64,000 bases of DNA from Streptococcus vestibularis (lineage in GTDB: Bacteria; Bacillota; Bacilli; Lactobacillales; Streptococcaceae), in contig JAABLG010000002.1 of assembly GCA_010604095.1 (NCBI GenBank), positions 129,836 to 193,835 of the forward strand, given 5' to 3'. Every line of letters starts with the position of its first letter. Position 1 is the first letter of the stretch. Under the pieces are notes generated by a model. That model had not been told where the DNA came from, did not search any database, and saw only the letters and a list, made by a program, of their open reading frames with translations. The position numbers were made by a program, and so were the translations under genes. Of the stretch, positions 1-64,000 are shown piece by piece.

Positions 1-664
1 TGGCATAAGACACGACTAGGAAGAAGGCCCCTGTAGCTAATAAAACAACCAGCTTAGCATAATTGTTAACCACTTCCACAGGCCAGATATTAGCGAAATA
101 AGGCAAAAAATCATTTAAAAGGCCATATGACAGAAAAGCAAAGCTAACCCCGATAACAATCGGAGTAAAGTGCAAACGTAAGCGTTCCTTATCTTCAACT
201 TGCAAATAGTCATAACCAATAAAACGGTGAATCAAAAGATAGAGTGGGTAGGTAGCTACCACACACATGAAGGTCGTTAGAGGCTCTGGAATACGACTGA
301 CCAAATCATCCCCTAAAAGCAGAGGGAGGATAAAAAACGAGAGTCCCCGCATGATGATGTTAGTCGTTCCCCAGGCATAGAAGCTGTTAAATACTGGCTC
401 AATCCACGGCAAATCAGGACGTTTGTAATAACTAAAACAAAATAGAATGAGAGGATTAAGCAAAAATTTGAATCCTATAGGAAGAATTGGTGTCAGAACA
501 ACTGAAATAAGGCCACCAACTAAAAGTAGCCGCCAAGAAACCTTAACTCGACCGGCCGCATTGAACATCAGGTAATTCACCAAGAAAACCAAGAGTGTAT
601 CAATAACTATCAACCATTGTAAGTCTTTTAAGACAGCAAGCAGCCCTTCTACAATAGAAGTCAT
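1..664 (-). CDS. Polytopic membrane protein, sensor-histidine-kinase-like N-terminus (partial)
   Basis: The gene starts at an ATG at 664 and runs off the left edge, so only about 221 N-terminal residues are visible. They form roughly six hydrophobic segments separated by short loops. This resembles the membrane sensor part of AgrC/ComD/BlpH-type peptide-sensing histidine kinases, but no kinase motif lies inside the window, so the assignment is inference. The 5' region is preceded on the same strand by a decayed gene (886-1095) and its terminator, so this gene probably has its own promoter. Other polytopic families remain possible. Confidence 0.55.
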   Translation of the reverse strand, partial: MTSIVEGLLAVLKDLQWLIVIDTLLVFLVNYLMFNAAGRVKVSWRLLLVGGLISVVLTPILPIGFKFLLNPLILFCFSYYKRPDLPWIEPVFNSFYAWGTTNIIMRGLSFFILPLLLGDDLVSRIPEPLTTFMCVVATYPLYLLIHRFIGYDYLQVEDKERLRLHFTPIVIGVSFAFLSYGLLNDFLPYFANIWPVEVVNNYAKLVVLLATGAFFLVVSYA

Positions 665-855
665 TCTTTTTCCCCTTCCCTTAACATGAATTAAGAAGCT
701 TTCTCAGAAAGCATCAATACAACACTACTCATTATATAGCTTTTTAGAAGTTTTCACAATAATTAATTTTTAAAGAAAGTCTATGAAACATCTAATAATC
801 CAATTATTCATGTAAAAAGAGCTGGCTTATTAAATTAAAGTTACAAATGTAACAT

Positions 856-882
856 AAAAAGTTGAGATAATTTTATCTCAAC
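856..882 (-). terminator. Rho-independent terminator
   Basis: A perfect inverted repeat GTTGAGATAA-TT-TTATCTCAAC at 861-882 is followed, reading the minus strand, by TTTTTATG. It lies just after the stop of the remnant reading frame at 886-1095, which suggests that frame was once a real transcribed gene. Confidence 0.75.
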
Positions 883-885
883 CTG

Positions 886-1095
886 TTAATCCCTGACATA
901 TTCCTTTAGAAACTTTTTTAAATGAGTACGGACGTCTGCGACCTTCTTAGAAGTTCCAAGACTAATTTTTGAGCCTAAGATCTCAATAATTCCGAGTGGC
1001 TGAAAAAATCTAATTTCAGCCACTTTACTCACAGCAGAAAGTTTCTTAGAATGCTTGCTTTGCTGGCATAAACCATGATAATTGACGTTTTTTAA
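886..1095 (-). pseudogene. Remnant of a small gene (C-terminal part only)
   Basis: About 69 codons are open on the minus strand and end at TAA (886-888). No plausible start codon and Shine-Dalgarno precede them, and an in-frame stop closes the upstream side near 1096-1098. The C-terminus is basic and helical-looking (ending KKFLKEYVRD) and is followed directly by a good terminator. I do not recognise the family. Distant similarity to a LytTR-type DNA-binding C-terminus is conceivable but not demonstrable by eye. The rest of 665-1176 shows no other gene; a short AGACTGACTGTCT-like dyad lies near 1130. Confidence 0.35.
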
Positions 1096-1176
1096 TCATG
1101 TGCCATCGCCAATTGTAATTAATAGACAGTCAGTCTACGTTTTCAATCTTATCTCAAGCTTGTAGCTTTAATAGAC

Positions 1177-2931
1177 CTAGTCAGCCTTATAGTAGAATTG
1201 TTTGGCATCTGATTGTGGTGAGGCTGACTGAGTAATCAAGATACGATCCTTAGTTTTGTCCGAACCATCCACAAATCCCTGTACTGTCGGTAGAGTTACC
1301 CCCTTAGGAACAAAAACAATTGCTGCGCCCGAGATTCCCATCCTCAAACTTGATGTCACATAGCCATTCTCAAGTTTAACATTCGTATTTTCAACAACAT
1401 AACTTTCAGGAGCTGTTAAATTATCCTTCGAAAACGTTAAACTTTGTCCATTTCCATTCTTCCAAGTACCTTCAAGGCTTTGGAAGTTATTGTCCTTAAT
1501 AGCAGTAACATCCATGCCAGTTTGCTCAGTCTTAGCGTCTGTCTTTGATTCTGTCTTAGCTTCTGAGGAGCTTGACGAAGTTGATGTTGATGATGTTGTT
1601 GAACTTTGTGAAGAACTTGATGACTCTGAGCTTTCAGACTTACCAGCGCTAGAATAATGCTTGAGCAACTCTTGGTAGGCCTCTTGCATATCATCTGGTG
1701 CTACCTTATAGGTCTGAACAGCCTTCTTATCGTAATTGCCAATCCAGTAATTAGTCACATAATAAACGGTACCATTAGAACCTAGAACAATTTGGTAAGA
1801 GTCCTTGTCTTGATCAACCAAATCCTTATAGAGCTTGTTGTAGCCGTTATAATTGCCACCCGTCTTGTCATCAGCTGAAAAGTCCTTGAAGAGGGCTTTT
1901 TGTTCCGCATCATTGTCCTCATACATGGCATGTTTTTTATCCTTCAAGGTATAGAGACGGAAGGATGACGTTGGGCTATAGTCTGCAGTCTTACCACTAT
2001 TTTCATTAATTCCAAGGGCAAAGGAATCAACCCTATTTTTATAGTCCTTGAAATCATAGTTTGAAGCTTCTTTACCATTGACGATACCACTAGGAACACC
2101 TGAGATATTTTCATAACCATCCGCATTAATGAGGTTGGCTAAAATAGTGATGTTTTGGCTACTGCCTTCTTCTTTAGGTGCCTTAAACGAAAGGAAGGTC
2201 GGGCTACCCTCGTTGACCTTGGTGATGCTATCAAAACTGCTTTGAACCAAGACGGCATCTTTAGCATAGTCAGACTGATAGAGCCATTTCCCAAAAGCTT
2301 CCGTGATGGACTTAATATCCTCAGTCGAATAGTCCGCAACATAAGTGGTTTCCTTATCACCGTTGACATCAGTCTTGGTCTTGATATCTGCATCTGGCTT
2401 GTTGGTATCGTTCGAAGACGTACTTGAGCTGGCATCACTACCTGAAGAGGAACTGCTTGATTCCAAAATATCCTTAATGATACTCTTAACCTCACTACTT
2501 GAAGAAGTTGATGAAACCTCGCTAGACTGAATAACTTCAGAGCCTCCTTCAACCTGAGTATAGGTATCTGAATCGGTCATTTCAACCTTGGCATCACCCC
2601 CAGGCACCATACTTGGTGTGATACGGATAGTGCCGTCTGAATTTCCGTCATTTCCGGCCAACTTAAAGCTCAAAGAACGGTCTTCGCCAGCTTGGGCATT
2701 AGCCTGGTAGGTATCCCCAGTCTCCGTATTTTTGACTTCGTATTTGTCCCCCTTGACCTTGCGAACTTCAAAACGTACCTTATTTCCTGTCTTCTTGTCA
2801 ACCACGGTTGTGGCATAAACCCTAGAAGAGGACGTAAAAGCCGTGCTCTGAGTGTATTTTCCAAGTACCATGAAGACCAAAAAGACAAGTAAGGCCAAAC
2901 CGATAAACTTTTTATGTTTAAATTGTTTCAT
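1177..2931 (-). CDS. Membrane-anchored secreted protein with DUF6287-like C-terminus
   Basis: The 584-aa product starts MKQFKHKKF and has one N-terminal transmembrane segment (about 12-28) that would leave the rest outside the cell. Two serine-rich low-complexity linkers (about 135-175 and 430-465) separate a beta-rich N-terminal domain, a middle domain of about 240 residues (possibly DUF4767-like), and a C-terminal domain of about 105 residues starting GMDVTAIKDNNF. The C-terminal domain matches the end of the lipoprotein at 47824-48924 (GMDINAIQNGDF, GTWKNG, FVPKGV/FLPKGV, DKTK, FYYK/FFYK), the family I know as DUF6287. It is the last gene of the minus-strand unit that begins with the Hsp70-like gene, 9 bp after the 86-aa gene. 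Function is unknown; a substrate or cell-wall sensor of the neighbouring ABC transporter is inference. Confidence 0.85.
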   Translation of the reverse strand: MKQFKHKKFIGLALLVFLVFMVLGKYTQSTAFTSSSRVYATTVVDKKTGNKVRFEVRKVKGDKYEVKNTETGDTYQANAQAGEDRSLSFKLAGNDGNSDGTIRITPSMVPGGDAKVEMTDSDTYTQVEGGSEVIQSSEVSSTSSSSEVKSIIKDILESSSSSSGSDASSSTSSNDTNKPDADIKTKTDVNGDKETTYVADYSTEDIKSITEAFGKWLYQSDYAKDAVLVQSSFDSITKVNEGSPTFLSFKAPKEEGSSQNITILANLINADGYENISGVPSGIVNGKEASNYDFKDYKNRVDSFALGINENSGKTADYSPTSSFRLYTLKDKKHAMYEDNDAEQKALFKDFSADDKTGGNYNGYNKLYKDLVDQDKDSYQIVLGSNGTVYYVTNYWIGNYDKKAVQTYKVAPDDMQEAYQELLKHYSSAGKSESSESSSSSQSSTTSSTSTSSSSSEAKTESKTDAKTEQTGMDVTAIKDNNFQSLEGTWKNGNGQSLTFSKDNLTAPESYVVENTNVKLENGYVTSSLRMGISGAAIVFVPKGVTLPTVQGFVDGSDKTKDRILITQSASPQSDAKQFYYKAD

Positions 2932-2940
2932 GAGGTCCTC

Positions 2941-3201
2941 CTAGATAAACAGATAGCCGACAACATAGCCAAAAAGAGCGATACAAATCAAAAGCAAAAT
3001 TTCTAAAACTAAAAACCAACTAAACTTGAGATCCCCCAAACCAAGCTTAGACAAGACTTGTCTGAATTTGGACTGTTTCTGTCTGCTCAAACCACTAGAG
3101 AGGGCAAAGCCAGACTTAGCAGCTTCTGCCACTTCCTTATCACTTGGCTTGCGACCATGCTGCACTTGGAAATCAATCAGCCATTCATCATATTGTTGCA
3201 T
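2941..3201 (-). CDS. Small single-pass membrane protein with GRxP module
   Basis: The 86-aa product has an N-terminal soluble module (DEWLIDFQVQHGRKPSDKEV, residues 5-24), a basic linker and a C-terminal transmembrane segment (about 62-84). The module pattern W-h-x2-F-x4-GR-x-[PA]-x3-E recurs in the proteins at 8639-10369 (twice) and 10419-11576. The gene abuts the ABC permease (stop and start regions touch at 3201/3202), so the two are probably cotranslated. I do not know a named family. A cytoplasmic adaptor tethered to the membrane is inference. Confidence 0.8.
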   Translation of the reverse strand: MQQYDEWLIDFQVQHGRKPSDKEVAEAAKSGFALSSGLSRQKQSKFRQVLSKLGLGDLKFSWFLVLEILLLICIALFGYVVGYLFI

Positions 3202-4017
3202 TTATTTCTCCTTCTTCTGAAGTGTGACGAAAAAGAGTAGGGCATAAACCAGGCAATGAAGCACCAAGGCCCACCATTGACCCCGGAAATCACCTGTAGA
3301 CCCTCGAAAGGCCTCTAGCTGACTCTTGGGTACAGGGACACCGTACTTAGCCAAGCTAGATGGTAGGTCTGACAAATCACTAGAAATCCCAAACAGCTTA
3401 TGGCCATAACCCAGATAGATAAATTTTTGCACCCAATCAATGGCTTTTGGCAATGATAGGATAGTCCCTGACAATGAAAATTGCATGATACCCACAACAA
3501 CTGCTAGGATAACAGAGGTGATTTCAGATTTTCCAACTAAGGCTGAGATGAAGAGGGCAATAAAGTGCGAGGCTAAGAAAACCAGGAGCACTGTAATGCC
3601 AACTTCCCAACGATAGGAAGAAAAGATATGACCAGCATCTGGAAACTCCTTGTCAAAGTACTTACTAAAGATAGAGTAAGAAAGGATAAAGACAATGGTT
3701 TCCAAAACAGCAAAGAAAGCGTGAATCCCCATGCTGGCTATGGCAAAGGCCGAACGACTCAGGCCTGAGAAAAAGTCACGGTTGAGAACCGATCGCTCCT
3801 TGGAAATATAAATACTGTTTTGAACCACAATCAAAAGACTGGTTGAAAAAAGTAAGAGAAAGAGCGTCATTCGAGTTGTTTCGAAATCTTTCAAGAATCC
3901 CTTATCTTGAATGTAGAGGATTAGCCCTTCAAAAGCAATGATGCCTAGAAGAACCTTAACAAAATCCATGTAGTGGTGTTTAAATTTATACCAACTTAAT
4001 CGTAATGCTGCGTTCAT
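3202..4017 (-). CDS. ABC-2 type transporter permease
   Basis: The 271-aa protein has six predicted membrane segments with the layout of ABC-2/ABCG-type permeases (short cytoplasmic N-terminus, TM pairs, long final loop before the last TM). It follows the ATPase gene by 8 bp, so the two form a transporter. The substrate is not evident. The partner ATPase is ABCG-like, and the flanking genes encode an Hsp70-like protein and secreted DUF6287-type proteins, so export of an envelope component or peptide is a plausible inference. Confidence 0.85.
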   Translation of the reverse strand: MNAALRLSWYKFKHHYMDFVKVLLGIIAFEGLILYIQDKGFLKDFETTRMTLFLLLFSTSLLIVVQNSIYISKERSVLNRDFFSGLSRSAFAIASMGIHAFFAVLETIVFILSYSIFSKYFDKEFPDAGHIFSSYRWEVGITVLLVFLASHFIALFISALVGKSEITSVILAVVVGIMQFSLSGTILSLPKAIDWVQKFIYLGYGHKLFGISSDLSDLPSSLAKYGVPVPKSQLEAFRGSTGDFRGQWWALVLHCLVYALLFFVTLQKKEK

Positions 4018-4025
4018 AAGTCTCC

Positions 4026-4811
4026 CTAAATTTTGTAAATGCGTGTTGAAGCATTGAGCTCTTGATAGACATCTGCGATATTCATGTCCATGTATTTACG
4101 AATCATGTAAGGATCGCTGGTCTTATATTCCAAAAGCAACTCTTCATAAGTCCCTGCAAAGGTCGGACGTCCCTTAGACAAGAAAATAATTTTGTCAAAA
4201 ATAGCCAAATTTTCCGTATTGTGGGTAATAACCACAATAGACTTATGGGCTGATTTAGCCAAGATTTTCAAGGTTCGTAAGAGATTACGGTCACTAAGGG
4301 CATCCAAGCCGGAAGACGGTTCATCCAGAATAAAGTAAGGACTAGGGCTAAGAAGCTCGATACCAATGGATACACGGCGTTTTTGCCCACCAGAAAGCTC
4401 GGAAATTTTCTTGTTGGCAAATTCCGTTAAGCCCAAATCTTCCATGATGCCAGCGATTCGTTGCCTTTTAGTCGATTTACTGCTTCCTTTAAGATGGTGG
4501 GCCGCATAAAAATCAAAAGTCTCGGACACCTTAAGATACTCCCGAAGCAGATTCTGTTGGGGCACATAAGACCAGGAACGTGAGCCTGCTGTCACAGGTT
4601 TTCCATTTTCCAAGATACGAAATTGTTGACAAGTCGGTTTGAGCTGACCAAGGAGAATCTCCGTTAAGGTTGTCTTCCCAGAACCAGAAGCCCCAAGGAT
4701 GCCGACAACTTGACCAGTCTCCATCGTAACATCCAAATCTGTAAAGAGCTGGTTATCATTTCCCTTATATTTAAAACAAATATGTTCAAATGTTAATTGA
4801 TTGGTTTCCAT
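4026..4811 (-). CDS. ABC transporter ATP-binding protein (ABCG-like)
   Basis: The 261-aa nucleotide-binding subunit has a Walker A GASGSGKTT (40-48), the signature LSGGQKRRVS (139-148), a Walker B ending ILDEPSSGLD (161-170) and a switch histidine in VVITHNTE. The SGGQ-K-RRVSIG stretch is typical of ABCG/ABC-2 families. It lies between the coiled-coil membrane protein and the permease, 8-9 bp from each, and should energise the 3202-4017 permease. No drug or lantibiotic specificity can be read from it. Confidence 0.92.
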   Translation of the reverse strand: METNQLTFEHICFKYKGNDNQLFTDLDVTMETGQVVGILGASGSGKTTLTEILLGQLKPTCQQFRILENGKPVTAGSRSWSYVPQQNLLREYLKVSETFDFYAAHHLKGSSKSTKRQRIAGIMEDLGLTEFANKKISELSGGQKRRVSIGIELLSPSPYFILDEPSSGLDALSDRNLLRTLKILAKSAHKSIVVITHNTENLAIFDKIIFLSKGRPTFAGTYEELLLEYKTSDPYMIRKYMDMNIADVYQELNASTRIYKI

Positions 4812-4820
4812 TAAAATCTC

Positions 4821-5333
4821 CTAAGACATAAGTAACATCAGGGCCACAATAAGGACGGCTCCGATGATAAGAACGATAACATTGATGTTGAAGAAGAGAA
4901 TCAGGCTTAATAGAATCACAAAAGATAGGGCCGCAAATAGGTAATTGTTTAAAGATGACTCTTTAGCCTGAGTCACCCTAACAGGTGCAAAAGGGATTTC
5001 CTTTTTAGCAGACACCTCTACCCTCTTAGGAATCGGCTTTTGCTCAACTTCTAAAACCTTTCTTCTAGCTTGTTTGAGTTTTCGATCGTATTGAAATTTT
5101 TCATAATCTGAGAAAAAGAGCTGGCGAATCGTGTAAAGTTCGTTGCGCAGACGTTCTCCTTCTTGGTCCAGGGTTCCATTGGTCCAAAGCTCCTCTAGTT
5201 CCTCACGTAGAAAGGATAGGGCCACGAAACAGTCTTGGGCCGACATTTCGGGAGAAATACGATTGCTGACCGCTCTCAAATAGGACAATTCTTGTCCCGT
5301 CTCTGTATCAATTGCTTTGTAATAGTCTATCAT
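4821..5333 (-). CDS. Coiled-coil protein with C-terminal membrane hairpin
   Basis: The 170-aa protein has a helical charged N-terminal two thirds (1-120, Glu/Lys/Arg-rich, likely coiled coil) and two closely spaced hydrophobic segments at about 131-168. It overlaps the 3' end of the Hsp70-like gene by 4 bp (stop and start share bases), which predicts translational coupling. No J-domain HPD motif is visible, so it is not a classical DnaJ. A membrane anchor or dedicated cofactor for the Hsp70-like protein is an inference from the overlap. I do not recognise the family. Confidence 0.8.
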   Translation of the reverse strand: MIDYYKAIDTETGQELSYLRAVSNRISPEMSAQDCFVALSFLREELEELWTNGTLDQEGERLRNELYTIRQLFFSDYEKFQYDRKLKQARRKVLEVEQKPIPKRVEVSAKKEIPFAPVRVTQAKESSLNNYLFAALSFVILLSLILFFNINVIVLIIGAVLIVALMLLMS

Positions 5334-6928
5334 GAGATGAATTTAGCAAAAATAGCTTGAAGTTCTGACAAGTCTTCCTTAACCACTTCTTGGGTTTGAC
5401 TGACTTGTGCGTTGACTGAAAAGCGTGCCACAACAGTCTTGCTTCTCGGATCAGACACTGTCACTGTAACAATTTGTTCTGAGTCAAAGGCATAAGTAAC
5501 TTGAGCCAAGAGCTCACCTTTCTGACGTGGCTGTGCAACCTGGCCTTTCACTTCTCCTAAAATCTTAACGGCAAAAGGATTTTCATAATTACCTTCTGTG
5601 ATACGTAGCTTGAACTTATTCTGTCCATCTACAACCGCAAAGAGGTCCTTAGTAACGGCCAAAGGCAAGACAGAGTTACGAGGAACCACGACACTATTGT
5701 AGTAGTCACCCACAAAGCTATAGTTCCTGTTAGGATTTTTCTTGAAGAGCAGACCGATTCCCTGAGAGATCACATCCTTGACAACAACCCTATCTGTCTC
5801 AGTTGTCTTACCGTCCTGATGCTCAGAGAAACTAACCTCATTGTTGACAATAAGATCGGCTAGAATAGATGCTCCCTGTGCCACGATAGTATCTGGATTA
5901 AGGTCAAACTTAGGTTCCAAACCACTCATTAAGCGGATCATTTGACGAATCATTGGCATCCGTGTTGACCCACCCACAAGGAGAATATGGTCAATCTCTT
6001 CCCACTTCAAACCGGACGCTTGAAGGGTAGACTGTACCTTAATTTCAGTATCTTTGAGGAGGTCCAAGGTAAGTTCATTGAAAATCGCCTGGGTAATCAA
6101 GACACCATAACCTTGACCATTGACATAGTGCTCATAGAGAGCTTGGTCATTAACAGATAGGCTAGTCTTAATTTGCTCAGCCTTATACTGAAGTTGAATT
6201 TTTTCCTTCTCAGAAAGGTTGGTCATATTGACCCCTTGTTTTTCCAACTCCTGCATGATGTAGCCAACAAGACGTTTGTCAAAGTCAATCCCACCAAGAC
6301 GTGAATTCCCGTCAGTTGCCAAAATATCATAAGCATGATCAGCCACGCGCATGATGGTAACGTCAAAAGTTCCCCCACCAAGGTCGAAGACCAAGACATT
6401 TCCTTGAGCATTTTTAGTGTGGGCATAGGCAATAGCCGCAGCCGTAGGCTCATTGATAATACGCAAGACGTTAAATCCTGCAATACGACCAGCATTCTTA
6501 GTGGCCGCACGTTGATCTGACGTAAAGTAGGCAGGAACAGTGATGACAGCATCCTTGATGCCGTCTGCTTGACCTATTTCTTGACCAACCACATAAGCAC
6601 GTTTACGGAATTCATTCAAAACCAAGGCTGAAAGAATAATAGAATTAACACGTGTGTGATCCGGTGTGTCACTGGCAATCGGACGACCAATATCACGTTT
6701 GAAGTCAAATTTAAAGTTTTCTGTACTTCCGATTTCTGTTCCACGCTCGATAGCTTCCTTACCAAAGGACACATGGTTTTTACCACCGATATTTGAGAAG
6801 TAGACCGCTGAACGCAAGACCTGATCGTCATTCGTTCCCATCGGAATAATCTCTGGTACATCTTCACGAACAACAGCCATGACCGAGTTGGTTGTTCCCA
6901 AATCAATACCAATTGCTTTTTTTCTCAT
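5330..6928 (-). CDS. Hsp70-family protein (DnaK-like, short form)
   Basis: The 532-aa protein carries the Hsp70 ATPase motifs: phosphate-1 GIDLGTTN (7-14), NEPTAAA (159-165), DLGGGTFDVT (182-191) and adenosine-binding LLVGGSTRMP (317-326). A substrate-binding beta domain follows (about 395-500). The helical lid of DnaK (about 607 aa) is mostly absent, and the protein ends soon after. It is not next to grpE or dnaJ and no CIRCE element is seen upstream, so it is a specialised paralogue rather than the heat-shock chaperone. It heads the unit running to 1177 and overlaps the next gene by 4 bp. ATP-driven handling of a partner protein at the membrane is inference. Confidence 0.9.
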   Translation of the reverse strand: MRKKAIGIDLGTTNSVMAVVREDVPEIIPMGTNDDQVLRSAVYFSNIGGKNHVSFGKEAIERGTEIGSTENFKFDFKRDIGRPIASDTPDHTRVNSIILSALVLNEFRKRAYVVGQEIGQADGIKDAVITVPAYFTSDQRAATKNAGRIAGFNVLRIINEPTAAAIAYAHTKNAQGNVLVFDLGGGTFDVTIMRVADHAYDILATDGNSRLGGIDFDKRLVGYIMQELEKQGVNMTNLSEKEKIQLQYKAEQIKTSLSVNDQALYEHYVNGQGYGVLITQAIFNELTLDLLKDTEIKVQSTLQASGLKWEEIDHILLVGGSTRMPMIRQMIRLMSGLEPKFDLNPDTIVAQGASILADLIVNNEVSFSEHQDGKTTETDRVVVKDVISQGIGLLFKKNPNRNYSFVGDYYNSVVVPRNSVLPLAVTKDLFAVVDGQNKFKLRITEGNYENPFAVKILGEVKGQVAQPRQKGELLAQVTYAFDSEQIVTVTVSDPRSKTVVARFSVNAQVSQTQEVVKEDLSELQAIFAKFIS

Positions 6929-7273
6929 AACAATTTCCCTTCTAGTCTCATCTTGAGTTTATCTGACTGTCAGTCTTAGCAGGTATTCGCCTAGATTTTT
7001 TAATGTCATTTTCGTCACATAAAACGCCAATAGAGTATAGTCATTCCAGTCTAGTTTTTCACTATACTATATTATCACAAATAAAGAGACTATAAAATAG
7101 GAAAAGGGGAGTGAGACCGAACAACTTTTCAAAAATTGTTCCTTGTCCCACTCCCTTGAGTGTCAATTAATCTGATAGACTGGATGAAATTAGAAATATA
7201 GGAGATATTATTTCACTAATTGTCTTGCTTTATAGCTCGTACTTGTTTTACTAGTCGTAACTTCTCTCCTAAC
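6929..7273. other. Intergenic region: Hsp70-unit promoter side and LiaF terminator
   Basis: This 345-bp stretch holds no gene. Near the Hsp70 start lies the dyad GACTGACAGTC (about 6963-6975), and further out an inverted pair AGTATAGT/ACTATACT (about 7034-7068) in AT-rich DNA where the unit's promoter should be. I could not fix clean -35 and -10 boxes. The far half contains the terminator at 7107-7155. Confidence 0.5.
7107..7155 (-). terminator. Large hairpin terminator after the LytTR/LiaF-like pair
   Basis: GGGAGTG (7107-7113) pairs with CACTCCC (7149-7155), with an inner GAACAA/TTGTTC stem. On the minus strand it is followed by CTTTTCC. Position and strand fit termination of the 7274-8420 pair. 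The GAGTGGGAC-type sequence is common in streptococcal terminators. Confidence 0.65.
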
Positions 7274-7972
7274 TTAATCAATCACATTCTCTCCAACATA
7301 GATGATTTCTAGATTACCTAAGGAAACATCTCCTTTGATATAGAAATCCTTGCTAGTCAAATTGCTTGGATTTTCCTGGTGTTGAATAGCCGAAAGCGAG
7401 TTGTCCACATTAACATGAACTCGCCAATCACTAGGCACATAGAGACTAAGACTTCCCAGAGAAACGTCCACATCAAACTGGGCAGACGGCCCTTCAATAC
7501 GGCAGTTATCAAAATAGACCGATGCTTCTCCCAGACTTACATCCGCACTTCCATGAGTAAAGTGTTGGTCATTGAGATATTTGGTCACCGTTGAAAAAGT
7601 CACATCAATATCATTACCACCATTTTGAGCGTCTGAGCCGGCGGCATAAGAACCAAAACGGTTTTTCGCTTTACCTGAAGGTTTGAAGAGAATATTCAAG
7701 CCAATAACTGCAAGGATAGAAGAAAGGATAACGACAGAATTGGATACTGGAAGAAAATGAAACTGTCCATTGAGTGAAAAGAGGGCCAAAACACCATAGA
7801 TGAAGCCCCAACCAAAGTGGCGTTTCAAAAAACTAGAAAGGGAAAGAACGGCCAACAAGACCACCCAAGCCAGCATCCAAATGCTAATTTCCCATTTTAC
7901 AAAATAGCCCTGTAAAACTACCAAAGCTGCTAAAAGGATTAAGAAAACCCCAATTAATTTTTTTCTCATCAT
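7274..7972 (-). CDS. LiaF-like membrane protein
   Basis: The 232-aa protein has four hydrophobic segments in its first ~95 residues followed by a soluble beta-repeat domain (about 120-232) with repeated S/A-D-V-S-L-G patterns (SADVSLGEASVYFDNCRI, DVDVSLGSLSLYVP, KGDVSLGNLEIIYVG). This is the toast-rack fold signature of LiaF/DUF2154-type proteins. LiaF proteins modulate envelope-stress sensing. Here the upstream partner, one base away, is a LytTR regulator rather than a LiaRS two-component pair. The start ATG at 7972 directly follows that gene's stop. Role in envelope-stress response is inference. Confidence 0.82.
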   Translation of the reverse strand: MMRKKLIGVFLILLAALVVLQGYFVKWEISIWMLAWVVLLAVLSLSSFLKRHFGWGFIYGVLALFSLNGQFHFLPVSNSVVILSSILAVIGLNILFKPSGKAKNRFGSYAAGSDAQNGGNDIDVTFSTVTKYLNDQHFTHGSADVSLGEASVYFDNCRIEGPSAQFDVDVSLGSLSLYVPSDWRVHVNVDNSLSAIQHQENPSNLTSKDFYIKGDVSLGNLEIIYVGENVID

Positions 7973-7973
7973 G

Positions 7974-8420
7974 TTACCTCATTTCGTTTAATCGTTCTTT
8001 TAAGACCGGATAGTAGCGTCTTGATACATGAACCTGCTTATGGGTCTGATAGAAATTAACCGTGCTGGTCCCTGAAAAAGACTTCTCTAAAGAATAAATC
8101 TGCTTTACGTTGACAATGGTTGATTTGGAAATCCGACAAAAGGCAATCGGAAGCAGTTCTTCTAGCTCATAGAGCTTCTGCTTGACCTCATAGGCCTCGT
8201 CCCTGGTATGCCCATAAATCTTCTCCCCATCTGTTTCAAAAAAGAGAATCGTTTCCAAATCTAGAAAGTACTCACTACGATCCTTGTAAAAAGCTAAAGG
8301 GGTCAACTTTTGCTTTAAAATGGACTCCTGGAGCCGCGCTATTTCTTCTGTTAATTGAGGAGCTCGAATCAAGATTTCAGGCTCATCCATGGATGGGTCC
8401 AGTTCGATGCTAACTTTCAT
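7974..8420 (-). CDS. LytTR-domain transcriptional regulator
   Basis: The chosen start gives 148 aa (MKVSIELDPS) and is preceded by AAAGGAGT at ideal spacing; a longer frame to 8474 lacks this. Residues ~45-148 form a stand-alone LytTR DNA-binding domain (ILFFETDGEKIYGHT, FCRISKSTIVNVKQI, VHVSRRYYPVLKERL). There is no receiver domain, so it is not a classical response regulator. Stand-alone LytTR proteins are commonly paired with a membrane protein that controls them. The LiaF-like protein immediately downstream is the obvious candidate, as inference. Confidence 0.9.
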   Translation of the reverse strand: MKVSIELDPSMDEPEILIRAPQLTEEIARLQESILKQKLTPLAFYKDRSEYFLDLETILFFETDGEKIYGHTRDEAYEVKQKLYELEELLPIAFCRISKSTIVNVKQIYSLEKSFSGTSTVNFYQTHKQVHVSRRYYPVLKERLNEMR

Positions 8421-8537
8421 AATACTCCTTTCCTGTCCTTTTGATGGTTTCATTATAACAGCTGCTTTCAACAAAACAAGGCTTTTTAGGTAAGTGGCTC
8501 AGTTTTACCCCTAAGAGGTTAGTTAAGGCAAGCAAAA

Positions 8538-8561
8538 AGAACTTGGCAATAGCCAAGTTCT
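8538..8561 (-). terminator. Rho-independent terminator after the TcaA-like gene
   Basis: A perfect 10-bp stem AGAACTTGGC/GCCAAGTTCT with a 4-nt loop is followed on the minus strand by TTTTTGC. It ends the 11576-8639 transcription unit. Confidence 0.85.
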
Positions 8562-8608
8562 CCACTTGTTAGATTGAGGTTCGAACGCCTTAATCATTTT
8601 CTAGTTCA

Positions 8609-8626
8609 CGGTTGACTAGTCAACCG
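8609..8626. repeat. 18-bp perfect palindrome
   Basis: CGGTTGACTAGTCAACCG is fully self-complementary and lies 13 bp beyond the TcaA-like stop codon, before the terminator. It could be an operator, a second RNA hairpin or an end-processing signal; nothing distinguishes these. Confidence 0.5.
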
Positions 8627-8638
8627 CAAAAGAAGTTG

Positions 8639-10369
8639 CTATTTCACGGTATCTTCACGGCTCACATGTTGTGATTCGCCAGCCTTACCGTTGATACGAT
8701 AATCACTGTAGTCAGAACTACTGCTGCTAGAATCACTATCATCATCGCCAACGTATTCCACATTACATGTCCAAGAGATTTTATCTTTAATATCTCCTGA
8801 TGATTTGAATTTAGAATCATAGCCATAATAGAAATCATAGACTGCCGTGAAAGTTACTTTAAAGGTCTTTTCACCAGTCTGAACAACATCGGTCACATCA
8901 ACATCTGAGAAGGTAATACTATCAGCGGAACGGTTTTTGGCTCCCGTAGTATTTTTATCAATATCAGCGATAACATCCTTATACATGGTATCATCAGTAC
9001 CATTAAGGAAAATGTCGGAAACACCATCTGGAGTCGTGTTATGGTTTGAGGCATAACTGCCAAATTTACCGTAGGCTGCTGTCAAAAGACGGTCTGCCGT
9101 ATCACGGTCAAGAACTCCATCAGCATCAAGAGTAACTGTTTGACCTTCAGAGATTTTCTTAATAGACAGTGTCTCAGTCTTGATAGAGCTACCATCGTCG
9201 AAATTCTTCTTAACGTAAACAGCTGAAGAGCCAGCTACTGCTACCTTGTTGACATCCAATTTTCCTGAGCTGAGGGTTCCAACCTTGGTACCACCAACAT
9301 AAAGGTCCCCATCTTTAAGATTAGATTTAACAGTAAAACTGAGATACTTCACTGAAAGGTTAACTTCGGTCCTAGATGTGACATTTTCTTCAGATGACAC
9401 CGTGATATCCTGATCATTGACCTTACCAGAAGCCACAAAATTGTAAGTTCCTGGATAGAGGTGTTTCAGCTCAGCGGTGTAGTTATTTCCATCTGTAGTA
9501 CCATAAGAAACACCATTGATTGTCAGATTCAAATCAGCTGTATTAACCGTCAAATCAACTGTTCCAGGATCAACCACGACTCTCCACTTTGGAAAGATAA
9601 GGAACTGGCGTCCAACCTTTTGCATACGTTCACCAGACATGAGTTGGCTCTTGCTATAGGTTGTTGTGTTTTTGGTGTCTGTATACTTAACTTCAGATGT
9701 TTTAATTTCTTTTTTAGTATCAGACCACACCTGGTATTCCAAACTATCCTTAAAGCTCTTCTTAGCAGCTGTTTCATAACGCTCTGCTACTTGACCTCGT
9801 GAGTAATAATAAGATCCAAAGCTGTAGCCAGTAAGGGCCAAGACTGCAACAACAATACCAGCAATCATCAAGATTTTTTTACTCTTAGCCATGGCTGGCT
9901 TAGCTGGTTTGGCTGCCTTGCCATCTGAGATGAATTTATGGATGGTTGACACATCATATCCCGAAGACTTACCTAGAAGAAATTCCTCTGGAAGAGGCTG
10001 ACGACCAACATAGGTCTTAAAAGCCTTCATCCAAATTGCTTGTGCTTCTTTAGAAGCAGACTCTGACTTTTCTTCAGATTGATTCTGACCTACTTGAGAT
10101 ACTGGTGTAAACTCTTCCGTTTCTGAAGGAGACGCTTCCTCTTGATCGTCAAGTGAGACATCATCAAACACTTCCTCAGCAACGTCGAACTCATCAACTT
10201 CTTCTGTTGGCTCGGGAGCGGCAACTTCTTGATTTAGACCCATAGCCGCAATGCCTTTAATAGCCTTTAAATCAAAGTCTGCTTTTTGACCTTCTTCAAT
10301 TTCCAAAACATGAGGCGGACGACCAACTGCCTTTTCAAACAAATTAATCCACTTTTCTTTTGTTGCCAT
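8639..10369 (-). CDS. TcaA-like membrane protein with two GRxP modules
   Basis: The 576-aa protein has a cytoplasmic N-terminus with a GRxP module at 5-32 (KWINLFEKAVGRPP), an acidic linker, a second module at 110-139 (IWMKAFKTYVGRQPLPEEF), a transmembrane segment at about 165-183 and a long extracellular part. The extracellular part contains TcaA-like beta domains (PGTVDLTVNTADLNLTING and so on) and a C-terminal NTF2-like region with an Asp/Ser-rich stretch. TcaA proteins usually start with a zinc ribbon; here the GRxP modules take that place. It follows the 385-aa gene by 49 bp. TcaA relatives affect glycopeptide response and wall teichoic acid release; a similar envelope role here is inference. 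Confidence 0.82.
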   Translation of the reverse strand: MATKEKWINLFEKAVGRPPHVLEIEEGQKADFDLKAIKGIAAMGLNQEVAAPEPTEEVDEFDVAEEVFDDVSLDDQEEASPSETEEFTPVSQVGQNQSEEKSESASKEAQAIWMKAFKTYVGRQPLPEEFLLGKSSGYDVSTIHKFISDGKAAKPAKPAMAKSKKILMIAGIVVAVLALTGYSFGSYYYSRGQVAERYETAAKKSFKDSLEYQVWSDTKKEIKTSEVKYTDTKNTTTYSKSQLMSGERMQKVGRQFLIFPKWRVVVDPGTVDLTVNTADLNLTINGVSYGTTDGNNYTAELKHLYPGTYNFVASGKVNDQDITVSSEENVTSRTEVNLSVKYLSFTVKSNLKDGDLYVGGTKVGTLSSGKLDVNKVAVAGSSAVYVKKNFDDGSSIKTETLSIKKISEGQTVTLDADGVLDRDTADRLLTAAYGKFGSYASNHNTTPDGVSDIFLNGTDDTMYKDVIADIDKNTTGAKNRSADSITFSDVDVTDVVQTGEKTFKVTFTAVYDFYYGYDSKFKSSGDIKDKISWTCNVEYVGDDDSDSSSSSSDYSDYRINGKAGESQHVSREDTVK

Positions 10370-10418
10370 AAGGACTACTCCTATAAAATTGCTTTTTCAA
10401 AAAATGCTAAAGGTTTAC

Positions 10419-11576
10419 TTAGAATAGAAGACCTACCGTAAATGAAGACATGATAGTAAATACGATTGCAAACAAGATAGACAAAATGACACCATTCAAA
10501 AGTGCTGCCAAGATCATTTGATAGAACTTATCAGCCTTCCACGCAGTTGTTACAGGAACAATTGTAAAGAGGTTAGCAAGTGCAAACAAGAAGTAAACAA
10601 CATAGAACAAGAAGCCTGGGAAGACAACAAGTCCAATAGCTCCCAACAAGATAGTTACAAGCAATACTGGCAAGGCTAATGATGTCAAACGACCAAAACG
10701 GTCAAAGCTATTTAAGAAAGTTGTTGCAGGGTCACGGAAGATGGCCTTACGTGTCACAAATCCTGCCAAGATGAAGGCAAAGATAAAGAGGAAGGCAGCT
10801 AAAATACTTGCAAAGAAAGCCGCAAAACCAATACTAGAGGCATGACTTGAAACGGATGATGAGTAATCATTTGATCCGAAAGATCCAAAGACACTACTGA
10901 AGGCACTCGCTGTTGACTCTAAAGTGTTGACCACTTTACGTGCCATTGCGCTCAAAATTGCAAAGAATGCAAGTCCAGTCAAGAGTGACAAGAAGATGTA
11001 GTTAAGCCAACCATTGTGCTTACCATAATCTGTCATATCTGCTGGACGACGCCATGCATTAAGCAACCATGTCCAATAGTTTTTGAAAGTTGTTCCAAAT
11101 GCTGATGGTTGGGCTGGAACAACTACTGCTTGACCATTAATGAATTGAACATTTTGACCTGGTTGAAGAGGTTGACCGTTAGCAAAGGCTGCTTGTTGAC
11201 CAGCTTGCGCATTCGCAAAACCTGCTTGAGGTTGAAATGCTTGATTCGGTACAGCTTGTCCTGGGGTTGCTTGAGCACTTGCAAAACCTGGTTGAGCTGG
11301 AGCTCCTTGAACTGGAGCTTCCTGAGTGCCAGCAAATGCTGGTTGTGGTTGCGCTTCTTGAGCTGGAGTCTCTTGAGCAGCTGCAAAGACTGGTTGGGCT
11401 GGAGCTCCTTGAACTGGCGCTTCTTGTACATTGGCAAATGCTGGTTGCGCTGGAGCTCCCTGAGCTGGGGCATCGTCTTGGAATTCTCCAGCTGCAAGTG
11501 CTGCAGCAATTTCTTCTTCAGTCGCTGAACGACCATTGATGGCTTCAAAAAAATCTAACCAATCTGCTTTAGTCAT
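10419..11576 (-). CDS. GRxP-module membrane protein with Ala/Pro/Gln repeats (DUF6574-like)
   Basis: The 385-aa protein begins with a GRxP-type module (ADWLDFFEAINGRSATEEEI, 4-23). A repeat region follows (about 36-140) built from units such as QEAPVQGAPAQPAFA, then about five transmembrane segments (190-385) preceded by TFKNYWTWLLNAWRRPAD. The C-terminal membrane half resembles proteins annotated DUF6574 in streptococci, from memory. AAGGAGATTATT precedes the ATG. It is first in a two-gene unit with the TcaA-like protein. The repeats suggest a variable-length flexible cytoplasmic linker. Confidence 0.8.
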   Translation of the reverse strand: MTKADWLDFFEAINGRSATEEEIAAALAAGEFQDDAPAQGAPAQPAFANVQEAPVQGAPAQPVFAAAQETPAQEAQPQPAFAGTQEAPVQGAPAQPGFASAQATPGQAVPNQAFQPQAGFANAQAGQQAAFANGQPLQPGQNVQFINGQAVVVPAQPSAFGTTFKNYWTWLLNAWRRPADMTDYGKHNGWLNYIFLSLLTGLAFFAILSAMARKVVNTLESTASAFSSVFGSFGSNDYSSSVSSHASSIGFAAFFASILAAFLFIFAFILAGFVTRKAIFRDPATTFLNSFDRFGRLTSLALPVLLVTILLGAIGLVVFPGFLFYVVYFLFALANLFTIVPVTTAWKADKFYQMILAALLNGVILSILFAIVFTIMSSFTVGLLF

Positions 11577-11655
11577 AATAATCTCCTTAGAAATACATAG
11601 AATGATTCTATTTTATCACAAATAGCAACATTATTAAATGCCATTTTCATTAGAA

Positions 11656-11685
11656 AAAGGTTTGGTACAAGTTGTCCAAACCTTT
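11656..11685 (-). terminator. Terminator after the HAD-family gene
   Basis: AAAGGTTTGG and CCAAACCTTT form a 10-bp stem with a 10-nt loop. The minus-strand copy is followed by TTCTAATG, and the position fits the end of the 13154-11769 gene. Confidence 0.7.
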
Positions 11686-11768
11686 ATTAAATACGATATA
11701 AAATTCTTTATGTAACCTTATTAGCACAGGCAAAAATATCTGTAGACCTCTACTAAGACTCAATCATT

Positions 11769-13154
11769 TTACTTGTTTCTTTGGAGAGATTTTTGAATCT
11801 GACGATCCAGCTCCAGTTTAATATGTGGTTCTGGCGCAAAGCGTTCCTCCCAGTCATCTGGTTTCAGAATCTTGTGGGTCACTGGATCAAAATGAGCCTT
11901 ACCATCTGGGAAAATTTTACCCATATTAGCCTCATGAACCGTATCAAAGAAAGGCTTAGGATCCACACCCATAAGGACAAAGGAGCCATAAGTCAAGTAA
12001 AGCAAATCCGTCAAAGCATCGACCTGACCAACCATCGTTGACTCTGAATGTTCTTTAGAGCTAACCTTGAGAGCTGCCTTATCAAGAGCAGCATGTAGGT
12101 CCAAAACAGCCTGTCCAAAGACACGCTTGTCCCCACCTGATGAAGCATAAAGGAATTCGACGATTTCTTCCAACTTGAAATCCGAACGATGACTAGCTTC
12201 CTCAATACTATAGACACGAGGCATATCATTGGTAGAGCCATCCATCAAGTGATGGAAATCCTTAACCTTGTTAAAGTTGTCATCATCACTGGTAAATGAA
12301 TTTTCTGTTTCAAAGTGAATCAGGCCATAGTGTGATAGGGCTTTGGCAATCCCATTCTGGTTGTTGGTGTCCGTGACATGGGTCGCCTGATCCTTCAGTT
12401 CATCTTCACCATTTCCCATGGCAACACCGATACCGACACCAGACAACATTTCCAGGTCATTTTCCGAATCTCCAAAGGCCATAACCTCGCTGAGCTCGAA
12501 ACCAAATACCTCACCTAAATGAGCAATCCCTTTGAGCTTAGATTGCCCAGCAGAAATAATATCCGCAGAATAAGGACTTGAGCGAGTAATCTTAACGTGT
12601 GGGAATTTCTCCTCAATAGCTTGAGTCTCACCCACTGTCGCTACCATAACTACTTGGTAGACCGGTTCACGCATAATGGTTTTGAGAGCTTCCATGCTCT
12701 GTGGTTTAAAACGACGAATGAGAGACTTAAAACTACGTTCCACCATCTTAGCCCAAGATTTGGGCACGATACGACTCACTATTTGACCAAACTTGCTAGT
12801 CCCCATACTGATGATGTTAGAACCGACAAGACCCGTACTTGTACCTAGAGAAATTTCTCTACGTTGCTTGGTCGCATAACGAATCAAGTTGTAAATCGTT
12901 GATTTAGGGAGTTGATTTTGATAGAGAATCTTGTCATGAGTAAGGATATACTGACCATTATACGTCACCGCAAAATCCAGACCTAGATTATCCATGAAAG
13001 GCTGAACAAATCCTGGCCCACGGCCTGTCGCCAAACCAACCAAAATGCCATCTTCCTTCATCTGACTGATAGCCTTTTTGGTTGAAGTTGACACACGTTT
13101 TCGGTCATTTAAAAAAGTCCCATCAATATCAAAAAAGACTGCTTTAATCGCCAC
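11769..13154 (-). CDS. Cof-type HAD hydrolase fused to a MazG-like domain
   Basis: The start is taken as GTG at 13154, because GGAGGGGGAGCCAA precedes it and the protein then begins directly with the catalytic motif (VAIKAVFFDIDGTFLND). This gives 461 aa. Residues 1-265 are a Cof-type HAD phosphatase: DxD motif FDIDGT, cap domain, and motif IV GDSENDLEML. Residues ~290-461 form an all-alpha extension with EEASHRSDFKLEEIVEF and VDALTDLLYLTYG motifs, typical of MazG/PRA-PH-like pyrophosphohydrolases. Together this suggests pyrophosphate removal followed by dephosphorylation of a phosphorylated small molecule. The actual substrate is unknown. Confidence 0.85.
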   Translation of the reverse strand: MAIKAVFFDIDGTFLNDRKRVSTSTKKAISQMKEDGILVGLATGRGPGFVQPFMDNLGLDFAVTYNGQYILTHDKILYQNQLPKSTIYNLIRYATKQRREISLGTSTGLVGSNIISMGTSKFGQIVSRIVPKSWAKMVERSFKSLIRRFKPQSMEALKTIMREPVYQVVMVATVGETQAIEEKFPHVKITRSSPYSADIISAGQSKLKGIAHLGEVFGFELSEVMAFGDSENDLEMLSGVGIGVAMGNGEDELKDQATHVTDTNNQNGIAKALSHYGLIHFETENSFTSDDDNFNKVKDFHHLMDGSTNDMPRVYSIEEASHRSDFKLEEIVEFLYASSGGDKRVFGQAVLDLHAALDKAALKVSSKEHSESTMVGQVDALTDLLYLTYGSFVLMGVDPKPFFDTVHEANMGKIFPDGKAHFDPVTHKILKPDDWEERFAPEPHIKLELDRQIQKSLQRNK

Positions 13155-13226
13155 TTGGCTCCCCCTCCGTCTAACATTTATGCTAAAATAAATTATAACA
13201 TAAATATGATAGTGAGTAGTATCCAA
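13155..13226. promoter_or_regulatory. Divergent promoter region, HAD gene / asparaginase
   Basis: Back-to-back -10 elements are visible. On the plus strand there is TATGCTAAAAT (about 13178-13188), an extended -10. On the minus strand there is TGTTATAAT (about 13193-13201). They overlap within about 20 bp, so the two genes probably compete for polymerase. Confidence 0.5.
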
Positions 13227-14195
13227 ATGACAAAAAAAATTCTCGTCCTTCATACTGGAGGAACCATTTCCATGTCATCAGATGACGATGGCAAGGTCAG
13301 TCAAAACACTGATAATCCCATGAACCATGTTGGACTTGATTTGGACAACCTAGAACTGACCGTTCTGGATTTTCTTAACATTCCTAGTCCACATATCACC
13401 CCCTACCACATGCTTGATATTTATAAAAAAATCAAGGAAACAGCTGGACAATATGATGGTGTGGTCATTACCCACGGCACAGACACCCTTGAAGAGACAG
13501 CCTATTTTCTAGATACTATGGCTGTTCCTGAGATTCCAGTCGTCCTAACAGGTGCCATGCGTTCATCAAACGAACTGGGAAGCGATGGCGTTTACAACTA
13601 TCTCTCAGCCCTTCGTGTCGCAAGCAATGACGAGGCTGCCGATAAAGGCGTCCTAGTCGTTATGAACGATGAAATCCATGCAGCCAAGTATGTGACCAAG
13701 ACACATACCACAAACGTAGCAACCTTTCACACGCCCACTCATGGCCCTCTAGGAATCATCATGAAACACGACATTCTTTGGTTCAAGACGGCTGAACCTC
13801 GTGTTCGCTTTGACTTGCAACAAATTTCAGGAACTGTGCCAATCATTAAGGCCTACGCTGGTATGGGAATTGGCGATGGCATCATCAGCCTCCTAGATCC
13901 TGAAAAAATTGACGGGGTAGTCATTGAGGCACTAGGCGCCGGAAACCTACCACCACTAGCTGCAAGAGAAATTACGTCACTTATGAACAAGAGAGTGCCA
14001 GTTGTACTCGTATCCCGTTGCTTTAACGGTATCGCCGAACCTGTCTATGCCTATGAAGGTGGTGGCGTTAAACTCCAAGAAGCAGGCGTTATGTTTGTTA
14101 AGGAACTCAATGCACCAAAGGCTCGCCTCAAACTCCTCATTGCACTTAGTGCAGGACTAGAAGGCCAAGAATTGAAAGATTATATTGAGGGATAA
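13227..14195 (+). CDS. ansA: L-asparaginase (type I/II family)
   Basis: The 322-aa enzyme hydrolyses asparagine to aspartate and ammonia. It shows both threonine signatures: LVLHTGGTISM near the start (catalytic Thr) and VVITHGTDTLEETA (about 80-93). It has family length. The start at 13227 (MTKKILVLHTGGT) fits homologues. An in-frame ATG at 13206 sits closer to a TATAAC box, and no clear Shine-Dalgarno precedes either, so the start is uncertain. A 47-codon membrane ORF follows 3 bp later. Confidence 0.92.
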   Translation: MTKKILVLHTGGTISMSSDDDGKVSQNTDNPMNHVGLDLDNLELTVLDFLNIPSPHITPYHMLDIYKKIKETAGQYDGVVITHGTDTLEETAYFLDTMAVPEIPVVLTGAMRSSNELGSDGVYNYLSALRVASNDEAADKGVLVVMNDEIHAAKYVTKTHTTNVATFHTPTHGPLGIIMKHDILWFKTAEPRVRFDLQQISGTVPIIKAYAGMGIGDGIISLLDPEKIDGVVIEALGAGNLPPLAAREITSLMNKRVPVVLVSRCFNGIAEPVYAYEGGGVKLQEAGVMFVKELNAPKARLKLLIALSAGLEGQELKDYIEG

Positions 14196-14198
14196 GAC

Positions 14199-14342
14199 AT
14201 GAAACTTAGCATTGAAGCAACCGATAAATTGGAAAATAAAGATTTCCACTATGAACTAACCGTCTCACAGACACATGTCGCCATGGTCTGTGGTACTGTA
14301 TTAGCCAGTCTAGCCCTGATTGCATGGATGAAGAAAAAATAA
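14199..14342 (+). CDS. 47-aa single-pass membrane protein
   Basis: The ORF begins MKLSIEATDKLENKDFHYEL and ends with a hydrophobic helix (about 25-43) and the basic tail WMKKK. TTGAGGGAT precedes its ATG, and it starts 3 bp after the asparaginase stop, so it is likely cotranslated. A strong terminator follows directly. The family is unknown to me. Confidence 0.65.
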   Translation: MKLSIEATDKLENKDFHYELTVSQTHVAMVCGTVLASLALIAWMKKK

Positions 14343-14395
14343 AAAAGCTTGAAGCATGGTCACTAGAAAGGTGATTTAACTGCTTCAGGCTTTTA
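14343..14395. terminator. Bidirectional terminator between convergent genes
   Basis: AAGCTTGAAGCA (14345-14356) pairs with TGCTTCAGGCTT (14381-14392), with an inner TCAC/GTGA stem. T-rich sequence follows on the plus side and on the minus side, so it can serve both the asparaginase unit and the XRE gene. Confidence 0.8.
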
Positions 14396-14605
14396 GTTTT
14401 CTTCGTCTGGTCTATATTCAAGAATATCCCCTGGTTGACAATTTAATTCCTTACAAATGGCATCCAGAGTCGTAAAACGGATTGCCTTGGCCTTGCCTGT
14501 TTTAAGAACCGAGAGATTGGCTGGGGTAATGCCAATGCGTTCTGCCAGCTCACCCGAGCGCATCTTCTTCTTGGCAAGTTCAACGTCTAAATTGACAATA
14601 ATCAT
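14393..14605 (-). CDS. XRE-family HTH regulator (YozG-like)
   Basis: The 70-aa protein is a single helix-turn-helix domain (GELAERIGITPANLSVLKTG, about 18-37) ending LEYRPDEEN. Such tiny Cro/CI proteins are typically coupled to DUF2975-type membrane proteins, and that gene lies just upstream (9 bp). It probably represses its own operon. The C-terminal codons overlap the shared terminator. Confidence 0.88.
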   Translation of the reverse strand: MIIVNLDVELAKKKMRSGELAERIGITPANLSVLKTGKAKAIRFTTLDAICKELNCQPGDILEYRPDEEN

Positions 14606-14614
14606 AAGCCCCTC

Positions 14615-15223
14615 CTAAATCGTGTACTCATTTTCCTCAGCAACGGCATTAGCCTTAGTCAAAATCATAGCGACAGCATAGAGGACAAAGCTAACTAGCA
14701 AATAACTGATGTTAAAGAAACTATAACTCTGGTTGCCAGTTCCAAATGTAAAGATACCATTATTGATAAAAGCCCCAAGAACTAGCAAATGCGCTGACCA
14801 ACGAACCAACTTAGCATTTTTAGCGATGAAAATATCAGAACGATAAAGGTTAATCAGAAAGGCACGTAGGCACAACAAGAAACCTATGTTGACTACCATA
14901 CGAAGGAAATCAATGGTTGCTGCAAAAAGCGTCAGACTAGGACCCTTGCTTTTCACGGTAACTCCCGACCCAAGAAGCATACGCAAACCTTGTTGTAAGA
15001 GTCCTTCGTGACCAATCAAAATAAAGGCGTCATTAAGAATGGTAATAACAAGACTTAAAAAGCCCGCAAAAAGGAGGACATTAACGAACAGAAGAACACT
15101 ACGCAGACGTTTTTGTTCTTGCGTCTCCTGACGATTTTTAGCACTTTTAGCCGATTTCCAACCATAATAACTAGAGCCAGCCAAGGCTAGGACGATTAAA
15201 AAATAGAATAAGATAGTTGTCAT
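14615..15223 (-). CDS. DUF2975-like four-TM membrane protein
   Basis: The 202-aa protein has an N-terminal membrane segment, a basic stretch (KSAKSAKNRQETQEQKRLR) and three to four more segments with conserved LRAFLINLYRSDIF in the second half. This matches DUF2975 proteins that accompany YozG-type XRE regulators. The physiological role is unknown. The 15224-15416 gap upstream is AT-rich with weak TATAAT-like boxes only. Confidence 0.7.
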   Translation of the reverse strand: MTTILFYFLIVLALAGSSYYGWKSAKSAKNRQETQEQKRLRSVLLFVNVLLFAGFLSLVITILNDAFILIGHEGLLQQGLRMLLGSGVTVKSKGPSLTLFAATIDFLRMVVNIGFLLCLRAFLINLYRSDIFIAKNAKLVRWSAHLLVLGAFINNGIFTFGTGNQSYSFFNISYLLVSFVLYAVAMILTKANAVAEENEYTI

Positions 15224-15416
15224 GTGTTACCTCTATTGTAAAGACATTTTGATTTTTTAGGAGCATAGACTATAAAAAGCCAAGGTGCCTCTAGGAGCCC
15301 TTGACCTTATACTAAATCAGTAGCTAACTATTAACAGTATCAATTATATCGAATATCAATATAAAATACTAGTTTATAGATAAGATTTTACTACTTTTCA
15401 ACTAAGATACATTCAA

Positions 15417-15854
15417 TTATTTGACAGCTGTTTGTCCCTTACGAAGACGGATAGCATCACAAGCTAGAGAGACCAAGAAGAGCCAAACTGATGTACTAAA
15501 GTCCATTACTAGGTGATCTGTCGTTCCCAACTGCAAGAAGATATTCAAGGCTGATGGCACAAAAGTTAGAAGGGCAGACTTTTTCAAGAAAAGAGAGAAA
15601 TCTTCTGTCCAAAGTGCCTTCCAAGTAAAGTCTTTAAGCTCTTTACGAAGGAGCCAAATCAAGGCAAGATAGAAGGCAAATTGTAGCTCTGCGACCAGCC
15701 AGTAACCCCAGCCAGAAAGGTATTGAACCTCTGCACCTGGGAAAAGATTGGCCACGTTCACAAAAGGAAGGATAAGTAAAGCAAGCATTGCAAGACCGTA
15801 GATTGCCATAAGAAGAATAAGAAGAGCGTTGATGATTGGTTTAAGTGTTTTCAT
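15417..15854 (-). CDS. Four-TM membrane protein under dual operators
   Basis: The 145-aa protein has four hydrophobic segments (about 8-32, 48-68, 92-110, 116-134) and a short basic C-terminus (RLRKGQTAVK). It is a single-gene unit on the minus strand. Its promoter at 15956-15984 is flanked by two TTATCG-N5-CGATA(A/T) palindromes, so it should be tightly repressed by an unidentified regulator. It may be a distant DUF2975 relative; I cannot assign a function. Confidence 0.7.
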   Translation of the reverse strand: MKTLKPIINALLILLMAIYGLAMLALLILPFVNVANLFPGAEVQYLSGWGYWLVAELQFAFYLALIWLLRKELKDFTWKALWTEDFSLFLKKSALLTFVPSALNIFLQLGTTDHLVMDFSTSVWLFLVSLACDAIRLRKGQTAVK

Positions 15855-15934
15855 GATAAGTATTTCCTTTGTTAAATAGTTTTAGTAAATAATTTCTCTT
15901 TTTCGCGAATAAGGTTATCTTTATCGAAAACTTA

Positions 15935-16008
15935 TTATCGTTTTTCGATAATTATATATTACACTCTTTATTTCTCCTTGTCAACACATTTTTATCGTTT
16001 TTCGATAT
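15935..16008 (-). promoter_or_regulatory. Consensus promoter flanked by two palindromic operators
   Basis: On the minus strand, -35 TTGACA (15984-15979), a 17-nt spacer and -10 TAATAT (15961-15956). Operator 1, TTATCGTTTTTCGATAT (15992-16008), lies just upstream of the -35. Operator 2, TTATCGTTTTTCGATAA (15935-15951), lies just downstream of the -10, over the expected start site. Their starts are 57 bp apart. A single half-site TTATCG occurs at 15921-15926. This is classic repressor geometry. Confidence 0.85.
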
Positions 16009-16037
16009 TTTTTAACCAAAATCCATAAAAACACTAA

Positions 16038-16064
16038 AACCAGTTAAGAAAATCTTAACTGGTT
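16038..16064 (-). terminator. Rho-independent terminator
   Basis: AACCAGTTAAG/CTTAACTGGTT is a perfect 11-bp stem. The minus strand continues TTTAGTGTTTTT. It would end a minus-strand transcript from the 25-codon ORF at 16231-16308. Confidence 0.7.
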
Positions 16065-16083
16065 GCACTTCTTATTTTAGTCA

Positions 16084-16115
16084 CCTAGACTGGTCGTTCA
16101 TACGTCTAGGCTTTT
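16084..16115 (+). terminator. Hairpin with T-tract on the plus strand
   Basis: CCTAGAC (16084-16090) pairs with GTCTAGG (16104-16110) and is followed by CTTTTTCG. No plus-strand gene upstream explains it, so it may be a relic, end a small RNA, or act on the minus-strand RNA as a plain hairpin. Confidence 0.45.
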
Positions 16116-16230
16116 TCGTTTTTTAGGAAAAGGGATTCTACGTTTATGAAAAAAGGAAAAAGGGATTTTGGGAAACTGAGGAATGAAAGCCGTAGAATAG
16201 TGGAAAATATTGCCTCTTCCTAGCTCAATA

Positions 16231-16308
16231 CTAGTCTTGATAAACCTTAAAGTCTTGAGGATGCTTTTGGAAATTTGGATTGTAGGTTACTTTAATTTTT
16301 ACTGTCAT
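16231..16308 (-). CDS. Possible 25-aa peptide gene
   Basis: The frame encodes 25 residues starting MTVKIKVTYNPNFQKH and ending FKVYQD. A strong TGGAGGA lies 8 nt before the ATG, a TATAAT (16394-16389, minus strand) about 80 nt upstream, and the terminator at 16038-16064 downstream. AAGCTT-TTAAT-AAGCTT at 16413-16429 covers the -35 position and could be an operator. No known family is recognised. The complete signal set on a tiny ORF is the only evidence. Confidence 0.4.
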   Translation of the reverse strand: MTVKIKVTYNPNFQKHPQDFKVYQD

Positions 16309-16442
16309 GATGATGTCCTCCATTTTAGGAATGAGTTGGCTTAGCCAAAACCTTTTATTTTCAAAACCTATCTCGTTTTGATGGTTTTATTATAGGTTCC
16401 CTAACTTAAAAAAAGCTTTTAATAAGCTTGAAGGAAACTTAA

Positions 16443-16467
16443 AACTCTCAGTTGTTTACTGAGAGTT
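16443..16467 (-). terminator. Terminator of the 16475-16981 gene
   Basis: AACTCTCAG/CTGAGAGTT forms a 9-bp stem with a 7-nt loop. The minus strand continues TTAAGTTTCC. Confidence 0.7.
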
Positions 16468-16474
16468 GATATGT

Positions 16475-16981
16475 CTATAACATCGATAAGATAATGCCCA
16501 GCACCAAAGCCACCCAGACAGCATAACGAATTGTCGCATGGTAGCGATAACCTTCGATAACCTTAGGTATTTTTGTAAAGAGGTAGGCAATGTAGGCAAC
16601 TATGGAAAGAAAATAACCTTTAAAATTCAAAGTGGAACCTAGAAGACTAAATTCTTCAAAGACTGGCACTAGCACTAGGACAGCCGTAAGCATGCACCAA
16701 ACCGGTAGAAGCGTTTTTTCCCTTTGATGACAAAGATGAATAATGAGTTGAGCTATGAAACCAGCTACATACATAATGAATAGTACTGAACACAGTAGAG
16801 AGATCAAAAGTGAATAAAAATATAAGGTATGAAAGTCCATCTTTCCTTGTATCATCTCTACCAATCCAGTAATAAACCAAATCAAGATGAAGGCGAACAA
16901 ATAAAATAAGAGACCTAACATTATAAGAAACAAGGGATGCAAGATAACAAAAAAATCTAGTTTTAACCGTCTTTTGTTCAT
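16475..16981 (-). CDS. Small polytopic membrane protein downstream of recG
   Basis: The start at 16981 (MNKRRLKLDFF, after TTGAGGAGAAAACTA) gives 168 aa; a TTG 15 bp earlier is the only alternative. The protein has a basic N-terminus and four to five membrane segments (about 10-40, 55-85, 95-115, 125-140, 150-167). It begins 11 bp after recG's stop and is probably read through from it. No family recognised. Confidence 0.7.
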   Translation of the reverse strand: MNKRRLKLDFFVILHPLFLIMLGLLFYLFAFILIWFITGLVEMIQGKMDFHTLYFYSLLISLLCSVLFIMYVAGFIAQLIIHLCHQREKTLLPVWCMLTAVLVLVPVFEEFSLLGSTLNFKGYFLSIVAYIAYLFTKIPKVIEGYRYHATIRYAVWVALVLGIILSML

Positions 16982-16992
16982 TAGTTTTCTCC

Positions 16993-19023
16993 TCAATCAA
17001 ACTCTCCTTGGCTTCTCAAATAAGCTCCTAGCACCTGCCATTCAGGATTCTCTCGCCAGTTAGGGTCAGAGACAATTTGACTAGCCACCCGTCTGGCTTC
17101 CTCTAAGATATTGTAGTCTTCCACAATATCGGCCACTTGAAATTCAGGAATACCTGACTGACGTGTCCCAAAGATTTCACCTGAGCCACGCATTTTAAGA
17201 TCCTCCTCAGCTAGAACAAAGCCATCCGTGGTCTCACACATGGCCTGCATGCGTTTTTTACCAGTATCATTTTTAGGATTAGCCACCAAAATACAGTAGG
17301 ACTGCTTATCGCCACGACCTACACGTCCTCGAAGCTGGTGAAGCTGGCTAAGTCCAAAACGATCCGCATCCATAATAACCATAACTGTAGCATTTGGCAC
17401 GTTAACACCTACTTCGATAACTGTGGTTGATACTAAAATCTGAGATTTTCTGTCCTTGAAATCTTGCATAATTTGGTCTTTTTCATCATTTTTCATGCGT
17501 CCGTGCATCAGAGCTACTGTAGCTGAATCCCCAAAGAACTCTGTGAGTTCCTGGTGAAGAGCAACGGCATTTTTCAAGTCAAGTGCCTCAGACTCTTCAA
17601 TCAAAGGAGAAATAAAATAGACCTGAGCATCTTTTTCCAACTCACCCTTGATCCAAGTCAGTACGGTGTCCAGCTGCTCATGTTTAACCCAACGAGTAAT
17701 GATGGGTTTACGACCAGCTGGCATCTGGTCAATGATAGATACATCCATCTCCCCAAAGGCAGTGATAGCCAAGGTCCTAGGGATAGGGGTCGCTGTCATC
17801 ATGAGAACGTCGGGATTGTCTCCCTTCTCACGGAAAATACGACGTTGATTAACCCCAAAACGGTGTTGCTCATCGGTTATAACCAACCCAAGTTTATGAT
17901 AAGTCACAGCATCCTGAATCAAGGAGTGAGTCCCTACAATCATCTGAGCCTCTCCAGATTCAATTTTGGAAAGAGCTACTTTCTTATCCGCTGCCTTCAT
18001 CCCAGAAGTTAGGAGGACCACCTCTAGCTCAGGAAAAAGGCCTTGCAAACTCTGATAATGCTGCTCTGCTAAGATTTCCGTCGGTACCATAAGGGCAGAC
18101 TGAAATCCTGCCGTGTAAGCCCCATACATGGCAAAGCTAGCGATAACTGTTTTCCCTGAACCCACATCTCCTTGTAAGAGACGGTTCATGTGAGCTCCAG
18201 ATTGCATATCAGCTAGGATTTCTGCTAGACTGCGCTCCTGAGCCTGCGTCAAGGGGAAAGGCAAGGCAGCAATCTTGGCTTTGATTTTACTTTCATCGTA
18301 AGCGATTGCTATACCATTAGTCTCCGATTTATTTTCAGCCTTTAACACCTGTAAGTTCATTTGAAAATAAAAGAGTTCCTCAAACTTTGTTCGGCGTAGG
18401 GCCTGCTTATATTCAGCTAAATCTTTCGGAAAATGCATGGCACGCACAGCCTCTTGACGTCCCATGAGACGATACTTGTCCATCAGCACCCGAGGAAGAC
18501 TTTCCTTCAACAACTCAATAGCCCCACTTTCAAAAGCCGCCTTTATAGCCTTTATCAGCTGAGCTTGACTGACACCTTGAGCCACATGGTAAACCGGCTG
18601 CATATCGTCCTCAACTTGAGCCAAGACTTTCATACCAGTCACAGCCGACTTCTTCTGGTCCCACTTGCCAAAGATAGCCACTTCTGCCCCCATCTCAATC
18701 TTGTCCACAAGATAAGGCTGATTAAAGAAACTAATGGCAATCACAGCCTCACCCTGCTTGATTTTAAAGCTCAGACGATTACGTTTAAAGCCATAATACT
18801 GCACATTGGCAGGCGTCACCACTGTTCCCGTAATAACAGCCTTCTCGCCATCCATCAGTTCAAAAATAGATTTACTCTTAAAATCCTCATATCGAAAAGG
18901 AAAATAAAGCAAGAGGTCCCCAACCGTGTGCAAATCTAATTTGGTAAATTTTTCAGCGGACTTAGGCCCAAACCCTTTCAAATCCGCAATTGGTGAATCT
19001 AATTGAATCATATCCTCTATCAT
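16993..19023 (-). CDS. recG: ATP-dependent DNA helicase RecG
   Basis: The 676-aa branched-DNA helicase reverses stalled forks and processes Holliday junctions. It shows the N-terminal wedge/OB domain (FPFRYEDF near 42), Walker A GDVGSGKT (about 286), DEQH box, TATPIPRT motif III, and helicase C motifs (STTVIEVGVNVPNAT, QLRGRVGR). The length is normal for the family. A second Met (19011) has a GAGG only 2 nt away, so the upstream ATG is kept. It follows alr in the usual streptococcal order; a TATAAT lies about 50 nt upstream. Confidence 0.96.
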   Translation of the reverse strand: MIEDMIQLDSPIADLKGFGPKSAEKFTKLDLHTVGDLLLYFPFRYEDFKSKSIFELMDGEKAVITGTVVTPANVQYYGFKRNRLSFKIKQGEAVIAISFFNQPYLVDKIEMGAEVAIFGKWDQKKSAVTGMKVLAQVEDDMQPVYHVAQGVSQAQLIKAIKAAFESGAIELLKESLPRVLMDKYRLMGRQEAVRAMHFPKDLAEYKQALRRTKFEELFYFQMNLQVLKAENKSETNGIAIAYDESKIKAKIAALPFPLTQAQERSLAEILADMQSGAHMNRLLQGDVGSGKTVIASFAMYGAYTAGFQSALMVPTEILAEQHYQSLQGLFPELEVVLLTSGMKAADKKVALSKIESGEAQMIVGTHSLIQDAVTYHKLGLVITDEQHRFGVNQRRIFREKGDNPDVLMMTATPIPRTLAITAFGEMDVSIIDQMPAGRKPIITRWVKHEQLDTVLTWIKGELEKDAQVYFISPLIEESEALDLKNAVALHQELTEFFGDSATVALMHGRMKNDEKDQIMQDFKDRKSQILVSTTVIEVGVNVPNATVMVIMDADRFGLSQLHQLRGRVGRGDKQSYCILVANPKNDTGKKRMQAMCETTDGFVLAEEDLKMRGSGEIFGTRQSGIPEFQVADIVEDYNILEEARRVASQIVSDPNWRENPEWQVLGAYLRSQGEFD

Positions 19024-19106
19024 TTCTATCGTGTTCTGTCCCTCGTAAAAGAGGAAGTCTTACCAGCTATTATATCACATGGGATGAGTCTTCACGAAAA
19101 GCAAAA

Positions 19107-19127
19107 AATCCAGCCGAAAGCTGGATT
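19107..19127 (-). terminator. Terminator after alr
   Basis: AATCCAGC/GCTGGATT with a 5-nt loop is followed on the minus strand by TTTTGC. It separates the secA-alr group from recG. Confidence 0.85.
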
Positions 19128-19135
19128 CCTCTTTT

Positions 19136-20239
19136 TTACTCATAACTGCGAGGGACACGATCACTAAGTAAACAAAGAACTTCGTAGTTGATAGTACCAC
19201 GTTTTTCAGCCACCTCTGTCGCAGTGATGCTTGCTCTCCCATTTTCGCCAATAAGCGTAACAGGAGTACCTAGGGGATAGACTTTAGGCAAGCGAATGGT
19301 AATTTGGTCCATAGACACGCGCCCAACAATCGGGCAAAATTGACCATCCACAATAACGTGAAAACCTTGTAAATCTCTAGTCCAACCATCCGCATATCCG
19401 ATTGGAATCGTTCCAATAACCTCGTCAGTCGTCGTTGTGTAAGTGGCACCATAACCGACATCTTGACCTGCTGGTAAGGTTTTAACATGAACAAGAGCTG
19501 TTTCCAAACTTAGGGCAGGACGAATCTTATAAGGAAGATTCAAAGCACTACCACTAGGATTGAGACCATAGATGACAACACCCAAACGTACCGCATTAAA
19601 GACGGTTTCGGCATGCCAGATACTTGTCGCTGAGTTGCTTGCGTGTACCAGACGAGGACGGTCAGCCAAATTTTCCACCAAATTTGTGAAGAAGGCCAAT
19701 TGGCACTTGAATTTACTATCGTCCGCCTCATCAGCCGTTGCAAAATGGGTAAAAATACCTTCAACATCGGCACCAAGTGATTTCAGACCAGCAATCAAGT
19801 TATCTGCGTCTTCTAGGCTACGTACCCCAATGCGACCCATACCTGAATCAACCTTAATATGGCAGGTCAAGCCTGTCAAATCAAGTCCTTGTTCCTTGGC
19901 TATTTCCAACCAATCAAGTGAAGCCACCGTTAGAGTAATATTTTCTTGAATAGCCAAGGGAACACCATCCGGCAAAACCACTCCCAAAATGAGTATTGGC
20001 TGCTCTAAGCCAGCTTGACGGAGTTCAAGCGCTTCGTCCAGATTGGACACACAAAAACCATCTACCTGTTCAGACACCTGCTTAGCCACTGCGACTGCTC
20101 CATGACCGTAAGCATTTGCCTTAACCACTGCAAAAGTCTTCACCTTTTTAGGAATATGACTAACCACTTGTTCAATATTTTCTGAAATTGCTGATAGATC
20201 AACCTTTGCCAAGGTTGGTCGATGTAAACTTGAAATCAT
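19136..20239 (-). CDS. alr: Alanine racemase
   Basis: The 367-aa PLP enzyme makes D-alanine for peptidoglycan. The PLP lysine is in [12 protein letters not shown] (Lys40), and the second catalytic Tyr region is [10 protein letters not shown] (about 258-267). It has full family length. It lies 27 bp after acpS on the same strand, as in other streptococci. Confidence 0.97.
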
Positions 20240-20266
20240 AAGCTATCCTCTTACAACACCTATCTT

Positions 20267-20620
20267 TTAATTTTCTTCTAAAATGACACTTGCCTGAACA
20301 AAATCACCACTATGGGAAATCGAGATAAAGACTTTCCCCTCAAAAGGTGACTGGGTTACCACAGGAGCTCCTTTGTCATTGTTCAAAATTTCAATATCCT
20401 TAAAACCGACCGCTCCAATTCCAGTTCCCCAAGCTTTTGAAAAAGCTTCCTTACCGGCCCAACGTCCTGCTAAATAGGACATCTGACGACTCCCAGAAAG
20501 AGACTCAAAGCGCTCCCATTCTTTTGACGTCAAGACCTTCTTTGCAAAACGTGGATTGCGATCATAAGCCCTTTTCACAGCTGAAATTTCCTGCAAGTCT
20601 ATACCATGTCCAATAATCAT
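20267..20620 (-). CDS. acpS: Holo-[acyl-carrier-protein] synthase
   Basis: The 117-aa 4'-phosphopantetheinyl transferase activates ACP. It has the GHGIDLQEI motif at the start (Asp7/Asp8-type Mg site) and [13 protein letters not shown] (about 51-63), both diagnostic. It is 9 bp downstream of the first DAHP synthase gene, in the conserved aro-acpS-alr cluster. Confidence 0.96.
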
Positions 20621-20629
20621 AGCTGCTTA

Positions 20630-21655
20630 CTATAGTCGGTCGTGAATTTCACGAATAAGACTGTCTGTCTTAGCCCAACCAAGACACGGATCTGTGATTG
20701 ATTTTCCGTAAATTTCAGGCGTATCTTGACGACCATCCTCAAGATAAGACTCAATCATGAAGCCACGCACAGTATCTGCAATACGCTCATCCCACTCACG
20801 GTTAAGAAGGACTTCACGCACAATTCGAACCTGCTCAATAAAGTTTTTACCAGAGTTATCATGGTTGGTATCAACAAGAATAAATGGATTTTCCAAACCA
20901 AAGGTACTGTATTTATCCAAAGCCTTAACCAAGTCCTCATAGTGGTAATTGACAAGATTCTGACCATTTTCATTGTTAGCCCCACGCAAAATAGCATGCG
21001 CCAATGGGTTCCCATCTGTCTTGACTTCAGCTCCATTAAAAATGAAATGCTGTTGGTTCTGCGCAGCATAGATACCATTAAACATCACATTCAAATTACC
21101 TGATGTTGGATTCTTAAAGCCGGTTGGTACGTCAATACCAGAAGCCACGAAACGGTGTTCTTGGTCTTCAACCGAACGTGCGCCAATAGCATGGTAGCTA
21201 AGTAAATCCTCAAAAAAGTCAAGGTTTGATGGGTAAAGCATCTCGTCTGCAATAGGCAAACCTGTTTCAATAATAATACGTGATTGCAGGTGACGAACAG
21301 CCTTAACTCCTGCAAGAAGGTCAACGTCACCTTCTGCATCTGGTTGGTGAATAAGACCTTTATAACCATCTCCATTAGTACGTGGTTTAGCTGTATAAAC
21401 ACGCATAACGATGAAAATCTTGTCTTTCACTTCTTCCTGAAGCTGAGCCAGACGATGGGCATAATCAAGAACAGCCTCTTCATTATCAGATGAACATGGC
21501 CCGATAACCAAGAGGAGACGTTTGTCCTCCCCCTTGATAATTTTTGCCAAAGCCTCATCATTAGCTTGTTTGGCTGCTAAGGCATCTCCTGTAAGGGCAT
21601 GCAATTTTCTAACTTCCGCCGCATCAATAAGCGGACTATTTTGGTGAATTCCCAT
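20630..21655 (-). CDS. 3-deoxy-7-phosphoheptulonate (DAHP) synthase, copy 1
   Basis: The 341-aa type I DAHP synthase catalyses PEP + erythrose-4-phosphate to DAHP, the first shikimate step. Signatures are LLVIGPCSSDN, RVYTAKPRTNGDGYKG, GARSVEDQEHR, GFKNPTSGNLN and VDTNHDNSGKNF. It is closely similar to the adjacent copy (21737-22771) and separated from it by an 81-bp spacer with a terminator-like hairpin. The two may be isozymes with different feedback sensitivity, as in many bacteria; which is which cannot be read here. Confidence 0.95.
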   Translation of the reverse strand: MGIHQNSPLIDAAEVRKLHALTGDALAAKQANDEALAKIIKGEDKRLLLVIGPCSSDNEEAVLDYAHRLAQLQEEVKDKIFIVMRVYTAKPRTNGDGYKGLIHQPDAEGDVDLLAGVKAVRHLQSRIIIETGLPIADEMLYPSNLDFFEDLLSYHAIGARSVEDQEHRFVASGIDVPTGFKNPTSGNLNVMFNGIYAAQNQQHFIFNGAEVKTDGNPLAHAILRGANNENGQNLVNYHYEDLVKALDKYSTFGLENPFILVDTNHDNSGKNFIEQVRIVREVLLNREWDERIADTVRGFMIESYLEDGRQDTPEIYGKSITDPCLGWAKTDSLIREIHDRL

Positions 21656-21687
21656 TTAATTCCCTCTCTTTGCGAAAAGAGAGCGAA

Positions 21688-21707
21688 CCGTTTGGTCACC
21701 CAAACGG
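21688..21707 (-). terminator. Hairpin between the two DAHP synthase genes
   Basis: CCGTTTGG-TCAC-CCAAACGG is an 8-bp GC-rich stem. On the minus strand it is followed by TTCGCTCTCTTTTC, then a second small CTCTCTTT/AAAAGAGAG stem. It could be a partial terminator or attenuator that lowers expression of copy 1, acpS and alr. Confidence 0.6.
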
Positions 21708-21736
21708 CTCACTCCCCACATATGGTTTCTGTTATC

Positions 21737-22771
21737 TTATTTTTTTGACAAAGTGTCGTGAATTTCACGAACCAATTCTTCTGTCTTAGCCCAACCAAGA
21801 CATGGGTCTGTAATTGATTTACCATAAACATCTGGTGCATCTTGACGACCATCTTCAAGGTAAGATTCAATCATGAAGCCACGTGCAACTTTGTTGATTT
21901 TTTCATTCCAATCACGGTTAATCAAGGTTTGACGAACGATACGGATTTGCTCCAAGTAACGTTTACCTGAATTATCATGGTTTGTGTCAATAACGATGAA
22001 CGGATTTTCAAGACCCATTTTTTCATAATGTTCAATTGTATCAAGAACATCATCATAGTAGAAGTTAGGCACGTTTTTACCATATTCGTTCGTTGAACCA
22101 CGAAGGATAACGTGTGCCAATGGGTTACCTGAAGTTTGCACTTCTTCACCGTTAAAGAGGAAATCTTGTTTGTTTTGTGCAGCATAAATACCGTTAAACA
22201 TCACGTTAAGGTTACCTGATGTTGGATTCTTCATACCAGTTGGAACATCAATACCTGAAGCCACAAAACGGTGTTGTTGGTCTTCTACAGAACGTGCACC
22301 AACGGCAATGTAAGATACAAGATCATCTACCAATGTAAGGTTTTCTGGATAAAGCATTTCATCGGCAGTCGTAATGCCAGTTTCAGTGATAACACGGTAG
22401 TGAAGGTTACGCACAGCTTTAATTCCGTTAATAAGGTTTGGTTTTCCTTCAGCATCAGGTTGGTGCACAAGCCCTTTATAACCATCACCATTTGTACGAG
22501 GTTTAGCTGTATAAACACGCATCACCATAAAGACCTTGTCTTTAACTTCTTCTTGAAGTTTAGCCAAACGGTGAGCATAATCAAGAACGGCTTCTTCATT
22601 ATCAGATGAACATGGACCGATAACCACTAGCGTACGATCATCTTCACCCTTAATGATTGCTTCAAGTTCTTTATCACGTGCTTGTTTCTTGGCAAGAGCT
22701 TCACCTGTCAATGTAGTTGATTCTTTAACTGCATCAAAATCAATTTTTTTACTTACTGCTTTAAAAACCAT
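21737..22771 (-). CDS. 3-deoxy-7-phosphoheptulonate (DAHP) synthase, copy 2
   Basis: The 344-aa DAHP synthase has the same motifs as its neighbour (VVIGPCSSDNEE, RVYTAKPRTNGDG, DTNHDNSGKRYLEQIRIVRQ) and an extended N-terminus (VFKAVSKKIDFDAVKE). It follows secA by 23 bp, so secA transcription probably reads into it. The tandem pair looks like an old duplication that has diverged mostly at the N-terminus and in surface loops. Confidence 0.95.
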   Translation of the reverse strand: MVFKAVSKKIDFDAVKESTTLTGEALAKKQARDKELEAIIKGEDDRTLVVIGPCSSDNEEAVLDYAHRLAKLQEEVKDKVFMVMRVYTAKPRTNGDGYKGLVHQPDAEGKPNLINGIKAVRNLHYRVITETGITTADEMLYPENLTLVDDLVSYIAVGARSVEDQQHRFVASGIDVPTGMKNPTSGNLNVMFNGIYAAQNKQDFLFNGEEVQTSGNPLAHVILRGSTNEYGKNVPNFYYDDVLDTIEHYEKMGLENPFIVIDTNHDNSGKRYLEQIRIVRQTLINRDWNEKINKVARGFMIESYLEDGRQDAPDVYGKSITDPCLGWAKTEELVREIHDTLSKK

Positions 22772-22794
22772 AATAATTACCTACTTCTTTTTTC

Positions 22795-25344
22795 CTAAAA
22801 TTGCTTACGACCGTGACAATTTTTAAATTTCTTACCTGAGCCACATGGACAGAAATCATTACGACCAACTTTACTAAAGTCAATATCCTGACCATTCGCA
22901 TCTGTCTGTTGTGCTTGGATATTACCTGTTGCTGTTGTTGAAACACGTTCATTCACATTTTCACGAGATTGTTCGTGGATTTGTGCTTTCATCATGGTAC
23001 GTGTCACATCATATTCAATCGCTCCAACCATGTCTTGGAACATCTTGAACCCTTCAGATTGATACTCAACAATTGGATTGTTTTGCGCATAACCACGCAA
23101 ACCAACAGCGTTACGTAATTGGTCAAGGGCATCAATGTGATCTGTCCACTTGTTATCAACAACCATCAAAATCAAAACTTTTTGGAACTCACGGATAGCT
23201 TCCTCTGAACGTAATTTCTTGATTTGGCGATCATAAACATCATCTGCTAATTCATTCAAGTAAACTTTAATAGCTTCATAATTAACACTACGTTTAGTGA
23301 CTTCACCCACTTCTTTCAAGTCTTTAAGTGAGATGGCATTTTCAGGAACCAAGGCCTGACGGGCAAACGTCAAGATTGCCCTAAGAGCTTCATCTTGATC
23401 ATTGCGACTGTGACCTTCAACCGTACGATTAATTGTACGCTTAATCATAGCCTTAATTTCAGGTTCAAGATCACGCTCTGCTGTGATAACATCATAACGC
23501 TCAGCGTAAATGATTTCACGTTGTTCACGCATAACGTCATCGTATTGAAGGACTTGTTTACGTGTATCGTAGTTATTCCCTTCAACACGTTTTTGAGCTG
23601 ATTCCACTTGACGAGTCAACATACGTGATTTGATGACAATATCTTCATCATCAGCATTAAAGCGTTCCAAGACATGCTTGACACGATCAGAACCAAAACG
23701 ACGCATCAATTCATCTTCAAGTGAGAGGTAGAATTGAGATTCACCTGGGTCCCCTTGACGTCCCGCACGACCACGCAACTGGTTATCAATACGGCGGCTT
23801 TCGTGACGCTCTGTACCAATGACACAAAGTCCACCAAGATCCAGAACACCTTCACCAAGTTTGATATCGGTACCACGACCGGCCATGTTGGTCGCAATCG
23901 TAACGGCACCACGTTGACCCGCATTCATGATGATATGGGCTTCTTTTTCGTGGTTCTTGGCATTAAGCACCTCGTGAGGAATACCTGCTTCAACCAACAT
24001 TTTAGAAATCAAGTCAGATGTTTCAACGGCAACGGTACCAACAAGAACTGGTTGACCCTTTTCATAACGACGTTTGACATCTTGCACTACCGCACGGAAT
24101 TTGGCATCCAAGGTTGGGTAAAGAAGGTCATCATGGTCAATACGTTGAATTGGACGGTTGGTTGGAATCGGAATGATTCGCATGTTATAGATTTCACGGA
24201 ACTCATCTTCCTCAGTCTTACCTGTACCAGTCATACCTGACAATTTCTTGTACATACGGAACATATTTTGGTAAGTGATTGAGGCAGATGTCTTGGTTTC
24301 CTCTTGAACTGGTACGCCTTCTTTAGCTTCAATAGCTTGGTGAAGTCCATCAGAGAAACGACGACCTTCCATAGTACGACCAGTAAATTGGTCAACGATA
24401 AGGATTTCTTGCTCCGGACTTACCACATAGTCAATATCATGCAACATGATATAGTTGGCACGAAGAGCATTATCAATATAGTGAGTCAAGGCTACATGGT
24501 CAATATCGTACAAGTTGTCCAAGTTGAAGAATTCTTCGGCCTTATCAATACCAGAGTCATTCAAACCAATGGTTTTGGTTGGAACATCAATAGCATAATC
24601 ATCTTCAGTCAATGTCTTAACAAAAGCATCTGAACGATGATACAACTGGTTAGTCTCTGAACTTACAGGACCTGATACAATCAATGGTGTACGAGCTTCA
24701 TCAATAAGAACTGAGTCAACCTCATCGACCAAGGCATAGTTCAAAGGACGTTGTACCATGTTTTCCTTACGAACAACCATGTTATCACGGAGGTAGTCGA
24801 AACCGACCTCTGAGTTGGTTGAGTAAGTGATATCACAGTTATAGGCTTCACGCTTTTCAGCTGGTGATTTGGCAGAAAGGTTAATCCCTACTGACAAGCC
24901 AAGCCAACTATAAAGCTCACCCATTTCAGTTGCGTCACGCTCTGAAAGGTATTCGTTAACGGTAATAACGTGTACACCTTCACCTGAAATAGCGTTAAGG
25001 TAAACAGGCATTGTCGCCGTCAAGGTTTTCCCTTCCCCTGTACGCATTTCTGGTACGTCACCATGGTGAAGAACAATACCACCCATGATTTGCACACGGT
25101 ATGGGAAAAGTCCAAGGACACGTTTTGCCCCTTCACGAACAACCGCAAATGCCTCTGGCAAGAGTTGGTCTAGGCTTTCTCCGTTTTGATATCGTTTTTT
25201 AAATTCATCTGTTTTTGCCTTAAGTTCTTCATCTGAAAGGGCTGCCATTGCATCTGCATAGCCCTCAACTTTCTTGGCAGTTTTTTCTAGTTTCTTAATT
25301 TCGCCTTTATCATTTTCAATGATTTTGCGTAATATATTTGCCAT
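22795..25344 (-). CDS. secA: Preprotein translocase ATPase SecA
   Basis: The 849-aa motor of the Sec pathway pushes preproteins through SecYEG. It has Walker [11 protein letters not shown] (100-109), [15 protein letters not shown], the PPXD region, the helicase-like second domain ([27 protein letters not shown]) and a C-terminal zinc-binding tail [16 protein letters not shown] that binds SecB/ribosomes. The length is normal. An extended -10 (TGGTAAAAT) lies about 35 nt before the start with AAAGGAAAT as ribosome site. Confidence 0.98.
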
Positions 25345-25521
25345 CTTATTTCCTTTCGACAGTCTTTATCTCCATATTTTACCACAAAAACACCCTTTAA
25401 ACAAGAAATCACACAAGGATTGACAAAAGAAAAAAGCCCTAGTTTAAAGCCTTTCACAACGGATTGACAAATAAACTAAAACTTTTTTATTAGATTCACT
25501 GAAAATAACGACAATATCACT

Positions 25522-25872
25522 TTAGAATTTTTCCTCAGATAGTTCTTGCTTCTCTTGGATTTTCTGAAAATCCTGCAAGAGCTTATCAAAGGCTCGATCA
25601 AAGAAAGCTCGGTCAGAACTGCTATAAGCCGTCATAAGCATTGGACTAGCTTCAAAATCCACATAAAATTGATAGTCCAAAGCCCCATTTTCCCAGTGAA
25701 ATTTAAGGCTGGGAGAGGCCGTCTTTTCACCACACATGCCTGGAACCGCTCGTTGCAAGCCATAAATGTGGTCGCCATAATCTTTCAAACGGTAATAAGC
25801 TCCTTCAAAATAATAGGTCTCTCCAACTTCGATGCCTTTAAAAAGGTCTGCTAAAACTTGTTCTCTACTCAT
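25522..25872 (-). CDS. Uncharacterised 116-aa cytoplasmic protein
   Basis: The product is acidic and lacks membrane segments or signal peptide. It contains the patterns GETYYFEGAYYRLKDYGDHIYGLQR and a helical C-terminus (FFDRAFDKLLQDFQKI). No family recognised. GAGG lies 7 nt before its ATG. A 17-codon ORF at 25865-25918 ends across its start codon (ATGAGTAG), suggesting coupled translation. Confidence 0.65.
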   Translation of the reverse strand: MSREQVLADLFKGIEVGETYYFEGAYYRLKDYGDHIYGLQRAVPGMCGEKTASPSLKFHWENGALDYQFYVDFEASPMLMTAYSSSDRAFFDRAFDKLLQDFQKIQEKQELSEEKF

Positions 25873-25918
25873 ATTTAAGCCTCTTTAGATGGATTGACAG
25901 CACCCTCCATTTGACCAT
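25865..25918 (-). CDS. Possible 17-aa leader ORF coupled to the 116-aa gene
   Basis: MVKWRVLSIHLKRLKYE has a GGAG five nt before its ATG. Its TAG stop overlaps the ATG of the next gene. The rest of the 25919-26106 gap contains a GGTCGTC/GACGGCC hairpin (about 25982-25998) and a CTTTAAGA/TCTTAAGG stem (about 26072-26094) that may terminate scrK. Confidence 0.3.
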   Translation of the reverse strand: MVKWRVLSIHLKRLKYE

Positions 25919-26106
25919 CAATTCTCCAAACTGCAACATCATTATTAACCGATATAATCACTTAAAATATCATATACCACGGCCGTCTTCAGACGACCCT
26001 ACCTAGATTTTCTAAACCCGGGCAAGTGTCAAACCACCGACCTTATAACTCTTCCTGAATAGCACAAAACGCCTTAAGATTATCTCTTAAAGCGATTCGA
26101 CAATTC

Positions 26107-27000
26107 TTACTTGTTTGCTTGTTTATCAACCACATCTTTGGCAAGGGCAAAGTTACCAAGTGTCGCAGAGCCATTACCTGAAACAGCAGGGGTAACAATA
26201 TACTCAGTCACATCTGGTACTGGGAGGTATCCATTCAAAAGAACTGTGAATTTTTCACGAACACGACGAAGCATATGCTCTTGACCCATTACCCCACCAC
26301 CAAAGACGATAACTTCAGGACGGTAGAGAACAGTTGCCTGAACAGCAGCTTGAGCAATATAGTAAGCTTGAATATCCCACACTTCAGAATTTTGCTCAAT
26401 CAATTCTCCACGAATACCTGTACGAGCTTCAAGCGATGGACCAGCAGCCAATCCTTCCAAACAACCACGGTGGAAAGGACAAGTTCCGTTAAATTCATTA
26501 GTAACATCATTAGGGTGAAGAGGCACATAAACGTGACCTGCTTCCGTGTGACCTACACCACCAATGAATTCACCATTTTGAATGGCACCAGCACCGATAC
26601 CAGTTCCGATAGTGTAATAAACAAGACTCTTAACACCTTTACGAACAAGTGTCTCACCATAGGCAGATGAGTTAACATCCGTCGTAAAATAGAAAGGAAT
26701 ATTAAACTCTTTTGCAATCAAACCAAGAAGGTCAACGTTTGACCAGTGTGGTTTTGGCGTTGAGGTAACATAACCGTATGTTTCTGAGTTAGGATCAACA
26801 TCAATGGGACCGAATGAACCAATGGCGATTCCAGCTAATTGGTCTTCATAACGTTTGAAGAAGGCAACGGTACGATCGATTGTTTCGTATGGTGTAGTGG
26901 TTGGGAATTGGGTCTTTTCAACGACTTGGAAATTTTCATCACCAACAGCACAAACGAATTTTGTACCACCAGCTTCCAAGCTTCCGTAAAGTTTAGCCAT
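26107..27000 (-). CDS. scrK: Fructokinase (ROK family)
   Basis: The 297-aa enzyme phosphorylates the fructose released from sucrose-6-phosphate cleavage. It shows the ROK phosphate loop GSLEAGGTKFVCAVG (6-20), the GHTEAGH...C-x2-H-x2-C zinc site (about 150-180) and the ATP-binding GIAIGSFGP. The start at ATG 27000 (MAKLYG) is used; a TTG 6 bp upstream, closer to AAAGGAG, is an alternative. It lies downstream of scrA on the same strand but has its own promoter (27042-27070). Confidence 0.94.
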   Translation of the reverse strand: MAKLYGSLEAGGTKFVCAVGDENFQVVEKTQFPTTTPYETIDRTVAFFKRYEDQLAGIAIGSFGPIDVDPNSETYGYVTSTPKPHWSNVDLLGLIAKEFNIPFYFTTDVNSSAYGETLVRKGVKSLVYYTIGTGIGAGAIQNGEFIGGVGHTEAGHVYVPLHPNDVTNEFNGTCPFHRGCLEGLAAGPSLEARTGIRGELIEQNSEVWDIQAYYIAQAAVQATVLYRPEVIVFGGGVMGQEHMLRRVREKFTVLLNGYLPVPDVTEYIVTPAVSGNGSATLGNFALAKDVVDKQANK

Positions 27001-27041
27001 ATGCAAGCTATCTCCTTTTGTGATCTATAAATTACTATCCT

Positions 27042-27070
27042 AATATAAAGAAAAGTGGCGCAAAAGACAA
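27042..27070 (-). promoter_or_regulatory. Promoter of scrK
   Basis: On the minus strand, -35 TTGTCT (27070-27065), a 17-nt spacer and -10 TATATT (27047-27042). Confidence 0.65.
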
Positions 27071-27140
27071 TCTATATTCCGTTCGATTCACCAGTCTTAG
27101 ACACCCGAACTTATCTCTTTTCTTTATCTGATATTTAACT

Positions 27141-27163
27141 AAAAAAGCCGAAATAGCTTCGAC
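27141..27163 (-). terminator. Terminator of scrA
   Basis: GTCGAA/TTCGGC-type stem (27147-27163) followed on the minus strand by TTTTTT; it lies 13 bp past the scrA stop. Confidence 0.8.
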
Positions 27164-27175
27164 TTTTCTAGATTA

Positions 27176-29083
27176 TTATTTAACTGCGATGAAGTCTGCA
27201 CCTTCAGCAACTGATCCAGTTGCTACTGATGAAACATCTTCGAAGTCTGCAGTATTTGTAACGATTACCATAGTTGTATCGTCAAGTCCTGCACCTGTGA
27301 TAACTGAGCTATCGAAGGTAGCCAAGACATCACCTTTTTTAACACGTTGATTTGCTTGAACTTTAGCATCAAATCCTTTACCGTCAAGTGAGACAGTGTC
27401 GATACCGATGTGGATAAGCACTTCAGCACCTTTATCAGATTTAAGACCGTATGCGTGACCTGTTGGGAAGGCGATTTGCACTTCACCATCAAATGGTGCG
27501 ACTACTTGGTTTCCTGAAGGTTTAATAGCGGCACCTTTACCCATAGCTCCTGATGAGAAGACTGGGTCATTAACATTTTCCAAAGCTACAACTTCACCTT
27601 TAAGTGGTGCAGCGATTGTTTCGGCTTGCAATGCAACTGGAGCTGATTCTGCAGATGCAATATCTTCAGCAACAACTTCTTTTTGAGCTTCAACTTCTTC
27701 CTCTTTGTAACCGAAGATCCAAGTAAGAGCAAAACCAAGAGCAAGTGTTACAAGTACCATGATCACATACTTAAGCACTTGACCGTTAAGGTAAAGAAGA
27801 GTACCAGGAACGATTGTTACACCAAATCCTGTACCAGCGAGGTTAAGGATTGAGGCCAACCAACCACCAGCAGCACCAGCGATAAGACCCATGATAAATG
27901 GTTTACCGAAACGAAGGTTAACCCCGAAGATAGCTGGTTCAGTGATACCAAGTACCGCTGAAAGAGTTGCAGGGAAAGCAAGTGCTTTCAATTTAGCATC
28001 TTTAGTTTTAACACCCACTGCAAGTGTCGCACCAGCTTGGGCAGTCATAGCAGCTGTGATGATAGCGTTAAGTGGGTCTTTACCAGTATTAGCAATGAGG
28101 TTAGCTTCAAGCAAGTTAAAGACGTGGTGAACCCCTGTAACGACGATAACTTGGTGAACTCCACCAAGAACAAGACCTGCAAGACCAAATGGCAAGTTAA
28201 GAATCCACTCTGTACCAGCAAGAACATAGCTTTCAACAGTATGGAAGACAGGACCAATGATAAAGAGGGCCAAAGCTGACATTACTGCGAAGACGATAAG
28301 TGGACGCAAGAGAAGGTCAAGAACGTCTGGAACCCATTTACGAACCCATTGCTCGAACTTAGCACCAAGCAAACCTACGAAGAAGGCTGGAAGCACTGAG
28401 TTTTGGTAACCTACTACTGGAATAAAATCAAAGAAGTAAATTGGTTTAGCAGCACCTGATGCAACATCCCAAGCGTTAGGAAGGGCGTTGTTAACCATCA
28501 TCAAACCAAGAACCAAACCAAGAAGTGGTGAACCACCAAATACGTTAAAGGCTGACCAACAAATCAAGGCTGGGAAGAAGGCGAAGGCTGTATCTGTCAA
28601 TACAACTGTGTAAGTATAGAAATCAGTAGCAGCAAAAGCTTTTGATGTTGTACCGAACAAACCAAGAACTGTATCGTTATTGATTGCTCCACGGATACCC
28701 ATGAAAAGACCAGTCGCTACGATTGCTGGAAGCAATGGAACGAAAACGTCACCGAATGAACGGATAGCACGTTGGAACCAGTTCCCTTGTTTAGCAGCTT
28801 CTGCTTTTTGTTCGTCTTTAGATGCTGTTGGAAGACCTTGAGCAACGACTTCGTCGTAAATCTTGTTAACAGTACCTGTACCAAAAATCATTTGGTATTG
28901 ACCTGAGTTAAAGAAAGCACCTTGAACTTTTTCAATGTTCTCAGCCTTTTCTTTATTGATTTTGTTTTCATCTTTGACCATCACACGTAGACGAGTCGCA
29001 CAGTGAGCAACACTGTTGACGTTTTCACGTCCACCGAGGGCATCGATGACTTCTTTTGCAATTTGTTTGTTATCCATTTGCAA
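27176..29083 (-). CDS. scrA: Sucrose-specific PTS enzyme IIBCA
   Basis: The 635-aa permease imports sucrose as sucrose-6-phosphate. Domain order is IIB (phosphorylated Cys28 in AHCATRLRV), IIC (about ten membrane segments, 105-460, with VLGITEPAIFGVNLR) and a glucose-type IIA at the C-terminus (GHAYGLKSDKGAEVLIHIGIDTV, phosphorylated His558). It is divergent from scrB, with shared LacI-type operators. The family assignment as sucrose-specific rests on domain order and the neighbouring scrB, scrK and scrR. Confidence 0.95.
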   Translation of the reverse strand: MQMDNKQIAKEVIDALGGRENVNSVAHCATRLRVMVKDENKINKEKAENIEKVQGAFFNSGQYQMIFGTGTVNKIYDEVVAQGLPTASKDEQKAEAAKQGNWFQRAIRSFGDVFVPLLPAIVATGLFMGIRGAINNDTVLGLFGTTSKAFAATDFYTYTVVLTDTAFAFFPALICWSAFNVFGGSPLLGLVLGLMMVNNALPNAWDVASGAAKPIYFFDFIPVVGYQNSVLPAFFVGLLGAKFEQWVRKWVPDVLDLLLRPLIVFAVMSALALFIIGPVFHTVESYVLAGTEWILNLPFGLAGLVLGGVHQVIVVTGVHHVFNLLEANLIANTGKDPLNAIITAAMTAQAGATLAVGVKTKDAKLKALAFPATLSAVLGITEPAIFGVNLRFGKPFIMGLIAGAAGGWLASILNLAGTGFGVTIVPGTLLYLNGQVLKYVIMVLVTLALGFALTWIFGYKEEEVEAQKEVVAEDIASAESAPVALQAETIAAPLKGEVVALENVNDPVFSSGAMGKGAAIKPSGNQVVAPFDGEVQIAFPTGHAYGLKSDKGAEVLIHIGIDTVSLDGKGFDAKVQANQRVKKGDVLATFDSSVITGAGLDDTTMVIVTNTADFEDVSSVATGSVAEGADFIAVK

Positions 29084-29107
29084 AATTCTCCTTAATAAAA
29101 TTTGGTA

Positions 29108-29235
29108 TGAAAGCGTTTAGCTTTTCTTTACGATAACTATTTTAGCATCTTTCTGCCATATGTCAACCGTTTAGCATATTTTTTTATTTTTTGTTATAAA
29201 TCGTTGATTTTTATAGGTAAAACGTTTACTATATT
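29108..29235. promoter_or_regulatory. scrA/scrB divergent promoters with three ScrR-type operators
   Basis: Three LacI-type sites are visible: TGAAAGCGTTTAGC (29108-29121), GTCAACCGTTTAGC (29162-29175) and GTAAAACGTTTACT (29217-29230). The scrA promoter on the minus strand is TTGACA (29166-29161), 16 nt, TAAAAT (29144-29139). The middle operator overlaps its -35. For scrB, TTGATT (29204) and TATATT (29230) are only a poor pair; the third operator covers that region. Confidence 0.85.
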
Positions 29236-29265
29236 ATTAACAAATAGATTAGGAGATTACTAAAT

Positions 29266-30708
29266 ATGAATCTACCAACAGAAGTTCGTTACCGTCCATA
29301 CGCAGATTGGACAGACGAAGAAAAAACAAAGATTAGAGAAAATGTCGCTAAATCACCTTGGCGTGCAAGTTACCATATCGAACCAGAAACAGGGCTTCTT
29401 AATGATCCAAACGGTTTTTCTTACTTTAATGGTAAGTTCCAACTTTTCTACCAAAGTTGGCCATTTGGAGCTGCTCATGGTTTGAAACAATGGGTGCATA
29501 CTGAAACTGAAGATTTGGTTCACTTTACAGAAACTGGTGTCAAACTCTTGCCAGACCATGAAAATGATAGCCACGGTGCCTACTCAGGTTCTGCTTATCA
29601 AATCGGTGATAAACTCTTTATCTTCTATACTGGGAACGTTCGTGATGAAAACTGGATTCGTGACCCACGTCAAATCGGCGCTTGGATGGATAAAGACGGC
29701 AAAATCGAAAAATTCGACAAGGTTCTTATCAAACAACCTGCTGACGCTACTGGGCACTTCCGTGACCCTCAAATCTTCGATTACAAGGGACAATTCTACG
29801 CTATCGTAGGTGCTCAAAACCACGATAAACAAGGTTATATCAAACTTTACAAGGCAGTAGACAATGATGTCGAAAACTGGGTTGAGGTTGGTAATCTTGA
29901 CTTTGGTGGCACTGGGTCAGAGTACATGATTGAGTGTCCTAACCTTGTCTTTGTAGATGGCAAACCTGTTCTTCTTTATAGCCCACAAGGTCTTGATAAA
30001 GAAGAACTTGACTATGGCAATATTTACCCTAATACTTATAAGATTTTCCAAGATTTCGACCCTGAGAAACCTGCCCTTGTTGATGGTACGTCAATTATTA
30101 ACTTGGACTACGGGTTCGAAGCTTATGCTACTCAAGGATTTAACACTCCTGATGGTCGTGCCCTTATTGTTAGCTGGATTGGTCTCCCAGACGTGGACTA
30201 TCCAACTGACAAATACGACTACCAAGGTGCTATGAGCTTGGTTAAAGAGTTGTCTATTAAAGATGGCAAACTTTACCAATACCCAGTAGAAGCTATTACA
30301 AGCTTACGTGCTAACCAAGAAGATTTCGCTGAAAAAACAGCTACAACTAATACTTACGAGCTTGAACTTAACTTCCAAGCTAATAGTCAAACCGAGCTTG
30401 TTCTTTTCGCAGACCAAGAAGGAAATGGCTTGTCACTTATCGTTGATACTGAAAACGGAAAAGTTATTCTTGACCGTTCTAAAGCTGGTGAACAGTATGC
30501 TACAGACTTTGGCACAAGCCGTGAATGTACTCTTGAGGCCGGTCAAGCTGCAACAGCAAACATCTTTGTAGATAATTCAATCATTGAAATCTTCTTTAAC
30601 AAAGGTGAAAAGGTCTTCACCAGCCGTGTCTTCCCAAGTGCAGAACAAACTGGTATCAAAGTGGTATCAGGAAAGGTTTCTGGTCACTACTTCGATTTAA
30701 AATACTAA
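29266..30708 (+). CDS. scrB: Sucrose-6-phosphate hydrolase (GH32)
   Basis: The 480-aa intracellular invertase splits sucrose-6-phosphate into glucose-6-phosphate and fructose. GH32 catalytic residues are present: nucleophile Asp47 in LLNDPNGF, transition-state stabiliser Asp167 in FRDPQ and acid/base Glu223 in IECPN. A C-terminal beta-sandwich follows from about 345. TTAGGAGATTACTAAAT precedes the ATG. scrR follows 8 bp after. Confidence 0.97.
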   Translation: MNLPTEVRYRPYADWTDEEKTKIRENVAKSPWRASYHIEPETGLLNDPNGFSYFNGKFQLFYQSWPFGAAHGLKQWVHTETEDLVHFTETGVKLLPDHENDSHGAYSGSAYQIGDKLFIFYTGNVRDENWIRDPRQIGAWMDKDGKIEKFDKVLIKQPADATGHFRDPQIFDYKGQFYAIVGAQNHDKQGYIKLYKAVDNDVENWVEVGNLDFGGTGSEYMIECPNLVFVDGKPVLLYSPQGLDKEELDYGNIYPNTYKIFQDFDPEKPALVDGTSIINLDYGFEAYATQGFNTPDGRALIVSWIGLPDVDYPTDKYDYQGAMSLVKELSIKDGKLYQYPVEAITSLRANQEDFAEKTATTNTYELELNFQANSQTELVLFADQEGNGLSLIVDTENGKVILDRSKAGEQYATDFGTSRECTLEAGQAATANIFVDNSIIEIFFNKGEKVFTSRVFPSAEQTGIKVVSGKVSGHYFDLKY

Positions 30709-30716
30709 GGTGATTT

Positions 30717-31682
30717 ATGGTCGCAAAGCTTACTGACGTTGCCGAACTTGCTGGTGTAAGCCCAACCACAGTTTCCCGCGTCATAAACAAAAAGGGCTAC
30801 CTCTCACAAAAGACCATTGACAAGGTTCACGCTGCTATGCAAGAACTCAACTATAAACCTAATAATTTAGCTCGAGGTCTTCAAGGAAAGTCGGCCAAAC
30901 TTGTTGGTTTGATTTTCCCAAATATTTCCAATATATTTTATGCTGAGCTTATCGAACGCCTTGAGGACGAACTCTTTAAACAAGGTTACAAAACAATCAT
31001 CTGTAACAGTGAGCATGATCCTAACAAGGAAAAAGACTATTTGGAGATGCTTGCCGCCAACCAATGTGATGGCATCATCTCGTCCAGTCACAATCTTGGT
31101 ATCGAAGATTATGAGAAGGTTGAAGCTCCTATTGTCGCCTTCGACCGTAATCTGGCTCCAAAGATCCCCATTATCTCATCCGATAACTTTGAAGGGGGAA
31201 AATTAGCCGCAAGAGCTCTGCTAAAGGCTGGCTGTCAGCGTATTGTCATGATTACAGGCTATGATAATTCTGACTCTCCAACGGGACTTCGACAGCTTGG
31301 TTTTAATTATAAATTGGACAAACAAGGTATTATCTGTCCTGTTCCAAATGATTTGTCGCTCATGCGTCGTGAGATGGAAATCAAATCGATTATTTCTCGT
31401 GAAAAACCAGATGGCATCTTTGTTTCTGATGATTTAACAGCTATCCTAGTTATGAAGGTGGCGAAGCATCTAGGACTTTCTATTCCAGATGATTTAAAAA
31501 TCATTGGTTATGACGGTACTGCCTTTATCCGTCACTTCCACTCCGAACTGGCCACTATCCAGCAACCCTTGGAAGAAATCGCCAAGTTGTGTGTGGAAAT
31601 TCTCCTAAAGAAAATTAAAGGCGAACCCGTTAATCGTGATTATGTACTACCAGTAAACCTCATTTCTGGTGGTAGTATATAA
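30717..31682 (+). CDS. scrR: LacI-family sucrose operon repressor
   Basis: The 321-aa regulator has an N-terminal LacI HTH and hinge (LTDVAELAGVSPTTVSRVIN, 5-24; YKPNNLARGL) and a periplasmic-binding-like effector domain (VGLIFPNISNIFYAEL, DGIISSS, PDGIFVSDD). It is cotranscribed with scrB and should bind the operators at 29108-29235. Confidence 0.95.
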   Translation: MVAKLTDVAELAGVSPTTVSRVINKKGYLSQKTIDKVHAAMQELNYKPNNLARGLQGKSAKLVGLIFPNISNIFYAELIERLEDELFKQGYKTIICNSEHDPNKEKDYLEMLAANQCDGIISSSHNLGIEDYEKVEAPIVAFDRNLAPKIPIISSDNFEGGKLAARALLKAGCQRIVMITGYDNSDSPTGLRQLGFNYKLDKQGIICPVPNDLSLMRREMEIKSIISREKPDGIFVSDDLTAILVMKVAKHLGLSIPDDLKIIGYDGTAFIRHFHSELATIQQPLEEIAKLCVEILLKKIKGEPVNRDYVLPVNLISGGSI

Positions 31683-31684
31683 AG

Positions 31685-31719
31685 AAAAAATCGCAAGAAA
31701 TCTCCACTTGCGATTTTTT
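31685..31719 (+). terminator. Terminator after scrR
   Basis: AAAAATCGCAAG and CTTGCGATTTTTTT form a strong stem with a 9-nt loop and T-tract. Confidence 0.9.
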
Positions 31720-31742
31720 TCTTGTCTAATTTGTAGAAAAAA

Positions 31743-31767
31743 GAAGTTGAAACAGTGCTTCAACTTC
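31743..31767 (-). terminator. Terminator after nusB
   Basis: GAAGTTGAA/TTCAACTTC (9 bp) is followed on the minus strand by TTTTTTC, 7 bp past the nusB stop. Confidence 0.88.
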
Positions 31768-31773
31768 CTTGTC

Positions 31774-32208
31774 TTAGGCTTCATCTGTCACAAACTGGCT
31801 AAGCACACCGTTAATGAACTTAGCAGATGTTTCATCAGAGTATTTTTTAGCAATTTCAATAATTTCATTAATAGCCACACGTCCTGGTGTTTCTTCAAAA
31901 GACGTGATTTCATAGAGTCCCAAACGAAGAAGGGTACGGTCAGTCACAATCAGACGTGAGAGACTCCAACCTTCTTTCAATTTTGCTTCAATCTGACTGT
32001 CAAGTTGAGCCAAATCTCCTCGAACACCAGTAACCAAGTTAAGAAGAAAAGCTGGTACATCAACTTCAGTTTCTTCCCCAATTGGTTTGTCAAAGGTATA
32101 AGCAAAATGCGCTTGTTCTAGGACTTCACCACCAAATTCCAGAGCAAAGAGCGTTTGAAAAGCACGCTCACGAAGGTCACGACGTGAATCTTTAAAGATA
32201 TTAGTCAT
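31774..32208 (-). CDS. nusB: Transcription antitermination protein NusB
   Basis: The 144-aa all-helical protein binds boxA RNA with S10 during rRNA antitermination. Family hallmarks are [18 protein letters not shown] at the N-terminus and [26 protein letters not shown] at the C-terminus. It overlaps asp23 by 8 bp; efp-asp23-nusB is a conserved streptococcal order. Confidence 0.96.
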
Positions 32209-32590
32209 TCAAAAAATCCTCGTTAAACAATTCAGCCAAGTCTGGTTTTTGTGATTTCTCAGTGACAATAGACTCAACGTGGACGTTAACATCTGAAATT
32301 GCCACTTCGGCCATATCATAGACAGCGGCTTTGACTGCTTTTTGAATCTCAATCGAAACCGCAGGAACATTAACGCCATACTGAAGAGAAACGTAGATAT
32401 CAGCGTTTACTGTACCATCTTCCTCCGTTTGGAGGTAAACACCACGGCCCAAGCTTGTTTTGCTAAGACTGTCAGTGACATTTTTGTTTTGAAGGGCGTA
32501 AACACCTTCCACTTTAGTTGCAGCGATACCTGTAATCACTTCAAGCACACGAGGGGCAATAACGATTTCACCGATATTTTCTGTAGTCAT
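32201..32590 (-). CDS. Asp23/Gls24 family envelope stress protein
   Basis: With the start at 32590 ([13 protein letters not shown]) the protein has 129 aa and shows the Asp23 core: [43 protein letters not shown] longer frame adds residues not seen in the family. Asp23 proteins (YqhY group here) are linked to envelope and lipid homeostasis. It ends inside nusB (8-bp overlap). Confidence 0.9.
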
Positions 32591-32660
32591 CCCATGTTTC
32601 CTTTCCGTTAGTTTGGAAAATAAGGCCTTCAAACCAGTGATTTGAAAGACTTAGTTAGGC

Positions 32661-33221
32661 TTAGGCACGTGATACGTAAGTACCTTCAGCTGTGTTGATA
32701 ACCAATTTTTGACCAGCTTCGATAAAGTCTGGAACGTTAACCACAAGACCAGTTTCAAGTGTTGCAGGTTTACCTGAACCTGTAACTGTCGCACCTTTGA
32801 TTGAAGGTTGTGTTTCAGTAACAGTCAATTCAACAGTTGTTGGTACTTGAACACCGATAACTTCTGTTCCGTAGAATTGAATTTTGACGTCTGAGTTTTC
32901 AAGGACGTATTTCAATTCTTCTTGAACGTTAGCTACTGGAATTTCATATTGGTCATATGTTTCAGTATTCATGAAGTATGCAGTATCATCCATTTGGTAC
33001 AAGTATTGTGCTGGTACTGTTTCGATGATTGCTTGTTCAAATTTTTCTTCTGGACGGTAGCTAGTGTCAAATGTTGACCCAGAACGCACATCACGCAATT
33101 TCATACGCATGATAGTATTACCTTTACCAGGTTTGTGGTGGCTAGCTTCAAGAACTTTGATCAATTTGCCATCATTAGTTACGAAAGTCATACCCGCACG
33201 GAGTTTACTTGCTTCAATCAT
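32661..33221 (-). CDS. efp: Elongation factor P
   Basis: The 186-aa factor rescues ribosomes stalled on polyproline. The three-domain layout and the loop HHKPGKGN with the tip lysine (about Lys33) are visible. The protein ends in the EF-P C-terminal signature region ([26 protein letters not shown]) at normal length. AAAGAGGTATTTAATA precedes the start. Confidence 0.98.
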
Positions 33222-33336
33222 TATTAAATACCTCTTTGTAAAAATTATTATCAGTTTATTCTACCATAAATGACAGTAGGGCTCAAATGTTTTATAGAAT
33301 CAGGCCCTAGCCCTAAGCTCTTTACAAAGAAAAGAA

Positions 33337-33792
33337 CTAGTCATCCATTCCCAAACGAACCTCTGGAACATCATGTTGGACATAAGAAACACCCTTTTGC
33401 TGCATCAGTTCCATAGCAAAGCCATGAGGACGATAGTTGGCCTTATAAGTAATCTTAACGATACCAGCCTGCAAGAGAGCTTTAGTACAGTTTATACAAG
33501 GAAAATGCGTCACATAAATCTCTGTATTTTTAGTTGAAATACCTTCTTTAGCGCACTGAATGAGGGCATTCATCTCTGCGTGAACCGTTCTGATACAGTG
33601 GCCATCTTCCATATAGTGACCTACTTCGTTACAGTTATCAGTCTCAGAAACCCCACCGTTATAACCAGTAGCAATAATACGATTATCCTTGACCAAAACA
33701 GCCCCAACATAAGCACGATCACAGGTAGAACGTTTAGAAATTAGCTCAGCATTAGCCATAAAATAGTCTTGCCAAGAAAGACGGTTTGGCAT
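33337..33792 (-). CDS. Deoxycytidylate deaminase (ComEB-like)
   Basis: The start at 33792 ([12 protein letters not shown]) is preceded by TTGGAGGAAAGATTT and gives 151 aa. The zinc deaminase motifs are HAEMNAL (about 83-89) and PCINCTKAL (about 109-117), with an additional zinc site. It converts dCMP to dUMP for dTTP supply. The name ComEB comes from its B. subtilis relative; a competence role is not implied. Confidence 0.93.
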
Positions 33793-33810
33793 AAATCTTT
33801 CCTCCAAATC

Positions 33811-34872
33811 TTAGAGCACAATCAATTCCTTAGGTGCAAGTGTAATCAACTCACAACCATTCTCAGTGATAATAATGTCATCTTCAATACGAACACCATA
33901 TTTATCAGCCAAATAGACACCTGGTTCATCCGTCAAGACCATACCAGCCTTAATGGTCTCATCAGAATTTCCAAAGTAAGGAATTTCGTGAATGTCAAGG
34001 CCAATACCGTGTCCGATACCATGTGTAAAGTGGGCACCATAGCCCGCTTCAACAATAACGTCACGCGCAACCTTATCATAGTCACGACGTGTCATACCAG
34101 CCTTAGCAGCATCAATCAAAGCCTGATTAGAACGTAAAACAATATCGTAAATCTCACGCTCCTCATCAGTCGTGTCCCCAATATGGATGGTACGAGTCAT
34201 GTCACTAACATAGTGATTGTAGTAACAACCAAAGTCCATCGTCAAGGTCTCACCTGACTGAATAACCTTTTCTGAAGCTACACCGTGAGGCATGGCTGAA
34301 CGATAGCCTGAAGCAATGATAGACTCAAAGGAAGTTCCAGAAGCCCCATACTCACGCATACGAAAATCAAGGAAGTTAGCCACTTGGAGTTCAGTCGTTT
34401 GACCCGGCTTAATAAAATCAAGAACATCTGTGAAAGCACGGTCTGAAATAGAACAAGCCTTACGTATAGTCGCCAATTCTTTATCATCCTTAATCATACG
34501 TAACTCTTCCATAAAGTTATTTTGTGGTGACAAAGTGTAACCTTCAAAAATAGCTTGGAGCCCTTGATAATAAGCGAATGACACCTGATTATCAAAACCG
34601 ATTGTTTCAAGTTTGTCAGCTTCAATCAGTTTAACAATATCTTTAAGGGGGTCTTTACTTTCAATAATATCAAAACCATGCACAGATTGTTTAGCAATAA
34701 GCGTATAACGTGAATCTGTTAAAAAGAGACGACGATTTTTCGTAATGAAAACAGTCGCATTTGTTCCCCAGAAATTCGTCAAATAGTAAATATTATTTTG
34801 TCCTGTCACAAGCAAGGCATCAAGCCCTGATTGGGCAAGTTTAGCATCAAATCGTTCAAGTCTACGTTGCAT
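33811..34872 (-). CDS. Xaa-Pro aminopeptidase/dipeptidase (M24B)
   Basis: The 353-aa metallopeptidase has the creatinase N-domain (RLERFDAKLAQSGLDALLVTG) and all five M24 metal ligands: DFGCYYNHYVSDMTRT (two Asp), HGIGHGIGLDIHE, TDEPGVY and GVRIEDDI. It releases residues next to proline in peptides from milk or saliva proteins. Its own RBS AAAGGAGT and a TATAAT-like box (GGTATAATTAACC) precede it. Confidence 0.94.
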   Translation of the reverse strand: MQRRLERFDAKLAQSGLDALLVTGQNNIYYLTNFWGTNATVFITKNRRLFLTDSRYTLIAKQSVHGFDIIESKDPLKDIVKLIEADKLETIGFDNQVSFAYYQGLQAIFEGYTLSPQNNFMEELRMIKDDKELATIRKACSISDRAFTDVLDFIKPGQTTELQVANFLDFRMREYGASGTSFESIIASGYRSAMPHGVASEKVIQSGETLTMDFGCYYNHYVSDMTRTIHIGDTTDEEREIYDIVLRSNQALIDAAKAGMTRRDYDKVARDVIVEAGYGAHFTHGIGHGIGLDIHEIPYFGNSDETIKAGMVLTDEPGVYLADKYGVRIEDDIIITENGCELITLAPKELIVL

Positions 34873-34971
34873 TATGAATTACTCCTTTGGTATTTTAGGT
34901 TAATTATACCAAATTTTCAGATTTTAAAGGATTAAATTGACATTTTAGCTTGTTTTTTTGAGGTCATAAAG

Positions 34972-34994
34972 AAAAAGCCAGATCAAACTCTGAC
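34972..34994 (-). terminator. Terminator after the bacteriocin-linked ABC permease
   Basis: GTCAGA/TCTGGC stem (34977-34994), followed on the minus strand by TTTTTC. Confidence 0.75.
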
Positions 34995-35004
34995 TTTATT
35001 AGCA

Positions 35005-35727
35005 TTACACAAAGGCTCGCTTTTCGTAGATAGTTGGCATAAAAAGGAGCAAAACCAAAGTCCAAACAAACAAAACAAGGGCTTCGCGAAGATTAAAGAA
35101 CTCTTGACCACTAGTAAAGACTGCTCGCATAAAACTAAATGGCACATAAGTCATCAGCTTAGTCATGGTATCCCCTAAACTAGCCAAATAGAGCGTGAAG
35201 AAAGTCATTCCTGTTACTCCAAAATAAGCCGTTACAAAGGCAGTTAAGGTATTCTTCACAAACAAAACAAGCAAAGAGGAAATCATATAAATAAAGGCTC
35301 CATAGAGTAGGAAATCAATATAGATGTTTCTAATATAATCCCACAAAGGAAAATCTACATGTTGCACAGAATATTTGTAGAAGGCCAACTCCAAAACCAA
35401 AATAGTAGCAGCAACTATAGACAACACAAGGAAACTTAAGAGTTTTCGAAGAATAACCTCGCGTCCAGATAAGGAAGACACACGAATCATATTAATTGTT
35501 CGATTCTGAAATTCTCGTCCAAGACTAGATACTGCTAGATAAGCAAAGACGATATCCACGATAAAGGAATAACTGGCTATAATCGCTGATGGCCCAAGGT
35601 AATCTCCCTTATAGCCATCACATAAGACTACAATTGCACCAATCAAGGCTACCAATCCAAGACAAATAAAGACACTCCTTGTCACACATTCCTGCTTTAA
35701 AAATACCGTTCTCAATTTACTTTTCAT
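35005..35727 (-). CDS. ABC-2 permease, probable bacteriocin self-immunity
   Basis: The start at 35727 (MKSKLRTVFLKQE) has GAGGTG seven nt upstream and gives 240 aa; it overlaps the ATPase gene by 11 bp. Six membrane segments are predicted, in the pattern of BcrB/LanE-type ABC-2 permeases. It pairs with the ATPase 35717-36538 and lies directly downstream of three bacteriocin-like peptide genes on the same strand. Self-protection against these peptides is inference from context. Confidence 0.85.
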   Translation of the reverse strand: MKSKLRTVFLKQECVTRSVFICLGLVALIGAIVVLCDGYKGDYLGPSAIIASYSFIVDIVFAYLAVSSLGREFQNRTINMIRVSSLSGREVILRKLLSFLVLSIVAATILVLELAFYKYSVQHVDFPLWDYIRNIYIDFLLYGAFIYMISSLLVLFVKNTLTAFVTAYFGVTGMTFFTLYLASLGDTMTKLMTYVPFSFMRAVFTSGQEFFNLREALVLFVWTLVLLLFMPTIYEKRAFV

Positions 35728-36538
35728 TGAATAGCACCTCACTTAATCCTTCTTTTTCATAAGTAAAAGGAATTCCCTCCCGATCCATAACCTGCTTAAC
35801 AGCTGCTAATCCTTTGACTAAGATGTCATGCTTTTGTCGTTCAAAAGGTATACCATTTAATTTGAACAGAGATATTAATGACTTCAAACTTAAATCCTCA
35901 GTGTAAATTTTATATTTGGCATTTGCATCATCGTCCAAACAAGTCAATTTGTGATTCTTCAACAAATAGTTTTTTGTACAAACCTGTTCTAGATTGGATA
36001 GGATGTGGCTAGAAATGATAAAAGTTAGACCATGATTTTTAGCTAACCTTTCAATCAAGGCCAGAAGACTATTGATACCATTAGGGTCCAGACCGTTAGT
36101 AGGTTCATCAAGAAGGATAAATTCGTCTGATGCAATTAAAGTGATAAACAAACCTACACGTTGCTTCATCCCCAAGGACAACTTTGAAGCCTTACGCTTG
36201 AGATAGGTTGCTACCTCCAAATCTTCTTTATAGCAATCAATCAATGAATAATCTTTATGATAAAGTCTGCAATAAAACTTAAGGTTAGCTTCAACCGTCA
36301 TGTTGGGATATAAGGCTGGAGCCTCAATCAAGGCACCCACAGTTTGGGTTTTTAAGTCAATAGTTCCATTAGTCCTCTCTAAGATACCCGAAATTAATTT
36401 CATTAAGGTCGTCTTTCCTGCACCATTATTGCCAATCAGCCCAGCAATATCCCCCTTTTCCAAGGTTAACGAGATATCATCCAAGACAGGTTGCTTCCCA
36501 AAACTATAGTTTAACCCTATCACCTCTAGTACTGTCAT
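35717..36538 (-). CDS. BcrA-type ABC ATPase, probable immunity
   Basis: The 273-aa nucleotide-binding protein has Walker A GNNGAGKT (36-43), the atypical signature LSLGMKQRVG (120-129) and Walker B EFILLDEPTNGLDPNG (139-154). LS-x-GM-K-QR is typical of the bacitracin/lantibiotic-protection subgroup (BcrA, LanF). Together with the overlapping permease it should form an exporter protecting the producer. No C39 peptidase domain is present, so it is not the maturation exporter for the double-glycine leaders. Confidence 0.9.
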   Translation of the reverse strand: MTVLEVIGLNYSFGKQPVLDDISLTLEKGDIAGLIGNNGAGKTTLMKLISGILERTNGTIDLKTQTVGALIEAPALYPNMTVEANLKFYCRLYHKDYSLIDCYKEDLEVATYLKRKASKLSLGMKQRVGLFITLIASDEFILLDEPTNGLDPNGINSLLALIERLAKNHGLTFIISSHILSNLEQVCTKNYLLKNHKLTCLDDDANAKYKIYTEDLSLKSLISLFKLNGIPFERQKHDILVKGLAAVKQVMDREGIPFTYEKEGLSEVLFNEK

Positions 36539-36587
36539 GTATTTACCTTTCTTTGTTTAAATATATTTCTAATATAAATCTTTAACA

Positions 36588-36610
36588 TCCAAGTGAATAG
36601 TTCACTTGGA
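36588..36610. repeat. Perfect hairpin between peptide genes and ABC genes
   Basis: TCCAAGTGAA-TAG-TTCACTTGGA is a 10-bp perfect stem. No T-tract follows on either strand, so it is likely an mRNA stability or partial-termination element that sets a lower level for the ABC genes. Confidence 0.6.
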
Positions 36611-36663
36611 CGATGAAAACTTATAACGCTAATTCTTTTTGACTCTCATGAAAATAAGAGTTA

Positions 36664-36828
36664 TTTAATAACCTGCTATCTTATTTTTCTCAGTTTTAAA
36701 ATCTCAACTGCAATATAACTTACTTGTCCAACTCCATAACCAATGTCATATGCTACATTTCCTCCAACAATTTCAGAAAGCTGATCAATAGACAAACAAT
36801 CAAATCTATTCATTGTCATTACATCCAT
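36664..36828 (-). CDS. Double-glycine-leader bacteriocin-like peptide (third in operon)
   Basis: The 54-aa precursor has leader MDVMTMNRFDCLSIDQLSE then IVGG (1-23), with the Leu/Ile spacing of Gly-Gly leaders, and a 31-aa mature part starting NVAYDIGYGVGQVSYIAVE and ending in a basic KLRKNKIAGY tail. AAGGGGAATTTTAT precedes the ATG. It lies 12 bp after the second peptide gene. The mature parts of both share YGVG-x-V, suggesting a two-peptide bacteriocin. An unidentified C39 exporter encoded elsewhere would process it. Confidence 0.8.
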
Positions 36829-36840
36829 ATAAAATTCCCC

Positions 36841-36990
36841 TTAACCTCTAAATCCATCTACAAATCCACGACCAAAATCATAAACCGTGTGAGTAACTAC
36901 TCCGACTCCATATCCCACAGATGAGTAAATACTTCCACCAACTACAATTGCTAAATCTTTAATATCAATTTTTTGAAATGTATTTTTCAT
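36841..36990 (-). CDS. Double-glycine-leader bacteriocin-like peptide (second in operon)
   Basis: The 49-aa precursor has leader MKNTFQKIDIKDLAIVVGG (1-19) and a 30-aa Gly-rich mature peptide beginning SIYSSVGYGVGVVTHTVYD and ending DGFRG. Repeated small-x3-small spacings (GYGVG) are typical of helix-helix contact in two-peptide class IIb bacteriocins. TAGGAGAAAAC gives a strong ribosome site. There are 37 bp to the first peptide gene. Confidence 0.82.
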   Translation of the reverse strand: MKNTFQKIDIKDLAIVVGGSIYSSVGYGVGVVTHTVYDFGRGFVDGFRG

Positions 36991-37027
36991 GTTTTCTCCT
37001 ATTCTTTATTTAATTGACTTCGACTAC

Positions 37028-37162
37028 CTACCACGCTTGACGAAAACCTTTTACAAATTCATTAATAACGTACTTGCCATATTTTACCGGATTAAAACCA
37101 CCGGTAATTTGCTCCAAGTCGGCATCGGATAACACCTTAAATAATTGTTTTTCCTCTAACAT
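37028..37162 (-). CDS. Double-glycine-leader peptide (first in operon)
   Basis: The start at 37162 (after GAAAGGAGTTTTGCA) gives 44 aa: a textbook leader MLEEKQLFKVLSDADLEQ then ITGG (22 residues) and a short 22-aa mature part beginning FNPVKYGKYVINEF. The mature part is amphipathic and basic with a C-terminal Trp. It could be a third bacteriocin component, a small single-peptide bacteriocin or a signal. A longer frame to 37210 has no leader logic and is rejected. Confidence 0.85.
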   Translation of the reverse strand: MLEEKQLFKVLSDADLEQITGGFNPVKYGKYVINEFVKGFRQAW

Positions 37163-37242
37163 TGCAAAACTCCTTTCTAATTTAAACCATAAAGTTAGCT
37201 CTTTCATCAAGGCCTTTACAACCTTGTTTAAGCTATGAATTC

Positions 37243-37287
37243 ATTATATAAGCGAATCCAAAGAAAAAATAGTGACATAAATGTCAC
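37243..37287 (-). promoter_or_regulatory. ComR-box promoter of the three-peptide bacteriocin operon
   Basis: GTGACAT-AA-ATGTCAC (37272-37287), a 23-nt gap rich in T on the minus strand, then -10 TATAAT (37248-37243). The core matches the inverted repeat bound by the competence regulator ComR in salivarius-group streptococci. There is no -35 consensus, as expected for activator-dependent promoters. Confidence 0.85.
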
Positions 37288-37313
37288 CATCCCACTAGAA
37301 TAATGCAAGACAC

Positions 37314-37339
37314 AAAAAAACTGAGCCAATGAGCTCAGT
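37314..37339 (-). terminator. Terminator of the 71-aa membrane protein gene
   Basis: ACTGAGC/GCTCAGT stem (37320-37339), followed on the minus strand by TTTTTTTG. It insulates the downstream ComR-box promoter. Confidence 0.88.
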
Positions 37340-37367
37340 CTAAGCTTATAGAGGTAACTAGCGAAAA

Positions 37368-37583
37368 TCATCTTTCTTTGTCCTTACTAGCTAGTCTAAG
37401 TGCAAACAAAGAGACAGCCAATGAAAGAGTTGCCCAGACAAGGCTATGGTCAATAAAAGCGATGCCTTCTGTAAAACTTAAAGTAGCGTTCATCATTACA
37501 ATAAATAGCCATACAATCACAATAACAAGGGTCAACCCATTAATAAGATTTGCTTTTTGTTTATCCATATTTTTCTTCTCCAT
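37368..37583 (-). CDS. 71-aa two-TM protein, candidate immunity protein
   Basis: The start at 37583 (MEKKNMDKQKANL) has AAAGGA upstream. Two membrane helices (about 13-36 and 48-65) are followed by a charged tail ASKDKER. It has its own ComR-box promoter (37737-37781) and terminator, so it is a monocistronic competence-induced gene next to the bacteriocin operon. Size and topology resemble small bacteriocin-immunity proteins; the function is inference. The ~150-nt untranslated leader (37584-37735) contains an AGCCG/CGGCT hairpin near 37672-37688. Confidence 0.7.
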   Translation of the reverse strand: MEKKNMDKQKANLINGLTLVIVIVWLFIVMMNATLSFTEGIAFIDHSLVWATLSLAVSLFALRLASKDKER

Positions 37584-37736
37584 ATCTGGTCCTTTCAAAG
37601 CTGGTCATTCTAACCCCTAATAACTCTAAAAACAGCTGTTCTTGAGCAATTTTTTAGATAAGATTTGAAGCCGAAAGATACGGCTACTCTCTTAATTTTC
37701 TAACCTTTAGCAGTTAGCTTTACAGGGCTTGCCTCT

Positions 37737-37781
37737 ATTATAGAACCTCCTGTTTCAAAAAAATAGTGACATAAATGTCAC
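37737..37781 (-). promoter_or_regulatory. ComR-box promoter, second copy
   Basis: GTGACAT-AA-ATGTCAC (37766-37781), a 23-nt gap, TATAAT (37742-37737). Spacing and the A/T tract beside the box are the same as at 37243-37287 and 47729-47773. Confidence 0.85.
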
Positions 37782-37809
37782 CATAATCAGACATGATAAG
37801 GACCAGTCG

Positions 37810-38052
37810 CTATAAGACTTGTCCTAAAATGTGTTTACTTTTACGGTATCTCATAATAAGAAACAAAATCATCTCAAAAAGGAGGAAACTAACATAAATA
37901 CCTATAACATAAAGTAAGGTTTCCCATTTATCCGTAGTTGATTGAAAATGACCATGATGATCCACTGTGCGAATACTGATTAAAAGACAAATATCCAAAA
38001 ATAGAGCTAGAAGAATACCGTTAAACCCTATGAAAAAACGCTTTTTTACCAT
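37810..38052 (-). CDS. Small two-TM membrane protein
   Basis: The 80-aa protein has a short basic start (MVKKRFF), helices at about 8-27 and 45-67, an external loop rich in His (TVDHHGHFQSTTDKWE), and a basic C-terminus. ACAGGAGTCAGACT precedes the ATG. It lies between uvrA and the second ComR box on the same strand. No ComR box precedes it. It may be another immunity-type protein; no family recognised. Confidence 0.65.
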   Translation of the reverse strand: MVKKRFFIGFNGILLALFLDICLLISIRTVDHHGHFQSTTDKWETLLYVIGIYVSFLLFEMILFLIMRYRKSKHILGQVL

Positions 38053-38146
38053 AGTCTGACTCCTGTATGTTTTTTTCTTAACAAGAGAATAGCAAACTCA
38101 ACTTAAACCAGCCTAAAGCAAAAAAGACTCAGAGAGCCTTCTTCTT

Positions 38147-40972
38147 TTATTTCAATTTTTCTTTCAAATACTGTCCTGTGTAGCTTTCTGGAACAGCTGC
38201 TACTTCTTCGGGGGTACCTGTAGCTACGATGGTACCGCCACCAACACCACCTTCAGGACCTAAATCAATGATATGGTCTGCGGTCTTGATAACATCCAGA
38301 TTATGCTCAATCACGAGAACTGTGTTACCATCGTCCGCAAAACGCTCAAGCACCTTCAAAAGACGTGCGATGTCATCGGTATGAAGACCAGTCGTAGGTT
38401 CATCTAAAATGTAGAAAGACTTCCCAGTAGAACGCTTGTGCAACTCACTAGCCAGCTTCATACGTTGGGCTTCACCACCTGATAGGGTTGTTGCGGGTTG
38501 TCCCAAGGTCACATAGCCAAGTCCCACGTCCTTGATAGTCTGCACCTTACGAGCAATCTTAGGAATAGCCGCAAAGAAATCAACCGCATCATCAACTGTC
38601 ATATCCAGAATTTCAGCAATATTTTTTCCCTTATAACGAACCTCTAAAGTCTCAGAATTATAGCGTGTGCCATGACAAACCTCACAAGGCACATAAACAT
38701 CGGGCAAGAAATGCATCTCAATCTTGATAATACCATCACCAGAGCAGGCTTCACAACGGCCACCCTTGACATTGAAAGAGAAACGCCCCTTCTTGTAACC
38801 ACGAATCTTGGCCTCATTGGTTTGAGCAAAAAGGTCACGGATATCGTCAAAAACACCTGTATAAGTGGCTGGATTAGAACGAGGTGTACGGCCAATTGGA
38901 CTTTGGTCAATGTCAATCAAGCGCTCGATATGCTCGATGCCAGTCACGGATTTGTGTTTTCCAGGTTTCTCACTATTTCGATTCAGCTCTTGGGCAATTT
39001 TTTTCTTGAGAATACCATTAACCAAAGTCGATTTTCCTGAACCAGAGACACCTGTCACTGAGATTAATTTCCCAAGTGGGAATTTGACCGACACATTTTT
39101 AAGGTTATTTTCACTGGCACCCTTAACTTCGATAAAACGACCATTCCCTACACGGCGTTCCGTCGGTACAGGAATTGATTTAGCACCTGACAGGTATTGA
39201 CCAGTAATTGATTTTTTGTTTTTAGCCACTTCCTCTGGGGTTCCCGAGGCCATGATTTGCCCACCAAAGGCACCAGCACCAGGTCCCACGTCAATGAGCC
39301 AGTCAGCTTCACGCATGGTATCTTCATCGTGCTCTACCACAATCAAGGTATTGCCCAAGTCACGCATTTTCTTAAGACTTGAAATCAAGCGGTCATTATC
39401 ACGCTGATGAAGCCCGATAGAAGGCTCATCCAAAACATATAGGACTCCAGAAAGGTTAGAACCAATCTGTGTCGCCAAACGGATACGTTGGCTCTCACCA
39501 CCTGAGAGGGTACCAGCCATACGAGAAAGGGTCAAGTAATTAAGGCCGACATTATTTAGGAAGGTCAAACGATCCTTGATTTCCTTGATAATTGGACGGG
39601 CAATCATTCCTTCATTTTCACCCAATTCCAAGCTATCGATTTCCTCAAGATGATCTGAAATAGACAAATCAGAGATTTGACCAATATTTAGGCCATTCTC
39701 ACCACCAACACGAACCGAGAGAGCCGCTTCGTTGAGACGATAGCCATGACAAGTTGGACATGACAACTCATTCATATAACCACGCATAACATTGCGAGTG
39801 AAATCACTATTGGTCTCGTGGTAACGGCGATTGATATTGGTCACAACCCCTTCAAAAGGAATGTCAATATCACGCACCCCACCAAAATCATTAACATAAT
39901 GGAAATGGAATTCACGATCTCCAGACCCATAAAGAATCAAATCCTGCTCTTCTTTTTTCAGGTTTTCAAATGGCGTATCCATATCCACGCCAAACTGCTC
40001 CATGGCTTGCTCAAGCATGGCTGGATAGTAGTTGGATGAAATCGGATTCCAAGGTGCTAGTGCACCCTCACGCAAGGTCTTACTAGCATCAGGAACGACC
40101 AAATCCATATCAACTTCCAGTTTATTACCTAAACCATCACAGGTCGGACAAGAGCCAAATGGCGCATTAAATGAAAAGAGACGAGGCTCCAACTCAGGAA
40201 CTGTAAAGCCACAAACCGGACAAGAATAATGCTCTGAGTAGAGCAATTCGTTATCATCCATAGTGTCCACAATCAAGTAGCCATCCGCTAATCGCAGCGC
40301 TGCTTCTACTGAATCAAAGAGTCGGCTACGGATACCATCCTTATTCACCAAGCGGTCTACAACCACCTCGATGTTGTGCATCTTAGACTTAGATAATTCA
40401 GGGACTTCCGTCACGTCATATATCTCACCGTCCACACGAACACGAACATACCCATCCTTTTGCACGCGCTCAAAAATAGACTTGTGTTGCCCCTTTCGGC
40501 GACGAACAATCGGCGCCAAAATCTGCATACGTGTCCGTTCAGGAAGGGCTAAAACCTCATCTACAATCTGTTCCACAGAGGATGACTGAATAGCTCCGTG
40601 TCCATTAGGACAATAGGGAACACCCACACGAGCATAAAGAAGACGAAGATAATCATTAATCTCCGTTGCTGTCCCTACAGTTGATCGAGGGTTCTTACTC
40701 GTTGTTTTCTGGTCAATGGAGATGGCAGGACTAAGACCGTCAATCGAATCCACATCAGGTTTCTCCATATTTCCCAAAAACTGACGGGCATAAGCTGAAA
40801 GACTCTCCACATAACGGCGTTGACCCTCTGCATAAATGGTATCAAAAGCCAAAGAAGACTTACCAGACCCCGACAACCCCGTTACGACGACGAGCTTGTC
40901 ACGAGGAATCTCCACATCAATATTTTTTAAATTGTGAGCTCTTGCTCCATGAATCACTAACTTATCTTGCAT
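38147..40972 (-). CDS. uvrA: Excinuclease ABC subunit A
   Basis: The 941-aa damage-recognition ATPase of nucleotide excision repair has two ABC modules (first Walker [15 protein letters not shown] at 32; second [11 protein letters not shown]), two LSGGE-Q-R signatures and CxxC zinc fingers ([19 protein letters not shown]...[12 protein letters not shown]...CEVC). ATG 40972 is taken because homologues start [15 protein letters not shown]; the TTG 9 bp upstream is unlikely. A 13-codon ORF with a better ribosome site overlaps the start (40962-41003). Confidence 0.97.
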
Positions 40973-41003
40973 ATTTTTCAAGAGGCCCCAGCCCTAAAGC
41001 CAC
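40962..41003 (-). CDS. Possible 13-codon leader ORF overlapping the uvrA start
   Basis: From GTG at 41003 it would encode [13 protein letters not shown], with AAAGGAG five nt upstream and TAA within uvrA codon 3. Since uvrA itself has no good Shine-Dalgarno, ribosomes finishing this ORF could re-initiate at uvrA. Confidence 0.35.
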
Positions 41004-41275
41004 TGCCACTCCTTTCTACAGACGGATGGAAACGCCATCCCGACTTTCTCTCATATTATAACAAAATTTCAATTTATCCAGCCCAAAAATGTTTCAAATG
41101 TAGTATAATGGTTGAGTATGTAAAATAGGCAAAGAACATCGTCTCTAGGCCTCAATTGACATCACTAAAAAGCTAAGTGCTGCTGATTTATCTGACTTTT
41201 TCTGGTCCAAGAACGGACAAGACATTTTGAGATAAACATGCCAACACTTAACGAATGACAAAGGAGGGGTTCCCA
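41004..41275. other. uvrA-corA intergenic region with a long corA leader
   Basis: There is no gene here. On the plus strand a TATAAT at 41104-41109 has no good -35. If used, it leaves a ~160-nt corA leader with a GTCC/GGAC hairpin near 41202-41215. I do not see a recognisable Mg2+ riboswitch, but the length would allow regulation. Confidence 0.4.
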
Positions 41276-42220
41276 TTGAAACAAATGTTCTTATCCACTG
41301 GAAAAGAATTCAAAGAAATTGAGACATTCGAGCCGGGTGCTTGGATTCATTTGGTAAACCCTTCTCAGGAAGAGGCCATGAAGGTCGCTGAACGTTTTGA
41401 CATTGATATCCAAGACCTCCGCGCCCCTCTAGACGTGGAAGAAACATCACGTATTGATGTCGAAGACGACTATACCTTGATTCTGGTCGACGTTCCAACC
41501 CAAGAAGAGCGTAATAACAAAAGCTACTACGTCACCATTCCCTTGGGTATCATCGTTACGGATGAAGTTGTTGTTACCACCTGTCTCGAGGATATCAGTC
41601 TCATGGATAATTTCCTCAATCACCGTGTGCGCAACTTCTACACCTTCATGAAGACACGCTTCGTCTTTCAGATTCTTTACCGCAATGCCCAACTTTACCT
41701 AACTGCCCTACGTTCTATCGACCGTCAGAGCGATAAATTGGAAGCTCAATTGGAAAATGCGACAAAGAACGAGCATCTGATTGACATGATGGAATTGGAA
41801 AAATCCATTGTCTATCTAAAAGCCTCACTTAAGATGAATGAACGAATTGTCAAAAAGCTAACAGGTAACGCCTCTAGCTTGAAAAAATACATCGAAGACG
41901 AAGACCTCTTGGAAGACACCTTGGTCGAAACCCAACAGGCCATTGAGATGGCAGGCATCTATGAAAATGTCTTGAACGCCATGGCTGAAACGTCTGCCTC
42001 TATCATCGGTAATAACCAGAACACTATCATGAAAACACTGGCTCTTATGACTATGGCTCTGGACATCCCAACCGTTATCTTCTCCGCTTACGGTATGAAC
42101 TTTAAAAACAATTCTATGCCCCTAAACGATTTAGATAACGCCTTTTGGGTCATCTTCTTCATGGCAGCCCTCGGGTCATCCTGCGTTGTTATCTACTTTA
42201 TCAGGAAAAAATGGTTCTAA
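41276..42220 (+). CDS. corA: CorA-family magnesium transporter
   Basis: The start is taken as TTG at 41276: AAAGGAGG sits 8 nt before it and the product MKQMFLSTGKEFKEI then begins like pneumococcal CorA; the ATG at 41255 lies before that ribosome site. The 314-aa protein has a long cytoplasmic helical N-domain, two C-terminal membrane helices and the pore signature YGMNF between them. It moves Mg2+ (or Co2+/Ni2+) down the membrane potential. Confidence 0.93.
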   Translation: MKQMFLSTGKEFKEIETFEPGAWIHLVNPSQEEAMKVAERFDIDIQDLRAPLDVEETSRIDVEDDYTLILVDVPTQEERNNKSYYVTIPLGIIVTDEVVVTTCLEDISLMDNFLNHRVRNFYTFMKTRFVFQILYRNAQLYLTALRSIDRQSDKLEAQLENATKNEHLIDMMELEKSIVYLKASLKMNERIVKKLTGNASSLKKYIEDEDLLEDTLVETQQAIEMAGIYENVLNAMAETSASIIGNNQNTIMKTLALMTMALDIPTVIFSAYGMNFKNNSMPLNDLDNAFWVIFFMAALGSSCVVIYFIRKKWF

Positions 42221-42289
42221 CATAGAACCTCTTCTTTTCCCTAAACTGCTAAACTAAAAAATTAATACTATTTATCGAAAGGTCATCTC

Positions 42290-42961
42290 ATGGACATCCA
42301 AAAACTCACCAAGAAAAACCAAGAATTCATCCACATCGCAACCAATCAGCTTATCAAAGACGGTAAGTCAGACCAAGAAATCAAAGACATCCTTGGCAAT
42401 GTCATTCCTGAACTCCTTGAAAATCAGAAAAAAGGAATCACAGGACGCAGTCTCCTTGGTGCTCCAACGGTCTGGGCAGCTAGTTTCTCTCCTGAAAAAC
42501 ATCCACAACCTAACTCAGACAAGACCAGCAAAGAAGTCCCAGAAACAGACAAAACACCTTGGAAGATGTGGCTTGATACCTCACTTTTCCTTCTCGCCAT
42601 TGTTGCCATCATGAATGCAGTCTTTGGTTTTTCTGGTACGCAAACAAGCTACGGCCTCACAACTCTTCTATCCGTATCATTCATTGGTGGTCTTGCTATG
42701 TATACCCCTTACCACTATATTTACCGCCACAGTAACAAACCAAAAGAAGAACGTCCAAAATGGTGGTTCAGCATGACCATCATCACACTTTCTTTCATCG
42801 CATGGTTTGCTCTCTTCAGCCTTACGGCACTTCTTCCTAGCTATCTCAATCCAGGACTGTCACCAATTGTCGTTCTCATCATTGGTATTGTCGCGGGTGT
42901 TGCTAAATATTTCTTCAAACGTCGCTACAACGTACAAAGCACTTACGCACCTGCATCTTAA
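42290..42961 (+). CDS. DUF1129-type membrane protein
   Basis: The 223-aa protein has a soluble helical N-terminus (MDIQKLTKKNQEFIHIATNQL, about 1-55) followed by a Pro/Lys linker and four membrane segments (about 95-215). The pattern matches DUF1129 proteins, which commonly follow corA in streptococci. Function unknown. Its start is 69 bp after corA; AAAGGTCATCTC precedes the ATG. Confidence 0.82.
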   Translation: MDIQKLTKKNQEFIHIATNQLIKDGKSDQEIKDILGNVIPELLENQKKGITGRSLLGAPTVWAASFSPEKHPQPNSDKTSKEVPETDKTPWKMWLDTSLFLLAIVAIMNAVFGFSGTQTSYGLTTLLSVSFIGGLAMYTPYHYIYRHSNKPKEERPKWWFSMTIITLSFIAWFALFSLTALLPSYLNPGLSPIVVLIIGIVAGVAKYFFKRRYNVQSTYAPAS

Positions 42962-42972
42962 GCAGTATTTAA

Positions 42973-42995
42973 GCACCCTGAGGGGTGTCTTTTTG
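42973..42995 (+). terminator. Terminator after the DUF1129 gene
   Basis: GCACCC-TGAG-GGGTGT followed by CTTTTTG. Confidence 0.85.
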
Positions 42996-43072
42996 TACCA
43001 GAAATCTTGACACAGTTGGCTCTTCTATACTAAAATATTAAAGCTAACAAACAAAAGAAAGAACCCCAATAA

Positions 43073-43957
43073 ATGCGTATCAAATTCCCCCTACTTATCA
43101 TCGCTTGTTGCCTATTACTGATGGCTTGCAGCCACAAGCATAAGACTACTCTAAAAAACTATCAAGCTTACTATAGCTTCAATAACGTAACTACTTCATC
43201 TCAGGAAAAGCAACTAGCCAAAGACTTAAGAAGCAAAGGTATTCCCACAAAAAACTGGGATACTCTAGAACCTTATATCAGCCACTACAACCAGGAAAAC
43301 ACAGGCATTCAACCAGTTGTCAAAAAATGGACGCAAAGTAAAATTGGCAAGGATAAGAATCAGTTTGTCACCTCCCTAGATGAGAAAATAGTTGAAGATA
43401 ATAAGTCTCACTTCACCGATGACTTAAACTACCGACAAGCATCCTTTCTTCTCCTCCATAGCCTCCTGACTAGCTCAAGCGATCTTACTAAACGAGATCT
43501 CCCCCTGCAAAATGAGTACCTGAATTTAAAATCTCACCACAAGGAGTTAACTGCCAAGGACCAAGCCCTCTATAGTCTCCTATTTGGGGATAACCCCAAC
43601 TACCAATCTACAGATGAACTCCTCAAAGCCTGGAAAAAAGCTGGACTCAAGTTTCCAGAAAAAGTTAAACTCCTATCAGTCTTTCAAAATAGCTCCGATA
43701 ATGTTAGCAATATCTATACTGCTATAGCTTATGAGAAAGACGGTAGCGTTTATGTCTTTGAAAAACAAGATCCCACACTTCCTTACCGCTGGAGTCGCTT
43801 CAACACCTGGGCAGACATCAAAACACACTGGTTGTCTAACCGTTTCAAGGTCTTCAAAGATAACCTTGATATCCTCGTTAACGACCAGAAATTCGATGAT
43901 TTCTTAAAAGACTCTATCCTCATACCCAAAAACAACCAACTAGCTTTTCAAGAGTAA
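43073..43957 (+). CDS. Uncharacterised lipoprotein
   Basis: The 294-aa protein starts with a lipoprotein signal (MRIKFPLLIIACCLLLMAC, lipobox LMAC, Cys19). The rest is soluble and helical with conserved-looking stretches TKNWDTLEPYISHYN, LYSLLFGDNPNYQSTDELL and YRWSRFNTWADIKTHW. It is monocistronic with AAAGAAAGAACCCC upstream and its own terminator overlapping the end of the frame. I do not recognise the family. Confidence 0.8.
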   Translation: MRIKFPLLIIACCLLLMACSHKHKTTLKNYQAYYSFNNVTTSSQEKQLAKDLRSKGIPTKNWDTLEPYISHYNQENTGIQPVVKKWTQSKIGKDKNQFVTSLDEKIVEDNKSHFTDDLNYRQASFLLLHSLLTSSSDLTKRDLPLQNEYLNLKSHHKELTAKDQALYSLLFGDNPNYQSTDELLKAWKKAGLKFPEKVKLLSVFQNSSDNVSNIYTAIAYEKDGSVYVFEKQDPTLPYRWSRFNTWADIKTHWLSNRFKVFKDNLDILVNDQKFDDFLKDSILIPKNNQLAFQE

Positions 43958-43979
43958 TTGAAAAGACCAGTTGGTTTTT
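43934..43979 (+). terminator. Terminator overlapping the lipoprotein stop
   Basis: A long stem CCAACTAG-CTTTTCAA / TTGAAAAGACCAGTTGG (one bulge) followed by TTTTTC. Confidence 0.88.
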
Positions 43980-44086
43980 CTTTATTTCCATACAGCTAAG
44001 AAGGCTTAAAAATTGAATAAAATGAAACTTTTCGAGCCATAACATCTCGAAATCATGAGGTGATTACCTAAATTCAGCCATAAAAA

Positions 44087-44108
44087 AATGCTCTCAAGCG
44101 AGAGCATT
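44087..44108 (-). terminator. Terminator of the rpsF-ssb-rpsR operon
   Basis: AATGCTCTC/GAGAGCATT with a 4-nt loop followed on the minus strand by TTTTTTT. Confidence 0.93.
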
Positions 44109-44112
44109 ATGT

Positions 44113-44352
44113 TTAGTCTTCGTTTACGAAAGGCATAAGTGCCATAACACGAGCGCGTTTAATCGCTGTTGTTACTTTACGTTGGTTTTTAGCTGAAGTT
44201 CCTGTTACACGACGTGGAAGAATTTTACCACGTTCTGAAACGAAACGGCTAAGAAGCTCAGTATCTTTGTAATCAACATATTCGATTTTGTTAGCTGCGA
44301 TGTAATCAACTTTTTTACGGCGTTTGAATCCGCCACGACGTTGTTGAGCCAT
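44113..44352 (-). CDS. rpsR: Ribosomal protein bS18
   Basis: The 79-aa basic protein ends the S6-SSB-S18 operon. It has the S18 signature [27 protein letters not shown] and [13 protein letters not shown]. Normal length. 41 bp separate it from ssb, with AAAGGAGAAATAAAC as ribosome site. Confidence 0.98.
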
Positions 44353-44393
44353 GTTTATTTCTCCTTTATATATTTAATTCGTTTTGTCCATCC

Positions 44394-44912
44394 TTAGAAT
44401 GGAAGATCGTCATCTGAAATATCCATAGGATTTGAGTTTCCAAATGGACTTTCATCACGACCGAAGTTTGGTGTAGATTGTGCAGGTTGTGATCCACCAA
44501 ATGAACCACCAGCTGAAGCTTCACCACCGAATGAGTTTGAATTATCAAACCCTCCAGCGTTGTATGAACCACCACTGTGACCTTCACGTGTCGCACGGCT
44601 TTCCAACATTTGGAAATTGTCAGCGACTACTTCTGTTACGTAAACACGTTGACCTTGTTGATTTTCATAGTTACGAGTCTGAATACGACCTGTAATGCCA
44701 ATCAATGCGCCTTTCTTAGCCCAGTTAGCCAAATTTTCAGCTTGCTGGCGCCAGATAACACAGTTAATAAAGTCTGTTTCACGTTCACCATTAGCACCCT
44801 TGAAGTTACGGTTAACTGCAAGGCTAAAAGTTGCTACTGCAACATTACTTGGTGTATAACGAAGTTCCGCATCACGGGTCATGCGACCAACGAGTACGAC
44901 ATTATTAATCAT
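44394..44912 (-). CDS. ssb: Single-stranded DNA-binding protein
   Basis: The 172-aa protein has an OB-fold ([23 protein letters not shown] ... [17 protein letters not shown] ... [21 protein letters not shown]), a Gly/Ser/Asn-rich linker and the acidic C-terminal tip [10 protein letters not shown] that recruits partners. It is the main replication SSB, judged by operon position between rpsF and rpsR. Confidence 0.97.
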
Positions 44913-44933
44913 AATCTACCTTCATCTACCTTC

Positions 44934-45224
44934 TTAAGCGTCAAGTTTAACGATCATGTGACGAAGAATGTCACCGTTGATTTTTGAAAGACGGTCAAAC
45001 TCATTAAGAGCAAAATCGTTATCAGATTCAACGTTAACAACGTGGTAAAGTCCTTCACGGAAATCTTGGATTTCGTATGCAAGACGACGTTTTTCCCAAT
45101 CTTTTGATTCAACAACAGTTGCACCGTTGTCAGTCAAGATAGAATCGAAACGTGCTACCAAAGCGTTTTTAGCTTCTTCTTCAATGTTTGGACGAATGAT
45201 ATAAAGAATTTCGTATTTAGCCAT
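44934..45224 (-). CDS. rpsF: Ribosomal protein bS6
   Basis: Start ATG 45224 ([19 protein letters not shown]) gives the standard 96 aa. GAGGAGGAAAATATCA precedes it; a longer frame to 45311 is only leader sequence. Signatures: [19 protein letters not shown] and [18 protein letters not shown]. Confidence 0.97.
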
Positions 45225-45330
45225 TGATATTTTCCTCCTCTTTTGGTCTAATGACTCATGGTCTTTCGCCACGAGTAAGTGAGGTGCACTCACAGGATAT
45301 AATTCTACCAAAGATTAAAGGATAATGCAA
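45225..45330 (-). promoter_or_regulatory. rpsF operon promoter and structured leader
   Basis: On the minus strand, -35 TTGCAT (45330-45325), 17 nt, -10 TAGAAT (45307-45302). The ~75-nt leader has GTGAG/CTCAC and CTCGTGG/CCATGAG stems. In many bacteria this leader binds S6:S18 for autoregulation. I can see structure but cannot confirm the S6:S18 motif by eye. Confidence 0.65.
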
Positions 45331-45486
45331 GGAAAAAAGAGTAAGTAGTATGTGTCCTTTTTTGGGAGAAACTAAAATCACCAAGAGAGTAGGAACACAG
45401 CCCCCTTACCTTTCTATCGTATGGCACCTCAAATAACGTTAAAAACTTCCAACAAGCGTCATAAAAAACTGAAATGAGAGCTAACA
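45331..45486. other. Intergenic, no convincing gene
   Basis: Between the rpsF promoter and the terminator of the mini-ORF array. A minus-strand frame reaching 45496 has no ribosome site and overlaps both the terminator and the rpsF promoter; I see nothing functional. Confidence 0.5.
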
Positions 45487-45522
45487 AAAAGCTCATCCTT
45501 ACACGCTAGAATGAGCTTTTTA
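45487..45522. terminator. Terminator of the mini-ORF array
   Basis: AAAAAGCTCAT (45487-45497) pairs with ATGAGCTTTTT (45512-45522), with a 14-nt loop and T-tracts on both strands. It lies about 70 nt past the last mini-ORF. Confidence 0.85.
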
Positions 45523-45591
45523 AGAATCTTCTATTGTCATCAGACTATTCCTTTTAGAATTTTTGTAAAAATATTTTTTCATAAGGAGGTG

Positions 45592-45627
45592 TCACTGTGT
45601 GTCACCATTTTTCAATCTAGCAATCAT
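45592..45627 (-). CDS. Mini-ORF 6 of KNGD array (11 aa)
   Basis: MIARLKNGDTQ, with TGGAGGTAATCT before its ATG. It is the most divergent copy: RL replaces RY but KNGD is kept, followed by TQ. Last unit before the terminator. Confidence 0.7.
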   Translation of the reverse strand: MIARLKNGDTQ

Positions 45628-45702
45628 AGATTACCTCCATTAACTTAAAAAAGAATTGTAACTAAGTCACGATTTTCTATTACATTGGTATCACTCCTTA
45701 AG

Positions 45703-45762
45703 CTATTTTGTGCAATAACCTGAAGAGTCTCCATTTTTATAACGTCCTAGATTCATCATCAT
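45703..45762 (-). CDS. Mini-ORF 5 of RYKNGD array (19 aa)
   Basis: MMMNLGRYKNGDSSGYCTK, preceded by AGAGGTGATTGCT. The core is followed by a seven-residue tail read from the next unit's 5' block, including the only cysteine of the family. Confidence 0.78.
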   Translation of the reverse strand: MMMNLGRYKNGDSSGYCTK

Positions 45763-45823
45763 AGCAATCACCTCTGATTCTTATCATCTGGGACCCATCT
45801 TCCTATTGACCACTCAATGAGAC

Positions 45824-45868
45824 TTATTTATCGCCGTTCTTATAACGACTCACATCAAACATCAACAT
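45824..45868 (-). CDS. Mini-ORF 4 of RYKNGD array (14 aa)
   Basis: MLMFDVSRYKNGDK, preceded by CGAGGTGACGCTT. The N-terminus differs from the other units, but the core is identical and written with different codons (CGT TAT AAG AAC GGC GAT), so the peptide rather than the DNA seems conserved. Confidence 0.8.
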   Translation of the reverse strand: MLMFDVSRYKNGDK

Positions 45869-45972
45869 AAGCGTCACCTCGGTACTTTGTAACAAGATTT
45901 AAGTATTAAATGCTTCCGATAAATTATTCTACTCGCATGGATATCACTTCTTAAGCCATCTTAAACAACAAC

Positions 45973-46011
45973 TTAAGTATCTCCATTTTTATATCTACTA
46001 ACATTTCTCAT
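45973..46011 (-). CDS. Mini-ORF 3 of RYKNGD array (12 aa)
   Basis: MRNVSRYKNGDT, preceded by GTGAGGTAAAGCTC. Core codons AGA TAT AAA AAT GGA GAT. Confidence 0.8.
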   Translation of the reverse strand: MRNVSRYKNGDT

Positions 46012-46104
46012 GAGCTTTACCTCACTTTTTGACGTTAATCTTTTAAAATTTAGCTTGCGATTTCTGGTGGTATCACTCCCTTGTAGCTATTTTATGCGAC
46101 TCTC

Positions 46105-46137
46105 TTAATCTCCGTTCTTGTAACGCCCTACTGTCAT
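46105..46137 (-). CDS. Mini-ORF 2 of RYKNGD array (10 aa)
   Basis: MTVGRYKNGD, the shortest copy, preceded by TAAGGAGTGTAGCAGT. Core codons CGT TAC AAG AAC GGA GAT. It stops directly after the core. Confidence 0.8.
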   Translation of the reverse strand: MTVGRYKNGD

Positions 46138-46201
46138 ACTGCTACACTCCTTAGAGACCAATTGTAAAGTTTTTGTTTTGCCTACTGTTTTATTAGAGAG
46201 C

Positions 46202-46243
46202 TCAGTCTCCATTTTTATACCTTGAAATATTGATCGTCACCAT
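46202..46243 (-). CDS. Mini-ORF 1 of RYKNGD array (13 aa)
   Basis: MVTINISRYKNGD, the first unit after the promoter, with AAGGAGGTAGTAGCC before the ATG. It stops directly after the core. Confidence 0.8.
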   Translation of the reverse strand: MVTINISRYKNGD

Positions 46244-46286
46244 GGCTACTACCTCCTTGATGAATCCTTATCTTCTTTACAGTTTT

Positions 46287-46315
46287 ATTATAATGTAAAC
46301 GCTTACTTTTGTCAA
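46287..46315 (-). promoter_or_regulatory. Consensus promoter with embedded cre-like site, driving the mini-ORF array
   Basis: On the minus strand, -35 TTGACA (46315-46310), exactly 17 nt, -10 TATAAT (46292-46287). The spacer contains TGTAAACGCTTACT (46294-46307, plus strand), which fits the CcpA cre consensus TGWAANCGNTNWCA except at the last base. Strong transcription with repression during growth on preferred sugars is expected. Confidence 0.85.
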
Positions 46316-46359
46316 TCTTTTAACTCGAAAACGCAAGATTTTTTGAAAAAAGATTTCTT

Positions 46360-46374
46360 TGCTACAATAGAGAC
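46360..46374 (+). promoter_or_regulatory. Leaderless extended -10 promoter of mutY
   Basis: TGC-TACAAT (-10 at 46363-46368), 6 nt, then the ATG at 46375. Initiation about 7 nt after the -10 would fall on or next to the A of ATG. No Shine-Dalgarno is present. Confidence 0.7.
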
Positions 46375-47526
46375 ATGTTAGATTTAAAAGATTACGGCAT
46401 CATCATGTGGGATGCTGAGAAGATTGCTTCCTTCCGTCGCACGCTCCTCGACTGGTACGATCGTGAAAAACGTGATTTACCTTGGCGTAGGACCAAAAAT
46501 CCTTATTATATCTGGGTCAGTGAAATCATGCTACAACAAACCCAGGTACAGACTGTCATTCCTTATTACGAGCGCTTCTTAGACTGGTTCCCTTCCGTTA
46601 GGGATCTGGCTGAAGCTCCAGAAGAAAAACTCCTCAAGGCCTGGGAAGGATTGGGTTACTATTCACGTGTCCGAAACATGCAAAAGGCTGCCCAGCAAAT
46701 CATGGATGACTTTGATGGTCAGTTTCCAGATACATATGAAAACATTGCCAAACTCAAGGGCATCGGACCCTATACTGCTGGTGCTATTTCTAGCATCGCT
46801 TTTGGACTCCCAGAGCCCGCTGTTGATGGTAATGTTATGCGGGTTATGGCCCGTCTCTTTGAGGTTAACTACGATATCGGAGACCCCAAAAATCGTAAAA
46901 TTTTCCAAGCAATCATGGAGATTCTAATTGACCCTAACCGACCCGGCGACTTTAATCAGGCCCTTATGGACCTCGGGACCGATATTGAATCTGCCAAAAA
47001 TCCAAGACCAGACGAAAGCCCTATTCGCTTTTTCTGTGCAGCCTATCTCAACGGAACCTATGACAAATACCCCATCAAATTACCTAAGAAAAAGCCCAAG
47101 CCAATGCAAATTCAGGCTTTTGTTATCAGAAATATGAAGGGTGAATTTCTGCTCGAAAAAAATATCGAGGGGCGCCTACTAGGTGGTTTCTGGTCCTTCC
47201 CTATCATGGAGACGGACTTTATTGGCCAACAACTCAGTCTTTTTGAAAACGATAATTATGTCCTCGAAACCGTTTCACAAAAAGCTATTTTCGAGGAAAA
47301 TTACGCCCTCAAACCAGACTGGACAGATAATGGTTTTACACCTGTAAAACATACCTTCAGCCACCAAAAATGGACCATCGAGATGGTGGAAGGTAGTGTT
47401 AAAGACGATAAACTCATTACCGATAAGGAGCTATGCTGGGTAGCAGCTGAGGACTTCGACCAGTTCCCAATGGCCACTCCACAAAAGAAAATGATTAAAA
47501 CTTATGAAGACAGCAAAAAAGGATAG
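46375..47526 (+). CDS. mutY: A/G-specific adenine glycosylase (cluster-less MutY)
   Basis: The 383-aa base-excision enzyme removes adenine opposite 8-oxoG. It has catalytic Glu50 in SEIMLQQT, the helix-hairpin-helix/GPD region GIGPYTAGAISS with Asp151 (AVDGNVM) and a C-terminal NUDIX-like 8-oxoG recognition domain (about 245-370). The four cysteines that hold the 4Fe-4S cluster in most MutY proteins are absent (the region reads DLGTDIESAKNPRPDES). This cluster-less form is known from lactic acid bacteria. The start matches pneumococcal MutY (MLDLK). Confidence 0.95.
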   Translation: MLDLKDYGIIMWDAEKIASFRRTLLDWYDREKRDLPWRRTKNPYYIWVSEIMLQQTQVQTVIPYYERFLDWFPSVRDLAEAPEEKLLKAWEGLGYYSRVRNMQKAAQQIMDDFDGQFPDTYENIAKLKGIGPYTAGAISSIAFGLPEPAVDGNVMRVMARLFEVNYDIGDPKNRKIFQAIMEILIDPNRPGDFNQALMDLGTDIESAKNPRPDESPIRFFCAAYLNGTYDKYPIKLPKKKPKPMQIQAFVIRNMKGEFLLEKNIEGRLLGGFWSFPIMETDFIGQQLSLFENDNYVLETVSQKAIFEENYALKPDWTDNGFTPVKHTFSHQKWTIEMVEGSVKDDKLITDKELCWVAAEDFDQFPMATPQKKMIKTYEDSKKG

Positions 47527-47546
47527 CATTGAGTGCTACCCTTTTT
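47521..47546. terminator. Bidirectional terminator, mutY / 42-aa peptide gene
   Basis: GGATAGCA/TGCTACCC stem with T-tracts on both sides; it overlaps the mutY stop and closes the convergent small gene. Confidence 0.88.
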
Positions 47547-47547
47547 C

Positions 47548-47676
47548 TTATGCGTCAAGTTTAGCGTGCTTACGACCACGCAAGGCAAGGTATACTTTTG
47601 AAAGAACTACTCCCGAAAAAATATCAAACAAGTCCAAATAAGTCACATTTTTTGACATCAAAATTGCAATCATCAT
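47548..47676 (-). CDS. ComR-box controlled 42-aa peptide (no double-glycine leader)
   Basis: The peptide starts MMIAILMSKNVTYLDLFDIF and ends in a basic ALRGRKHAKLDA tail (42 residues). AAAGGAGCGTCGT precedes the ATG pair. It is monocistronic, driven by the third ComR box, with its own terminator. A hydrophobic N-terminal half and cationic C-terminus are compatible with a leaderless bacteriocin. It has no Gly-Gly leader. Immunity or a competence-linked peptide are alternatives. Confidence 0.7.
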   Translation of the reverse strand: MMIAILMSKNVTYLDLFDIFSGVVLSKVYLALRGRKHAKLDA

Positions 47677-47728
47677 ACGACGCTCCTTTTGATTAAGAAC
47701 TCCTGTCGCTGTCCTCAGTTATGCTTTT

Positions 47729-47773
47729 ATTATAGGTAAGATAGCCAATAAAAAATAGTGACATAAATGTCAC
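47729..47773 (-). promoter_or_regulatory. ComR-box promoter, third copy
   Basis: GTGACAT-AA-ATGTCAC (47758-47773), a 23-nt gap, TATAAT (47734-47729), as in the two copies near 37.2 and 37.7 kb. Confidence 0.85.
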
Positions 47774-47785
47774 TATGGAGAAAAC

Positions 47786-47814
47786 AAAAAAGCCGAAACG
47801 ATTAAATTTCAGCT
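47786..47814 (-). terminator. Terminator of the DUF6287 lipoprotein gene
   Basis: AGCTGAAA/TTTCGGCT stem followed on the minus strand by TTTTTTG. Confidence 0.8.
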
Positions 47815-47823
47815 TGTGAATTT

Positions 47824-48924
47824 TTAGTCTACTTTGTAGAAGAAGTAACTGTCGTCAGTGGTGCCATAAAGTGACTGCCCTACCCAAAGACGCTCCTTGG
47901 TCTTATCAGATTGGTCATCAGCTTTCTCATTTGGTGATGATGTTACAGAACCAGTCAAAGACACTCCTTTTGGTAAGAATGCTATTGCTCCTCCGCCAAC
48001 TCCAACACCAGATTTCGGACCTGTACTCGATTTAAGGTAGCCATCAGTAATTTTACCATATTCAATTGCTACCTTCTCAGTATCACTCACTAACCCATTC
48101 TTATCAAAGGTCATTGTATAGCCTTTGCCATTCTTCCAAGTTCCAGCGATACTTGAGAAATCACCATTCTGAATAGCATTGATGTCCATACCAGTCTCTT
48201 TATTAGACTTACTGTCGCTACTACTATCTTTTGTCTCGTCGCTACTTGAGTCGTCAAAGTCATACCAATCTTCGGAAGATAAATCCAAAGTCTGTTCGTT
48301 ACCTAAGCCAACCTTACTGGCACCATCAGTTGTCTCAGACATACTGAAATCAACCGATTGAAGTTGGTTAAAGACTCCATCCTTGATTTCATAGGTCTCA
48401 GCCTTTGCTTCAGGCTTCATTCTATGAAATAACTGAGAATAAATAATCCCATTTTTATAAAAATGCAATGTGTTCAAGTAACCGCTCTGAGCAAAAGTTC
48501 CAGCACTTATGGCAAATACAGGCTTATCATCATTATCAAGATAATATAGCGCATGAACACTATCAGGAGTACCAATCAAAAGCTCGGCTGAGCCATCATC
48601 GTTGATGTCTACATAGCTATATTGGACTTTTTCACCCACTCTATTGGCTTCAAAAATCGTATTAGTTGAATAAGCTTCCTCAGTTGAGAGGTTGCTTGGA
48701 ACAGCTGATGTATCGCCGTTCAGAGCAATCGGGCGGTAGAGATCCAAGACTGAAGCATAGAGATCATCGTAGCTCACTTCCTCGGTTTCGGACGAATCGC
48801 CACTTACTTGTTCAGACTTAGCAGTACTGTCTTTCGAGCCTGAACCACCCGTATTTGTTGCGTTACAAGCCGTCAGCAAGAATAAACTTGACAGAAGCGC
48901 AAATCCTGTTAATTTCTTTTTCAT
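47824..48924 (-). CDS. Lipoprotein with DUF6287-like C-terminus
   Basis: The 366-aa protein has a lipoprotein signal (MKKKLTGFALLSSLFLLTAC, Cys20), a Ser/Asp/Glu-rich linker, a middle beta domain (about 75-215: VDINDDGSAELLIGT, an FG-GAP-like calcium pattern) and a C-terminal DUF6287-like domain (about 245-366) homologous to the end of the 1177-2931 product. Probably an extracellular surface lipoprotein; function unknown. It is preceded by a terminator (48944-48975) and so is transcribed separately from the 103-aa lipoprotein. Confidence 0.85.
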   Translation of the reverse strand: MKKKLTGFALLSSLFLLTACNATNTGGSGSKDSTAKSEQVSGDSSETEEVSYDDLYASVLDLYRPIALNGDTSAVPSNLSTEEAYSTNTIFEANRVGEKVQYSYVDINDDGSAELLIGTPDSVHALYYLDNDDKPVFAISAGTFAQSGYLNTLHFYKNGIIYSQLFHRMKPEAKAETYEIKDGVFNQLQSVDFSMSETTDGASKVGLGNEQTLDLSSEDWYDFDDSSSDETKDSSSDSKSNKETGMDINAIQNGDFSSIAGTWKNGKGYTMTFDKNGLVSDTEKVAIEYGKITDGYLKSSTGPKSGVGVGGGAIAFLPKGVSLTGSVTSSPNEKADDQSDKTKERLWVGQSLYGTTDDSYFFYKVD

Positions 48925-48943
48925 AACTATCCTTTCATAAGAA

Positions 48944-48975
48944 ACGACCTAACGTTATTTTTAGCGTTAAGTCGT
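48944..48975 (-). terminator. Terminator of the 103-aa lipoprotein gene
   Basis: ACGACCTAACG/CGTTAAGTCGT stem with T-rich flanks on both strands; it lies 17 bp after the stop at 48992. Confidence 0.75.
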
Positions 48976-48991
48976 TTTTGCATAAGTCTAT

Positions 48992-49303
48992 TTATTTTTC
49001 TTTGGTAAACTTAATCGTCACACCACCACCAGAAATAGCTAAAGTATCTCCATCTTGAGTATAGTTATAGGTTGCACCAGTATCAGACTTCATTTTTTTC
49101 TCTTTAGCATTAATTGTAAGTTCTTCTTTAGTCTCTCCCAACCAACTAGATTCACCCGTCATGGTTCCTTTTTTACCATCAACTTTGAGGGTTACATCAG
49201 AACCCATCAACTTTCCTTTATAGGTTCCTTTAGGACCGGAGCTACATGCCACCAAGACCACACTCATGGTTAAAAATAGCAAACCTAAAAATAGTTTTTT
49301 CAT
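48992..49303 (-). CDS. Small lipoprotein
   Basis: The 103-aa product has a lipoprotein signal (MKKLFLGLLFLTMSVVLVAC, Cys20) and a compact beta-rich domain (GTYKGKLMGSDVTLKVDGK, YTQDGDTLAISGGGVTIKF) resembling the small lipocalin-like or DUF-type lipoproteins of Firmicutes. It lies 90 bp after the 191-aa membrane protein gene. Function unknown. Confidence 0.8.
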   Translation of the reverse strand: MKKLFLGLLFLTMSVVLVACSSGPKGTYKGKLMGSDVTLKVDGKKGTMTGESSWLGETKEELTINAKEKKMKSDTGATYNYTQDGDTLAISGGGVTIKFTKEK

Positions 49304-49393
49304 TGTTCTTAATTACTCTCCTTCTTACACAAAATTAATGTTTAAGTCTTTTTATTTAATTTCTATTCTTTTTCAAATATTCATAACTATAAC

Positions 49394-49969
49394 TTACTTA
49401 TTTGATGAATCACTAGCCAAAACTTTAAAAACAACGAATAGGAAAACAACAACTACTACTAGTAAAATAAGAGCACTAATGATAATACTAGCAATTAGCC
49501 ACGCAGAGACTGCAATGAACCAACCATGTTCTTTTATTAGTTCTTCAATTCTTGGGAAATACCCCATTAAACCACCAAAATAACAGATTGCCAATAAATT
49601 AGGAGCAACAAAGAGAGTTGCCATCAAAACACCTTGCCACCAATTAAGATCAGGTGTTATTGTACCTGCGACGGCAATAGTAATTGCACTAAGCAATTGA
49701 TACCAAATAATATTTCCTATTACCAATGTTATTGTGGCTAAAACAAAACCTTTGAGTTTACTCATTGGTTCCTTTACTTGTTCAACCCCTGAAGTATTAT
49801 AATTTTCATATTGTCTATCTTCTGCATTTGATGATACTACATAGTCAGTTTGCTGATTAGAATTAGCTGTTGGCGGAGCAACATAGTCTGTCTTCTGTTC
49901 ATTAGCAGAAGGTGGTGCAACATAGTCTGTTGCTGTCGGTGGTTTTACATAATCATTTTCATTTGTCAT
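49394..49969 (-). CDS. Membrane protein with DYVxPPxA repeats
   Basis: The 191-aa protein has a cytoplasmic tail (1-75) carrying four spaced copies of DYV-x2-P/S (NDYVKPPTA, TDYVAPPSA, TDYVAPPTA, TDYVVSSNA) and three to four membrane helices (about 78-185). It starts 1 bp before the stop side of the AAA protein gene, so the two are cotranslated. The tyrosine/proline repeats could be docking or phosphorylation motifs for the AAA partner; this is inference. Confidence 0.8.
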   Translation of the reverse strand: MTNENDYVKPPTATDYVAPPSANEQKTDYVAPPTANSNQQTDYVVSSNAEDRQYENYNTSGVEQVKEPMSKLKGFVLATITLVIGNIIWYQLLSAITIAVAGTITPDLNWWQGVLMATLFVAPNLLAICYFGGLMGYFPRIEELIKEHGWFIAVSAWLIASIIISALILLVVVVVFLFVVFKVLASDSSNK

Positions 49970-49970
49970 A

Positions 49971-52700
49971 TTATCTCTCCCTCACATTTTCAATATCTTG
50001 ATCTGTAATTGTATTATAGTCAGTACTTCCTTCTCTGTTAACACGTGTTGAAACATATCTAAGCAATCTTTCATTAAAGTTTCTGACCCAGCGACCATTA
50101 CTATGGTCATTTGTTACCGAATAATTCTGGGTAACGACCTCGGCGTAAAGTGCCTCATTAACTTCATAATCTTGCTTATGAAGCCCTAACAAACCAATCT
50201 GTACAATCTCTTCTGGCGTATAATCTTCAAAATCAAACGTTGTTGGAATGCGACTACGAAGACCTGAATTCGTCTCTAAAAATTCGGCCATTTCTTTGGT
50301 ATAACCTGCAAAGATAATAACAATATCTCGTCTATGATCTTCCATAAATTTTAGAATCTCATCAATGGCTTCTTTACCAAAATCGTTTGCACCACCTGAG
50401 CTAAGTGTATAAGCTTCATCAATAAACAAAACTCCACCTAACGCACTTTCCAAGACTTCCTTAGTCTTGATTGCTGTATGACCAATGTAACCGCCCACCA
50501 AATCGCTTCGAGAAACCTCGATAAACTTGTTCTGACTTATTACACCTTTTTGGTAGAGAATACTACCTACAATACGAGCGACCGTTGTCTTGCCTGTACC
50601 TGGATTTCCCAAGAATAGAGAATGTAGCGTTGTATCATCTACAGTACCACCTTGCTCTGCACGTTTTTTATTAAACTCTGCCATGTCAATAAACTGTTTG
50701 ACCTGTTCTTTGACTTTAGAAATACCAATCAAATTATCCAAAGTGACCATGGCATCTTCTTGTCCATCTACACCTTCTTTATATTTATCTTCTTCAAAGA
50801 CTGCATCGATATCCACATTCATGATTGTCTCAATATCTTCTGAATCTTGCTCATTGACGCGGGCAGCAAACGTTTTAACTAATTTCTCATTTAAGTTACG
50901 AATCCATCTACCATTGCTCTTATCAAGCGATACATCATAAGCACGTTTAACATGTTGAGCATAATAATCTGAATTTTCTAGTTTATAACCTCCTTTAGCA
51001 AGGAATGACTTACCTAGTTGGACAATTTCATCATCACTATAATCTTCAAATATAAAGGTATTTGGAACACGCGACTTTAGACCTGGATTAGTTTGAAGGA
51101 ATTGCTCCATTTCTTTCGTGTAACCCGCAAAGATAATCATTATATCATCACGATTATCTTCCATATATTTCAAGATGGTGTTAATTGCTTCAATACCATG
51201 ATCTACGCCTTGTTTCTTATGCAGAGTATAAGCTTCATCAATAAATAAGATGCCACCTTTAGCCTTTTCTAATAAACGTTGAGTTTGTTCAGCAGTACCG
51301 CCCACATTAGACGAAATCAAATCAGATTCTGTCGCTTCAACAAATCGGAAAGAATCGCCTGACAATACTCCATTTTGATAGAGAACCTCACCTAACAAAC
51401 GAGCTACTGTAGTCTTACCTGTACCTGGATTTCCCATAAAAACAGAATGAAGTGTCTGCTTTTCAGGCGGTAATCCCTTTTCAATACGCTTTTTGTTGAA
51501 GTCAACCATACGAACCATCTTTTTAATCTCTTGCTTAACCTTATCAAGACCAACAAGATTATTTAGTTCCTCAAGAGCATTATTTTCATTTTCTTTCGGT
51601 TGAATCTGTACTTCGGAAGTTTCTAAAACATACTTACTATCATCGGAAATCTCATAATTTAAATCTGCGATATCTCCTTCGGGATAGCTCAGATTTTTTA
51701 TTTGAAGATAGGAAGAACTCGACACACGACAGTTAGGCTCAACACTACGATGAAGGACTAAACAATCGGCAAAGATTGCACTGTTATCATTTAATTCTAA
51801 ATCTATCTTTTCGCTGTTATTTCCAAGAAAATTAATCTCACCTCTAAAAACACCAAAAGATTTTTCGTTTAAGAGTATAATATCAGTAATTGTTGTTTGC
51901 TCTAAGTACACTTGACTTGAATAAGTATTTATTGACGTAATTCTGTCATTTTGAGACGAAAATAATACATTTTCAGACAAGTTAATTGAATTTATATAGT
52001 TTGGTTGTACCATTGATGTCGACTCAGAAGCCCAGACAACATTTTCTAACCAAATCAAAGGAAGATTATTTTGAGTATTTCCACCTTTAATTGTTGAGCT
52101 TTTTACCGTTATTCTAGAGTCAGTAGCACAAATTGCATTTTTAGTATAATGCTCCAAGTGAACACTGTTCATCATCATTCTAGACCCTTGCTCTAAATCT
52201 AATTGACCCAAAATTCTAGAATTTTCAATGATTAACTCTGAGGAAAAAACACCAACTGTCGTAGTTGAGCCATTAACCACCTTCATCCCTACTTCATTCA
52301 GATGAAGCTTAGCGTTATTGCTTGCATAAAGTAAGAACTTCTCATTGTTTAAAATTTGCTCTTCAAAATAAATATTCGTACAAAAAACATCTGCCCCATT
52401 TGTTACAGAAAGAGCAACTCTATTATCACTCGTTTTAAACCATAGATTTTCAAAGGTCACCTTCGCTCCATTTGTCACATCAAAATATGCGTTAAGAACA
52501 TTATGAAAAGTACTGTTACCTGCTTTCTTTTCCACGTGTCCAACAAAGTGTAGGTCCTTTTCAATTACCTGTACACTGAAAGATGGAAGCTCATATGTAT
52601 ATCCTTTATCAAACTCAATGATATCACCATTTTTAGCAGCATTGTAGGCATCAGTAAAATTCCAACAATTGCTACCTGTACCCACTAAATATCGTGCCAT
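49971..52700 (-). CDS. Beta-helix protein fused to two CbxX/CfxQ-type AAA+ ATPases
   Basis: The 909-aa protein combines an N-terminal right-handed beta-helix-like region (about 20-350: many short N/S-rich turns such as NLWFKTSDNRVALSVTNGADV) with two AAA+ modules. The first has Walker A GNPGTGKTT (423-431) and Walker B GGILFIDEAYTL (482-493). The second has Walker A GNPGTGKTT (698-706) and a matching GGVLFIDEAYTL. The modules belong to the CbbX/SpoVK/EccA class. No signal peptide, so cytoplasmic. EccA-like AAA proteins act with type VII secretion, but no ESX genes are visible here. A remodeller with a built-in recognition scaffold is inference. Confidence 0.88.
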   Translation of the reverse strand: MARYLVGTGSNCWNFTDAYNAAKNGDIIEFDKGYTYELPSFSVQVIEKDLHFVGHVEKKAGNSTFHNVLNAYFDVTNGAKVTFENLWFKTSDNRVALSVTNGADVFCTNIYFEEQILNNEKFLLYASNNAKLHLNEVGMKVVNGSTTTVGVFSSELIIENSRILGQLDLEQGSRMMMNSVHLEHYTKNAICATDSRITVKSSTIKGGNTQNNLPLIWLENVVWASESTSMVQPNYINSINLSENVLFSSQNDRITSINTYSSQVYLEQTTITDIILLNEKSFGVFRGEINFLGNNSEKIDLELNDNSAIFADCLVLHRSVEPNCRVSSSSYLQIKNLSYPEGDIADLNYEISDDSKYVLETSEVQIQPKENENNALEELNNLVGLDKVKQEIKKMVRMVDFNKKRIEKGLPPEKQTLHSVFMGNPGTGKTTVARLLGEVLYQNGVLSGDSFRFVEATESDLISSNVGGTAEQTQRLLEKAKGGILFIDEAYTLHKKQGVDHGIEAINTILKYMEDNRDDIMIIFAGYTKEMEQFLQTNPGLKSRVPNTFIFEDYSDDEIVQLGKSFLAKGGYKLENSDYYAQHVKRAYDVSLDKSNGRWIRNLNEKLVKTFAARVNEQDSEDIETIMNVDIDAVFEEDKYKEGVDGQEDAMVTLDNLIGISKVKEQVKQFIDMAEFNKKRAEQGGTVDDTTLHSLFLGNPGTGKTTVARIVGSILYQKGVISQNKFIEVSRSDLVGGYIGHTAIKTKEVLESALGGVLFIDEAYTLSSGGANDFGKEAIDEILKFMEDHRRDIVIIFAGYTKEMAEFLETNSGLRSRIPTTFDFEDYTPEEIVQIGLLGLHKQDYEVNEALYAEVVTQNYSVTNDHSNGRWVRNFNERLLRYVSTRVNREGSTDYNTITDQDIENVRER

Positions 52701-52763
52701 TGCTCCCCTCCTAATTACTTATGTATATATTTAGTATCATAAAGCTCTTTTAACACTAGACTA

Positions 52764-52792
52764 AATAATCTCATCAAATTGATGAGATTATT
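52764..52792. repeat. Near-perfect 14-bp hairpin after the metalloprotease gene
   Basis: AATAATCTCATCAA-A-TTGATGAGATTATT. AT-rich with no T-tract; it lies 17 bp past the protease stop and is probably a weak terminator or mRNA end protector. Confidence 0.6.
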
Positions 52793-52808
52793 CAGCTCTT
52801 ACAAGATA

Positions 52809-55478
52809 CTATACATGACGCCTACGAGTAGCTACTCCCGCAAGTCCAACCATCCCCAAACCTGCTAAGACGTAAACAGCTGTATCTGCTTCACCTGTTT
52901 GTGGTAGAGATGCTTGGTAGTCTGTTGCACCACGGCGATTTACCACTGCTTGTGTAGCTTCCACGGTAGCGTCTTGATTAGTAGAGACTTGTTCTAACTT
53001 AGCTGATACTACATGAGCTTTCTCAACTTTTGGTGTTTTTTGGCTAATAGCTACTTGTGGTTTAGTTGCTACTACTGGTTTCACAGCTGGGTGATGTTGT
53101 TGCTCAGACTGGATTTCTGGCTTCAATTCAGGTTTTTTAGCTGGTTGCTCTACTTGTTTAGGAGCATCTACTTTGGTAACCTTAGTTCCAACATAAACAA
53201 CCTTTTCAACCATAGGTGTAACAACTTTAGTTTCACTTGATGTGATTTCCCCTGTTACAGGATCTAACTTATACGTAGTCGTTACTGTTGTGTAACCTCG
53301 TGAACCAACATGTTTGTCGTCTGCTTTTTCTACACCTTTATCAAGAGTTGCATCTTGAACATACTTGATAGCAGTAGGAATCACATCAGTAATAGCAGTT
53401 TTTGTCTTAGTTCCTTTAGTCACTACTTTATCAACAGCAGCAATATCAGATAAGACTTTTTCAACTGCTTCAGGTTTATTATCTTTCAAAACGTAGCTTG
53501 TGCGGATAACCTTTTCACCATTCTTACCACCAACTTCAGCAATATAACCAAAGTCCTTGCTGTCATCTGACTTATAGATAACTTTAAATGGTGTTGTTAT
53601 TGTTTTTTCAGTAGGTTTAGCACCATAAACCACAAGACCATTTTGAACATCGGTTTTAGTGACAGTCTTGCTGTTTTTCATTGTAACTACAGCTGGGTCT
53701 TCGAAAAGCTTAGCGTATAACTTAGAATAGTAACCTGTCTCAGCTTCTGCAGTGAGTACTGGGCTATATGCTTCCGGGCTGTCGTATAAAAAATCTCCCT
53801 TAATTAACTTAATCGTATGGATTTTTCCATCTTTATCAGGACGATTAATATAGCGTTTAGGTTGGATACCAAAAATTCTTAGTTTAATGTACTCTCCTAA
53901 AGAATCTGCGAATGCTTCCATATTATTATCCCTTGTGTACTCCTCAACAACTTTATCTTTAAAGTAGGTATTATAGATTGCTTTAAATTCATCACTATCA
54001 GAAAAACCAACAAGGTTTTTATCGCTAAGTCCAAGTAATTGATATCCGCTAGAAAAGTCAATTATATGAGATAATTCATGTAATACATTAGAAAACATTA
54101 CTCTAGGTTGAGTAACCGATACATTTGTTTTTTCAACAGCTAATTCTTTACCGTCCACTTCTTCTACTACATAAATAGGGTCAGTTAACTTACGGTAATT
54201 TTTTAGTATAATATGCTTTGTATTCCCAAAGGCCGTTGCCCCAGCTGGAGTACCTTTATATGTTTTCTCTAATTGATTATCTGTTACAATCAATTTCAAA
54301 ATATTTTGACGAATCGCAAGTGGTAATTTTTTTAGATTTGTTTCAAACTCTTCACGTTCTTCAGCGGTCATAGTTGGAGCAGTTGTGTAGTCAATTTTAG
54401 TTCCGTAATAACCTCTACTATTGTTATAGCGTTGTGTTATGGTATCAAATGCATTTTGAACAAATTGATAGTTTTTTTCTGCCCCATCATCCCATAAATT
54501 ACTACCTTGCTCTTGATCATTTTTTTTAATACGATTTGCCACATCTTGAGCACGCATAAAGGCTGCTTTGGCATCCGCATACATACCGTCAGTGATGTAC
54601 TGACCAGAAAAATAACGTTTAATATCGTCAGAGTCGCTACTTTGAAGTGGTAAAATTTTTGAAAGGTATGAACCACTAGAAATATTATAAATTTTACCAG
54701 CAACAGTATTGAAATATTTCATTTCGTCCGTCGCATCATAGTCAACTATGCCAGGATGAAATTTCGTTGGTTTATAATACTCCTGTGGTATAAACTTATT
54801 CGTTTCCTTTGATACGACAAAAGCATACCCTGTTGATGCTAATTCACGAGGGGATTTCGCTGAATTCCTAAAATCGATTTTCTCCACCTCAGGAGTGAGA
54901 TCCAAGTAAATCTTATCAATAACGATACGATCACTTGGGACTTCTTTACTGTTATCAATATGATAAAACTTCTCAGTCACATAACGGTTAGTGTCATCTT
55001 TAACTCTTGGGTCAATAAGAGTGTCGAAGTCTGTTTGTTTAACTTCTGTTTTTTCTGTTGTCGTCGTTTGACCATCTTTAGCTTCTGAAACTACTTTAGT
55101 CACTCCAGCATCAAGATTTTCATCCAATCGATATTCCGTAGTTGCTTTAACAGTTTCTGTACTTGTTTTGCTATTCGTATCAACTCCTAGAAAAACAACG
55201 TCTGATGATTGCTTAGAATCTGTTGTAGTAGTTGTCGATGTTGTAACAGATTCAACAGCTGGTGCACTAGCTGTTGTCACAGCTGTATTAGCCTCAGCAG
55301 GAGTTGATGTATTATCTCCTCCACTTGTAGCTACAAGCTCTGTAACTGGGTTCGTTGTTGTATCTACGCTATCCGCATGTACTACCAATGGAGTTCCTCC
55401 AATAATAGCCATTCCTAAAATAACAGAGCACAATCCAATTTTCTTTTTACGCAAAGAAAAAAGTTGCTTCTTTTTCAT
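52809..55478 (-). CDS. LPXTG-anchored zinc metalloprotease (ATLF/M34-like)
   Basis: The 889-aa surface protein has a YSIRK-like signal (FSLRKKKIGLCSVILGMAI), a Thr/Ser-rich stalk, a catalytic domain with HELSH (about 464-468) and a downstream glutamate motif NNMEAFADSLGEY (about 519-531), a G5-like region (EKVVYVGTKVTK near 775) and a sorting signal LPQTG followed by a hydrophobic helix and RRRH. The HExxH...EAFA arrangement resembles anthrax-lethal-factor-like (M34/PPEP) peptidases rather than IgA1 proteases (M26). The substrate is unknown. Strong own promoter and AAAGGAGAG ribosome site. Confidence 0.88.
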   Translation of the reverse strand: MKKKQLFSLRKKKIGLCSVILGMAIIGGTPLVVHADSVDTTTNPVTELVATSGGDNTSTPAEANTAVTTASAPAVESVTTSTTTTTDSKQSSDVVFLGVDTNSKTSTETVKATTEYRLDENLDAGVTKVVSEAKDGQTTTTEKTEVKQTDFDTLIDPRVKDDTNRYVTEKFYHIDNSKEVPSDRIVIDKIYLDLTPEVEKIDFRNSAKSPRELASTGYAFVVSKETNKFIPQEYYKPTKFHPGIVDYDATDEMKYFNTVAGKIYNISSGSYLSKILPLQSSDSDDIKRYFSGQYITDGMYADAKAAFMRAQDVANRIKKNDQEQGSNLWDDGAEKNYQFVQNAFDTITQRYNNSRGYYGTKIDYTTAPTMTAEEREEFETNLKKLPLAIRQNILKLIVTDNQLEKTYKGTPAGATAFGNTKHIILKNYRKLTDPIYVVEEVDGKELAVEKTNVSVTQPRVMFSNVLHELSHIIDFSSGYQLLGLSDKNLVGFSDSDEFKAIYNTYFKDKVVEEYTRDNNMEAFADSLGEYIKLRIFGIQPKRYINRPDKDGKIHTIKLIKGDFLYDSPEAYSPVLTAEAETGYYSKLYAKLFEDPAVVTMKNSKTVTKTDVQNGLVVYGAKPTEKTITTPFKVIYKSDDSKDFGYIAEVGGKNGEKVIRTSYVLKDNKPEAVEKVLSDIAAVDKVVTKGTKTKTAITDVIPTAIKYVQDATLDKGVEKADDKHVGSRGYTTVTTTYKLDPVTGEITSSETKVVTPMVEKVVYVGTKVTKVDAPKQVEQPAKKPELKPEIQSEQQHHPAVKPVVATKPQVAISQKTPKVEKAHVVSAKLEQVSTNQDATVEATQAVVNRRGATDYQASLPQTGEADTAVYVLAGLGMVGLAGVATRRRHV

Positions 55479-55508
55479 AATTTTCTCTCCTTTTAACTTT
55501 ATGTTAGA

Positions 55509-55537
55509 ATTTTACTCCCGGAATTTAAGAGTGTCAA
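55509..55537 (-). promoter_or_regulatory. Promoter of the metalloprotease gene
   Basis: On the minus strand, -35 TTGACA (55537-55532), 17 nt, -10 TAAAAT (55514-55509). The start codon lies about 30 nt downstream. Confidence 0.85.
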
Positions 55538-56036
55538 GTATTTTTTGAAAATTTAAATCATTATTTCGAGTTGTTAAACCCCTTTAAAATAAGATTTTTC
55601 AAGATATTATAGAACTAGTATTATCATTTTATTATTATTAAGATTAGATTGATAATTAAAAAATAATTGTTTTTACACAATTTTAAAAATCGTAAAACCA
55701 TTACAATTCCAGTGATAATGTCAATGTATGTTCGTTTTATTTTCCTTTAATATTTTGAGAGTATAGAAAGCTAAACCTTCACACATTCATCATGATTTCT
55801 AATTTAAATTTTCTTAAAAGCATCCAAATAATTCTACTTTTTAAAAATAAAATTTGTATAAATAACGGTATATTTTTCACTAAATATTGAAAAATACTCC
55901 TCATAAAAGATACCATCAACACATTTTAGTTCAAAATACATAAATACGACACACAAACTTAATATCATTTTATAAAGTAACTCAAAACTTTTAGAAAAGA
56001 AGCTCATAATATTCACACAAAATACTTAAACGCATC
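55538..56036. other. Very AT-rich gap without a convincing gene
   Basis: About 500 bp of AT-rich DNA. A 60-codon minus-strand frame (55834-56016; MNIMSFFSKSFELLYK...) has no ribosome site and low-complexity composition. It may be a degraded gene. No structured element was found. Confidence 0.5.
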
Positions 56037-56061
56037 AAAAAAAGCCGGACCTCAGTCCAAC
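56037..56061 (-). terminator. Terminator after the polA operon
   Basis: GTTGGAC/GTCCGGC stem (with G-U pairs) followed on the minus strand by TTTTTTT. Confidence 0.85.
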
Positions 56062-56077
56062 TTTCATCTTTCTAATT

Positions 56078-56194
56078 CTACTTAGTCATAAAGTAGGTGA
56101 TAATCACCAATACTGCTACGATAGCTAGGACAACGGCTAGAAATCCCAACATATAACGCAAGAGAAAGTAGGTAAATGGAAAATTTTCTTTCAT
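56078..56194 (-). CDS. 38-aa membrane peptide downstream of polA
   Basis: The product starts MKENFPFTYFLLRYMLGFLA and is a single membrane helix ending YFMTK. It begins 3 bp after the polA stop and is closed by the terminator, so it is cotranscribed. The family is unknown to me. Confidence 0.65.
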   Translation of the reverse strand: MKENFPFTYFLLRYMLGFLAVVLAIVAVLVIITYFMTK

Positions 56195-56197
56195 GTT

Positions 56198-58837
56198 TTA
56201 CTTTGCCTCATACCATGTACGGCCGTCATTCTCATCTGCAATGAGTGGGACAGCGAGTTCGACTGCAGCTTCCATAGTTTCTTTAACCAAGGCTTTCATG
56301 GCTACAAGTTCATCGTTTGGCACCTCAAGGACGATTTCATCGTGCACTTGGAGGAGCATTTTAGTTTTATACCCACCTTCTACCAAAGCCTTGTCTAAGT
56401 TAATCATAGCAATCTTGAGGATATCAGCAGCACTTCCCTGAATAGGCGAGTTGATGGCTGTACGCTCTGCGAAGTTGCGAACATTAAAGTTACGAGAATT
56501 GATATCTGGCAACTCACGACGGCGATGGAAGAGGGTTTCTACATAACCCTTATCCTTGGCCTCACGAACCACATTATCCATATAGGCCTTGATACCAGGA
56601 TAACGCTCAAAGTAGGTGTCGATATACTCCTTGGCCTTCTTACGGCTAATGCCAAGGTTGTTAGAAAGGCCGAAGTCAGAAATGCCATAAACGATACCAA
56701 AGTTCACAGCCTTGGCGTTACGACGATCGTTAGGTGTGACATCCTCTGGCTTTTCAATACCAAAGACACGCATAGCTGTAGAGGTATGGATATCTGCCCC
56801 CTCTTTAAAGGCTGCAATCAAATGCTCATCTCCCGAAATGTGGGCAAGCACGCGCAACTCAATCTGTGAGTAATCCGAGCTTAAAAGTACTGCGTCCTCA
56901 GTCGATGGGACAAAAGCCTTACGGATGAGACGACCTTGCTCCAAGCGAACAGGGATATTTTGCAAGTTTGGATCCACTGATGAGAGGCGACCTGTCTGAG
57001 TTAGATCTTGCACATAACGTGTATGGATCTTGCCATCCTCAAGGATATAATCCTGAAGCCCCAAGACATAGGTAGACTGAAGCTTAGTGATTTGGCGGTA
57101 CTCCAAAATCTTAGCTACGATTGGAGCAATTGGTGCCAAACGTTCAAGGACATCAACAGCTGTCGAGTAACCGGTCTTGGTTTTCTTAGTGTATTCCAAA
57201 GGTAGTCCCATCTTTTCGAAGAGGATGACACCCAACTGTTTTGGCGAGTTGATATTAAACTCTTCGCCCGCCATCTCATAGATTTCTTGGGTCAATTTAT
57301 CGATGACTACTTGGTTTTCCACTGCCATCTCGTTAAGGGTTTGCCCCTTGACCTTAATACCAGCGATTTCCATCTTAGCTAGCACATTTGCCAGTGGTAA
57401 CTCCATGTCAAAGAGAAGCTCTGATTGACCGTGTTCAGCCAATTTTTCAAGCATAACCGGTTTAGCAACCTGAAGGACCTTGACTTTTTTAGCTAGATGG
57501 CTGAGCAAGACCTCTTTTTCAGGAACCGCACGCTTAGCTCCCTTGCCATAGACCACTTCATCTGTTTCCAACGGTAGGTCCGTATAGAGACGGGCAATGG
57601 TTGACAATTCATTGTCTTCAACGGTTGATAGCAGATACTTGGCCAGACGTGCATCAAAATTAGCCGTAGGCAAGTCAATCCCTAAATGGCTCAAAAGCAC
57701 CTTACTACGCTTGAAATCGTAGATATTAACAGCTTTTGAAAGAGCTGTCTGGAATGCCTCTGATTTGAGTAGGTCAGTATCTGTAGACGCATAAATCTGC
57801 TTGTCATTCCCCCAAGCAAAACCGATGATAGGTTCTGTGTGATAATTGTCACCAAGGATTTCAAAATAGAAGAAATCTTCAGAGCTAAAGTGATCTTCTG
57901 TCACTTGACTAGGCTCTGCGTAGGCCACATCAAAATCTTGTGGCACAGCCTCGCCACCTAGGGCATTTTTGAACTGAACAAAGCCCATTTCGTCATAAAA
58001 GGCTGCCAATTTTTCAAGGTCAGGTCCCGTAAAGGCCGTATCATCTAGGCCAATTTCAATAGGAGACTGGGTATCAATGGTCGCCAAGGTCTTAGAAAGG
58101 AAGGCCTGTTCCTTATCATTGATGAGATTTTCCTTCATTTTGGACTTCTTCATCTCATCAATATGCTCATAGATACCTTCAAGGGAACCGTGTTCCAAGA
58201 GGAGCTTGAGACCAGTCTTTTCACCAATCTTAGTAACTCCTGGAATATTATCGGACTTATCACCCATGAGAGCCTTAAGGTCGATGAATTGCGCAGGGGT
58301 AATACCCATTTTCTCCATGAGGTAGTCAGGTGTGAAGGCCTCAAACTCAGCCACACCTTTCTTCGAAATCTCAACGACAGTATTTTCATCAGTCAGCTGA
58401 ATCAAGTCTTTATCCCCAGAGACAACAGTAATTTGATAGTCCTCACTGGTATTTTCAGCCATCTTAGCCAAGGTACCGATAATGTCGTCTGCCTCGTACT
58501 GAGCCAGATCATAATAGGCGATACCACGTGCAGCCAACATCTCACGGATATAAGGGAACTGCTCACGGAATTCCTCTGGAGTCTTGGCACGACCAGCCTT
58601 ATAGTCCGCAAACATCTCTGTACGGAAAGTTGTTTTCCCAGCATCAAAGGCTACCAAAACATGAGTCGGTTGGATACGCTCAAGCAGGTTGTCCAACATA
58701 AGGTGGAAACCGTAGATAGCATTGGTATGAAGGCCATTATTGTTACGAAAACGGTCAATTTGATTATAAAGTGCGAAAAAAGCACGAAAGGCAACGGATG
58801 AACCGTCAATTAGGAGTAATTTTTTCTGATTAGTCAT
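56198..58837 (-). CDS. polA: DNA polymerase I
   Basis: The 879-aa enzyme has an N-terminal 5'-3' exonuclease (LLIDGSSVAFRAFFAL, YEADDIIGTLA, GDKDLIQL, GDKSDNIPGV), a degenerate 3'-5' exonuclease-like middle domain and the polymerase domain (YSQIELRVLAHISGD, RRNAKAVNFGIVYGIS, LQVHDEIVLEVP). It works in Okazaki fragment maturation and repair. The ATG lies 6 nt after a TGC-TATAAT box with no Shine-Dalgarno. Confidence 0.98.
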   Translation of the reverse strand: MTNQKKLLLIDGSSVAFRAFFALYNQIDRFRNNNGLHTNAIYGFHLMLDNLLERIQPTHVLVAFDAGKTTFRTEMFADYKAGRAKTPEEFREQFPYIREMLAARGIAYYDLAQYEADDIIGTLAKMAENTSEDYQITVVSGDKDLIQLTDENTVVEISKKGVAEFEAFTPDYLMEKMGITPAQFIDLKALMGDKSDNIPGVTKIGEKTGLKLLLEHGSLEGIYEHIDEMKKSKMKENLINDKEQAFLSKTLATIDTQSPIEIGLDDTAFTGPDLEKLAAFYDEMGFVQFKNALGGEAVPQDFDVAYAEPSQVTEDHFSSEDFFYFEILGDNYHTEPIIGFAWGNDKQIYASTDTDLLKSEAFQTALSKAVNIYDFKRSKVLLSHLGIDLPTANFDARLAKYLLSTVEDNELSTIARLYTDLPLETDEVVYGKGAKRAVPEKEVLLSHLAKKVKVLQVAKPVMLEKLAEHGQSELLFDMELPLANVLAKMEIAGIKVKGQTLNEMAVENQVVIDKLTQEIYEMAGEEFNINSPKQLGVILFEKMGLPLEYTKKTKTGYSTAVDVLERLAPIAPIVAKILEYRQITKLQSTYVLGLQDYILEDGKIHTRYVQDLTQTGRLSSVDPNLQNIPVRLEQGRLIRKAFVPSTEDAVLLSSDYSQIELRVLAHISGDEHLIAAFKEGADIHTSTAMRVFGIEKPEDVTPNDRRNAKAVNFGIVYGISDFGLSNNLGISRKKAKEYIDTYFERYPGIKAYMDNVVREAKDKGYVETLFHRRRELPDINSRNFNVRNFAERTAINSPIQGSAADILKIAMINLDKALVEGGYKTKMLLQVHDEIVLEVPNDELVAMKALVKETMEAAVELAVPLIADENDGRTWYEAK

Positions 58838-58852
58838 AGGTTTATTATAGCA
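58838..58852 (-). promoter_or_regulatory. Leaderless extended -10 promoter of polA
   Basis: On the minus strand, TGC-TATAAT (-10 at 58849-58844), AAACCT, then ATG at 58837. Confidence 0.7.
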
Positions 58853-58995
58853 TAGATGAGAGCATTGGTTTTAATTGAAAATCTCTTATTTTAGGGAGAC
58901 TCTTTTGTAAAAATAGCTAGTCAACATCTGATGACAAAAGTCCGCCCATAAAACGACCTCAGGCATTTCCCACCTCCACGCCCCATAGGCAAATG

Positions 58996-59011
58996 TGCTA
59001 TAATAGAAGCT
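58996..59011 (+). promoter_or_regulatory. Leaderless extended -10 promoter of mutS2
   Basis: TGC-TATAAT (-10 at 58999-59004), AGAAGCT (7 nt), then ATG at 59012. No Shine-Dalgarno. Confidence 0.7.
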
Positions 59012-61360
59012 ATGAACACAAAGATTTTAGACCAATTAGAATTTAACAAGGTCAAGGACCAGTTCACAGAATACCTGCAGACCGAACAGGCTCAGGCGGA
59101 GTTACGTAACTTGGTGCCTATGACCAATCCAGAAAGAATTCAAAATCAATTTACAGAAATTCAAGAAATGGCAGAGATTTTCGTAGAGCACCATAGCTTT
59201 GCCATTGGTAGCTTGCGAGATATTTCTGAGCCCTTGCGTCGCTTAGAGCTAGATGCTGACCTCAACATTCATGAGCTCATTGCTATCAAGAGGGTGCTAC
59301 AAGCTTCAGCTGACCTAGGTCGTTTCTACGCTGACCTTGAAAATGTAGAGCTCATCGCCCTTAAACGTCTTTTTGATAAGATTGAAGCCTTCCCAAGTCT
59401 ACAAGGCAGTCTTCAGAGCATCAATGACGGTGGTTTTATTGAGCATTTTGCTAGCCCAGAGTTGCAAAATATTCGTCGCCAACTTAAATCTTGTGATGAT
59501 GCCATTCGCCAGACCTTGCAAGACATTCTCAAGAAATCTGGCCACATGTTGGCTGAGAGTTTGATTGCTAGTCGTAACGGTCGTTCGGTGCTTCCTGTCA
59601 AAAACACCTACCGTAACCGTATTGCTGGAGTTGTGCATGACATCTCAAGCTCTGGAAACACAGTATATATCGAGCCACGCGCCGTTATCCAGCTTAACGA
59701 AGAAATTACACAATTACGTGCAGACGAACGCCACGAGATGGCCCGCATCCTGCATGAACTGTCTGACCAACTCCGTCCACAAGCGACTGCTATCGCCAAC
59801 AACGCTTGGATTTTGGGCCACATGGATTTCATTCGAGGAAAATACCTCTATCTCCATGATAAAAAAGCGGTTATTCCAAAGATTAGTGACAACCAAACAC
59901 TACAACTACTTAACGTTCGTCACCCTCTTTTGGTCAATCCTGTAGCCAACGATTTGCACTTTGATGAGGACCTTACGGCCATTGTCATCACAGGTCCCAA
60001 TACTGGTGGTAAAACGGTCATGCTTAAAACGCTAGGACTAGCACAACTAATGGCTCAATCTGGTCTACCAATTTTAGCTGATAAGGGCAGCCGTGTCGCC
60101 ATTTTCCAAGAGATTTTTGCGGATATCGGAGATGAACAGTCTATCGAACAGAGTTTGTCAACATTCTCTAGTCACATGACCCACATTGTTGAGATTCTGA
60201 ATGCTGCCAACAGTAACAGTCTGGTCTTGGTCGATGAGCTTGGGGCTGGTACCGACCCTCAGGAAGGGGCTAGTCTAGCCATGGCAATCCTAGAGCACCT
60301 CCGTTTGAGCCAGATTAAGACCATGGCTACTACTCACTATCCTGAGCTTAAGGCCTATGGGATTGAGACGCAACATGTGGAAAATGCCAGCATGGAGTTT
60401 GACACAGCGACTTTAAGTCCTACCTATCGTTTTATGCAAGGGGTTCCTGGTCGTTCTAATGCCTTTGAAATTGCTCGACGCCTCGGTTTGAATGAGATTA
60501 TTGTCAAGGAGGCAGAAAACCTCACGGATACTGATAGTGATGTCAACCGTATCATCGAGCAACTTGAGGCCCAAACTGTGGAAACACAAAAACGTCTGGA
60601 ACACATCAAGGACGTTGAGCAAGAGAACCTTAAATTCAACCGTGCGGTTAAGAAACTCTATAATGAATTCTCCCATGAGTACGACAAGGAACTCGAAAAA
60701 GCTCAAAAAGAAATTCAGGATATGGTTGATACAGCTTTGGCTGAGAGCGATAGTATTCTCAAAAATCTCCATGATAAGAGTCAACTCAAGCCTCATGAAG
60801 TTATCGATGCCAAAGGAAAACTCAAGAAACTTGCCCCACAAGTGGACCTCTCTAAGAATAAGGTCCTTCGTAAGGCTAAGAAAGAAAAGGCTGCGCGTGC
60901 CCCTCGTGTTGGAGATGATATCATCGTTACCGCCTATGGTCAACGTGGTACTCTTACCAGTCAGACCAAAAATGGTAACTGGGAAGCTCAAGTAGGTCTC
61001 ATCAAGATGACACTCAAAGCGGATGAATTCACTCTGGTTCGTGCCCAAGCTGAAGCCCAACAACCTAAGAAGAAACAGATTAACGTGGTTAAAAAAGCCA
61101 AGAAGGCATCTGGTGGTCCTCGTGCCCGTCTAGACCTTCGTGGGAAACGTTACGAAGAAGCTATGCAAGAGCTTGATGCCTTTATTGACCAAGCCCTACT
61201 TAATAACATGAGTCAGGTGGACATCATCCACGGTATTGGTACAGGTGTTATCCGTGATGCTGTTACCAAATATCTCCGCCGTCATCGCCATGTTAAAAGT
61301 TTTGAATATGCCCCACAAAGTGCCGGTGGTTCTGGATGTACCATTGCAACTCTAGGGTAA
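59012..61360 (+). CDS. mutS2: Endonuclease MutS2
   Basis: The 782-aa ATPase/nuclease resolves branched DNA and (as RqcU) stalled or collided ribosomes. It has the MutS core, Walker [14 protein letters not shown] (about 329), Walker [17 protein letters not shown], a coiled-coil region (510-620), a KOW-like segment and the C-terminal Smr domain with [12 protein letters not shown] and [12 protein letters not shown]. Full length. It is divergent from polA with about 160 bp between. Confidence 0.96.
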
Positions 61361-61370
61361 GCAATATAAG

Positions 61371-61400
61371 AAAGACTGAGACACTATGTCCAGTCTTTTT
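61371..61400 (+). terminator. Terminator after mutS2
   Basis: AAAGACTG/CAGTCTTT stem followed by TTC. Confidence 0.8.
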
Positions 61401-61422
61401 CATACGCTCCAAATCCAGTAAC

Positions 61423-61452
61423 AAAAAAAAGGCTCCCTCAATCAAGGAAGAC
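61423..61452 (-). terminator. Terminator after cvpA
   Basis: GTCTTCCT/AGGGAGCC stem (one mismatch) followed on the minus strand by TTTTTTTT. Confidence 0.72.
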
Positions 61453-61461
61453 TTCTTTTTT

Positions 61462-62004
61462 CTATATCACACTGGTCCACAAGTGCTGGATGATTTGACT
61501 CACTGGAAAATAGTAATTAATCAAAAAACGTAATACCCAACTTGATGACAGGAGTGTTTGGATGTTGTTCATAGGCACAGTTGCAAGAATGTTACCTAAC
61601 ATGGTCACGGGAACAAGGCTCACCAATGAAGCCAAGACACCACCTACCACTTGGTAACGTCTCTGGTCAAGTCGCTCAATTCTCACAAAATGAAAGAAAA
61701 TCCCAAGAAAACGCAAACCATAATAAGCCACACAGTAGATGGCGAAATAAGCGACACCAGCATAGTAGACACGGTCAAGTGAAAAAATATTCTGGTCTGT
61801 AAAGAAAGCTATGCTAGCATCCCTAGTCGGATTGGTATAAGGTACCCAAAGATTAATAGCCTCGCCTAGCGGTTGATAAAAATAAGCAGCCACACCCATG
61901 GCGATAATGACTGAAACCACATAATAGGCTTGCATAAAGAGACCACGACGGTAGCCAATGTAAAAATTCCAAGCTACAATGGCTAAGACAAGAAGCCCAA
62001 TCAT
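61462..62004 (-). CDS. CvpA family membrane protein
   Basis: The 180-aa protein has four to five membrane segments. The N-terminal pattern (NFYIGYRRGLFMQAYYVVSVIIAMGVAAYFYQPL) and C-terminal VLASLVSLVPVTML match CvpA (colicin V production) proteins. It overlaps the zapA-like gene by 4 bp. In streptococci the zapA-cvpA-mutS2 neighbourhood is conserved. The molecular role is still poorly defined in the family. Confidence 0.9.
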   Translation of the reverse strand: MIGLLVLAIVAWNFYIGYRRGLFMQAYYVVSVIIAMGVAAYFYQPLGEAINLWVPYTNPTRDASIAFFTDQNIFSLDRVYYAGVAYFAIYCVAYYGLRFLGIFFHFVRIERLDQRRYQVVGGVLASLVSLVPVTMLGNILATVPMNNIQTLLSSSWVLRFLINYYFPVSQIIQHLWTSVI

Positions 62005-62312
62005 GCGTCATCCCCATTACGCTTAGCCGTTGCTTTGCCTTTTAGTTGTTCGAGTTGCTTAGCTCTTAGGATTTCCAACTCTTTTTCCATATCTTCCACT
62101 TGGATTTCACGTTCTAATTGCGTTGACAATGAATTAATAGCCATTAAAATAGCGATGGTTTCATTGTCAGCCTTTTTCATCTGCTCCTTGATAATATTAT
62201 ATTTTTCATGAGCAACACGCTCTACTTCTTCCATGAATAGATTATCCTTGTCAGTCGTTAGCGTCAGTTTTTTCTCTCCAAAATGAAATTTGTAACGGTT
62301 TTTACTTGCCAT
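62001..62312 (-). CDS. Cell division protein ZapA-like
   Basis: The 103-aa protein has a compact N-terminal domain (NRYKFHFGEKKLTLTTDKDNLFMEEVERVAHEKY) and a coiled coil (MEKELEILRAKQLEQLKG), as in ZapA, which bundles FtsZ. No convincing Shine-Dalgarno precedes the ATG. Its stop overlaps cvpA. Confidence 0.88.
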   Translation of the reverse strand: MASKNRYKFHFGEKKLTLTTDKDNLFMEEVERVAHEKYNIIKEQMKKADNETIAILMAINSLSTQLEREIQVEDMEKELEILRAKQLEQLKGKATAKRNGDDA

Positions 62313-62615
62313 TTGCTTATTAACTGCCTAATTAATGGTGGTCATAGATTGTCCACCGCAGCTTCTCCTTACTTATTAGTGTAGTAGATTTCCTTCTTAC
62401 CGAACAAGATTTATACACTTGCCTTGGGGCGTATTTGATACTCAAATGCCAGACACTCTTTTACAATTTAGAAAAAAAGGCAAAAATCGGCATTCTCTTT
62501 TTAATCATTATATCCTAAATTTTAACTTTCGTAAATTTTAGACTTTGCACTTCCCCAGAAAAATCATTTTTCAAGACTTAGTCCCTGTAAAATATCTGCC
62601 AATTCTCCTTTTTTG
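62313..62615. other. zapA-rnhC divergent intergenic region
   Basis: No gene of note. On the minus strand a TATAAT (about 62506-62511) would give a ~190-nt zapA leader, containing AAGGAGAAGCTGC followed by a GTG-GAC-AAT-CTA-TGA micro-ORF and a GGTGG/CCACC hairpin (about 62338-62357). Confidence 0.4.
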
Positions 62616-62631
62616 TGCTAAAATAGATTCC
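62616..62631 (+). promoter_or_regulatory. Leaderless extended -10 promoter of rnhC
   Basis: TGC-TAAAAT (-10 at 62619-62624), AGATTCC (7 nt), then ATG at 62632. No Shine-Dalgarno. Confidence 0.65.
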
Positions 62632-63522
62632 ATGGGCACAATCGTATTAAAAATGACAGCAAAGCAGATTTCAACACTTCAGAAAGACCTGGCAAGCTAT
62701 GCGACTGCGACTAACAATCCCTATGCTAGTTTTTCAGCCAAGGTCAATGGCACAAGTGTTATTGCCTATACTTCAGGTAAGGTAACCTTCCAGGGTGCTA
62801 AACCAGAGGTTCTAGCTAGCCGTTTTGGCTACCAAGCTGAGCCTAAGCAGTCACCTGAAGGGCAAAATCTAGCCCTAATTGGATCAGACGAAGTGGGAAA
62901 TGGCTCCTATTTTGGTGGACTAGCGGTCGTAGCTAGTCTAGTGACACCAGCCGACCATGCTTTATTGAAGTCCTTGGGGGTCGATGATTCTAAAAATCTC
63001 AATGATAGCAAGATTCGTCAGCTTGCCCCGCTCTTGGAGGAGAAGATTCCTCACAAGGCACTACTACTTTCACCCCAGAAGTACAATGAAGTGGTAGGAG
63101 ACGGCAAGGCACACAATGCTGTATCAGTCAAAGTAGCCCTCCACAATCAAGCTATTTTCCTACTGTTACAAGCAGGAGCGAAACCAGATAAGATTGTCAT
63201 CGATGCTTTTACCAGTGAGAAAAATTATCAAAAATACCTTAAGAAGGAGCGCAATCGCTTTGACAATCCCATCACCTTAGAAGAGAAAGCTGAAGGCAAA
63301 TACCTAGCTGTGGCGGTAAGTTCTATCATCGCTCGCAATCTCTTCCTGGAAAATCTGGATAAACTCAGCCAAGAAGTGGGCTATACCCTGCCTTCGGGAG
63401 CAGGAACCAAGTCCGATCAGGTCGCTGCCAAGCTCCTACAAGCATATGGAGATCAGGCTCTCCAAGCAACTGCTAAATATCATTTCGCCAATACTAAAAA
63501 AGCCTACCAACGCTTAAAATAA
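62632..63522 (+). CDS. rnhC: Ribonuclease HIII
   Basis: The start at 62632 ([13 protein letters not shown]) gives 296-297 aa, the family length; the upstream frame extension is rejected. An N-terminal TBP-like domain (1-80, ending [18 protein letters not shown]) is followed by the catalytic type 2 RNase H domain ([18 protein letters not shown] with [19 protein letters not shown]). It cuts RNA in RNA-DNA hybrids. lepB follows 18 bp later. Confidence 0.96.
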
Positions 63523-63540
63523 TCCTGAAAGGCCTTAACT

Positions 63541-64000
63541 ATGCAAAACAAATGGACCCAATTATTCCTCAAATTCCTTCGTGAATGGGGAGTTTTCATC
63601 CTCTTTATCACCTTCTTCCTCTTGACACGTCTTTTCCTCTGGCTCCCTGTCCAAGTTGACGGCCACTCAATGGATCCAACCCTAGCAGATAGACAGCGTG
63701 TTATCGTTTTGAAGCACACGTCTATTGAACGTTTTGACATTGTCGTTGCCAAGGAAGTTGAAGAAGGTAAGACCAAACAAATTGTAAAACGTGTCATTGG
63801 GATGCCAGGTGATACCATTACCTATCAAAATGATAAACTTACCGTCAATGGCAAGGAAGTTAAAGAGAAATATCTCAAGGAATTTCAGGCTGCCTTTGCT
63901 AAGGACAAATTACAAAAAGAATATGACTACCGCGATTACTTCCAACAGTTAGCCAAGGATGCCAAGGCCTTCACAGTCAATGCTGAGGGCAATACGACCT
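63541..64000 (+). CDS. lepB: Signal peptidase I (partial)
   Basis: The gene starts at 63541 and runs off the right edge (about 153 residues visible). It has an N-terminal membrane anchor (18-36), catalytic Ser43 in VDGHSMDPTL and catalytic Lys83 in KQIVKRVIGMPGD. It removes signal peptides at the outer membrane face. The following insert (KEKYLKEFQAAFAKDKLQ...) is typical of streptococcal LepB. Confidence 0.95.
   Translation, partial: MQNKWTQLFLKFLREWGVFILFITFFLLTRLFLWLPVQVDGHSMDPTLADRQRVIVLKHTSIERFDIVVAKEVEEGKTKQIVKRVIGMPGDTITYQNDKLTVNGKEVKEKYLKEFQAAFAKDKLQKEYDYRDYFQQLAKDAKAFTVNAEGNTT

Follow-up and report, generated by a model that had tools for sequence, protein, structure and literature searches.

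What do six very short open reading frames with one shared ending do between mutY and rpsF of Streptococcus vestibularis, and does selection act there on peptide, on RNA or on both? The window (the whole 64,000-nucleotide stretch of DNA that was analysed) carries, on the minus strand at 45592-46315, six mini-ORFs led by Shine-Dalgarno (SD) sequences, which share the core R-Y/L-K-N-G-D and have a single promoter on their 5' side. The first-pass annotation had described six ORFs with their sequences, their SDs and a single consensus promoter, and had read the sixth unit as an RLKNGD variant; all of these are present, the promoter being sigma-70-like and matching at 12/12 positions. The promoter cre site, the likely terminator, the start-stop sites, the hairpins and the 3' CCTCCTTATGA element described below were absent from that annotation. 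The array, with its mini-ORFs as read from the sequence, is laid out as follows:

46287..46315, minus strand: array promoter, TTGACA-17-TATAAT, 12/12 consensus positions
46294..46308, minus strand: predicted CcpA cre site in the promoter spacer, one mismatch to WTGNAANCGNWNNCW
46202..46243, minus strand: mini-ORF 1, MVTINISRYKNGD, 13 residues
46105..46137, minus strand: mini-ORF 2, MTVGRYKNGD, 10 residues
45973..46011, minus strand: mini-ORF 3, MRNVSRYKNGDT, 12 residues
45824..45868, minus strand: mini-ORF 4, MLMFDVSRYKNGDK, 14 residues
45703..45762, minus strand: mini-ORF 5, MMMNLGRYKNGDSSGYCTK, 19 residues
45592..45627, minus strand: mini-ORF 6, MIARLKNGDTQ, 11 residues
45486..45521, minus strand: likely intrinsic terminator in the gap between array and rpsF, formed by a 14-base inverted repeat whose 3' arm is rich in T

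The mutY gene lies on the opposite strand and is transcribed away from the array, and rpsF-ssb-rpsR follow 3' of the array on the same strand (all four names being what we take these genes to be from their translations). The likely terminator was missed by our terminator scan, its T run being part of the stem, and was found through the inverted repeat and the fold; as it precedes rpsF, the array is probably read as its own transcript of ~800 nt, and no regulated cistron stands directly 3' of the window array. A role as rpsF leader was rejected on account of this likely terminator and of genomes G131 and G165, where an ABC transporter follows the array in place of rpsF. Elsewhere in the window, 49971-52700 encodes a 909-residue protein with, by eye, a repeat-like N-terminal part and two AAA+ domains.

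The first-pass annotation had proposed a motif search of related genomes, which finds the core conserved: at least two exact cores inside ~2 kb, counted from the match tables, occur in 40 of 197 Streptococcus genomes, against two matches anywhere in 2/197 for a reversed control pattern. The degenerate 18-nt core as such is present in 72/197 genomes, many of its matches there being off-target Ser-Tyr-Lys-Asn-Gly-Asp of an ABC transporter (six shown). The window genome has five exact matches, every one in the array, and allowing one mismatch adds two on other contigs. The 41 arrays analysed comprise that of the window and 40 others, one per Streptococcus genome; the array of genome G055 holds only one exact core and one variant. 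The start of mutY falls inside 35 of the 41 array stretches and rpsF or ssb inside 18, the stretches being short, and the arrays contain 1 to 8 units (mean 3.8 by the SD-ATG ORF rule). SD-led ORFs with RYKNGD number 142 in the 41 array regions and 0.0 per round in dinucleotide shuffles (30 rounds), while 189 SD-led ORFs of 9-21 codons were observed compared with 26.8 in shuffles. A chance origin of the SD-led core ORFs is excluded. A search for a phage origin gave no matches among 50,697 phage records at E 0.01.

In a survey of named loci, the best 80 of 589 loci were fetched by mutY, giving 38 Streptococcus and 42 non-Streptococcus records. Among these 80, an array stands upstream of mutY in 7/38 Streptococcus records (loxodontisalivarius, sp. 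'caviae', hillyeri, ictaluri, sp. ZJ373, orisasini and uberis); none was found there in merionis or cuniculipharyngis, in the 29 remaining Streptococcus records (mitis, oralis, infantis, cristatus, sanguinis, parasanguinis, pseudopneumoniae, xiaochunlingii and unnamed species) or in the 42 records from outside the genus.

The promoter is kept along with the units, scoring at least 10/12 in 40 of the 41 arrays (none was recognised in L093). Across the −35/−10 spacer of these 40 lies a match to WTGNAANCGNWNNCW, which we take to be the cre consensus and on which the call of a CcpA site is based, with no mismatch in 5 arrays, one in 30, two in 4 and three in 1; sites with at most one mismatch are found in 35/40 promoters compared with 0.4/40 when the spacers are shuffled. 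Array transcription is predicted to be under CcpA control.

For the coding sequence of the units, all SD-ATG ORFs no longer than 40 codons were called throughout the 41 arrays without reference to the motif (284 in total, 222 with at least six residues). The best identity to RYKNGD over the 222 is bimodal, with 0-3 identities in 67 ORFs, 4 in none, 5 in 13 and 6 in 142. For the 142 distinct mini-ORFs from 41 genomes, distinct as nucleotide versions and taken at four or more identities to the core (a threshold that favours low pN, yet no ORF falls on it), the core gives pS 0.94 and pN 0.04, a pN/pS of 0.042, with third codon positions free. Its sequence is RYKNGD in 130, RYRNGD in 4 and RYSNGD in 2, with six singletons; the Asp is unchanged in 142/142 and K/R-N-x-D is found in 139/142. 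The first-pass annotation's claim of selection at the level of the peptide gains from these figures, and purifying selection on the core is strongly supported.

The constraint extends beyond the core on its N-terminal side, the unit profile being M-[LMI]-x-[MFL]-[NHD]-[VIL]-[SGA]-RYKNGD, and the length from Met to Asp is 13 in 105/142 and 10 in 20/142. Past the Asp, the C-terminal tail runs from 0 (44/142) to 17 residues, so there is no fixed C-terminus. In 138/142 the Asp codon is followed directly by A or T, compared with 67% A+T in the arrays; the codon formed there is a stop in 44/142 and otherwise mostly Thr, Lys, Asn, Ser or Ile, and the second tail codon is mixed. A restricted base directly after Asp followed by a mixed codon points to constraint on what would be the A-site codon.

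Between the units, further elements were identified:

46194..46211, minus strand: hairpin in which the GGA-GA codons of unit 1 pair with CTCTC downstream, from the fold of this stretch
46177..46186, minus strand: element AGTAGGCAAA behind unit 1, a match to GGTAGGCAAA
45695..45726, minus strand: hairpin behind unit 5, 10 pairs, loop TTGCACAAAA, its 3' arm covering the start-stop SD
45680..45699, minus strand: start-stop site, SD AAGGAG then ATG TAA, from the SD-AUG-stop search
45579..45589, minus strand: CCTCCTTATGA, anti-SD-like element 3' of the last unit, a match to CTCCTTATGA

Most of these recur. GGTAGGCAAA (at most two mismatches) is present in 38/41 arrays, mostly 3' of the first unit, and CTCCTTATGA (at most one mismatch) in 28/41, its 29 matches lying mostly 3' of the last unit and a few inside arrays; GGAG..CTCC pairing resembling the unit 1 hairpin was seen by eye in other arrays. 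The element AAGGAGTGATACC-N-AUG occurs in 31/41 arrays, with 55 sites at up to four mismatches, some of which are other SDs. SD-led AUG-stop sites number 28 in the 41 arrays compared with 6.9 in shuffles, AUGUAA accounting for 23 of the 28. A stem 5' of the start-stop site with its 3' arm over the SD reaches at least 8 pairs in 19/38 elements versus 1.6% of shuffles, a count that leaves out 4/42 elements without an anchor and in which the anchor rule mis-set a few. This hairpin element stands behind some units only, and in 30 of 32 units the end of the Asp codon is 26-27 nt from the start-stop SD. The point at which the ORF stops within the hairpin varies from unit to unit and the hairpin does not, so it seems to be kept as RNA.

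The structural evidence on these elements is mixed. Pairing of the start-stop stem in fixed register is 74.6%, compared with 28-53% when slid and 71.5% with shuffled partners; both-side changes occur in just 2/9 pairs, a weak covariation. RNAalifold returned no consensus structure for either element, and the fold of the whole array hardly outdoes mononucleotide shuffles (z −1.9). A covariance model of the hairpin element gave 48 matches in 31/197 genomes, all at array loci by coordinates and many of them sequences used to build the model; the match in G195 lies at a locus with a single exact core before rpsF. The mean unpaired fraction of the SD is 0.36 in free RNA and 0.54 with a ribosome placed at Asp, the latter to be set against 0.52 for a shuffled spacer, and accessibility is lowered in a few units. 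An Rfam 15 scan of 44900-46500 yielded two matches, both under gathering score, and no known RNA family.

Both in Streptococcus and in another family of Lactobacillales, single units also stand 5' of genes that are bacteriocin-like or encode small membrane proteins. An order-wide search of 246 genomes found the core in 21, of which 13 are outside Streptococcus; 10 loci were read from these 13, six of them without a unit-like appearance. Three genomes of one family (f4) carry SD-led mini-ORFs, MTIFNVSRYKNGD, MNFYNVSRYKNGD, and MNLNPMRYKNGD with MIYENSYRYKNGD in one locus, each 36-76 nt before a gene, and a genome of another (f6) has the core within a 42-codon ORF, 23 nt before a gene. On these sequences, the spread beyond Streptococcus would amount to one further family and one doubtful case. 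In front of the two-unit f4 locus is a BlaR1-type M56 peptidase gene, and the transporter to which the locus leads scores best against the lactococcin-972 exporter model, falling just short of its cut-off. Within Streptococcus, G171 has MNYNNSHRYRNGD 76 nt before a PF09683 gene. A gene begins 23-179 nt 3' of the single unit in L256 (twice), L257, L258, L259, L307, L038, L228 and L039, and the length from Met to Asp is 13 in seven of eight single units (SD-led mini-ORFs) and 12 in the eighth. By eye, the contexts of single units in the two families share nothing beside the core. The lactococcin-972-like locus L256 (7252-13032), which lies behind an M56 peptidase gene of the BlaR1 type, has a pair of RYKNGD leader ORFs, each preceding one gene.

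A general role as lactococcin-972 leader was rejected, a unit being present in 1/47 PF09683 loci with a start called (56 loci, L262-L317, a part of the matches; the ORF rule gave a start in 47, some misplaced). Seven PF09683 matches outside this set (G039, G045, G065, G081, G085, G122 and G161) lie a few hundred bases behind out-of-frame cores. Genomes G021, G026 and G244 carry one MLKMNMSRYKNGD unit near a PTS gene, with its own promoter and cre as in the arrays; at loci L042 (1150-1900), L260 (4150-4800) and L040 (near 9362) a single MLKMNMSRYKNGD unit of this kind lies in a long intergenic region.

Three Streptococcus locus types have a unit behind a phr-like pre-peptide gene (MSYNLPNRYKNGDF, MRYSLPSRYKNGDI and MNYCNNFRYKNGDMLNSR). 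These units are followed on the 3' side either by a SagB-type cluster or by lactococcin-972-like genes, which exceed the TIGR01654 cut-off in L261 and score under that of TIGR01653 in L228, and an HTH/TPR regulator, which in one case scores HTH_3 and RNPP_C, adjoins two of the three. We presume the regulator to be of the TprA/PhrA kind, and that kind to be under carbon control. Among 30 loci of one TprA-like regulator, phr was recognisable in 16, and behind it stood an intact core in 1, RYKNED in 1, a core out of frame in 7, a start-near-stop element in 5 and neither in 2; with seven of the 16 out of frame, the core is dispensable there. In L057, L060, L061, L067, L068, L069 and L074 the core codons are kept, or nearly so, behind phr, out of frame with the SD-led ATG, and in L048, L051, L056, L064 and L066 a AAGGAGTGATTCCAATG-like sequence behind phr resembles the array start-stop element. 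At about 3500-9726 of L039 lies a SagB-type cluster for azole peptides; it includes short precursors rich in Cys, a TprA-like regulator and a phr gene ending SNGLDVGKAD, and relaxase- and recombinase-like genes surround it.

The reading that we favour, tentatively and at something short of an even chance, is that the array is a stand-alone, CcpA-controlled RNA in which each unit peptide pauses its own ribosome at Asp and thereby remodels the RNA. The array would form its own RNA, and each unit peptide, in most cases spanning 13 residues from its Met to the Asp of the R-Y-K-N-G-D core, would act within the ribosome that produces it, the pause falling with Asp in or beside the P site. Stalled in this way, the ribosome would cover the RNA 3' of the Asp codon and open the hairpin there; by the geometry, and only in units with that hairpin, this would free the following SD and start-stop site. 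For a single leader unit, pausing may set expression of the bacteriocin-like or small membrane gene 3' of it, whereas the output of an array is probably the RNA's own folding, ribosome load or lifetime. Candidate triggers of the pause are an intrinsic property of the peptide, a metabolite or a ribosome-targeting compound. We infer the transcription unit, its CcpA control, translation, arrest, trigger and output from the sequence comparisons.

The same core in two families with no other shared context suggests a universal partner, of which the ribosome is the obvious one, and the variable tails, like the limited choice of codon after Asp, would be in line with an effect exerted while Asp is in or near the P site. 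Several features sit less easily with pausing: the weak covariation and poor folding, the SD accessibility that a ribosome at Asp raises only to the shuffled-spacer level, the hairpin behind some units only, the out-of-frame cores behind phr and the shortness of the likeness to ErmBL all speak against it. A start-stop site is an odd target for pausing-driven release of an SD, and the N-terminal constraint would not be needed by a model confined to the peptidyl-transferase centre. The +X+ macrolide motif, which we presume R-Y-K to resemble, was rejected as the sole reason for the core because it leaves N-G-D unexplained.

Of the three roles offered by the first-pass annotation, none is shown. 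The role as signalling or antimicrobial peptides without leader, which would leave the cell and be recognised by, say, a regulator of the TPR type, the many copies raising the dose, is the foremost alternative and still unlikely. Peptide-level selection would suit it, as would the unit behind a phr-like gene in three Streptococcus locus types, two with an HTH/TPR regulator and with bacteriocin-like genes following. PMC10518010 gives a precedent within the genus, but known leaderless signals are mostly of 8-10 hydrophobic residues with distinct codes, and the units here have a polar core, identical in two families. Tails of 0-17 residues and the elements kept as RNA around the units also speak against a signal. 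Pairing of the array with TprA/PhrA was rejected: units follow phr in some loci, but in a search confined to TprA-like receptors the regulator (E 1e-15) was found in only 7/40 array genomes and not in the window genome. Action within the producing ribosome is preferred over a secreted signal because the core is kept across families, the tails vary, the codon after Asp is restricted and a hairpin-covered SD lies 26-27 nt behind Asp.

A ribosome or tRNA sink, in which SD-led mini-ORFs and start-stop sites absorb initiating ribosomes at sugar exhaustion while the peptide slows release, is improbable. Up to eight SD-led units per array, the excess of start-stop sites over shuffles and the cre in the promoter would all serve such a sink, but single units 5' of genes and two-unit arrays are left unexplained by it. 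The first-pass annotation's 'mRNA that loads many ribosomes' comes nearest to what we favour, namely pausing that remodels the RNA. Less probable again is a trans-acting regulatory RNA that would base-pair with its target mRNAs through the loop, GTAGGCA and CTCCTTATGA motifs, the peptides being secondary: the recurrence of GGTAGGCAAA and CTCCTTATGA is what it would call for, but the core pN/pS and the lack of an Rfam family at gathering score oppose it. RiPP-like substrates of a modifying enzyme encoded elsewhere, a role also put forward at first pass, are very improbable. One single unit inside a cluster with a SagB-family dehydrogenase speaks for them, but that cluster has Cys-rich short precursors of its own, and no modifying enzyme was seen among the ORFs of window 40-52 kb (both by eye).

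If pausing occurs, the array may possibly, though this is more doubtful than the pausing itself, represent a regulatory RNA of a new class, transcribed under carbon control and composed of up to eight arrest modules (a 13-codon peptide, many with a hairpin and start-stop landing site) that read ribosome state, the module being reused as leader of bacteriocin-like genes in more than one Lactobacillales family. It would be, to our knowledge, the first stand-alone RNA of repeated arrest modules, would tie carbon state to ribosome state and would offer a defined short sequence for study. If the units are a signal instead, it would be a multi-copy peptide signal common to much of the genus. In either case a selected peptide-coding repeat is present in at least 41 Streptococcus genomes, under the size limits of ordinary gene finding.

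In the literature searched, no relative of the tandem mini-ORF layout is described and RYKNGD is not mentioned, in keeping with the first-pass statement that no known family has this layout. Start-stop sites and lambda bar-type minigenes consist of an SD followed by AUG-stop or a very short ORF and engage ribosomes; the array shares the SD with immediate AUG-stop and differs in that such sites are interspersed among 13-codon ORFs under selection and the whole is conserved as an array. TprA/PhrA loci resemble it in that some have one RYKNGD unit right behind phr, whereas the window array has neither a neighbouring phr gene (by eye) nor a TprA-like regulator (by eye and by regulator search). With SIP-RopB-type peptides it has in common a leaderless tiny ORF near target genes in streptococci, but the array peptides are polar and longer, with a core kept over two families and variable tails, rather than short hydrophobic peptides with a code of their own per system, and no RopB-type receptor was seen by eye among the ORFs of 40-52 kb. 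Arrest leaders of the ErmBL, Cat and TnaC type share more: a short SD-led ORF, Asp at the presumed pause site, a hairpin over a downstream SD, and single units 5' of a gene. According to PMC4935803, the ribosome paused on ErmBL has Asp10 at its P site and Lys11 at its A site, and Arg7 and Val9-Lys11 are critical; R-N-V-D of ErmBL, with Arg three residues before Asp, parallels K/R-N-x-D of the array, a likeness of few residues. Unlike these leaders, the array has up to eight tandem units, a likely terminator, no cistron of its own, a cre promoter and start-stop sites, and it is not known to be linked to any drug. By analogy, the nearest mechanism would be that of ErmBL-type arrest leaders; the units are not filed as Erm leaders, and their stand-alone tandem layout sets them apart.
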